This document shows, piece by piece, positions 1 to 32,148 of a DNA stretch of 32,148 nucleotides. A program made the translations under genes and the position numbers. Positions within the stretch are counted from its first letter, which is position 1. Every line of letters begins with the position of its first letter. Source of the stretch: Parcubacteria group bacterium GW2011_GWA2_48_9 (GTDB lineage Bacteria > Patescibacteriota > Patescibacteriia > UBA10025); contig LCPQ01000023.1 of NCBI GenBank assembly GCA_001003705.1, forward strand, positions 1-32,148, given 5' to 3'. A model generated the notes under the pieces. It was not told where the DNA came from. It saw only the letters and a program-made list of their open reading frames with translations, and ran no database searches.

Positions 1-840
1 TCGTCTCGTCCTTTGGGATAAAAGCCGCATGACGACTTTTTCTCCCTCAGAGATTGGCACTATTGAGACACGCACGTCCACTTTTTCGTCATCAAACTTT
101 TTTTGAAACCTGCCGTCCTGTGCGGCGCGATGTTCGTCAGTTCGCAGGCTCGAAAGGATTTTCACTCGGGCTATGATTGGTTCCTTCAGATCCTTCGGGA
201 GTGAGGCGACGTCATGGAGTATACCGTCAATTCTGAAACGAACTACCACGCTCTCATCGTGAGGTTCTATGTGGATGTCAGATGCGTGGTTTTCGTACGC
301 GTATTCAATCAGTATATCGACTATTTGAATTATCGGGATATCTTCTGCTTTTGCTCCTGCTGCTTCTGATACGTGTTTTTGTAAAAGGATGCCGAATTCT
401 TGTTTTAAACCTTTTCGATAATGGTGTAGGGCGTTTCGTATGTCGGTAGGAGTTGCGAAGGAAATGTGCAACGGTTCGCCAATGCGCTTGTGGATGAGTT
501 GTTGCAACTCTATATTATCCGGATCGGCCATCGCTACACGCACACCATCCTGATCGCGCTGATAGGCAAATAGCATGAGGTTTTTTGCAACAATTTCTGG
601 AATTATGCGCATAACATGGTCATCAACATTCGTTCGAGTAAGGTTGACATAGGGAAAACCAACAAGATCAGCAATAACCTGTCCGAGATGTTCATCGGAC
701 AGATAATCTTCGCGGACTATCGCCTCGTCAAGCTGCCAGCCATGTTCTTTCGCGACTGTCTGTGCACGCTCTACCTGGTCCTGTGTCATGAGTTCCGCTT
801 CAACAAGCGTCCGCGCCAATTGTTTCTCATCGAATGACAT
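1..840 (-). CDS. pilB: Type IV pilus assembly ATPase PilB, C-terminus cut by window edge
   Basis: Not in the ORF track because it runs off the window; I translated it by hand. It is the cytoplasmic hexameric motor that powers pilin polymerisation during pilus extension. The first ~150 residues (MSFDEKQLARTLVEAELM...) match the GspE/MshE N-terminal domain, with LSDEHLGQVIADLVGFPYVNL typical of that fold. The catalytic GspE region then begins (DILIEYAYENHASDIHIEP, VVRFRIDGILHDV, GRFQKKF). Walker A lies beyond the edge. About 280 codons are visible of an expected ~560-580. The ATG is 11 nt past the response regulator stop, so it is probably co-transcribed with the kinase/regulator pair. No SD is visible. 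GspE of type II secretion is the alternative, but pilT nearby favours PilB. Confidence 0.9.
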   Translation of the reverse strand, partial: MSFDEKQLARTLVEAELMTQDQVERAQTVAKEHGWQLDEAIVREDYLSDEHLGQVIADLVGFPYVNLTRTNVDDHVMRIIPEIVAKNLMLFAYQRDQDGVRVAMADPDNIELQQLIHKRIGEPLHISFATPTDIRNALHHYRKGLKQEFGILLQKHVSEAAGAKAEDIPIIQIVDILIEYAYENHASDIHIEPHDESVVVRFRIDGILHDVASLPKDLKEPIIARVKILSSLRTDEHRAAQDGRFQKKFDDEKVDVRVSIVPISEGEKVVMRLLSQRTRR

Positions 841-851
841 GGTACGTACGG

Positions 852-1229
852 TCAATGTGAAAGGTATTTTTTTACCTTATCAACCAAATGTATGAGTGAG
901 AGATTAGCTTTTACGAGGTAATCTGTTGCTCCAAGTTCCTTTCCACGTTCAATATCTGACTGCTGGCCAAGGTTTGATAAAATAATGACAGGAATGTCAT
1001 GTGTGTCCACCTTCTTTTTTAAATCAGCAAGTACTTGGAAACCATCTACACCAGGCAACATGAGATCGAGCAGTATGAGTTGGGGTTTCTCCGTCGAGGC
1101 TTTATGGAGACCTTCCTCACCTGTTGTGGCAAATGAAACATCAAACTGGTTCATTTTGAGCTTGTTTGTGTAGATTTTCAGGATGTATAAATCATCCTCG
1201 ATGATAAGAATTTTATTGTTTTCTGTCAT
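852..1229 (-). CDS. Single-domain response regulator (CheY-like receiver)
   Basis: A stand-alone receiver domain of 125 residues. It has the acidic pair in ILIIEDD, the phospho-acceptor Asp in LILLDLMLPGVDGF, the switch Thr/Ser region in VIILSN, and the conserved Lys in ATDYLVKAN. There is no output domain, so it acts by protein contact, possibly on the pilus machinery. The track ORF begins upstream, but those extra 26 residues lie mostly inside the kinase gene and do not resemble a receiver. MTENNKILIIEDD at 1229 is the natural start, 16 nt after the kinase stop. It sits between the kinase and pilB on one strand, which makes it the likely cognate partner of the kinase. Confidence 0.9.
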   Translation of the reverse strand: MTENNKILIIEDDLYILKIYTNKLKMNQFDVSFATTGEEGLHKASTEKPQLILLDLMLPGVDGFQVLADLKKKVDTHDIPVIILSNLGQQSDIERGKELGATDYLVKANLSLIHLVDKVKKYLSH

Positions 1230-1245
1230 ATAGCATAATGTTTTG

Positions 1246-1983
1246 TTACCCTTGAAACACTGGGATCGAGACGTGCATCGCAGTACCCTTGCCCTCTTCA
1301 GAATCAAACCAAATTTTTCCCTTCAGTGCCGTAATGATGACTTTTGCCGTATAGAGCCCCAAACCGGATCCTTGAGTATCATGGCCTATAACGTTATGTC
1401 CGCGAAAAAACCTAGTAAAAATCTCATCCTGCTGGTCTTTTGGAATGCCAATGCCAGAATCCTTGCAGGTGAAAATGACTGTTTGATCGCGTTGTTCCAG
1501 GGAAGTGGTGACTGTGCCACCGCGCCCCGTATATTTCACTGCATTTGAGATGATGTTTTCCACTACCTGCCTCATTTTAATTACGTCAGTGACAACTTCT
1601 GGTAGCGGGGTTTTCGGTTTCTGAAACGTGAGCTCACAGTTGGATGCCTTAGCGAATGTCATCATATTTTCTACAGTTTCCTCGACTATGTCTTCTATGT
1701 GAGTTTTTTCTGGGTGTACTTTAATGGTTCCTTCATCGAGCTGGGCAGCATTCAAATAGTCATTCACTAACTCAATCATCTCATTATTTATTCGAAGTGT
1801 ATCTGAAAGGTATTCTTTTTGTTCAGGGTTCAACTTGCCCTGGTCCTCGTTTACCAGTGCTTCAAGATATCCTCGTATGACCGACAGGGGAGTTCGCAAC
1901 TGATGCGATACTATAGAGACAAACTCGGTTCGTCTTCCCTCGTTTTTTTTTATTTCTTCTGATGACTTTTTCTTTTGTATCAT
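1246..1983 (-). CDS. Soluble sensor histidine kinase without a recognisable sensor domain
   Basis: HisKA plus HATPase_c kinase. The H-box is FVSIVSHQLRTPLSVIRGY, the N-box is ENIISNAVKYTGRGG, and the G-boxes are DSGIGIPKDQQDEIF and GSGLGLYTAK. Only ~30 lysine/glutamate-rich residues precede the H-box, so there is no membrane segment or PAS/GAF sensor; input must come through a partner protein. The ORF track starts at a TTG (2019) that is itself part of the -35 hexamer. A consensus promoter places transcription at about 1983-1985, so I take the ATG at 1983, giving 245 residues and a leaderless mRNA. It is first in the kinase, regulator, pilB operon. Confidence 0.88.
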   Translation of the reverse strand: MIQKKKSSEEIKKNEGRRTEFVSIVSHQLRTPLSVIRGYLEALVNEDQGKLNPEQKEYLSDTLRINNEMIELVNDYLNAAQLDEGTIKVHPEKTHIEDIVEETVENMMTFAKASNCELTFQKPKTPLPEVVTDVIKMRQVVENIISNAVKYTGRGGTVTTSLEQRDQTVIFTCKDSGIGIPKDQQDEIFTRFFRGHNVIGHDTQGSGLGLYTAKVIITALKGKIWFDSEEGKGTAMHVSIPVFQG

Positions 1984-1990
1984 CACATGT

Positions 1991-2019
1991 ATCATATCAT
2001 AAAATTGCACTTTTGTCAA
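1991..2019 (-). promoter_or_regulatory. Promoter of the kinase-regulator-pilB operon, leaderless
   Basis: On the minus strand, TTGACA (2014-2019), a 17-nt spacer and TATGAT (1991-1996). Seven nt separate the -10 from the ATG at 1983, so transcription should begin at or within two nt of the start codon. Confidence 0.8.
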
Positions 2020-2102
2020 CGTATTTATTCAATCATTTTCACTTTTTATCTTTTGATCCTATTAAGCATGCTTTCAAATAACATTATAATACTGAATTAT
2101 GA

Positions 2103-2131
2103 TTGACAGCATTGCTAGAATGTGTTACAAT
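2103..2131 (+). promoter_or_regulatory. Promoter of pilT
   Basis: TTGACA (2103-2108), 17-nt spacer, TACAAT (2126-2131). The predicted transcript start is near 2138, leaving a ~163-nt leader before pilT. That is unusual in this window, where most leaders are 0-40 nt. Confidence 0.8.
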
Positions 2132-2137
2132 GAGAGT

Positions 2138-2300
2138 AGAAAATAAATATAGAAACAAAACCGCATGAAAAATACTTATAGTTTTGCCTCGTCGAACTTA
2201 GCGAAGGTAACGTTCGCGAATTTGATGTATACTGGGACTAGATCTACATCGTTACTTTTTCGCATTTTTCATATAAAAATATTTTCACGAATACCACGAT
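2138..2300 (+). promoter_or_regulatory. Structured 5' leader of pilT with an upstream ORF
   Basis: Three helices can be drawn. P1 pairs ATGAAAAAT (2165-2173) with ATTTTTCAT (2264-2272), 9 bp closing the element. P2 is GCGAA (2201-2205) with TTCGC (2213-2217), or alternatively CGAAC (2193-2197) with GTTCG (2212-2216). P3 is GATGTA (2224-2229) with TACATC (2245-2250). The ATG in the 5' strand of P1 opens an uninterrupted 57-codon frame (2165-2338) that runs into pilT in another frame. It contains LLFRIFHIKIF, nearly repeated in the leader of the DksA-like gene at 30423. No SD precedes either ATG. No known riboswitch is recognised. Function is unknown: a regulatory RNA, a leader peptide, or both. 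Confidence 0.5.
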
Positions 2301-3350
2301 ATGCCAAAAATAGAGGATATCTTATCGGAAGCAGTTAAGAAAGGAGCGTCGGACGTTCATATTCTTGTTGGTCGTTCGCCAGTTTTTCGCATTGATGGTG
2401 AACTAGTGGAATATAAAAAGCATCCCGCCCTTGATGATAAGGAAGCTTCTGACATGATTTTTTCCATTATGAGTCCACGTCAGAAGTCAGGGTATCTCAA
2501 TGAACGGGAGCTTGATTTGTCATTTGAAATTCAGAATACGTCCCGTTTTCGAGTCAACTGTCACTGGGAACGGAATCACCCGGGGCTGGTCGCTCGTATC
2601 ATCAGTTCAAACATTCCGACGATGGAAGAGTTGCTAATGCCGAATGTCGTATATGACCTCATGCGGATGAAACAGGGCCTGGTGCTGGTAACTGGACCAA
2701 CCGGTTGTGGGAAATCCACGTCACTTGCTGCGATGATTAACATGATCGCCCGTGAGCGTGGAGAACATATCGTAACACTGGAGGATCCAATCGAGTTCAT
2801 CTATCCCCAGGATCCGGGTATCAAGGCCATTATCAAACAGCGGCAGCTCGGAACTGATATGCTATCTTTCGGTCAGGCGCTGAAACACGTTCTCCGTCAG
2901 GATCCGAACGTTATACTTGTCGGTGAAATGCGCGATCTCGAAACGATTAGTGCGACTATCACGTTAGCCGAAACCGGCCACTTGGTGTTAGCGACACTCC
3001 ATACTTTTAACGCCGGTCAAACAGTTGACCGTATCATTGACGTATTTCCTCCTTTTCAGCAAACACAGGTTCGACTGCAACTCTCACTCTTCTTAAAAGG
3101 AATTATTTCCCAACAACTGTTACCTAAGGTTGGCGGCGGACGAGTTGCGGCGCGTGAAATCCTCATTAATACACCGGCTATTTCGAACCTCGTTAGAGAA
3201 AACAAGGTTGCCCAAATAAAGACCGTTATCCAGACATCAGCTCAAGAAGGCATGTTTACGATGGATCAGGACCTAAAACGCCTCTTTGAACGCGGAATGC
3301 TCGAGAAACACGTAGCGCTAAGCTATATGACAAACCCACAGTTGTTGTAA
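2301..3350 (+). CDS. pilT: Type IV pilus retraction ATPase PilT
   Basis: Hexameric cytoplasmic ATPase that depolymerises pili and drives twitching motility and DNA uptake. At 349 residues it has normal PilT length. The N-terminal PAS-like part has ASDVHILVGRSPVFRIDGEL. Walker A is GPTGCGKST, the Asp box is VTLEDPIEFIY, Walker B is VILVGEMRDLETI, the His box is GHLVLATLHT, and a C-terminal AAREILINTPAISNLVRENK follows. Its own promoter and terminator make it monocistronic, separate from pilB on the opposite strand. The ATG at 2301 gives the canonical PilT N-terminus. There is no SD. Confidence 0.96.
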   Translation: MPKIEDILSEAVKKGASDVHILVGRSPVFRIDGELVEYKKHPALDDKEASDMIFSIMSPRQKSGYLNERELDLSFEIQNTSRFRVNCHWERNHPGLVARIISSNIPTMEELLMPNVVYDLMRMKQGLVLVTGPTGCGKSTSLAAMINMIARERGEHIVTLEDPIEFIYPQDPGIKAIIKQRQLGTDMLSFGQALKHVLRQDPNVILVGEMRDLETISATITLAETGHLVLATLHTFNAGQTVDRIIDVFPPFQQTQVRLQLSLFLKGIISQQLLPKVGGGRVAAREILINTPAISNLVRENKVAQIKTVIQTSAQEGMFTMDQDLKRLFERGMLEKHVALSYMTNPQLL

Positions 3351-3392
3351 GTCAGCAGTAAAGCCGGAGAGCCATAAAGCCATAGTACAGTT

Positions 3393-3429
3393 CAACGCCT
3401 CCACGATTGTGGAGGCGTTGTTTGTTGTT
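3393..3429 (+). terminator. Rho-independent terminator of pilT
   Basis: Perfect 12-bp stem CAACGCCTCCAC/GTGGAGGCGTTG with GATT loop (3393-3420), followed by TTTGTTGTT. It lies between the convergent pilT and DHS-like genes. Confidence 0.85.
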
Positions 3430-3445
3430 AATTGGCAGGTTGATC

Positions 3446-4561
3446 TTAGAAAACTTCCGGTTGCTGCTTGAAGACCCATGAAAGATCTGGCGGGCCGTTA
3501 CGCTTAATACCTTTTTCTTTGAAGTAACGTAGAATGAGGCGCAATGCGATAGTGGCATCCGTAAAAACCTGTGCGTTGCGACCGCCGCCTGCTTGTTTAC
3601 CCCAACTGATGGGTTCAGTCATCACGCCACAGCCTGACAAGCCTCCCCACTGAGGTGAGTCTGTGGTGATTTGGAATGAAAACTTATAAGGGTACACCGC
3701 ATCATCGATGCCTCCCTCGAGCAGCTCTTCTTCACCCGGTCGTGTAGGACGCACGAGTGCTTGTGATACGGCTACCAGCTGAGTAAAATCTTTTGGTACG
3801 CCACCGCCGATGTAACCAGCTGTTTTTTCTAAACCGTTGTTTAACCCCCATTCGGCGATCCGGAAGATATCTTCAGCATCATAGAATTGTTCAACGACAA
3901 GTTTTCTGTCTTTCCGGGGAATATCTGAAAGTGCCCATACGTATGCCTCACCGAACCCGCTGTCCACGAGAGCGGGAGAAAATACCGGTATATTATTTTC
4001 AGCCGCGACTGCGAGGATACTCTTAATGCCTTTTGCGGAGAGCCACTTGCCAAATTCATAGAGCAACCGCCAGGTCGGAAAAATGGTTCGCTCGGTGAGT
4101 TTTTTGTTTAGCTCCTTAATGAAGTGGATAATTTCCATCTCCATTTTTCGGTACTCGACTTCATCCGCTGCATGGTCATAGAACCTATCCATCTTGTTTT
4201 TTAGTAGGTCTTCATCATCTGGGAACCAGGGATCCACCTTCCAATACGTCTGATGCATCGCTTCGTAGATATCTTCAGTAAGGTTCGCTCCAGTAGACAC
4301 AAGTACGTCTATGAAACGGTTTTGTACCAGCCAGCGAATAGCGGGCCAGTACCCTGCGCTGCTCATCGAGGCAGCATATCCGAGGAAATTAAGCGTTTTG
4401 GGATTTGTGACAGTTTCCTCCCACACTGATGCGACTTCACCGAGACCACGGACCTGGAAAGCACTGTCTTTCCACGTAGCAAAATCACTCGCGAAATCTT
4501 TTGGCAATGCATCTGGATCGAAGGGTTGCCGTTGTGACTGCTTGTACGGATTATTTTCCAT
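3446..4561 (-). CDS. Deoxyhypusine synthase family protein
   Basis: Belongs to the deoxyhypusine/homospermidine synthase family (NAD- and spermidine-dependent aminobutyl transferases). Visible signatures are the N-terminal ASMSSAGYWPAIRWLVQNRF and VLVSTGANLTEDIYEA (nucleotide-binding part), central NIPVFSPALVDSGFGEA, and C-terminal MTEPISWGKQAGGGRNAQVF. The Lys of SWGK matches the family's catalytic lysine. 371 residues is normal. Bacteria lack eIF5A, so a hypusine role is unlikely; polyamine synthesis (homospermidine-like) or modification of another protein is more plausible, and that is inference. The ATG at 4561 follows a promoter by ~30 nt; no SD. It converges with pilT and has its own transcript. 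Confidence 0.85.
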   Translation of the reverse strand: MENNPYKQSQRQPFDPDALPKDFASDFATWKDSAFQVRGLGEVASVWEETVTNPKTLNFLGYAASMSSAGYWPAIRWLVQNRFIDVLVSTGANLTEDIYEAMHQTYWKVDPWFPDDEDLLKNKMDRFYDHAADEVEYRKMEMEIIHFIKELNKKLTERTIFPTWRLLYEFGKWLSAKGIKSILAVAAENNIPVFSPALVDSGFGEAYVWALSDIPRKDRKLVVEQFYDAEDIFRIAEWGLNNGLEKTAGYIGGGVPKDFTQLVAVSQALVRPTRPGEEELLEGGIDDAVYPYKFSFQITTDSPQWGGLSGCGVMTEPISWGKQAGGGRNAQVFTDATIALRLILRYFKEKGIKRNGPPDLSWVFKQQPEVF

Positions 4562-4596
4562 AGACTAATAAAAAATAGTTTTTTCGAAACGCGTAT

Positions 4597-4626
4597 AGTA
4601 TAGCACAGACATTTTTTTTCTTACAA
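4597..4626 (-). promoter_or_regulatory. Promoter of the deoxyhypusine-synthase-like gene
   Basis: Minus strand TTGTAA (4621-4626), 18-nt spacer, TATACT (4597-4602), followed by a leader of roughly 30 nt. Confidence 0.6.
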
Positions 4627-4655
4627 GAGGCGTACTGTAGTTACTATACTAAGAA

Positions 4656-4682
4656 CGGCTGCCGTTTTTAGTCGAACAGCCG
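4656..4682 (-). terminator. Possible terminator of the FG-GAP gene
   Basis: Six-bp stem CGGCTG/CAGCCG with a 15-nt loop, downstream of the minus-strand FG-GAP gene. The following T-run is short, so the call is weak. Confidence 0.35.
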
Positions 4683-4710
4683 CTGTGTTTTAATATATAT
4701 AACGTTAAAA

Positions 4711-6411
4711 CTATGGAAGGTATCCGCGGGCGATTGTCACACCGGGATGTATCACGTCTATCAGGATGTCAGAACGAACAGGAAATCCTTCAAGCGAGAA
4801 AAATCTCATGAGTGTCTGCCTTCCGCTTTTTGGTGCAGTAACAATTTCATCCTTACCATCAGTATCGATATCGATAAGTGCCACTGATGTACCGCCCGTA
4901 AAGGAAGCCTCATAGGCCATGAAGCCGGGCGAACGTAACACGAGTGTTTTGAGCTGTTTCGAGTATCCAAAAATTCTTATATGTGGACCGCCTCCCTGAA
5001 TGATGCCGGTTACAACTTCAGCGCGTCCATCCCCATCCATGTCGCCAGCAGTGACTTCTATGCCGCCGCGGAATGATTCTCCGTAGGCCATCAGCGCAAG
5101 AATCGAAGGTCGGTAGATTCCCAGCTTGAAGCTGAATATGCGCAGATGCGGTCCCCCGGAACTTTCCGGTGCCGTAACAATATCTTTTTCTCCATCGCCA
5201 TCGATATCACCCAGGGCAATCGAAACACCACCGCGGAATTCCGGAGCGTACGCCATGAAGTTTTCCGTGGTCGGGATTATCGAACCGTCTCGAAAGCCGA
5301 AAATGCGAACATTCGGTCCACCGCCTGCTTTCGGCGCGGTGACAATTTCAAATTTACCGTCACCCTCTATATCTGCGACAGCGAGATTGACGCCGCCATG
5401 AAAACCGATATCATAAGCAAAAAATCCAGTGATGAATCGTCCGTTCGTATCAAAGATGCGGACGTTCGGTGCGCTTCCACGGCCAGGAGCAGTGATGATC
5501 TCCACCGTTCCATCCCCATCAATGTCGCCCATACCTACCTGTACACCCCCTGTGAAGTGTTCTTCATATGCGTTAAATCTGCTTATCAGATTTCCGTCCG
5601 TTGAGTACAATCGTACTTCCGGCGGGGCGCCAGCTTTCGCTCCCAACATAATTGCTTGTGTGAATATAGATTCACCCAGAACTTTACCAGGAGTAGTGTC
5701 GGTATTTCCATCTCCATTGGTATTTTCGTTAGTTCCAGAAGGTGGTTTCGGGGGAGTTGGAGGTTGTACAGATAATTGAATCGGAGTCGTTTTCTCGAAC
5801 ACGATACCCCGTAGACCGGATCCCTGGGGAACTGCGTATGCGATAACGATGGCAAAAATAGGCGTCGAGCTCGTGATTCCAGTAAAGGAAGTCAATGGAA
5901 CTTCTTTGATGAGTGCGAGGTTCTTGTCATACAAAAATGCAGAAGCACTGTTCTGTGTGGAGTTATAGATCCCGACTCGGGTAGTCGTCGCTGGTTTCCG
6001 TGATCCTGAACCTTCGACGAACGCCATGACCAGCGTGGATGACAATTGGCCATAATCACTCACAAGAATATCATTCTCTACCGCAAGGACGTTATCGCCA
6101 GTACCTGCAGGTACTGGAAATCCCTGTTCCATCGCATGCGTACCGAAAAGGACACCAGCATTGACTGACACTGCATTCAGCCCAAGAACTGTCGATTGCT
6201 GTTTAGACACATCGCTCAGAGTCGTTCCATACCAGATACCCAATACGTTATAGGGTGACTGATTGAAGGAAACCGTCTTCGGTGTTTGTAGTGACCCCAA
6301 AAACTGTGCAACATTGGAGGTTTGTTGAACCGTTGCAGCACTGGTATTGTGTGGAGCAATAAGTCCCGAGATGAAAATGATTGAAATGATGGAAAAGAGA
6401 AATCGCTTCAT
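4711..6411 (-). CDS. Exported FG-GAP/VCBS repeat protein
   Basis: Secreted or surface protein of 566 residues. The start at 6411 (MKRFLFSIISIIFISGLIAP, then a small-residue cleavage site near TSA) gives a clean signal peptide; the track's upstream Met lies before the predicted transcript start. The N-terminal ~220 residues are unassigned. A Pro/Thr/Asn linker follows (QPPTPPKPPSGTNENTNGDG), then about five repeats of ~50-55 residues of the type GDIDGDGxxEIVTAPxxGGGPxVRIF...FMAY...FRGGV. The D-x-D-x-D-G loops are the Ca-binding signature of FG-GAP/VCBS propeller blades. The same repeat type occurs in the protein ending at 30277. It has its own promoter. Adhesion or a surface structural role is inference. 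Confidence 0.85.
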   Translation of the reverse strand: MKRFLFSIISIIFISGLIAPHNTSAATVQQTSNVAQFLGSLQTPKTVSFNQSPYNVLGIWYGTTLSDVSKQQSTVLGLNAVSVNAGVLFGTHAMEQGFPVPAGTGDNVLAVENDILVSDYGQLSSTLVMAFVEGSGSRKPATTTRVGIYNSTQNSASAFLYDKNLALIKEVPLTSFTGITSSTPIFAIVIAYAVPQGSGLRGIVFEKTTPIQLSVQPPTPPKPPSGTNENTNGDGNTDTTPGKVLGESIFTQAIMLGAKAGAPPEVRLYSTDGNLISRFNAYEEHFTGGVQVGMGDIDGDGTVEIITAPGRGSAPNVRIFDTNGRFITGFFAYDIGFHGGVNLAVADIEGDGKFEIVTAPKAGGGPNVRIFGFRDGSIIPTTENFMAYAPEFRGGVSIALGDIDGDGEKDIVTAPESSGGPHLRIFSFKLGIYRPSILALMAYGESFRGGIEVTAGDMDGDGRAEVVTGIIQGGGPHIRIFGYSKQLKTLVLRSPGFMAYEASFTGGTSVALIDIDTDGKDEIVTAPKSGRQTLMRFFSLEGFPVRSDILIDVIHPGVTIARGYLP

Positions 6412-6447
6412 TGGCGTGTAGAATATGTAGTAATTGAATAACAACGA

Positions 6448-6476
6448 AGTCTAACAGAAGCCGCTCCTACTGTCAA
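6448..6476 (-). promoter_or_regulatory. Promoter of the FG-GAP gene
   Basis: Minus strand TTGACA (6471-6476), 17-nt spacer, TAGACT (6448-6453). The transcript should start near 6441, ~30 nt before the ATG at 6411, which rules out the upstream Met at 6444. Confidence 0.75.
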
Positions 6477-6503
6477 CCCCGTTAGAATATGTGTCGACCC
6501 TGA

Positions 6504-6665
6504 TTAGCATGATGGGTCTTGGGGACTGCTTGAAATCCTGGTAACCAAAAATGTCTTTTCAACATTTTCTGATGGGTCAAGATGGTTACTGGCTCGATTT
6601 GCTAATTGTGCTTGAAGTTCTCCTGTGCTATTGATACACTTTCTTGCGCACCACTCTTTGTAAGA
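6504..6665 (-). pseudogene. Possible coding remnant without a start codon
   Basis: A minus-strand open frame of ~53 codons reading YKEWCARKCINSTGELQAQL and on to a TAA at 6504-6506. The composition looks protein-like (charged, few rare residues), but there is no in-frame ATG and a stop lies just upstream. It abuts the first tRNA-Arg fragment. It may be the tail of a decayed mobile-element gene; I do not recognise the family. The surrounding 6481-6664 stretch also contains an inverted repeat GTAACC...GGTTAC around a small hairpin, and no other gene. Confidence 0.2.
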
Positions 6666-6840
6666 TTAGTATCATCATAGGCGCCCGTAGCTCAATGGGT
6701 TCGATCGGCGTCTGGCGAAGCCAGACAGCCCCGCGGCCGCGGGGCGGCCGTGAGAACGGGCGGACGATGTGAGCGGGAAGCGAACCGCCCGCCCGGGACA
6801 GCTCGCAGTAAATATCTTTCTAGAATTAGTATCATCATAG
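6665..6840 (+). repeat. 5' fragment of tRNA-Arg followed by a palindrome-rich insert
   Basis: A 34-bp direct repeat (16 nt of upstream flank plus the first 18 nt of tRNA-Arg, GCGCCCGTAGCTCAATGG) occurs at 6665-6698 and again at 6825-6858, where the intact tRNA continues. After the first copy the tRNA breaks off in its D-loop. A GC-rich insert follows, with hairpin GTCTGGC-gaa-GCCAGAC, the 16-bp palindrome CCCCGCGGCCGCGGGG, and a GGGCGG...CCGCCC pair. Confidence 0.7.
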
Positions 6841-6913
6841 GCGCCCGTAGCTCAATGGATAGAGTACATGGCTTCGGACCATGGGGTTGGGGGTTCGACT
6901 CCCTCCGGGCGCA
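6841..6913 (+). tRNA. tRNA-Arg (anticodon TCG)
   Basis: Acceptor GCGCCCG/CGGGCGC, D-arm TAGCTCAATGGATAGAGTA, anticodon stem CATGG/CCATG with loop CTTCGGA (anticodon TCG, reads CGA), T-loop GGTTCGACTCC. Discriminator A; CCA is not encoded. Fragments of the same tRNA lie on both sides. Confidence 0.93.
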
Positions 6914-7058
6914 ATAAAAGACCGCAGAGGATTTTTACACCTGGGTCCAACTCCAGGGCAGCGCCCCCGCTTCGCGGGGTCGGCGCTCTCCCTCATTTCA
7001 CTCGGGTTCGCTGCTGCCCGTCTGGATCATCAAATGATCCAGACCCCTCCGGGCGCAA
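6914..7058 (+). repeat. Palindrome-rich insert ending in a 3' fragment of tRNA-Arg
   Basis: Fourteen nt from the tRNA-Arg 3' end (CCCTCCGGGCGCAA, 6901-6914) recur at 7045-7058. Just upstream is the T-loop start GGGTTCG (7004-7010), separated from the 3' end by 34 nt carrying the hairpin TCTGGATCAT-caa-ATGATCCAGA (7021-7043). Before that lie nested pairs GGGCAGC/GCTGCCC, AGCGCC/GGCGCT and CCCCGC-ttc-GCGGGG. It reads as the 3' part of a second tRNA-Arg copy interrupted by a hairpin insert. Confidence 0.65.
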
Positions 7059-7069
7059 ATAGCAATCAG

Positions 7070-7125
7070 TCAAAAATAAGAAGACGGCCACCCTGCATAC
7101 CACATGGATATGTTTAGGGTGGCCG
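7070..7125 (-). terminator. Terminator of the peptidoglycan-binding protein gene
   Basis: Minus strand stem CGGCCACCCT/AGGGTGGCCG (7085-7094 with 7116-7125), followed by TCTTCTTATTTTTG. It lies ~35 nt beyond the stop codon. Confidence 0.75.
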
Positions 7126-7160
7126 AGAGTAGTGGGGTTGATCCCCGCGTTAGCGGAGTG

Positions 7161-7508
7161 TTAGTGCGTCCCGTCGGGGACTACGTCCTTGGGGACGGGC
7201 ACGGGCGGGTGGAAGCCGGTCATCCCATCAGCGGAGACGTAGCACGTCACCGGTACTGGGACGGCATTGAAGTCGAAACCGTCGGCTTCCTTCAGAGCTG
7301 TGCGCGTCGCGGGACCGAAGTTGCCGTCGAGGTCGACTTGGAGCGCCGCCTGAAGCGCTTTGACGGATTCGACGGTCATCGGACCGTAGACGCCATCGAC
7401 CACAAGGCCGGGTGCTCCGTACGATGACATCGCCAGACACTGCTGGAGGAACGTGACGGCGGGCCCCGTCGAACCAACATTGAGGTAATCCGGGAACAGT
7501 TTGAACAT
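7161..7508 (-). CDS. Small peptidoglycan-binding-domain protein, probable transferred gene
   Basis: 115 residues. Residues ~8-75 form a PG_binding_1 domain: LNVGSTGPAVTFLQQCL, then VDGVYGPMTVESVKALQ and VDLDGNFGPATRTALK. This fold usually anchors hydrolases to the cell wall, but here it stands alone with a Pro/Val-rich tail (HPPVPVPKDVVPDGTH). No signal peptide is visible, so how it reaches the wall is unclear; endolysin-like or phage origin is possible. It has a strong SD (GGAGG, 5 nt from ATG), unlike nearly all other genes here, and a visibly GC-richer sequence. Its promoter and terminator are clean and its leader carries a hairpin. It sits beside the tRNA-Arg fragments, which supports horizontal acquisition. 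Confidence 0.8.
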   Translation of the reverse strand: MFKLFPDYLNVGSTGPAVTFLQQCLAMSSYGAPGLVVDGVYGPMTVESVKALQAALQVDLDGNFGPATRTALKEADGFDFNAVPVPVTCYVSADGMTGFHPPVPVPKDVVPDGTH

Positions 7509-7530
7509 ACAATCCTCCGTAAAGGGTTGT

Positions 7531-7550
7531 CCTTATCTTTTTTGATAAGG
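7531..7550 (-). promoter_or_regulatory. Leader hairpin upstream of the SD
   Basis: Perfect CCTTATC/GATAAGG stem with a six-base loop in the 5' leader of the peptidoglycan-binding gene, about 10 nt before its GGAGG. It may protect the transcript 5' region; it is not followed by a T-run in the sense direction. Confidence 0.45.
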
Positions 7551-7580
7551 GGGTTGAAGGTGCGAAAATGTGAACTAGGA

Positions 7581-7609
7581 ACTTTATTACTAAATAACCT
7601 TTGTGTCAA
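7581..7609 (-). promoter_or_regulatory. Promoter of the peptidoglycan-binding protein gene
   Basis: Minus strand TTGACA (7604-7609), 17-nt spacer, TAAAGT (7581-7586). The leader is ~66 nt. It is divergent from the cbiM promoter, 25 nt away. Confidence 0.7.
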
Positions 7610-7633
7610 GACAGTATTTACAATTCATATGTT

Positions 7634-7661
7634 TTGAGATACTTAGATTTTCACGTATACT
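7634..7661 (+). promoter_or_regulatory. Leaderless promoter of cbiM
   Basis: TTGAGA (7634-7639), 16-nt spacer, TATACT (7656-7661). Six nt separate the -10 from the ATG at 7668, so transcription should begin at the start codon itself. Confidence 0.65.
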
Positions 7662-7667
7662 GCATGT

Positions 7668-8432
7668 ATGCATCTACCTGACGGCTTTCTCTCAAACGGT
7701 GTATCAGCACCACTGATTGGAGCAGCGGCGGCGGTTGGTGTAGCCGCGATATCGAAAGTCCGCAGCGCGTTTCTGAAACAGGTGCCTGTTTTAAAGCAAA
7801 AGTTGGCTACCTTTCCAAATGTTGGCGGCGGAGTTGAATCGAGTACGCAGTTTGTCCTTACAAAAGTAGGGAAAGAACACCTATGGCGAATGGCAAGCGT
7901 GGGCGCATTTATCTTCGCCGCACAGATGGTGAACTTCAAAGTGATGGATGGGGTTTCAGGGCATCTCCTGGGCGGCGTATTGGCGGCGCTGATACTCGGG
8001 CCGTGGGCGGGGTTTATCATCATGACGGCTGTCTTAACCGTTCAAGCGCTCATGTTCGGAGACGGCGGCATCATCGCGCTCGGTGCGAATATTGTAAACA
8101 TGGGGGTTATCGCCTGCATTGGGGGATGGTACGCATTCCGGTGGCTGTACGTGAAGACCGGGAAACGAAAAAAGTTTTTTCTCATCTTGGCCGCGTTTGT
8201 AGCATGGGTGTCGGTCGTCGCCGCGTCAGCGGGGGCATCCATAGAACTCATCGTGTCAGGTACGGCATCACTCAGCGCGATCTTACCAGACATGATAGGA
8301 ACTCACGCTTTGATTGGTGTAGGCGAAGGATTAATCACCTTCGGCTTATTGGTCCTCTTGCTCCACAAGCAGGAACGCATTGCCGCGATGGCATATGATG
8401 AAGAAGACTATGACGACCAAGACATGGGTTAG
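7668..8432 (+). CDS. cbiM: CbiM-type cobalt/nickel ECF transporter S-component
   Basis: Integral membrane substrate-capture protein for Co2+ or Ni2+ uptake. The N-terminus MHLPDGFLS is the family hallmark: Met1-His2 and a downstream His coordinate the metal, so the start must be exactly at 7668. Several hydrophobic segments follow (e.g. ASVGAFIFAAQMVNFKV, GVLAALILGPWAGFIIMTAVL, GEGLITFGLLVLLL) with the conserved GHLLGG and GDGG. 254 residues. The region ~33-70 between the first and second helices (QVPVLKQKLATFPNVGGG) is a hydrophilic loop. The PDGLE-domain gene overlaps its end. No CbiQ or CbiO (T-component and ATPase) is visible nearby. Confidence 0.88.
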   Translation: MHLPDGFLSNGVSAPLIGAAAAVGVAAISKVRSAFLKQVPVLKQKLATFPNVGGGVESSTQFVLTKVGKEHLWRMASVGAFIFAAQMVNFKVMDGVSGHLLGGVLAALILGPWAGFIIMTAVLTVQALMFGDGGIIALGANIVNMGVIACIGGWYAFRWLYVKTGKRKKFFLILAAFVAWVSVVAASAGASIELIVSGTASLSAILPDMIGTHALIGVGEGLITFGLLVLLLHKQERIAAMAYDEEDYDDQDMG

Positions 8433-8706
8433 TTTACTTGTCGTTTCTTTACTGATCGGTGGGGGATTATCGTTAACGGCATCGTCATCGCCTGACGGTT
8501 TGGAACATGTCGCAGGTACTCATGGTTTTTTCGGCAGCGCAGTGAGTTATCTGACAGGTGTTATACCTGACTACGCATTGCCGGGAGTGGACAATACTTA
8601 CCTCGCTACAGCACTGGCTGGCGTTGTGGGGACCGCGATGGTGTTTGGTACGCTATATATTCTCGGAGTGTTACTTTTCCCGAGACGCCAGGCTGGACAA
8701 AAGTAG
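8398..8706 (+). CDS. PDGLE-domain (CbiN/NikN-like) small transporter component
   Basis: About 102 residues with an N-terminal transmembrane segment (TWVSLLVVSLLIGGGLSLTA), the PDGLE motif (SSPDGLEHVAGTHGFF) and a C-terminal membrane segment (VVGTAMVFGTLYILGVLLF). PDGLE/CbiN proteins partner with CbiM/NikM and are needed for metal loading. The frame overlaps the end of cbiM by ~35 nt, implying translational coupling. The track start at 8380 is improbable; ATG at 8398 or 8410 both fit, and neither has an SD. Confidence 0.8.
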   Translation: MKKTMTTKTWVSLLVVSLLIGGGLSLTASSSPDGLEHVAGTHGFFGSAVSYLTGVIPDYALPGVDNTYLATALAGVVGTAMVFGTLYILGVLLFPRRQAGQK

Positions 8707-8743
8707 TATTTTCTATACACTGCATAGCTATATGAGCGCCGCT

Positions 8744-8849
8744 AGTCCCGACGTTCGCCAAGTGCGAAGTCGGGATCCCGATTCTCCAAAAGGAGACATT
8801 GGGACTCAATGGTAGTCGCCTCAGCGGCGACCCGCCGAAGAGGCGGGAG
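8744..8849 (+). repeat. Structured repeat element upstream of tRNA-Lys
   Basis: First part: outer pair AGTCCC/GGGACT (8744-8749 with 8801-8806) enclosing a CGAC..TTCGC/GCGAA..GTCG hairpin and TCTCC-aaaa-GGAGA, a three-way-junction shape. Second part: a D-arm-like CTCAATGGTAG, then GTCGCC/GGCGAC and CCCGCC/GGCGGG hairpins. The last 39 nt (8811-8849) match 21201-21239 at 36 positions. No ORF is credible here. Confidence 0.65.
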
Positions 8850-8884
8850 GGCTATCATATAGTTTATATGTCGCCTAATCCCTT

Positions 8885-8956
8885 GCGTCCATAGCTCAAT
8901 GGTAGAGCAGAGGCCTTTTAAGCCTAAGGTTGGAGGTTCGAGTCCCCCTGGACGCA
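8885..8956 (+). tRNA. tRNA-Lys (anticodon TTT)
   Basis: Acceptor GCGTCCA/TGGACGC, D-arm GCTCAATGGTAGAGC, anticodon loop CTTTTAA (TTT), T-loop GGTTCGAGTCC. The anticodon stem (G27-A43) and T-stem (A51-C63) each hold one mismatch. Discriminator A, no encoded CCA. Perfect 10-bp inverted repeats (CGCCTAATCC at 8872-8881, GGATTAGGCG at 8959-8968) would extend the acceptor helix in the precursor. Confidence 0.9.
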
Positions 8957-9001
8957 GAGGATTAGGCGGAGGAGAAGGAGTCGTGTGAGAATACAAGTAC
9001 C

Positions 9002-9472
9002 ATGAATACCGAAGTCGAGAAAAACCCGAGACCAGAATCTACAGGCGAGCAATCTGAAGTTGTGCAACCTCCAGTTGACGCAGGCCAACCGACTCCCGAT
9101 GTTTCTCGCGAGTCAGCGATTCCGACTGCAGAATTGAGCGCCCAGGAGAAGCAAGACATCGGCGGTATTCGCGAGCAGACGAGAGCCGGTTTTGGTGCAC
9201 TCTATGAAATACTGCCACATGATGGCAAGATTGAAGAAGACCAAGTTACTCGTGCAATGAAGACTGTTGAAAGTCTTGCAAACCTGACCCCTGTTCCGCG
9301 CCACGAAGTTACTGCGGCTATTATTCGATTAGAGCTCTATCAGAAGCCCAAAGAAGAATTTATCAATGAGCTCGCTAAACTCCCGATGGTTGATTTGTGG
9401 ATACACATGCAAGGGCTGAATCGAGCGGGAGATCGACGCCTAGAGGAGACGCAACGCGGAATAGCGGCGTAG
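9002..9472 (+). CDS. Hypothetical protein, disordered N-terminus
   Basis: 156 residues, family not recognised. Residues 1-45 are rich in Pro, Glu, Ser and Thr and are probably disordered (EKNPRPESTGEQSEVVQPPV). The rest is likely alpha-helical (AELSAQEKQDIGGIREQTRA..., PRHEVTAAIIRLELYQKPKEEFINELAKL). There is no signal peptide or membrane segment. It lies just after tRNA-Lys and 93 nt before the ABC exporter genes. Purine-rich GGAGGAGAAGGAG lies ~25 nt upstream of the ATG, too far for a normal SD. Coding is supported by length and uninterrupted frame. Confidence 0.6.
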   Translation: MNTEVEKNPRPESTGEQSEVVQPPVDAGQPTPDVSRESAIPTAELSAQEKQDIGGIREQTRAGFGALYEILPHDGKIEEDQVTRAMKTVESLANLTPVPRHEVTAAIIRLELYQKPKEEFINELAKLPMVDLWIHMQGLNRAGDRRLEETQRGIAA

Positions 9473-9565
9473 ACAATTTGAAAGATTACTGGCAGGATTA
9501 TTGTAGTATAAGCAAGAAGGAAAGCGCGACTGACTTTCACGCTTAGTATTTATTGGTAGTGAGCG

Positions 9566-10237
9566 ATGACGAATATCATTGAAGCTGTAGGATTAACGAA
9601 GAAGTATCAAGACGGCGATTCCACCGTTTTCGCCCTGCAGAATGTTTCGCTGAAATTGCCTGAAGGAGAAAGCATGGTAATTATTGGCCCATCCGGGTCG
9701 GGCAAGACCACGCTATTACAGCTTCTTGGCGGTTTAGAGTACCCTAGCGAAGGCACCGTAAAAGTACATGACAAGACATTAAACGCCATGGATGACGGAT
9801 CGTTATCCGCTTTTCGGAACTCAACGATCGGCTTTGTATTCCAATTTTTTCAACTTCACGAATACCTGACGGCGAAGGAAAATATCGCCCTACCTCTCAT
9901 GCTCGCAGGCAAGGGAGGACAGGAAGCGAATACGCGCGCGGATGAGCTTTTGAAAGATATGCACCTTGAGGACCGGTCGCGCCATATCCCCGTGCAAATG
10001 TCGGGAGGAGAGATGCAGCGCGTGGCGATTGCCCGTGCGCTCGCGAACCACCCGAAGATTATTCTCGCGGATGAACCCACCGGGAATCTCGATAAAAAGA
10101 ACGCTGAAAACGTCTTAGAAATCTTTTCGCATATAATGAAGTCAGGCGTCAGCGTCGTCATGATCACCCACGACGAAGGCATGTCAAAAAGATTCACCCG
10201 CTCCCTGCATCTCGATAAGGGGAAGCTCATTTCATAA
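9566..10237 (+). CDS. ABC transporter ATP-binding protein, LolD/MacB type
   Basis: Nucleotide-binding subunit of 223 residues. Walker A is GPSGSGKTT, the Q-loop lies in FVFQFFQL, the signature is MSGGEMQRVAIARAL, Walker B is IILADEPTG with D-loop NLDKKN, and the switch His is MITHD. The FAL/LQNVSLKL N-terminus and the IGFVFQ(F)FQL motif are typical of the LolD/MacB/FtsE type VII branch, which couples mechanotransmission to an FtsX-fold permease. That permease begins 4 nt after the stop, so the two form one unit. In a cell without an outer membrane, lipoprotein sorting is unlikely; peptide, toxin or stress functions are more plausible. Confidence 0.92.
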   Translation: MTNIIEAVGLTKKYQDGDSTVFALQNVSLKLPEGESMVIIGPSGSGKTTLLQLLGGLEYPSEGTVKVHDKTLNAMDDGSLSAFRNSTIGFVFQFFQLHEYLTAKENIALPLMLAGKGGQEANTRADELLKDMHLEDRSRHIPVQMSGGEMQRVAIARALANHPKIILADEPTGNLDKKNAENVLEIFSHIMKSGVSVVMITHDEGMSKRFTRSLHLDKGKLIS

Positions 10238-10241
10238 CTCT

Positions 10242-12092
10242 ATGAAAGTCGGTTACGTAAATAAGATTAATTTCAAGAAACTGAAGAAGTACCCGGGGAA
10301 ATCGCTTTTTCTCGTGTTACCGATAACCATACTGATACTACTGGGCATCGTCATGTCGAGTCAGGCGAAGAATATTATGGCAGCTTCGCAGCAAGCTATT
10401 TTCGGGACGGCAGCTACTTCCGGACAGCTGATAGAACTCTCAAGCATGCAAGTAACTGGCGGTGCAAACGGCGATCAGCGGGTCCAAATGGTATTCGGCG
10501 GAGACGCGGAGTATACAGATACTGATCGCGATGTTATCAGCGGCATAAATAACGTGGAAACCGCCGCGCTGACCGTCTCCATTCCCATCAGTCAGGCAGC
10601 GACAGGCGATTTATTTGCAGGAAAGTCGGTTTCCCTCACAAATCTCCGAACACTCGATGAAGCGGTATCGAGCCAGTACACCGACCAGGATTTTTCATAC
10701 CGTGAAGGGCAGCCGATACCGATCATTCTTAACGCCCAAACATTTACCCGTAGTTACGAAGACTGGAAAGGACAGACGGAAGTCACGATTGACGTAGGCG
10801 GATTCCAGCGAGGTGGCGGCCCGCCTGATACCGAAGCAATAGAAAACCAAACTCCGATTAAGTTTGAAGCAATTCCGTATGACCGTGACAATTTGATTGG
10901 CAAAGAAATTACCATTTCGTTCGGTGGTTTGGACCCGCTCCAGGATTATGAACAGGAATTCACCGGTTCCGGCATGTTATTCCGCAAGTTAACGGACGAA
11001 CAGATACAGGCCAATGAAGACGAACGAAAGTCCGCGATCGAGCCGTATTGGAACTACGATGGGCTGAATACTCCTCTGACGTACACGTTTAAAATCGTCG
11101 GGGTGCTTGAAAACCAGCAATCCTTCGCCTCGTACATACCAGAAGAATTTGCGAGCGTACTTATGAATAACTACCTCCAGAAGCAGCTCGACGCTCGTAC
11201 AGACAAACAGTTGCCGAACGACCTTTTGAACACCACGTTCTACGGCATGACATATGACGGTGTTGAGCTCCAGGGAAACGGATTTGGCGGGCTCGGGAAG
11301 TTTATCGGAGGAGGGCCGGGAGGAACTATTGCAATCGGTAGTAGTGATCAGGAAACACAAGCAGGCTATACTATTCCTGGTTTGGTGATTGAAACAGAAC
11401 GCCAAGAAGGCGACTCAGACGCATTCCAAAGAAGGATGTTCGGTTCCACCGGAGATGTAAAAGGTATTATTACCAATACCGATGTATTCGATGAATCAGC
11501 GCATTCATCGGACACCATGCTAATAAAGGTCAACGACATTGCGAATCGCTCGCAGGCGGTAAAAGACTTAAATGATGCAGGGTATGCATACCAGGATTTG
11601 AACGACCAAGAAGTGTTTACCGAACTCCAAAATACGATGCAGACTTCTACGACGGTCACAACGGCTGCGTTCGTTGTTCTCACTGCGCTGATTGTCATAC
11701 TGACTATGGGCAAATTCGTATCAGAGAGTAGAAAAGAAATCGGTATTTTCCGTGCAATTGGCGCGACGAAGAAAGACATTAAACAGCTGTTTATCATGCA
11801 AGCGGTAGGGTACACGTTTGTCGGATATATTGCCGGAGTTGTCGGCGGAATAGCATTAGTCTTTATCCTCGCGAAACCGATTCAGCTGTGGTTTGAAGCG
11901 TTTCTCAAAAGGACCGTAGGTGAGACGTTTTCTGTCGTGCAGCAGACCAGTGCTGGCGTATTTACCCATATCGATTGGCAGATGTTTGGGCTCTATACAC
12001 TATTGTTGTTTGCCATTGCCCTCGTTATTTCAATCATTCCAGCCACCCAGGCGTCGCGCGTATCGCCAGTGCAGGCGATGAAGAATGAGTAG
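10242..12092 (+). CDS. MacB/FtsX-type ABC permease
   Basis: 616 residues. The first membrane helix is at ~18-38 (SLFLVLPITILILLGIVM). A large extracytoplasmic MacB_PCD-like domain spans ~40-460, with a Gly-rich stretch (GFGGLGKFIGGGPGGTIAIG). Three C-terminal FtsX helices follow (TAAFVVLTALIVILTMGKF, YTFVGYIAGVVGGIALVFIL, LYTLLLFAIALVISIIPATQ). The cytoplasmic loop SRKEIGIFRAIGATKKDIKQLF is the coupling helix signature, and the end ATQASRVSPVQAMKNE is the classic FtsX/MacB tail. Its ATPase is directly upstream. The extracytoplasmic domain is larger than in many homologues (~420 residues). Confidence 0.92.
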   Translation: MKVGYVNKINFKKLKKYPGKSLFLVLPITILILLGIVMSSQAKNIMAASQQAIFGTAATSGQLIELSSMQVTGGANGDQRVQMVFGGDAEYTDTDRDVISGINNVETAALTVSIPISQAATGDLFAGKSVSLTNLRTLDEAVSSQYTDQDFSYREGQPIPIILNAQTFTRSYEDWKGQTEVTIDVGGFQRGGGPPDTEAIENQTPIKFEAIPYDRDNLIGKEITISFGGLDPLQDYEQEFTGSGMLFRKLTDEQIQANEDERKSAIEPYWNYDGLNTPLTYTFKIVGVLENQQSFASYIPEEFASVLMNNYLQKQLDARTDKQLPNDLLNTTFYGMTYDGVELQGNGFGGLGKFIGGGPGGTIAIGSSDQETQAGYTIPGLVIETERQEGDSDAFQRRMFGSTGDVKGIITNTDVFDESAHSSDTMLIKVNDIANRSQAVKDLNDAGYAYQDLNDQEVFTELQNTMQTSTTVTTAAFVVLTALIVILTMGKFVSESRKEIGIFRAIGATKKDIKQLFIMQAVGYTFVGYIAGVVGGIALVFILAKPIQLWFEAFLKRTVGETFSVVQQTSAGVFTHIDWQMFGLYTLLLFAIALVISIIPATQASRVSPVQAMKNE

Positions 12093-12104
12093 TGTAATAC
12101 AAAA

Positions 12105-12136
12105 AACCCCACTTCCTTCACTCGGAGCGGGTTGTT
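12105..12136. terminator. Bidirectional terminator between permease and HU genes
   Basis: An imperfect stem AACCCC.../...GGGTT around TTCC-ttcactc-GGA. Read on the minus strand it ends in GGGGTTTTTTG, a good terminator for HU; on the plus strand it has a weaker T-run after the permease. Confidence 0.6.
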
Positions 12137-12145
12137 AGGTTTGGT

Positions 12146-12430
12146 TTACTGACCCTGTTTCAACGCATCTTTCAGCGCTTTTCCGGCTTTGAACTTCGGG
12201 ATTGTCATCGCATGTATTTGGATGTGCTCTTTCGGATTGCGGGGATTCACGCCGCCACGGGCGGAGCGTTCCTTCGACATAAACGTGCCAAAGCCGGCGA
12301 TGGTGACTTCTTCCTTCGCCCGGAGCCGCTCTGTCACGATACCAGTAAACGCCTCAATCATGTCGTCGGCCTGCTTCTTAGTCATGCCTGTCTTCTGCGC
12401 GATAGCGTCGATGAGTGCAGCTTTGTTCAT
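12146..12430 (-). CDS. hup: HU-family nucleoid DNA-binding protein
   Basis: 94-residue histone-like protein that bends and compacts DNA. The dimer helices (MNKAALIDAIAQKTGMTKKQADDMIEAF) are followed by VTIAGFGTFMSKERSARGGVNPRNPKE, which carries the arm and the minor-groove-intercalating Pro within NPRNP, and by the C-terminal IPKFKAGKALKDALK. Length is normal for HU. It lies 15 nt after ymdB but has its own promoter overlapping the ymdB end, so it can be expressed independently. Confidence 0.93.
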   Translation of the reverse strand: MNKAALIDAIAQKTGMTKKQADDMIEAFTGIVTERLRAKEEVTIAGFGTFMSKERSARGGVNPRNPKEHIQIHAMTIPKFKAGKALKDALKQGQ

Positions 12431-12439
12431 ACGCCATCC

Positions 12440-12468
12440 AGTATATTATAGTTTCACTTCGCGATCAA
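12440..12468 (-). promoter_or_regulatory. Internal promoter of HU, near-leaderless
   Basis: Minus strand TTGATC (12463-12468), 17-nt spacer, TATACT (12440-12445), overlapping the last codons of ymdB. Nine nt separate the -10 from the HU ATG, predicting a leader of 0-3 nt. Confidence 0.6.
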
Positions 12469-13240
12469 CTCGCTCGATATGTTTCGCGAGTTTTGTCGCC
12501 GTGTTGATCTCGATGAGGACCGAGCAGAAAATTTGTAGGGGATCTTCGGATGTTTCAAACCGTTGAGGCAGCTGTGTCAGGAATTGGCGCATAATAATTT
12601 CTTTGTCCACGCCAAGAACCGCATGCTTCGGTCCGACCATTCCGAGATCGGTTACGTATGCGGTACCCTTTGGCAAGATTTGAGCATCAGCTGTCGGGAC
12701 ATGTGTATGAGTTCCGACGACAGCTGTTACCTTTCCATCGGCGAAAAAACCGAACGCGCGTTTCTCGGACGTCACTTCGGCATGGAAGTCAACGATGATT
12801 GCGTCTGGCACGTCCTTTTCATATTGTTTCAGAAGCTTTTCGAGAGTTCGGAACGGATCGTCAAGATTTTCATGCATAAATACCCGCCCCTGTAGGTTGA
12901 TCAAAAGGAGCTTTTTATCCCCTAGAGGGATTATTTTGGCTCCGCTTCCTGCCGTGCCATGCGGGTAGTTCGCCGGACGAAGTAGGACGTAGTTCGGATC
13001 GTTGAAGATTTCAAACACTTCTGGCTTATCCCAGACATGGTTGCCCGATGTGAAGACATCTACGCCGGCTTCTCGGATATCATCGAGCGCTTTCCTGGTA
13101 ACTCCCTTGCCGTGCGACACATTTTCTACGTTCGCGATGACGAGATCGCAAGCATAGTGTTTCCTGATATCAGGCAGGAGGGCGGTTGTCGCCTGCCTTC
13201 CCGGCTTCGCATCTATATCGCCAATGAAGAGTACCTTCAT
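12446..13240 (-). CDS. ymdB: YmdB-family metallophosphoesterase (2',3'-cyclic-nucleotide phosphodiesterase)
   Basis: 264 residues, full length for this family (TIGR00282 type). Metal ligands are visible in MKVLFIGDIDAKPGR, VIANVENVSHGKG, TSGNHVWDKPEV, VDFHAEVTSEKRAFG and VVGTHTHVPTADAQILP. It begins 10 nt after rny on the same strand, the conserved rny-ymdB order known from Firmicutes, where YmdB hydrolyses cyclic nucleotides and affects RNase Y-linked gene expression and biofilm choice. The usual GDIVGKPGR reads GDIDAKPGR here. No SD. Confidence 0.92.
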   Translation of the reverse strand: MKVLFIGDIDAKPGRQATTALLPDIRKHYACDLVIANVENVSHGKGVTRKALDDIREAGVDVFTSGNHVWDKPEVFEIFNDPNYVLLRPANYPHGTAGSGAKIIPLGDKKLLLINLQGRVFMHENLDDPFRTLEKLLKQYEKDVPDAIIVDFHAEVTSEKRAFGFFADGKVTAVVGTHTHVPTADAQILPKGTAYVTDLGMVGPKHAVLGVDKEIIMRQFLTQLPQRFETSEDPLQIFCSVLIEINTATKLAKHIERVDREVKL

Positions 13241-13250
13241 TGTTGGAGCA

Positions 13251-14786
13251 TTAGCGGGCGTATTCGATCACGCGCTTTTCCCTAATGACAGTGACTTTGA
13301 TTTCACCAGGGTATTTCAATTCCTGTTGGATCTTTGTGGCGATATCTTTTGCCATCTTCGTCGCTGTCCAGTCGTCTATTTTTTCAGGTGTCACGAATAC
13401 TCTCACTTCACGTCCAGCCTGGATAGCGTACGTCTTCTCTACACCGTCGAAGCTTTTCGCAATTGCTTCCAGATCTTCGAGCCGTTTCACATACTGTTCG
13501 TAAGTGTCTTTACGGGCACCTGGGCGCGCGCCAGAGAGGGCATCAGCAACCTTCACAATTACGGCTTCAATAGTTTTTGGCTGGTCGTCGTGGTGGCCGA
13601 TACAGATGTAGGCAATTTCTTCAGGAAAGCCGAATTTCCGCTTCAGAATGTCGTAGCCGATTTCCGTGTGGGATCCCTGAATTTCATGATCTACCGCTTT
13701 GCCAATGTCATGGAAGAGGCCGCCTTTCTTTGCGATTGAAACGTTGGCGCCCAGCTCTTCAGCAAGCATTGATGAAATGTGGGCTACTTCGATGGAGTGC
13801 CGAAGCTGGTTTTGGCCATAACTCGTGCGATATTTCAACCGGCCAAGAATTTGCAGCAATTTCGGGTCTATTCCGGCGATACCGACTTCATATGCCGCCT
13901 CTTCGCCAGCTTCGCGGATATCCCGCGCTAACTCCTTTTTCGCTTGGTCGATAGCTTCCTCTATGCGCCCAGGGTGTATACGGCCGTCCTGGATCAGTTT
14001 CTCGAGCGCACGTTTCGCCAAATGCCGGCGGATAGGACTAAAGCCCGAAACAAGAATTGATTCAGGCGTATCATCGACGATTATTTCCACGCCGGTAAGC
14101 TGTTCGATTGTTTTGATATTTCTTCCCTCACGGCCTATAATTCTGCCTTTCATCTCGTCTGACGGAAGGTTGATCACAGTTGTCGTTGTTTCTGCCGCAT
14201 GGGAAGCAGCGTACCGTTGCATGGCGGAACTCATGATTTCACGGGCTTTTCGCTCGTATTCCTCGAGACCCGTTTTTTCCAAATGTTTGACGCGCTGAAA
14301 GAGATCGTCCTTTACGCTTGTTTCCACGTTCTCGAGAAGGATATTTTTCGCCTCTTCACGGCTCAAGCCGGAGATTCTTTCGAGTTTGTCGGTTTGATCC
14401 TGACGGATTTTTTCGATCTGACCTTTGATTGCTTCTATTTCAGTCGCACGGTCTTGCAACTTCTGCTGGCGATTTTCAAGGTCAATCAGTTTTTGATCAA
14501 AAAGCCCCTCGCGCTTTTCAAGGCGAGACTGTAATTGTGTGATCTCGGTACGCCGTATTCGTTCTTCGCGTTTAGCATCTTCGACTATTTGCAAAGCTTG
14601 ATCCTTCGCTTTCAGAAGGATTTCTTTCTGTTTGTTGTTTGTTTCCTGTGTGAGCTGCTGGAGTCGTGCTTCAGCAGTATCGATTTGCTTGGCTGCCCAA
14701 ACTTTTCTGGCAAAATACCCGGTGATCATACCGCCGGGAATGCCAACAAAGGTCAAAATAACCCAAATAAGGTTTTCTGCGGACAT
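13251..14786 (-). CDS. rny: Ribonuclease Y
   Basis: Membrane-anchored endoribonuclease that initiates mRNA decay. 511 residues, standard length. Residues ~5-27 form the N-terminal membrane anchor (LIWVILTFVGIPGGMITGYF). Residues ~35-190 form a long charged coiled coil (ETNNKQKEILLKAKDQALQI..., LQSRLEKREGLFDQKL). The KH domain has IIGREGRNIKTIEQLTGVEI. The HD domain has RHSIEVAHISSMLAEELG and GLFHDIGKAVDHE (the catalytic His-Asp), then CIGHHDD. It heads the rny-ymdB(-HU) cluster. The ATG at 14786 lies seven nt after a TATATA box, so the mRNA may also be leaderless, though no good -35 is visible. Confidence 0.95.
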   Translation of the reverse strand: MSAENLIWVILTFVGIPGGMITGYFARKVWAAKQIDTAEARLQQLTQETNNKQKEILLKAKDQALQIVEDAKREERIRRTEITQLQSRLEKREGLFDQKLIDLENRQQKLQDRATEIEAIKGQIEKIRQDQTDKLERISGLSREEAKNILLENVETSVKDDLFQRVKHLEKTGLEEYERKAREIMSSAMQRYAASHAAETTTTVINLPSDEMKGRIIGREGRNIKTIEQLTGVEIIVDDTPESILVSGFSPIRRHLAKRALEKLIQDGRIHPGRIEEAIDQAKKELARDIREAGEEAAYEVGIAGIDPKLLQILGRLKYRTSYGQNQLRHSIEVAHISSMLAEELGANVSIAKKGGLFHDIGKAVDHEIQGSHTEIGYDILKRKFGFPEEIAYICIGHHDDQPKTIEAVIVKVADALSGARPGARKDTYEQYVKRLEDLEAIAKSFDGVEKTYAIQAGREVRVFVTPEKIDDWTATKMAKDIATKIQQELKYPGEIKVTVIREKRVIEYAR

Positions 14787-14857
14787 AGGAGTGTATATAC
14801 GTCAAATACATAGTAAAGTTACTCAAACGAGTCCCTGACAGCGTATCATAAGGACTG

Positions 14858-14889
14858 AACCCTCGCAAGCGGTCTACACTCGAGGGGTT
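14858..14889. terminator. Hairpin between clpP and rny, possible terminator
   Basis: AACCCTCG pairs with CGAGGGGTT around a 15-nt loop. The T-run (GTTTTATAT) is on the plus-strand side, so it is a poor terminator for the minus-strand clpP and may instead lie in the rny promoter region. Confidence 0.3.
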
Positions 14890-14913
14890 GTTTTATATCA
14901 CCGAGAATGGCTG

Positions 14914-15510
14914 TTAGCCCGAGATAATCTTATCGATCAGGCCGTATTTTTTCGCTTCCTCACCGGAGAGGAAGTAATCGCGATCAGTGTCCTTCTCGAT
15001 TCTTGCGAGAGACTGGCCTGTGTGTTTGGCGAGGATCTGATTCAGGCGGTCACGGATTTTCAGAATATGTTCTGCCCGTATCTTAATGTCGGATGCCTGA
15101 CCTTCTGCGCCACCCATCACTTGATGCAGCATAATTTCCGAATTTGGCAGTGCGAACCGCTTGCCTTTCGCTCCTGCAGCCAATAATGTTGCTGACATCG
15201 AGGCTGCCATGCCTACGCAAATAGTGACGATGTCTGGTTTCACGTACTGCATTGTATCGTAGATTGCCATTCCGGCTGTCACGGATCCGCCGGGAGAGTT
15301 AATGTACAGTTTGATATCTTTTTGTTTGTCTTGTGATTCCAAAAATAATAATTGCGCAATAACAATATTGGCAACCGCATCGCTAATCGGTGTGCCAAGG
15401 AAAATAATGCGTTCTTTTAAGAGCCGCGAGTAGATATCATAGGCTCGCTCCCCAAACTGGGACTTTTCTATAACTGTCGGGATTAAGTATTGGTTTATTG
15501 GTTCCGGCAT
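14914..15510 (-). CDS. clpP: ATP-dependent Clp protease proteolytic subunit
   Basis: 198 residues, standard ClpP. The tetradecameric serine protease degrades unfolded or tagged proteins with ClpX/ClpC. The catalytic Ser is in [15 protein letters not shown], where Gly of the usual ASMGA is replaced by Ser (ASMSA). The His is in [11 protein letters not shown] and the Asp in [19 protein letters not shown]. The N-terminal [22 protein letters not shown] and RIIFLGTPI are typical. Its promoter gives a ~4-nt leader. The propeptide is short or absent (MPEPINQYL). Confidence 0.95.
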
Positions 15511-15520
15511 AGGTTATTCA

Positions 15521-15549
15521 ATAGTAGGAGGAGGGGTGCAAAAAGTCAA
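15521..15549 (-). promoter_or_regulatory. Promoter of clpP, near-leaderless
   Basis: Minus strand TTGACT (15544-15549), 17-nt spacer, TACTAT (15521-15526), ten nt before the ATG. Predicted leader is ~4 nt. Confidence 0.65.
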
Positions 15550-15598
15550 TGTGATACAAGATATATAGCAGAAAATGGTATGAAAAATGGGAAAAGTG

Positions 15599-15624
15599 AA
15601 AAAAGTGATGCTCCCCTTGTCACC
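15599..15624 (-). terminator. Possible terminator of the infB-rbfA-nrnA transcript
   Basis: Minus strand GGTGA...TCACT weak stem with an 11-nt loop, directly followed by TTTTTT, ~35 nt past the nrnA stop. Confidence 0.35.
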
Positions 15625-15655
15625 CTTCGAGTCTTTTTACCATTTATAATACCTA

Positions 15656-16630
15656 TTATTCAATGTCCCACCCATTCTCCGTTTCGATGAGGCTCGCTTC
15701 GATACTAAAACCCGCCGCCTTTTTATGCCCACCACCGCCAAAAGCTTTTGCGAGCGTTGCCACATTGATGTACGGATCAGTCGTTCGAAGCGACACTTTG
15801 ATTTTTCCCTTTTCGGACTCCTTAAACACCATAACCATCTTCGTTTTTCTTAGTGTATTCAGAAAGTTCGCGATTCCCTCAGTCGCTTCATCTTCAATAC
15901 CGAGTTCCTCAAAGTCCTTAACAGTGATAGCTGTCGTAACAATTCCCGTCTCCGGGTTCTCCTTTAAACGTGACAGCGCCTTGCCCCATAACTGAAGATG
16001 GGTAAGTGGGGTGTTTCGCATAGTATAGAGCATAATGTTTTTGAGGCGCGCCCCGTAACCGAGTAATTTGGCCGCCGCTTCGAGGGAAGAGGATGTTGTC
16101 GCCAAGTTAGAGAAGATGCCGGTGTCAGTGATAATGCCTGTCAAAAGGCATGTTGCTACTTCTTGTGATATCGGGTGCCTATGGTAGTCGAGGAAGTGAA
16201 ATATGATCTCAGACGTAGAAGAGGCTTGCTCATGCACGAGATTCGTATGTCCGAATCGTGTATTCGTCGGATGATGATCGATATTGATGATGATGGGTTT
16301 ATGCACCTGTAAGTCCTTTATCAAATCTTCTACTCCCGCATAGACTAAGTCGCCTGAGTCGAGAACACACACCAGGTCGTAATGATGACGTTTAATCCAT
16401 TCATGGTCCGAGGTGAATGTCTCTATCTTTGGCAGGTACCCAAAATGCTGTGGTACTTTGTGAATACAAAAACAGGTATGCTGCTTGCCAAGGGAATCCA
16501 GAAAATGACTTAAGCCTAAAGCTGCACCCAGCGTATCGCCGTCAGGTTTCTGATGCGAAATAATTAGGATACGGTTAGCCCGGTCTATGTGTTCCTTAAT
16601 TTCTTCAAATTGGCGCGAAAATTCCTTCAT
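15656..16630 (-). CDS. nrnA: NrnA-type DHH phosphoesterase (nanoRNase/pAp phosphatase)
   Basis: Degrades 2-5 nt RNAs and dephosphorylates pAp. DHH motifs: ILIISHQKPDGDTLGAALGL, VCVLDSGD, INIDHHPTN (the DHH signature) and TGIITDTGIF. The C-terminal DHHA1 domain carries KVSLRTTDPYINVATLAKAFGGGGHKKAAGF. The track start at 16666 is a TTG overlapping a -10 box, so ATG 16630 (MKEFSRQFEEIKEHIDRANR) is preferred, giving 324 residues. It follows rbfA, as in the infB-rbfA-nrnA operon of many bacteria, and also has its own internal promoter. Confidence 0.92.
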   Translation of the reverse strand: MKEFSRQFEEIKEHIDRANRILIISHQKPDGDTLGAALGLSHFLDSLGKQHTCFCIHKVPQHFGYLPKIETFTSDHEWIKRHHYDLVCVLDSGDLVYAGVEDLIKDLQVHKPIIINIDHHPTNTRFGHTNLVHEQASSTSEIIFHFLDYHRHPISQEVATCLLTGIITDTGIFSNLATTSSSLEAAAKLLGYGARLKNIMLYTMRNTPLTHLQLWGKALSRLKENPETGIVTTAITVKDFEELGIEDEATEGIANFLNTLRKTKMVMVFKESEKGKIKVSLRTTDPYINVATLAKAFGGGGHKKAAGFSIEASLIETENGWDIE

Positions 16631-16665
16631 ACGGAACGGATCTGGGAGTAAGTTTTTGATGTCCA

Positions 16666-16694
16666 ATACTACCCTTCGTCGTTCCGTCTGTCAA
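16666..16694 (-). promoter_or_regulatory. Internal promoter of nrnA
   Basis: Minus strand TTGACA (16689-16694), 17-nt spacer, TAGTAT (16666-16671). It sits in the 98-nt rbfA-nrnA gap beside a CCCCC/GGGGG hairpin and decides the start at 16630. Confidence 0.7.
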
Positions 16695-16728
16695 CCCCCA
16701 GTTGAATACAAGGGGGCACCAAGGGTTA

Positions 16729-17103
16729 TCAGGGGGTATGAGGGGACGTTTTGTCCTGGGATCCATCCTTGGCAATGTCGTTGAGTAGTTGCTCTATTCG
16801 GGCCGCATGACGCTCTGTCGTATCGAGGGTAAATCTTACCTTAGGTATTTTTCGGAGGGTAATCTTTTCATTCAAAACATGATGAAAAAAAACCGCCCTC
16901 TTTTCAAGGTACTGGAGAATTTCCTTGGCTGCGTCATCTGGCGCGATGCTCACAGAGATAGTGCAGACTGACAAATCACGGGATGTGTTTACCCGCGTGA
17001 TTGTCACGAAGCTTTCATGCGGCAAATCAAGCTCTCGGGCAAACAGCTCGCTCAGCTGGCGTCTGATCAGCTCATTGATGCGATCCATGCGGTCTACCGG
17101 CAT
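16729..17103 (-). CDS. rbfA: Ribosome-binding factor A
   Basis: Small KH-like factor that binds the 30S subunit and helps 16S 5'-end maturation. 124 residues from ATG 17103 (MPVDRMDRINELIRRQLSEL), ten nt after the infB stop; ATG 17088 is a second option. Typical segments are VTITRVNTSRDLSVCTISVSI, AVFFHHVLNEKITLRKIPKVRF and LDTTERHAARIEQLLNDI. The track start at 17172 lies inside infB and adds residues foreign to the family. The order infB-rbfA-nrnA is conserved widely. No SD. Confidence 0.92.
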   Translation of the reverse strand: MPVDRMDRINELIRRQLSELFARELDLPHESFVTITRVNTSRDLSVCTISVSIAPDDAAKEILQYLEKRAVFFHHVLNEKITLRKIPKVRFTLDTTERHAARIEQLLNDIAKDGSQDKTSPHTP

Positions 17104-17113
17104 AAGTCGCTCG

Positions 17114-18097
17114 TTATCGGGCGGAAAGTTTTCGGTAGCGTTTTTCTTCAGTATACATTTCGAGGATATCACCGACTTTTACTACTGCTTTTCCTGAGAA
17201 TTGCACCCCGCAGTCATTCACTGCTACCACTTCACGCACTGACTGTTTCCCCGCCTGCAAACTTGCTAGCTTACCGTGGCCGACCGGTTGCTGGTTTCTC
17301 AATACTCGCGTCTGTGCACCTTCGAGCGCCCGTCCTTTTGTAACTGTACCACCTATAATCATCGAATTCTTTTCTGTCCTGAAAATGGCCAGCACCTTGA
17401 TACGTCCTTCCTCAGTCCGCACTATTTCAGGCGAGAGAATCTTTTCAGCCTCCTGTTGGACATCGTCTGTTAATTCGTAGATGATGTTGTACAATTTTAC
17501 CTTAACCCCTCGTTCCTTCGCCGATTGCTCAACTGACAGGTTGGTCTTCACGTTAAAACCATATATGATGGCACCGGTAGCTTCCGCCGCCTCAATATCC
17601 GAGTCTGCCACATTCCCTAATGCTTTTTTTGCGATGGCGATTTTAAAATCTGGCAGTGACAAACGTTCGAGTGATTGCAAAATAGCTTCCTGCGAACCCA
17701 ATGTGTCTGTCTTCAAAATCACCGCAAGTTTTTCGATACCATCTTCTTTTTCCAATGAATTAGTGAGCGATGCCTCGTAGATGCGTTTCTGCTCCTCATA
17801 TCCTTTCATATGTCCTTTCAACGCTTTCAAATCGGGATGTACTTGAAGAATATCACCGACGGATGAAGAACTTTTCAGTCCTAATATTTTTACTGGCATC
17901 GATGGGCCGGCTTCGGTCACTTCTGTACCGCGATAGTCCCTCATGTTTTTGATTTTTCCGCTAATAGTTCCAATACTGACGAGGTTGCCCGTTCGGAGAG
18001 TACCGGACTGGACGAGTACCGTTGCGACAGGCCCCTCACCTTTATCTATGTGTGATTCAATAATGGTACCGACTGCGCGACCGTGTCGATTTGCCAC
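17114..18097 (-). pseudogene. infB: Translation initiation factor IF-2, C-terminal part (after frameshift)
   Basis: Continuation of infB in another frame. It begins near [20 protein letters not shown], which matches the start of IF-2 domain II (usually LKANPxRPAxGTVIEAxLDKG). VATVLVQSGTLRTGN, domain III (AVILKTDTLGSQEAILQSL), and C-terminal EGRIKVLAIFRTEKNSMIIGGTV and the fMet-tRNA-binding C2 domain follow. The track start is a GTG that is not a real start. Joined to the upstream ORF it makes ~620 residues, but the end of the G domain, including G5, is missing. Confidence 0.88.
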
Positions 18098-18978
18098 AAT
18101 TTCCTCTTTTGCTGCTGCTTTACTCTCTCAATATCGGCATTTTCTTTATCTATTTTATTTATTGCGACCACGAAGGGCAATTTGGAATTTTGGATAATCG
18201 TGATTGCTTCCTCTGTTTGAGGTTTGATGCCCTCATCGGCTGCTACGACAAGTATAGCTATGTCTGCGACGCGCGCACCGCGTGAGCGCATGGTAGTAAA
18301 TGCCTCATGTCCAGGAGTGTCGATGAAAGTGATGGGGGTGTTTTTGTATACTACCTGATATGCGCCGATATGTTGGGTGATACTACCCGCTTCTTGAGCA
18401 ACGACGTCTGTTTTTCTGATCGCATCGAGCAGCTTGGTTTTTCCGTGGTCAACATGTCCCATAACAACAATCACGGGGGGTCGAGCAGACAGGGAACCTT
18501 GTTTTTCTTTTTCAAGAATGCTCTCAACGGTAGTCTCCTCTAGTGTGCTCGCTGTTTCATTCAGCGTTGCGTTATAACCGAGATCTTCAGCGATGATAGA
18601 TGCTGTTTCGAAATCAATGTGCTCATTGAGCGACGCGAGTATGCCATTATTCATCAACTGTTTTATGACGTCGGTTACTGGCATTCCAAGCTGGTCGGCA
18701 AAATCACGAACAGCAATTTTCTGAGGCAGTACAAGTATTCGTTTTTCAGTTGACGACGCTTGCGGGTGATCCTCCGTTATTTCAACAGGTATTGGTTTAC
18801 CACGCCGTATTCGTTCCAAGAGTCCTGGTTGCGCTTTTATTTTTTCCATTATTTGTTCAGCAACCCGTGTGTCAATTTTAATTGCCTTTCGACCAACATC
18901 GAAACCAAGCTTTGGAATCAGGTCTTTCAAAGCAGTTGTCGGAATTTTTAATTGGCGGGCCAACTCAGTGACGTTCAT
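18046..18978 (-). pseudogene. infB: Translation initiation factor IF-2, N-terminal part, frameshifted in the G domain
   Basis: GTPase that brings initiator tRNA to the ribosome. Two IF2_N modules ([40 protein letters not shown]) precede the G domain, with G1 [13 protein letters not shown]2 [13 protein letters not shown]3 DTPGHEAF and G4 [10 protein letters not shown]. After ADIERVKQQ the frame turns into nonsense (QKRKLWQID...) and stops at 18046. The remainder continues in the other frame. Roughly 45 residues that should follow G4, including the G5 SA(K/L) motif, are absent. As infB is essential, an assembly error is the first suspicion. Promoter and ATG at 18978 are clear. Confidence 0.9.
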
Positions 18979-19015
18979 GTGCTCGCTGCGTTATCGGCTA
19001 AAGTAAACGTAGTAT

Positions 19016-19044
19016 AGTGTACTGAATGAAGAGTCGTTCGTCAA
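19016..19044 (-). promoter_or_regulatory. Promoter of the infB-rbfA-nrnA operon
   Basis: Minus strand TTGACG (19039-19044), 17-nt spacer, TACACT (19016-19021), leader ~31 nt to the infB ATG. Confidence 0.65.
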
Positions 19045-19124
19045 CCTTGTCAGAAAATTTTCTGAATCTTGGACGTGCCTTCTTTAAAGTATTGCGATCG
19101 AAAAAACGTTTAATCCCGAATTAA
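19026..19124 (+). CDS. Possible 32-codon basic small ORF
   Basis: ATG-to-TAA frame starting MKSRSSTLSENFLNLG and ending in a Lys/Arg-rich tail. A TATAGT (-10 like) ends seven nt before the ATG, as in the leaderless genes here, but the -35 is weak and the region overlaps the infB promoter. No homologue is recognised. The rest of the 18979-19220 gap holds no other gene. Confidence 0.2.
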   Translation: MKSRSSTLSENFLNLGRAFFKVLRSKKRLIPN

Positions 19125-19163
19125 CCATTTCAATAAATTTTCTAACGGGGTCAACTCTTTTAT

Positions 19164-19192
19164 AACGAAAAATTCGTTTCCTCCACGAAACG
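19164..19192 (-). terminator. Terminator of the DAGK-like gene
   Basis: Minus strand stem CGTTTC/GAAACG (19175-19180, 19187-19192) with six-base loop, followed by AATTTTTCGTT, ~30 nt past the stop. Confidence 0.7.
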
Positions 19193-19220
19193 GCTAGAAT
19201 AAAATATGTTGCCGTCGATA

Positions 19221-19979
19221 CTAGCTAAAAGATCGTCGGCCACCAACGATAATTTGCAGTTGCTTCGGGGCGATTTCAATTACTACTGGTGTTTTTAACG
19301 TGGTATATCCGTCTGCCAGCACGGGCACATTTTCTCCAAATCCCCGTAAAAATGCGCTCGTAATTGGAAAAACGCTTGAGTGTGAGAATTTTTTCTTAAA
19401 TACCTCAGTAAAAGACCTATGATCTTCAGTGGGCTGGATAACAGCCTCGAGAACCCCGTCCTGCGGGTTACAGCGTACTGGACCTTTTTGGAGATCCATA
19501 TTGCAAATAAACGCCGCACCACTGTGGCTCATTGAGATGGAGTATCCGTTACATTCAAGCTTAACCTTTGTCATATCCGGGATCTCAAGCCTCGACAAAA
19601 AATACTGGCCGTTTGCTTTTCCGAGATCAATGTGTTCAATAATCCTGCGTGAAACGGTATCGCAAGCATCCACTTCCTGCGGTATGCCCAATAATTCGGC
19701 TATTTCATTTTTCGGTCCCATTGGGATCATGCCAACAATTGTGTTATGCGAAGGTAAAAAGCTTATTGCCCTTGTTAAGGTTTCATCATTACCCACAATA
19801 ACAAGTGTCTCACTTTTTCTATCAACAGCATCAGCCACAAGTTCTTTCAGACTTTTCAGTATTGTCAGTTTCTCTATTCGTCCGTTGATACCCAACTCAA
19901 GCAGGCGCGACTCTATACGGAAGAGTGCGTTCTGATACTTCTTATCATTCAAATACGAATCGTAAATATAGGTATACAT
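19221..19979 (-). CDS. Diacylglycerol kinase catalytic-domain-like protein, divergent
   Basis: 252 residues resembling the DAGK/NAD-kinase-like fold used by lipid kinases. The segment TLVIVGNDETLTRAISFLPS aligns with the family's (V)GGDGTxxxVxxxL, and GMIPMGPKNEIAELLGIP with GIIPxGTxNDxAxxLGIP. The nucleotide-binding GGDGT is degenerate (GNDET) and the usual N-terminal NPxSG motif is absent, so kinase activity is doubtful. The C-terminal beta-rich half (YSISMSHSGAAFICN...) fits the second domain of YegS/DgkB proteins. The bactofilin gene ends 24 nt upstream on the same strand, probably in one transcript. A phospholipid-related role near the membrane skeleton is speculation. Confidence 0.6.
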   Translation of the reverse strand: MYTYIYDSYLNDKKYQNALFRIESRLLELGINGRIEKLTILKSLKELVADAVDRKSETLVIVGNDETLTRAISFLPSHNTIVGMIPMGPKNEIAELLGIPQEVDACDTVSRRIIEHIDLGKANGQYFLSRLEIPDMTKVKLECNGYSISMSHSGAAFICNMDLQKGPVRCNPQDGVLEAVIQPTEDHRSFTEVFKKKFSHSSVFPITSAFLRGFGENVPVLADGYTTLKTPVVIEIAPKQLQIIVGGRRSFS

Positions 19980-20003
19980 ACCACTCGAAACATGAGCTCT
20001 GAT

Positions 20004-20393
20004 TTATTTCTGGACGTTTTTTTCTGGGGTGAACTCCTTTATTTCATTCATCATCGTCACTTTACCCTGCAATACAGCCCCTGGTTCTACAGAAAGTATT
20101 TTAGTTTCCAGGTTGCCAATAACTTTTGCAGAGGCAGAAAGTTCGGTCCGTTCACTTACTTTCACGTTCCCACGGATTTCACCGGCGACAGTCAAATTTG
20201 CCACTTGGATATCAGCTTTTATCTTTGCTTCTTTGCCGACGCGCAAGTTGTGGCGGGTCTTCAGCGTTCCCTGAAGCGAACCATCAACGATGACATTGCC
20301 ATCACCGCTAAAGTTCCCCTCGACTTTTACCGAAGGTCCGATAATTGTTTCTACTTCCCGAGAAGGGCTTTTTTGCTCGTCTTTTTCGAACAT
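20004..20393 (-). CDS. Bactofilin (polymer-forming cytoskeletal protein)
   Basis: 129 residues. The disordered charged N-terminus (MFEKDEQKSPSREVE) precedes the right-handed beta-helix core built of short repeats: TIIGPSVKVEGNFSGDGNVI, DGSLQGTLKTRHNLRVG, KIKADIQVANLTVAGEIRG, NVKVSERTELSASAKVIGNL. Bactofilins self-assemble without nucleotide into filaments at the membrane and organise cell-wall enzymes or polar structures. The protein has normal length. A clean promoter lies upstream; the DAGK-like gene follows in the same direction. No M23 peptidase partner is nearby. Confidence 0.92.
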   Translation of the reverse strand: MFEKDEQKSPSREVETIIGPSVKVEGNFSGDGNVIVDGSLQGTLKTRHNLRVGKEAKIKADIQVANLTVAGEIRGNVKVSERTELSASAKVIGNLETKILSVEPGAVLQGKVTMMNEIKEFTPEKNVQK

Positions 20394-20427
20394 AGGTGTT
20401 GTGTTTATTGATAATGAAGCGTCTTAT

Positions 20428-20456
20428 ATTGTAGTCTTTTCCTTCTTCCTGGTCAA
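20428..20456 (-). promoter_or_regulatory. Promoter of bactofilin
   Basis: Minus strand TTGACC (20451-20456), 17-nt spacer, TACAAT (20428-20433), leader ~28 nt. Confidence 0.75.
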
Positions 20457-20462
20457 AGCGAA

Positions 20463-20491
20463 TTGCCCGAATAGATAAATTTCTGTACACT
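20463..20491 (+). promoter_or_regulatory. Promoter of the small membrane protein
   Basis: TTGCCC (20463-20468), 17-nt spacer, TACACT (20486-20491), divergent from and six nt away from the bactofilin -35. Confidence 0.5.
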
Positions 20492-20516
20492 TGTAGTACT
20501 TTTTTCACAAAGACGT

Positions 20517-20705
20517 ATGGTAATTCAACAGCGGCACGATGAACTCCAGGAAATGGAATCTCGCTATATTCGGAAAGACCTCCATTTGGTCGCTATTATC
20601 ATGGCGGTAGTACTTGGCATTGTTGCCTTTTTGTACTTTTACGATCAACATACTGGTTTCATGAATATTATCTCACCTAGGCTCTTTGATAATTTGATTA
20701 AGTAG
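20517..20705 (+). CDS. Small single-pass membrane protein
   Basis: 62 residues: a charged N-terminal helix (QQRHDELQEMESRYIRKDLH), one transmembrane segment (LVAIIMAVVLGIVAFLYFY) and a short tail (DQHTGFMNIISPRLFDNLIK). The family is not recognised. The positive cluster RYIRK before the helix predicts the N-terminus inside. A divergent promoter shared with bactofilin suggests a possible membrane-skeleton link, which is inference only. No SD. The 20706-20866 gap beyond it is AT-rich and holds only the first parS-like site. Confidence 0.6.
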   Translation: MVIQQRHDELQEMESRYIRKDLHLVAIIMAVVLGIVAFLYFYDQHTGFMNIISPRLFDNLIK

Positions 20706-20794
20706 TTATGCGACACATAAGATTGTCTAATATTAAGTTAATTTAGGCAATTATATATATTAATTGACTTTATTATTTATAACTGTCGTGATAA

Positions 20795-20810
20795 TGTTCC
20801 ACATGGAACA
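20795..20810. other. parS-like palindrome 1
   Basis: TGTTCCACATGGAACA, a perfect 16-bp palindrome matching the ParB-binding consensus TGTTNCACGTGAAACA in its outer halves. In AT-rich intergenic sequence before tRNA-Arg(CCT). Confidence 0.75.
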
Positions 20811-20866
20811 TTTTTATGTGCCCTAAGTGTCATTGTAGCTCCAAGGACCTACCCGCCACTACCTTT

Positions 20867-20938
20867 GCCCCTATAGTTTAACGGATAGAACAAGGGACTC
20901 CTAAGCCCTGGATCCAGGTTCAATTCCTGGTAGGGGCA
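20867..20938 (+). tRNA. tRNA-Arg (anticodon CCT)
   Basis: Acceptor GCCCCTA/TAGGGGC, D-arm GTTTAACGGATAGAAC, anticodon loop CTCCTAA (CCT, reads AGG), T-arm CCAGG-TTCAATT-CCTGG. Discriminator A, no encoded CCA. The base pair closing the anticodon loop is A-G. Confidence 0.92.
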
Positions 20939-21057
20939 GGGGCAATGGCAGGAACGCCGATAATACGGAACAGATAAACTTGGATAAATTCTCGGAGCCC
21001 TGCGCCCGCGGGGAGTAGATCCCGCCGAATGGTGGAACTGGCGAGAACAGAGGACAT

Positions 21058-21131
21058 GGGCCTATGGTCTAGTGGCATGACACCGCATTCGCATTGCGGA
21101 GGCGGGAGTTCGATTCTCCCTAGGTCCACCA
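21058..21131 (+). tRNA. tRNA-Ala (anticodon CGC)
   Basis: Acceptor GGGCCTA/TAGGTCC, D-arm GGTCTAGTGGCATGACACC, anticodon stem CCGCA/TGCGG with loop TTCGCAT (CGC, reads GCG), T-arm GGGAG-TTCGATT-CTCCC. After the discriminator A the sequence reads CCA, so this one may encode its 3' CCA. Confidence 0.9.
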
Positions 21132-21200
21132 AGCTTTTGCCAGGGCTTCAGTTTGTAAACAGTAAGTTGGTACTATATAAACCTAGGCCTCTAGTCATTT

Positions 21201-21239
21201 GGTAGTTGCCTCGTCGGCGACCCGCCGAAGAGGCGGGAG
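21201..21239 (+). repeat. Second copy of the tRNA-associated two-hairpin repeat
   Basis: Thirty-six of 39 positions match 8811-8849. GTTGCC/GGCGAC (one G-T pair) and CCCGCC/GGCGGG hairpins follow a GGTAG preceded by TAGTCATTT, which resembles the D-arm of the tRNA-Ala 70 nt downstream. Confidence 0.7.
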
Positions 21240-21311
21240 CGGTCACCGAAGGCGACAGGTGAGTGTTTGAGGAGATCCAGTTTTTAAAGAGTTTCCCGCA
21301 CCTTTCTTTCT

Positions 21312-21384
21312 GGGCCAATAGCTCAGTTGGTAGAGCACTTCCATGGCATGGAAGGGGTCAGGGGTTCGAGTCCCCTTTGGTCCA
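21312..21384 (+). tRNA. tRNA-Ala (anticodon GGC)
   Basis: Acceptor GGGCCAA/TTGGTCC, D-arm TAGCTCAGTTGGTAGAGCA, anticodon stem CTTCC/GGAAG with loop ATGGCAT (GGC, reads GCC/GCT), T-loop GGTTCGAGTCC. Discriminator A, no CCA. Perfect 11-bp inverted repeats CCGCACCTTTC (21296-21306) and GAAAGGTGCGG (21389-21399) flank it and would extend the acceptor helix. Confidence 0.93.
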
Positions 21385-21456
21385 TAAGGAAAGGTGCGGA
21401 AAAGTCATCGGCCTACCATCAGGCAGGTACGAATCCGTTACGGTCAACCTCACAAT

Positions 21457-21472
21457 TGTTCCACGTGGAACA
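21457..21472. other. parS-like palindrome 2
   Basis: TGTTCCACGTGGAACA, a perfect 16-bp palindrome and the closest of the three to the parS consensus core CACGTG. It lies 73 nt after tRNA-Ala(GGC). Confidence 0.85.
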
Positions 21473-21503
21473 TTCTATCAGTGGCGAGCGGATGGGGAAC
21501 AAT

Positions 21504-21536
21504 TGAAAAAGGGCCGCCTACATTGTAGGAAGCCCT
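21504..21536 (-). terminator. Terminator of the two-gene SD-bearing unit
   Basis: Minus strand AGGGC-tt-CCTAC-aat-GTAGG-cg-GCCCT followed by TTTTTC, ~20 nt beyond the stop at 21555. Confidence 0.75.
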
Positions 21537-21554
21537 GGTTTTTCGAATGTGCGA

Positions 21555-22142
21555 TTACAGGTTAGCGAGGCAGTAGAGCCGGAGGATGTTTTGATGTTCT
21601 GCGTACTGGCGGGTTGCCGTGATTGATAAGGTCTTGTACGACATCGTCAGTCGTGGGCCGATTCGAATTTCTTTTTCTATGAACCAGTCCCATTCGATAC
21701 CAGCCGATAGCGCTGGAAGCCCATGTAATGCTACGACTTGCCGAGTGATAACGCAGATCATCACTGGGTCGCTTGGACGTATGAAGAATTCAGCGAAGAC
21801 GTCAAAGAATTTCATGTTCTTACACTGAACCCTTACGTCGCCAACGAACTCATACGCCTTTATAAGTGTGTCACCCTGTGATGTTGAGGTTAACATTACC
21901 CCTAGCATCACCTCTGCCCATGAGTGTGCATCTTTATAGCACGGTCCAGCGACAAAGAGGTTTTTTAGCGGACGTGTCGTACTGATGTCCGGTGCTACGA
22001 ACCAGCCAGCGATTCCCAGGCTTCTTCCTTCGAAAACGACCTGCTTATGGAGCAAGAGACGTGCCTGGAAATCGGCTGCAAAGATTGGGGCTGTGTGAAA
22101 AGTCATGAGTAATAACATTACGGTGAGTGCTGTCTTTCGCAT
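21555..22142 (-). CDS. Exported hypothetical protein with a strong SD
   Basis: 195 residues, family unknown. The N-terminus MRKTALTVMLLLMTFHTAPIFA is a signal peptide with a likely cleavage after FAA. The mature part looks globular, with four cysteines (GPCYKD, VQCKNM, MICVITR, LYCLANL) that could form disulfides. A very strong SD (AAGGAGG) sits seven nt before the ATG, in contrast to most genes here. It is the second gene of a unit with 22159-22512 (16-nt gap), and the pair has its own terminator. Position between tRNA-Ala/parS and the TrmB gene, plus the SD, suggests acquired DNA. No mobile-element protein is recognised. Confidence 0.7.
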   Translation of the reverse strand: MRKTALTVMLLLMTFHTAPIFAADFQARLLLHKQVVFEGRSLGIAGWFVAPDISTTRPLKNLFVAGPCYKDAHSWAEVMLGVMLTSTSQGDTLIKAYEFVGDVRVQCKNMKFFDVFAEFFIRPSDPVMICVITRQVVALHGLPALSAGIEWDWFIEKEIRIGPRLTMSYKTLSITATRQYAEHQNILRLYCLANL

Positions 22143-22158
22143 TGATTACCTCCTTGGG

Positions 22159-22512
22159 CTAGCATCGGGAACGACTTTCGGAGCTTCCCTTTGTAAATAG
22201 GCTCGAGAACTTGATACCAAGTTCATCGCACATGACAGACAGTGAATGCATAAATACGTCTCCACCGATCCCATTCGGATCATTTCTCGCGAGTTCATTC
22301 TTACTCCAAATTGAACTCTGCCGTTTTAAGGCCCGAGAAACTTTTTGAAATGGCACGCCTTTTCTCTTCGCTGCTATGATGACGCTTTCCACGAAGATTT
22401 TTCCGATGTAGGTGACGTTTTGCAACGCCTTAATGATGGTCTTGATCTCATTAAGGCTGTATCCATGGTGCTGGAGAATGGCTTGGAATGCGTAATCCTT
22501 ATCTTTGCTCAT
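22159..22512 (-). CDS. Hypothetical cytoplasmic protein with a strong SD
   Basis: 117 residues, not recognised. It is mostly helical and charged: AFQAILQHHGYSLNEIKTII, then VTYIGKIFVESVIIAAKRKG and VPFQKVSRALKRQSSIWSK. No signal peptide or membrane segment. The last residues (GSSESRSRC) are polar. GAGGAG lies six nt before the ATG. It heads the unit with the exported protein at 21555. The promoter is unclear: a weak TTGGCT-16-TACAAA can be drawn in the gap shared with the divergent TrmB gene. A regulatory or toxin-antitoxin-like role cannot be supported from the sequence. Confidence 0.6.
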   Translation of the reverse strand: MSKDKDYAFQAILQHHGYSLNEIKTIIKALQNVTYIGKIFVESVIIAAKRKGVPFQKVSRALKRQSSIWSKNELARNDPNGIGGDVFMHSLSVMCDELGIKFSSLFTKGSSESRSRC

Positions 22513-22547
22513 AACTAACTCCTCTGTTAAAGATCCATTTGTAGTGT

Positions 22548-22576
22548 TTGACTGTTAACAGCCAATGCTATACTAT
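22548..22576 (+). promoter_or_regulatory. Promoter of the TrmB-type regulator
   Basis: TTGACT (22548-22553), 17-nt spacer, TACTAT (22571-22576; an overlapping TATACT gives a 15-nt spacer). The leader of ~50 nt contains a CACCA/TGGTG hairpin. The ATG at 22628 is preferred over the track's GTG at 22586. Confidence 0.6.
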
Positions 22577-22627
22577 TGTAAATGAGTGGCCAACACCACC
22601 ATTTGGTGCTACTCATCACCACATAAT

Positions 22628-23395
22628 ATGTACCAGGAAATATTTGAAGGACTCGGTTTAAGTCCCAACGAGGCAAAGATGTACGAATCACTCGTTGAAC
22701 GCGGCGAATCCACAATTAGCGAAATTGCCGTTGCAGCAAAAATACACCGCCGCAACGCATACGATGCGATTGAACGCTTGATCGAAAAGGGGCTATGCTT
22801 CCAGATCTTTTCTCACACAGAAAACCGGTATAACGCCGTCGATCCTGACAAGCTGCTAGAGCTCTTTGCCGAACGCGAGCAAAAGCTGAAAGAAGTATTA
22901 CCCGACCTGAAAAGGAAGTTCAGTGAGCGGTTTGCACCGCAGGAGGCATACATCTATCGGGGCCACGAAGGACAAAAAAATATTTTTCGTGATGTCATAC
23001 GTGTAGGGCAGGACAGCTTTTTTATTGGCGCGAAAGGTGGCTGGTACGACCCTCGCATCGATGCCAGCAGAAAAGCTTTTTTCAAGGAAGCCAACCGAAA
23101 AAACATAAAGTTTATCCAGCTTTTTGACTTTGACCTTAAGCAAGCGCGGCCCAAGTTTTTTTCGGAGTTCGAGGGGAAACTCCAGTATCGATTCCTTCCA
23201 CCAGGGTACTCGACGACCTCCGCGATACACATATTTGGTGATTATGTGGTTACCTATACTGGTTTATCAATTATGAAACTCCCGGATGATGTGGTGTATT
23301 TTGTCATCCACAGCAAAAATCTTGCCGAGAGCTATCGGACGTGGTTCTGGTATATGTGGGGGCAGTCAAAGGCCGAGAAGAAAAAGGGGACATAA
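22628..23395 (+). CDS. TrmB-family transcriptional regulator
   Basis: 255 residues. The N-terminal winged helix-turn-helix (YQEIFEGLGLSPNEAKMYES, STISEIAVAAKIHRRNAYDA, IERLIEKGLCFQI) is the TrmB DNA-binding domain. A short coiled coil (FAEREQKLKEVLPDLKRKF) follows, then a C-terminal PLD-like ligand domain (AYIYRGHEGQKNIFRDVI, FIGAKGGWYDP, IHIFGDYVVTY) ending near WFWYMW. TrmB proteins usually sense sugars or redox/metabolic signals in archaea; in CPR genomes they are common with unknown targets. Divergent from the SD-bearing pair, which may be a target. No SD. Confidence 0.85.
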   Translation: MYQEIFEGLGLSPNEAKMYESLVERGESTISEIAVAAKIHRRNAYDAIERLIEKGLCFQIFSHTENRYNAVDPDKLLELFAEREQKLKEVLPDLKRKFSERFAPQEAYIYRGHEGQKNIFRDVIRVGQDSFFIGAKGGWYDPRIDASRKAFFKEANRKNIKFIQLFDFDLKQARPKFFSEFEGKLQYRFLPPGYSTTSAIHIFGDYVVTYTGLSIMKLPDDVVYFVIHSKNLAESYRTWFWYMWGQSKAEKKKGT

Positions 23396-23436
23396 GACTG
23401 TCGTACTTTAGTTGTTTGTAAGCACGGTTACCAAGG

Positions 23437-23452
23437 TGTTCTACGTAGAACA
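23437..23452. other. parS-like palindrome 3
   Basis: TGTTCTACGTAGAACA, a perfect 16-bp palindrome with core TACGTA. It lies seven nt upstream of the -35 of the CsoR-family gene. Confidence 0.65.
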
Positions 23453-23459
23453 CAGGACC

Positions 23460-23488
23460 TTGACGCCCGATTTTTGCTATGCTAATAT
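23460..23488 (+). promoter_or_regulatory. Promoter of the CsoR/CstR-family gene
   Basis: TTGACG (23460-23465), 17-nt spacer, TAATAT (23483-23488). The transcript should start ~8 nt before the ATG at 23504. Confidence 0.7.
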
Positions 23489-23505
23489 ACCCCCATAGGG
23501 TATAT
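23485..23505. promoter_or_regulatory. Operator of the CsoR/CstR-family repressor
   Basis: Perfect 8-bp inverted repeat ATATACCC/GGGTATAT with five central bases, overlapping the -10, transcript start and start codon. G/C-tract palindromes flanked by AT are the known operator type of this family, so autorepression is expected. Confidence 0.75.
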
Positions 23506-23755
23506 GAGTACCACGAAAGACATTGTAAATAGACTTCACCGCACCCAGGGCCAGCTTCAGGCCGTGGAACGTATGTTGTCGGAACAAAAATCATGCACCG
23601 ACGTGATGATGCAACTGATGGCGGCAAAATCCTCTATCGAACAAACGGCTATCTTGATGCTGCAAGACGAGACTCGTTCCTGTTTGAAGTCCCCGAACGC
23701 CAAGGATCGCGAGCGACTCAATGAGGTAGCGGCTACATTATTTAAATATACATAA
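23504..23755 (+). CDS. CsoR/RcnR/CstR-family repressor, CstR-like cysteine pair
   Basis: 83-residue all-helical tetrameric repressor. The N-terminal DIVNRLHRTQGQLQAVERML is the family signature (R-L-x-R-x-x-G-Q). Cysteines lie at positions 31 (QKSCTDVM) and 60 (TRSCLKSP). The copper-site His of CsoR, four residues before the second Cys, is Glu here. Two Cys without His match the persulfide/sulfane-sulfur sensor CstR better than the Cu(I) sensor CsoR; the effector is inferred. No regulated transporter or sulfurtransferase is adjacent, but thioredoxin follows directly. Its own operator overlaps the start. Confidence 0.85.
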   Translation: MSTTKDIVNRLHRTQGQLQAVERMLSEQKSCTDVMMQLMAAKSSIEQTAILMLQDETRSCLKSPNAKDRERLNEVAATLFKYT

Positions 23756-23773
23756 CTAGCACACTTGTGCTAG
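23756..23773. promoter_or_regulatory. Palindrome between repressor and thioredoxin genes
   Basis: CTAGCACACTTGTGCTAG, eight-bp arms around two bases, immediately after the repressor stop. There is no T-run, so it is not a standard terminator. It overlaps the putative thioredoxin -35 and could be an operator. Confidence 0.45.
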
Positions 23774-23794
23774 TCGCACTGAAGCGAGTACAAT
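23765..23794 (+). promoter_or_regulatory. Possible promoter of thioredoxin
   Basis: TTGTGC (23765-23770), 18-nt spacer, TACAAT (23789-23794), leader ~32 nt. A second TATACA seven nt before the ATG could give a leaderless start instead. Confidence 0.45.
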
Positions 23795-23832
23795 ATATTT
23801 TGCGATACCATTATTAACTTATACACGGGCAT

Positions 23833-24156
23833 ATGTCAGCACAAGAATTTAGCGACAGTAATTTTGACCAGGAGGTTCTCAAATCAAATCAGCCAGTATT
23901 GGTTGATTTCTGGGCTGAGTGGTGTGCTCCGTGCAAGATGCAAGGTCCAATCGTTGATGAAGTAGCAAAAGAATATGCCGGAAAGGCAAAAATCGGTTCT
24001 ATGGAAGTCGATCAGAATCCACAATATCCCCAGCAGTACGGGATCATGAGTATTCCAACCCTGATTATTTTCAAAGGCGGGAAGCCGGTGTGGCAGTCGA
24101 CGGGGCTGACGGAAAAAGAAAAACTTGCAGAAGCGCTGGATAAGGTTTTGGAGTAA
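23833..24156 (+). CDS. trxA: Thioredoxin
   Basis: 107 residues, one thioredoxin domain without signal peptide, so a cytoplasmic disulfide reductant. The active site is WAEWCAPCKMQGP (WCAPC rather than WCGPC), the cis-Pro is in MSIPTLIIFKGG, and the buried Asp is in VLVDFWAEW. The C-terminal GLTEKEKLAEALDKVL is typical. It lies 77 nt after the CsoR/CstR-family repressor and 30 nt before GDH, reading the same way. No thioredoxin reductase is visible in the window. No SD. Confidence 0.95.
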   Translation: MSAQEFSDSNFDQEVLKSNQPVLVDFWAEWCAPCKMQGPIVDEVAKEYAGKAKIGSMEVDQNPQYPQQYGIMSIPTLIIFKGGKPVWQSTGLTEKEKLAEALDKVLE

Positions 24157-24186
24157 GGTGAGTGTAACATATCAGTACTACTTACT

Positions 24187-25467
24187 ATGGCTGGATCCCC
24201 TTTCAGGTCCGCGTTAGCGCAGTTTGAGAAGGCATTACAATATGTCGAGATTGACGCTGGCATTGTCGAGCAACTGAAAAAACCGGCTCGACTCGCTGAA
24301 GTGAATATTCCGGTTGCGATGGATGATGGATCAATGAAAGTTTTTTTAGGGTACCGTGTGCAGTACAACGATGCGCGCGGGCCGTTTAAAGGCGGGATCA
24401 GATACCATCCGCAGGTGCATTTAGATGAGGTGAAGGCTTTAGCATTCTGGATGACTATCAAGTGTGCTGTCGTTGGCATTCCTTTTGGCGGAGGAAAGGG
24501 TGGGGTGAAGGTGGATCCGCGCCGATTAAGCGCAGGAGAGCTCGAACGTTTAAGCCGCGGGTGGGTGCAAAAGATGTTTCCGATCATCGGTCCAGATGTT
24601 GATGTCCCTGCTCCTGATATGTATACGAATTCGACAGTGATGGGATGGATGGTAGATGAGTATTCGAAGCTTGCAGGCAAACATACGCCCGCAGCGTTCA
24701 CCGGCAAACCGATTGAAGTCGGCGGCCTTGATGGCCGGGAAGACTCTACGGCGCAAGGCGGCGTTTTCGTTATTAAAGAGCTAGTGAAAAAGCTCAAACT
24801 TACGCCATCGAAAATACGTATCGCTGTCCAAGGTTTTGGTAACGTTGGCTATTATACCGCGAAACTTCTTCATGACGCAGGATATAAAATTGTGGCGATA
24901 TCAGATTCTCGCGGGGGAATTGTGTCTGTAAATGGTAAAGATATGGACCCAGCCGTAGTCATGAAGACGAAAAAGGAAAAAGGTTTAATCGACGGTTGCT
25001 ATTGCGTCGGGACCGTATGTGACTGTGAAAATTATAAGACCATTACAAACAAACAGCTGTTGGAAATGCCATGTGATATTCTCATCCCAGCTGCGATGGA
25101 GAATCAAATTACCAATGTGAATGCCGGAAGAATCAAAGCAAAAATCATTGTAGAAATGGCAAATGGGCCGACGGCACCTGATGCCGATACGAAGCTGTTT
25201 AAGCGTGGAATTACGGTCGTCCCCGATATCCTCGCCAATGCTGGGGGAGTCTCCGGCAGTTACTTCGAATGGGTACAAAACCGTGAGGGCTCTCGTTGGA
25301 AGAACCACGATGTTATAGCAAAGCTTGAACCACTCATGAGAGAAAGCTTCGATACAGTTTGGGCGACGGCCCGGAAGCACGAGGTGGATCTTCGTACGGC
25401 TGCCTATATTATTGCGATCAAGCGGATCAGTGAGGCGATGAAGACCCGGGAGAAAATCTATAAGTAG
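24187..25467 (+). CDS. gdhA: Glu/Leu/Phe/Val dehydrogenase (glutamate dehydrogenase) with a four-Cys insert
   Basis: Catalyses reversible oxidative deamination of glutamate to 2-oxoglutarate. 426 residues, normal length for the hexameric short GDHs. Substrate domain: GYRVQYNDARGPFKGGIRYH, and PFGGGKGGVKVDPR with the catalytic Lys; then VDVPAPDMYTNSTVMGWMVD. NAD(P) Rossmann domain: IAVQGFGNVGYYTAKLLHDA. The C-terminal part has NAGGVSGSYFEWVQN. Between residues ~270 and 290 sits DGCYCVGTVCDCENY, a C-x-C-x4-C-x-C cluster that I do not know from classical GDHs. The thioredoxin gene is 30 nt upstream, which makes redox or metal control conceivable. No SD and no promoter is obvious, so co-transcription with trxA is likely. 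Confidence 0.93.
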   Translation: MAGSPFRSALAQFEKALQYVEIDAGIVEQLKKPARLAEVNIPVAMDDGSMKVFLGYRVQYNDARGPFKGGIRYHPQVHLDEVKALAFWMTIKCAVVGIPFGGGKGGVKVDPRRLSAGELERLSRGWVQKMFPIIGPDVDVPAPDMYTNSTVMGWMVDEYSKLAGKHTPAAFTGKPIEVGGLDGREDSTAQGGVFVIKELVKKLKLTPSKIRIAVQGFGNVGYYTAKLLHDAGYKIVAISDSRGGIVSVNGKDMDPAVVMKTKKEKGLIDGCYCVGTVCDCENYKTITNKQLLEMPCDILIPAAMENQITNVNAGRIKAKIIVEMANGPTAPDADTKLFKRGITVVPDILANAGGVSGSYFEWVQNREGSRWKNHDVIAKLEPLMRESFDTVWATARKHEVDLRTAAYIIAIKRISEAMKTREKIYK

Positions 25468-25476
25468 TTTTTTTCT

Positions 25477-25505
25477 TTGACAAATGTTGTATTGTAGGAT
25501 ATAAT
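25477..25505 (+). promoter_or_regulatory. Full-consensus promoter downstream of GDH
   Basis: TTGACA (25477-25482), 17-nt spacer, TATAAT (25500-25505): a perfect sigma-70 consensus, the best in the window. Predicted transcript start is near 25512. Confidence 0.88.
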
Positions 25506-25511
25506 ACATTG

Positions 25512-25647
25512 GTTAGCGTTCTTAGTGTTTGTCCTAAGGGGACGCGAAAAATGGGAGAAAAAAACAGAAATCAAGATATTGAGGCATGTTTTGGGGATCT
25601 CATCCCTGTTTTTGATGACCCAAGGACCACAAACCGTGGTCTTTTTT
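25512..25647 (+). ncRNA. Unassigned ~136-nt RNA or attenuator leader
   Basis: Bounded by the consensus promoter and a strong terminator. Helices: GCGTT-CTTAG/CTAAG-gg-GACGC near the 5' end (10 bp, two-base bulge); AAAAACAG/CTGTTTTT (8 bp) enclosing GGGAT-ctc-ATCCC; and the terminator stem. I cannot match it to 6S, SRP, tmRNA or a known riboswitch. A 32-codon frame inside (start MGEKNRNQDIEACF) ends in the terminator T-run and is probably chance. The exported giant protein gene begins 55 nt after the terminator, so attenuation of that gene is an alternative. Confidence 0.55.
25622..25647 (+). terminator. Rho-independent terminator of the small RNA unit
   Basis: AAGGACCAC-aaacc-GTGGTCTTT stem followed by a T-run (six T in total from 25642). 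It lies ~155 nt past the GDH stop and ~110 nt past the predicted start of the RNA. Confidence 0.85.
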
Positions 25648-25701
25648 AGGTTTTCGAGAATCACTATCACATAATATTAAAAAGTCATTAACTAAAAAAA
25701 T

Positions 25702-28700
25702 ATGACCCGACGTATCATCCAGCTCATAGCGATAGCAGGGATTGCATTTCTCGCCATTGCTTCTATCGCGCCAGCCGAAGCAAGTGGCGTGACTGTCTCC
25801 GGTAAGGTCGTGAGTCCGTCAGGGGCCTCCATAAGCGGAGCAGGGGGGTTTATAAATTTACAGCCCGAGGGTCCCGTACCTGGAAGTGGCGGTAATATCC
25901 AATCGGACGGCACGTTTACTATTACAAATGTTCAAGCCGCACAATACATGGTCAATATCAGTTATGGCGGCACAGGAGGTTATGCTGGTCCACTGCCCTA
26001 TTCCATTACCGTTGGCTCGACAAATGTAAATTTAAGTAATATAAAGCTCACAACTCCAAGCATTACTGGACAGGTGACCCTACCGAATGGGACGCCGATT
26101 TCGAATGGAACGTGGGTGCAGATACGAACCAACGATTGGAGTTTTAATCTTGGAACGAATACCGACGAATTTGGAAATTTCAAATTTGGCGGTTTAGCTG
26201 ACGGTACGTTCATTATTGAAGCCCAACCACCGCAGGATTCTCCGTACACGAAGGGGTTAAAAACTGTGACGTATACAGGTACGCCCCTAACGGGCATCGT
26301 AGTCAAATTGACAACACCCAATGTGACAGGAACGATCAAAGATCCATTCGGCGACCCGATAGTATTATTTGAACCAGAGCGTATTAACTGTGACATGTCC
26401 AATCAGGATCACACCGTGAATGAAAACACCAGTACTGATCAGAACGGCGTTTTCCGTTTCCCGACCATCCCGTCAGGTAGCTACACGATTGTTTGTCGGC
26501 CGGAGTTGTTACCTTTTACCTCGAATGTCCCTAAGACGGTCAATGTCACTTCAGGAGTTCTCCTGAACGCTGGAACGATTAAACTGACCATACCTCAAGT
26601 CCAGGGTGTGGTACTTGCGCCGGGTGGCAGCACGCCGGTTCCGAACGCATGGGTGAATGTACATACGCAAGATTGGTCGGTTAACCAGGGGGCGAACACT
26701 GACCAAAGCGGCCTGTTTCGTGTCGGAGGACTTCCCGCTGGTACGTACCAAATAGATGTCAATCCGCCATGGGGAACGAATTACATCTCACCCGAGCCGA
26801 GCACAGTGACTGTTGGCGGGTCGGTGGTAAACAAGATGCTCACGTTTATTAACGCGACGAAGTTCGTCTCGGGCAAGGTTACTCGAACGAACGGTCAGGC
26901 AATTGCCGGCGCGTCCGTAAATGCAAATAAAGAAGGCGGCTCCGGATGGGCAAACACACAGACAAACGCACTAGGGGAGTACGAACTCGCCCTCTCTGGC
27001 GGTGCATGGAATATCATGGTAAATCCGAACATGGCTCCAGGTGCGCCTCCTGCTGATTGGTTCTTTTCCGGACCACCTCAACGCGTCACCTTCGCCCTCA
27101 ATCAAACCGTTGAGAATAAAAGCTTGAACCTGAAAGTGCAGAACGCGGATGCTGCCGTAGTTGGAAGGGTAGTTCGCGCTGACGGCACGCCGCTTGGTGA
27201 TGCGAATGTCGACGTACGAAATCAGGAAGGTATAGGTAATAACGCCCAAGTGCATCCGGACGGCACGTTCCGTGTTAACGTCAGCGCCGGTACATATAAA
27301 CTATTCGTTTGGACCCCGGATAACACGTTGAACTTCAATGAGCTGAACGTGACTGTCGGTGAGGGTCAGACAAAGAATGTTGGTACGCTCACCGCGAAGG
27401 CAAAGCTCGCTCGTATCACCGGAAGAGTAGTCAACGAACAGGGTGAAGGTATTCCGAATGTGCGATTGAATACGTGGAAGTTTGAGGGTCAGGGCTGGAG
27501 TAATACGCAGAGTGATAGCAACGGAAACTTCAACCTCGCAGTGACGGAAGGACGGTGGGGCGTGAATATCGACCAAGGGTCGAACGTCAGATACGTCTAC
27601 GGCGGTAAGCCGATCGAGGTGGATCTTCAGACCGAAACTGCTGCAAAAAATGTCGGTACCCTTGAACTCACATTTGCCGATGCCACCATCACTGGATTCG
27701 TCGTGGACACAGGGGGTAACGTTGTCACGGGTTTTTGCGGATGGGCGGAAGCACGTCCGAATACGGGTGCCTCTGACTTTGGATTTGGTCCTGGCTATGG
27801 AGCTTCAGTCGATTGCCAATCTGGTCAATTTACCATCTATGTTCCTTCCTCAGTGGCATCCACGTATGCATTAGCCGTTCATACGCCACCGAACTCAGAG
27901 TTTTCTCCTCAGGCGAATCAAAACGTAGCCGTCTTCTCAAATACAACGTCTACGAAGAATATTGTATTAAAGAAAAATGATGCAACAGTTAAAGGGAAAC
28001 TTCTCGATCAGAATGGCGATCCTATCGATTCATGCGTCTCGCCGTTTGGATGGTTTGGTGATATCCACTTCGATCGCGAGGGATCGTGGCGCGGAGGGGA
28101 AATTCATCCAGACTGCACCTACAGCGTAAGTTTGCTTTCAGGTGATGGGTACCACATGGGCTACTGGATAGATCCGCAAAACGGGTACATGATGAAGCCC
28201 TCAAGCCCTGAACCGATCAATATCGAGTCAGGCGTCACGACGATGAATATCACTGTCAACAAAGCTGACGCCACGGTCACCGGTCGCGTCATTGATCCAA
28301 ACGGTAATGGAGTTGATGCTTGGGTTTTTGGCGGTAACTGGCCAGAGCTTGGTGGTGACGGAGGACCCAAGGCCGAAGACTTCGCTAATGAGCTACATGC
28401 AGACACAAAGACGGATCCTGATGGGACGTTCACACTCAACGTGCTTACTGGCCATCTCTACGAGATTGGCGCGGGTCTACCACCCGAGAGCGAATTCATG
28501 CCACCAGACTTCCAGAGAGTCGACATGAACGGACAGGATTCAGCGAGTGTAACTCTCCAGCTTGAGCGAGCACTCGGAACTATGACGGGCACAGTCCGCA
28601 TCGGCGGAGGCGCTGGCGCACCAGTCAACCACGGATTTGTCCACTGCTGGGAGGAGAACGGCGGGAACATTCTATCAATCAGAAGAAGTCCTGATCACCG

Positions 28701-28707
28701 TCACTGA
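25702..28707 (+). pseudogene. Giant exported carboxypeptidase-regulatory-like repeat protein, 5' part (frameshifted)
   Basis: 1001 codons. Signal peptide MTRRIIQLIAIAGIAFLAIA, cleavage near AEA-SG. About eleven ~80-90-residue beta-sandwich repeats follow, each opening G(K/R/T)V(V/x)xxxGxPIxxA... and ending in a YxVxxxPP-like strand: e.g. GKVVSPSGASISGA, GQVTLPNGTPISNG, GRVVRADGTPLGDA, GRVIDPNGNGVDAW. These are CarboxypepD_reg/Cna-B-like modules of stalk or adhesin proteins. The eleventh repeat breaks after GFVHCWEENGG, where the frame runs to a false end (SIRRSPDHRH). The protein continues in another frame at 28637-30277. Start ATG follows no SD. Confidence 0.85.
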
Positions 28708-30277
28708 CCAAGAAGAGCTGAGCCAAGACTTCAATCTCGATGAGTCGCTCTTTACGGTTCCACCGGCAGTTACGACGACATTCGATGCCGGCACTGTTCA
28801 GACGATTTCACTTGAGAATGGTACGAGAATCAACATCCCAGCTGGAGCGCTCGGCCAATCGGGCAGTAACGTGACTGTGACTGCTACGCCGACAGTCGAT
28901 CTCTTCCGCACGAAGACTAGTCAACCGTTCGGCGTAGGATATGATTTACAGGCGCTTGACGCGGACAACAACGCCATTACCACCTTTAACTCGAACGTCA
29001 CCATCAGCTTCATATACACGGATGAACAGCTGGAAGCGTTAGGGCTTACTGAGGGTGGGTTAGCGGCGCAGTACTTCGATGAGAGCAGTAACACGTATAG
29101 GGATCCGATTGGGATCATCCAGGACGTCGATAATAACACGATTACCATCCAGACGAATCACTTCACGAAATTCGCAGTTGTGTCTGATGAAGCGGCACTT
29201 GGCGGTTCACTGGGCCCGGCGGATATCATCGCGACCCCTGCTTCACAGGGAGGTCCGCAAATCATTCTCTCCGATGAAAATGGCAATATGTTGGCAAATT
29301 TCTTCGCCTACAGCACCGCGCTTCGTATCGGTATGGAGACTGTGACAGCCGACGTCGATGGCGACGGAACAAAAGAGATCATCACGGCTCCTGGATCGGG
29401 CGCTGCACCGCAAGTGCGCGTGTTTGACAAGAGCGGCCATGTATTGTCTCAGTTCTTTGCTTTCCCGAGCCACTTACGAAATGGCGTGCATGTGACAGCG
29501 GCGGATGTAAATGGCGACGGAAAAGACGAAATAGTTGTATCCAGTATGGCAGGTGCCGGACCTCAGGTTCGAGTATTCGATGGCGACGGTAATGTGTTGA
29601 CACAGGCCTTTGTGTACAATACAGCATTTCAGGGCGGAGTCATGGTCACAACGGGAGATGTAGATGGTGATGGTGATGCCGACATTGTCACTGTTCCAGA
29701 ATCAAATGGCGGTCCAGAAGTCGTGGTCATGGATGGTAAGACAGGGGACATCCTGACACGCTTTAATGCCTATGCTTCAAATCTGCGAGGCGGATATCAT
29801 GTCACCACCGGTGACGTCAACGGTGATGGCAAAACTGATATTGTAGTAGTGCCACAGGCAGGTCATGGTCCGCAGGTCTCTGTCTTTGATTCGAACGGAA
29901 CTTCCATCCTTCGCTTCTTTGCTTTCGCATCAACATTCCGCGGGGGAGTAAATGTGTCCGTAGGCGATGTCGATAATGATGGGTCCAATGACATTGTAGT
30001 ATCACCCCAAAGCAACGCAGGCCCCCAGGTGCGAACCTTCAATAGCGATGGCACGGTCAAGGCGCAGTTCTTCGCGTATGCCCCCACCTTACGTGGTAGC
30101 TTTACCTCATTTGTTGCCGACTTAAATGGTGATGGTACCAGCGAAATTGTAACTGCTCCAGGTGCAGGCATGGGGCCGCAGGTGAGGACATTCAACCAGA
30201 ATGGCACCGCGCTCTCGCAGTTCTTGACGCACCATGCGGGTTTTCGCGGCGGTTTAAACATCTACCCCGCTTATTAG
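28637..30277 (+). pseudogene. Giant exported repeat protein, 3' part with FG-GAP repeats
   Basis: The real continuation begins near TFYQSEEVLITVTDQEELSQ; the track Met at 28637 is not a start. QDFNLDES closes the broken repeat. A ZU5-like segment follows (ISLENGTRINIPAGALGQSG, VTVTATPTV, FTKFAVVSDEA), then six to seven FG-GAP/VCBS repeats: DVDGDGTKEIITAPGSGAAP, DVNGDGKDEIVV, DVDGDGDADIVTVPESNGGP and so on, with Ca-binding DxDGDG loops. The end GGLNIYPAY has no sorting signal. The same repeat family forms the protein at 4711-6411. With the upstream part the intact protein would be ~1570 residues. A strong terminator follows. Confidence 0.85.
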
Positions 30278-30302
30278 AAATTCCCTATTGGTTGGTTTTT
30301 TC

Positions 30303-30341
30303 ACCGCCCCTATCTTTCTGGACAGGGGCGGTTTGGTGTTT
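30303..30341 (+). terminator. Terminator of the giant repeat protein gene
   Basis: ACCGCCCCT/AGGGGCGGT stem (30303-30311, 30324-30332), then TTGGTGTTTG. Confidence 0.8.
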
Positions 30342-30351
30342 GTAAACCCCC

Positions 30352-30381
30352 TTGTACAATGATGTAACCGTATGCTATAGT
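30352..30381 (+). promoter_or_regulatory. Promoter of the DksA-like gene
   Basis: TTGTAC (30352-30357), 18-nt spacer, TATAGT (30376-30381). Transcript start near 30388, leader ~94 nt. Confidence 0.6.
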
Positions 30382-30387
30382 ACATCT

Positions 30388-30485
30388 ACACGCAAGGTTT
30401 TTAAGGTATATTTAAACCAAGCATGAAGGCCCGTGCACAACGACTGGGGCTATTTCGCCTTCACATAAAGATATTTCATATATGA
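30388..30485 (+). promoter_or_regulatory. Structured leader of the DksA-like gene with a 20-codon upstream ORF
   Basis: TGAAGGC (30424-30430) pairs with GCCTTCA (30457-30463), with an inner GGCCC/GGGGC option; GGTTT...AAACC forms a small hairpin 5' of it. ATG 30423 opens a 20-codon frame (30423-30485) ending LFRLHIKIFHI. Its TGA overlaps the ATG of the main gene (ATGA), a translational-coupling arrangement. The same motif, LFR-I-FHIKIF, occurs in the pilT leader at an equivalent place, and the closing stem differs there by compensatory changes. No SD. Confidence 0.5.
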
Positions 30486-30850
30486 ACAAAAAACTCATCG
30501 AAACAGTCAAGAAGAAATTGTCCGAGGAGTCAAGTCGGCTTGAAAAACAAATAGCGGATTTACAAGGTCACAATCGTCCAAAGAATGGTTCAGAGGGAGT
30601 CGAATGGATGGAAGTCGGTACAAAGGAAGATGAGAATGCCTCCGAAGTCGCTACCTACCAGGAGAATCTTTCCTTGGAACAAAATTTACAGGCGAGTCTC
30701 GGTGAAATTAAGATTGCATTAGAAAAAATTGCTGCAGGTACCTATGGGGTTTGTTCTGTCTGTGGACGCGACATTGAGCAAAAACGCTTGGAAGTCTTTC
30801 CCGCTGCAACTCAGCATACAGACTGTAGAACAAATAGCGCAACAGTTTAG
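30482..30850 (+). CDS. TraR/DksA-type zinc-finger protein
   Basis: 122 residues. A long N-terminal coiled coil (LIETVKKKLSEESSRLEKQI ... ENLSLEQNLQASLGEIKIAL) carries at its tip the acidic VGTKEDENASEVATYQ. The C-terminal zinc finger is GTYGVCSVCGRDIEQKRLEVFPAATQHTDC. Three ligands are Cys and the third is His (C-x2-C-x17-H-x2-C), not the usual four Cys. DksA/TraR proteins enter the RNA polymerase secondary channel and modulate initiation, often with ppGpp. It may be translationally coupled to the leader ORF. lspA follows after 31 nt on the same strand. Confidence 0.88.
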   Translation: MNKKLIETVKKKLSEESSRLEKQIADLQGHNRPKNGSEGVEWMEVGTKEDENASEVATYQENLSLEQNLQASLGEIKIALEKIAAGTYGVCSVCGRDIEQKRLEVFPAATQHTDCRTNSATV

Positions 30851-30881
30851 CCGAAAACTCTGCGGATGAGTATCGACACCT

Positions 30882-31331
30882 ATGCGACGGATCACACTAT
30901 ATGGTGCCGGAATCCTGCTTTTTGGCATCGATCGACTACTAAAAATCTTTTCCCGGAATTTCAGCGCAGACCACCAGGTATTCGGTGATGTACTTGTTTT
31001 TACCCACGTTGAAAATTCGGGCATAGCTTGGGGCATCCCTTTTTCTGGAACATGGGCGCTCATAGCATCATCTATCGCACTGATAATCGTGATGGCGCTA
31101 CTGGCAGCGAGTTTTCAAAAAAAACAGATACTCATAGAGGCAGGATGGATGCTCATATGGCTTGGAGCGTTCTCTAATTTTCTCGATAGGATATTGGACG
31201 GGGTTGTCACTGATTTTCTTCAGCCACTAGCCGGACCCGCTATGAATATTGCCGATATCATGATTGCCGTTGGCGCCGCCATCGCGATAGGAGGATATCT
31301 CGCGCACTCCCGCCGACAGTTGAAAGCATAG
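30882..31331 (+). CDS. lspA: Lipoprotein signal peptidase (signal peptidase II)
   Basis: Membrane aspartyl protease that cleaves the signal peptide of lipidated prolipoproteins. 149 residues, four helices: TLYGAGILLFGIDRLLKIF, ALIASSIALIIVMALLAASF, ILIEAGWMLIWLGAFSNF and MNIADIMIAVGAAIAIGGYL. Conserved HVENSGIAWGIPFS matches the N-x-G-x-A-(F/W)-G motif. The catalytic Asp pair lies in GAFSNFLDRILDG and VTDFLQPLAGPAMNIADIMI. It probably shares a transcript with the DksA-like gene, a pairing seen elsewhere. Its presence implies lipoproteins, although no lgt is in the window. Confidence 0.93.
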   Translation: MRRITLYGAGILLFGIDRLLKIFSRNFSADHQVFGDVLVFTHVENSGIAWGIPFSGTWALIASSIALIIVMALLAASFQKKQILIEAGWMLIWLGAFSNFLDRILDGVVTDFLQPLAGPAMNIADIMIAVGAAIAIGGYLAHSRRQLKA

Positions 31332-31358
31332 CACCATTTTTCCTGATTTTCTTGAGAA

Positions 31359-31379
31359 GCGCTCATACGATGTGAGCGC
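31359..31379. other. Hairpin between lspA and comM
   Basis: GCGCTCA/TGAGCGC, seven bp with a seven-base loop, 27 nt after the lspA stop. The downstream sequence is only moderately T-rich, so terminator function is uncertain. Confidence 0.4.
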
Positions 31380-31404
31380 AGTGTATTTCTATTTTCTACG
31401 ATGT

Positions 31405-32148
31405 ATGAAAGTATCAATTCTTTCGGCAACGCTTGTTGGCATTGACGCTCAAGAAGTATATGTCGAGGCGGATATTCTGCATGATTTACCAAAATGCACG
31501 ATTGTTGGCTTGCCGGATAGTGCGGTCCAAGAGGCACGTGAACGAATTCGTTCTGCGATCACCAATTCTGGTTTGCCATTCCCGCGAACCCGCATCACAG
31601 TAAATCTCGCTCCGGCTGATACCCGGAAAGAGGGATCGCACTACGACGTCCCTATAGCAGTGGCAGTATTGGTAGCCGAAGGTGTCCTACCTGACGAAGG
31701 GTGGGAATCTCGGATAGTAGTCGGAGAACTCGCACTTGATGGGTCTGTTAGGTCATGCAAAGGCGTCTTATCAATCGCGTTACTTGCGAAACGAAAAGGT
31801 ATCAAAGAACTATTCGTACCAGACAGGAATGCTCCCGAAGCAGCAATGATACGCGGTGTTCGCGTCTTGCCAATCAGTTCGCTCTCTCATCTGGTGCACC
31901 ATGTCCGTGAAACGAAAAAAATTGCACCATGGCGCGGAAGACGCGGTACTTTTAATAAGTCACCAGTTCATATTGCGGCAGCTGACTTCGCTGACGTTCG
32001 AGGCCAGGAACACGCGAAGCGGGCTCTCGAAATCGCTGCCGCCGGCTGTCACAACATCCTGCTCACTGGACCCCCAGGTGCGGGTAAGACGCTCCTTGCC
32101 CGCGCACTTGTCTCAATCCAACCCAGACTTTCCATACAGGAGTCACTG
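31405..32148 (+). CDS. comM: ComM/YifB-type AAA+ ATPase (Mg-chelatase-like), C-terminus cut by window edge
   Basis: Absent from the ORF track because it runs off the end; translated by hand, 248 codons visible of ~500. The N-terminal ChlI/Lon-like S5-fold domain: MKVSILSATLVGIDAQEVYV, VGLPDSAVQEARERIRSAI, ITVNLAPADTRKEGSHYDVP, VVGELALDGSVRSCKGVL. The linker FADVRGQEHAKRALEIAAAG leads to Walker A LTGPPGAGKTLLARAL. ComM is a hexameric branch-migration helicase that helps integrate DNA taken up by natural transformation. Together with PilB/PilT in this window it supports a DNA-uptake capability. ATG 31405 is preferred over the overlapping ATG 31401 in another frame. Confidence 0.92.
   Translation, partial: MKVSILSATLVGIDAQEVYVEADILHDLPKCTIVGLPDSAVQEARERIRSAITNSGLPFPRTRITVNLAPADTRKEGSHYDVPIAVAVLVAEGVLPDEGWESRIVVGELALDGSVRSCKGVLSIALLAKRKGIKELFVPDRNAPEAAMIRGVRVLPISSLSHLVHHVRETKKIAPWRGRRGTFNKSPVHIAAADFADVRGQEHAKRALEIAAAGCHNILLTGPPGAGKTLLARALVSIQPRLSIQESL

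Follow-up and report, generated by a model that had tools for sequence, protein, structure and literature searches.

Directly upstream of pilT, the window (the whole stretch of DNA analysed, 32,148 nucleotides from Parcubacteria group bacterium GW2011_GWA2_48_9) contains a short frame whose 3' end overlaps the start of pilT by 38 nt (Table 1). Does this frame encode a protein in its own right, or is it part of a regulatory leader? A previous sequence-only reading of this DNA had described the same frame, which we found exactly as it had been delimited, and had proposed for it a possible new leader family with a start-codon-sequestering stem common to pilT and a dksA-like gene. From comparisons of sequences we conclude that the frame is a real, unannotated small gene, which is under natural selection across two orders of Patescibacteria.

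Table 1. Positions of the features discussed in the text (numbering of the window)
Feature	Position	Strand	Evidence or remark
Sigma-70-type promoter, TTGACA-17-TACAAT with extended TG	2103..2131	+	11/12 consensus positions
A-rich stretch from the end of the -10 box to the small-gene ATG, without Shine-Dalgarno motif	2132..2164	+	33 nt, 58% A
Small gene, 57 aa, MKNTYSFASSNLAKVTFANLMYTGTRSTSLLFRIFHIKIFSRIPRYAKNRGYLIGSS	2165..2338	+	Orthologues adjoin the 5' side of pilT in 8 further genomes; leave-one-out profile p = 1.1e-5
pilT, type IV pilus retraction ATPase, 349 aa	2301..3350	+	PF00437 T2SSE, E 3.9e-43
20-codon frame before the dksA-like gene	30423..30485	+	Judged to lie outside the small-gene family
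dksA/traR-type zinc-finger gene, 122 aa	30482..30850	+	PF01258, E 1.5e-6

PilT itself gave strong matches within the window's order (69-80% identical). A frame of 48-60 codons was located directly 5' of pilT in all six genomes of this order, the window's included, and the same position was occupied in three of the four genomes of a second order. Each of these nine genomes carried a single copy, 5' of pilT every time, with start and frame conserved at this locus. Leave-one-out profile p values lay between 1.1e-5 and 1.5e-15 within the order, where the window's copy is the most divergent one, and reached 1.6e-31 in the second family. Neither of the other two frames of these leaders gave a profile p below 0.016. 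The profile itself recovered two of the small genes, those of genomes G098 and G069, which were not among its members. Applied to the second family, the order's model gave 5e-6 to 9e-5 per sequence. For the one frame 5' of pilT this is good evidence; in a whole-database search the match was weak (E 0.14-4). By sequence alone the link between the two orders is thus weak, and it leans on the position of the gene. Beyond these orders, the small protein was sought in 381 genomes of the class and in 380 of the phylum, with matches at noise level only. The two best matches in the class outside the two orders were rejected as stray frames, with no pilT there. In a PilT tree, the nine bearers of the small gene formed two clades with good support (two changes), and the deeper branches were not resolved; the distribution may reflect one origin followed by loss, or two gains or transfers. 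In a PilT relative (L008, genome G038) a short frame, MIRKINIKNKSLFLGRGF, ends just 5' of pilT. This frame was not significant by profile, nor did the small-gene profile match elsewhere in that genome; the frame is perhaps a remnant of the small gene.

The pattern of substitutions indicated that the protein sequence is what is maintained. In the closest pair of genomes (G031 and G098), dN was 0.17 and dS 1.04 in the small-gene frame (dN/dS ~0.17, in its own frame only), and the differences were distributed over the three codon positions as 14/5/21, a bias not found in the other two frames. Purifying selection at the protein level was limited to the small-gene frame. The remaining pairs, which were at or near saturation at synonymous sites, pointed in the same direction. 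In seven genomes the frame is offset by 1 relative to pilT; the offset is 2 in G004 and 0 in G069. The small protein is therefore maintained whatever its frame relation to pilT. This varying relation is also a strong argument against an N-terminal extension of PilT that has been misread or frameshifted, which might be suspected because the frame in most genomes overlaps the pilT start and ends in a YxKN(R) string whose residues are dictated by pilT codons. In G069, moreover, a stop codon and 21 nt separate the frame from pilT. We regard such an extension as extremely improbable.

The deduced protein is basic (net charge +4 to +10), 48-60 amino acids long, and has the core F..G..h.Y[YF].K. No 19-residue stretch averaged above 0.67 on the Kyte-Doolittle scale, and because of this low hydropathy a membrane span is unlikely. 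A structure model of the 57-amino-acid protein, calculated from two sequences, consisted of two helices at low confidence (pLDDT 63). Pfam and the PDB gave no match, NCBIfam a single match at noise level (E 0.06), and no account of such a frame before pilT was found among the papers searched.

All nine orthologous leaders had a promoter of the form TTGACN-17-TA(C/A)AAT with the extended TG, 24-34 nt 5' of the small-gene ATG, and the sequence between the -10 box and this ATG was A-rich throughout (46-72% A). With promoter and A-rich leader directly 5' of it, the small gene is therefore likely to be the first gene of its transcript. Divergently from the small gene and pilT, genes for a response regulator and a histidine kinase are located at 852-2019 on the minus strand. 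Throughout the window's order (six genomes) pilT is adjoined by relatives of these two genes, which were not detected beside it in the second order; the two genes may regulate the pilT promoter.

In eight of the nine genomes the small-gene stop codon lies 13-38 nt inside pilT, the stop/start overlap of a translationally coupled pair. The exception is G069, where the stop precedes pilT by 21 nt and a GGGAGG motif is then found 5' of the pilT ATG. The presence of a Shine-Dalgarno-like motif where the overlap is absent points to coupling and is suggestive, as a single case. Counting against coupling, Shine-Dalgarno motifs seem, by eye, to be usually absent also at the pilT starts of relatives lacking the frame. 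From the anatomy of the locus alone we infer that the two genes are coupled, and we consider it probable that they form a translationally coupled two-gene unit whose small protein acts with PilT. According to this model, the promoter, whose layout is common to the nine genomes, would give rise to a transcript with the small gene first and pilT second. Ribosomes would enter at the A-rich leader and make the small protein; having terminated within the first pilT codons, they would start again at the pilT ATG close by (termination-reinitiation), and small protein and PilT would thereby be produced together.

The chief alternative would be a cis-acting leader peptide, whose translation matters and whose product does not, with stalling or termination within the frame tuning pilT. 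The frame is short, would stand at the 5' end of the transcript and overlaps the pilT start, all of which would suit such a function. This alternative is nevertheless disfavoured by the amino-acid selection seen along the core (dN/dS ~0.17) and by the lack of any conserved fold. In addition, 48-60 codons is long for an attenuator, the frame contains no regulatory codon run, and no terminator was found in the leader, the one weak match lying inside pilT. We therefore consider a leader peptide unlikely. The selection on amino acids, together with the lack of a conserved regulatory RNA fold, favours instead, with less confidence, a basic, probably helical protein that would work with PilT or the pilus base and would be no mere attenuator. 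Such a protein would probably act on, or pace, PilT. That it belongs to an undescribed family of small basic proteins which, made together with PilT, bind or regulate the retraction motor in the two orders is a tentative proposal that we put forward with some doubt.

The RNA structure proposed previously was a stem between the conserved stretch and the start region of the frame. Both of the complementary strings are present in the sequence. A compensatory change, on the other hand, is not claimable between two leaders without demonstrated homology, and a conserved covarying stem was not borne out by the orthologues: the nine claimed pairs formed in 32.7% of the cells in six orthologous pilT leaders, compared with a shuffled mean of 36.0%, and four of six slid controls scored higher. 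In the protein alignment, the 3' arm of the stem coincides with a stretch of extra residues in the window's protein. RNAalifold found no consensus structure in the nine leaders. Folding was no better than that of shuffled sequences for the pilT leader (z 0.35 and z 0.23) or the dksA leader (z 0.0), and the start-region duplexes were unexceptional, with 34% and 10% of shuffles equally strong. A 6-bp match in G001 (ATGAGA/TCTCAT) was rejected, as it lies in a different place and gave no duplex-energy signal. With Rfam, the window yielded five tRNAs only, and no described RNA family matched the leader. These comparisons lead us to regard the start-region stem as refuted for the pilT orthologues. 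Of the features that had been expected to recur before pilT in relatives, the ATG and the frame did so; the HIKIF motif falls in a stretch peculiar to this genome, and the stem was not conserved. The case shows that a conserved small gene can resemble an RNA leader.

The proposed kinship with the dksA leader was based on a 20-codon frame, which we confirmed and whose TGA overlaps the dksA ATG (ATGA), and on 23 identities over 27 aligned nucleotides, a count that is correct. The likeness does not exceed chance: the local alignment score of the two leaders (16) was reached by 17 of 1000 shuffles of that pair, and among the 351 pairings of upstream regions in the window 12 scored higher, which places the likeness 13th. 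The HIKIF codon pattern has exactly two matches in the 1.26-Mb genome, both in this window, where 0.02 were expected. At first sight this is striking; the pattern, however, was written post hoc from these two matches, by a reader who saw only pairs within the window. Positions 2270-2284 and 30462-30476 are the genome's only matches to CAYATHAARATHTTY, both in leaders of the window. We treat the paired HIKIF matches as an unexplained coincidence of low weight.

Inspected by eye, the dksA leaders of G001 (same family) and of G002, G003 and G004 (same order) contained neither a comparable upstream frame nor a HIKIF string nor a matching stem. Against the profile of the small-gene family, the dksA-leader peptide scored 0.6 bits and the pilT-leader peptide 57.8. 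A selected leader peptide had been inferred for both genes: it stands for pilT, where dN/dS in the closest pair of orthologues is ~0.17, and falls for dksA, where the peptide is absent in four relatives. Shared control of pilT and dksA is left with no support. A leader family common to the two genes, to which the identities and the two HIKIF matches had pointed, is set against the rank of the likeness, the post hoc pattern, the dksA leaders of the four relatives and the failure of the stem in pilT orthologues, and we consider it highly improbable. In G001, the dksA leader (L032) has, downstream of a likely promoter and ahead of the gene, the sequence GCCACTTTTTAGTGGC with a T run shortly after it (CTGAAAACTTTTTT); this would be an attenuator-like hairpin, of which the dksA leader of the window showed no sign.

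Type IV pili are considered important for the contact of Patescibacteria with, and their life on, other cells. A small protein tied by gene order to the retraction motor would offer a direct handle on the control of retraction in these mostly unculturable bacteria. Among known systems, the small gene and pilT resemble translationally coupled bacterial gene pairs that employ termination-reinitiation, as the small-gene stop lies inside the next gene, pilT, which lacks its own Shine-Dalgarno motif. The classical overlaps, ATGA or TAATG, are shorter than the one described here. With regulatory upstream frames, such as that of E. coli topAI (PMC12121999) and a copper-responsive one (PMC9426467), the small gene shares a short frame at the start of the transcript, 5' of the main gene. 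Unlike those frames and leader peptides, the one described here shows selection on its amino acids across both orders, and its leader gave no sign of a conserved regulatory RNA fold. In size and conservation the small gene resembles the unannotated bacterial small proteins of smORF catalogues (PMC11364881): 48-60 amino acids, conserved, outside Pfam and with no convincing NCBIfam match. In contrast to these catalogue proteins, the small gene described here is tied to a single neighbour, pilT.
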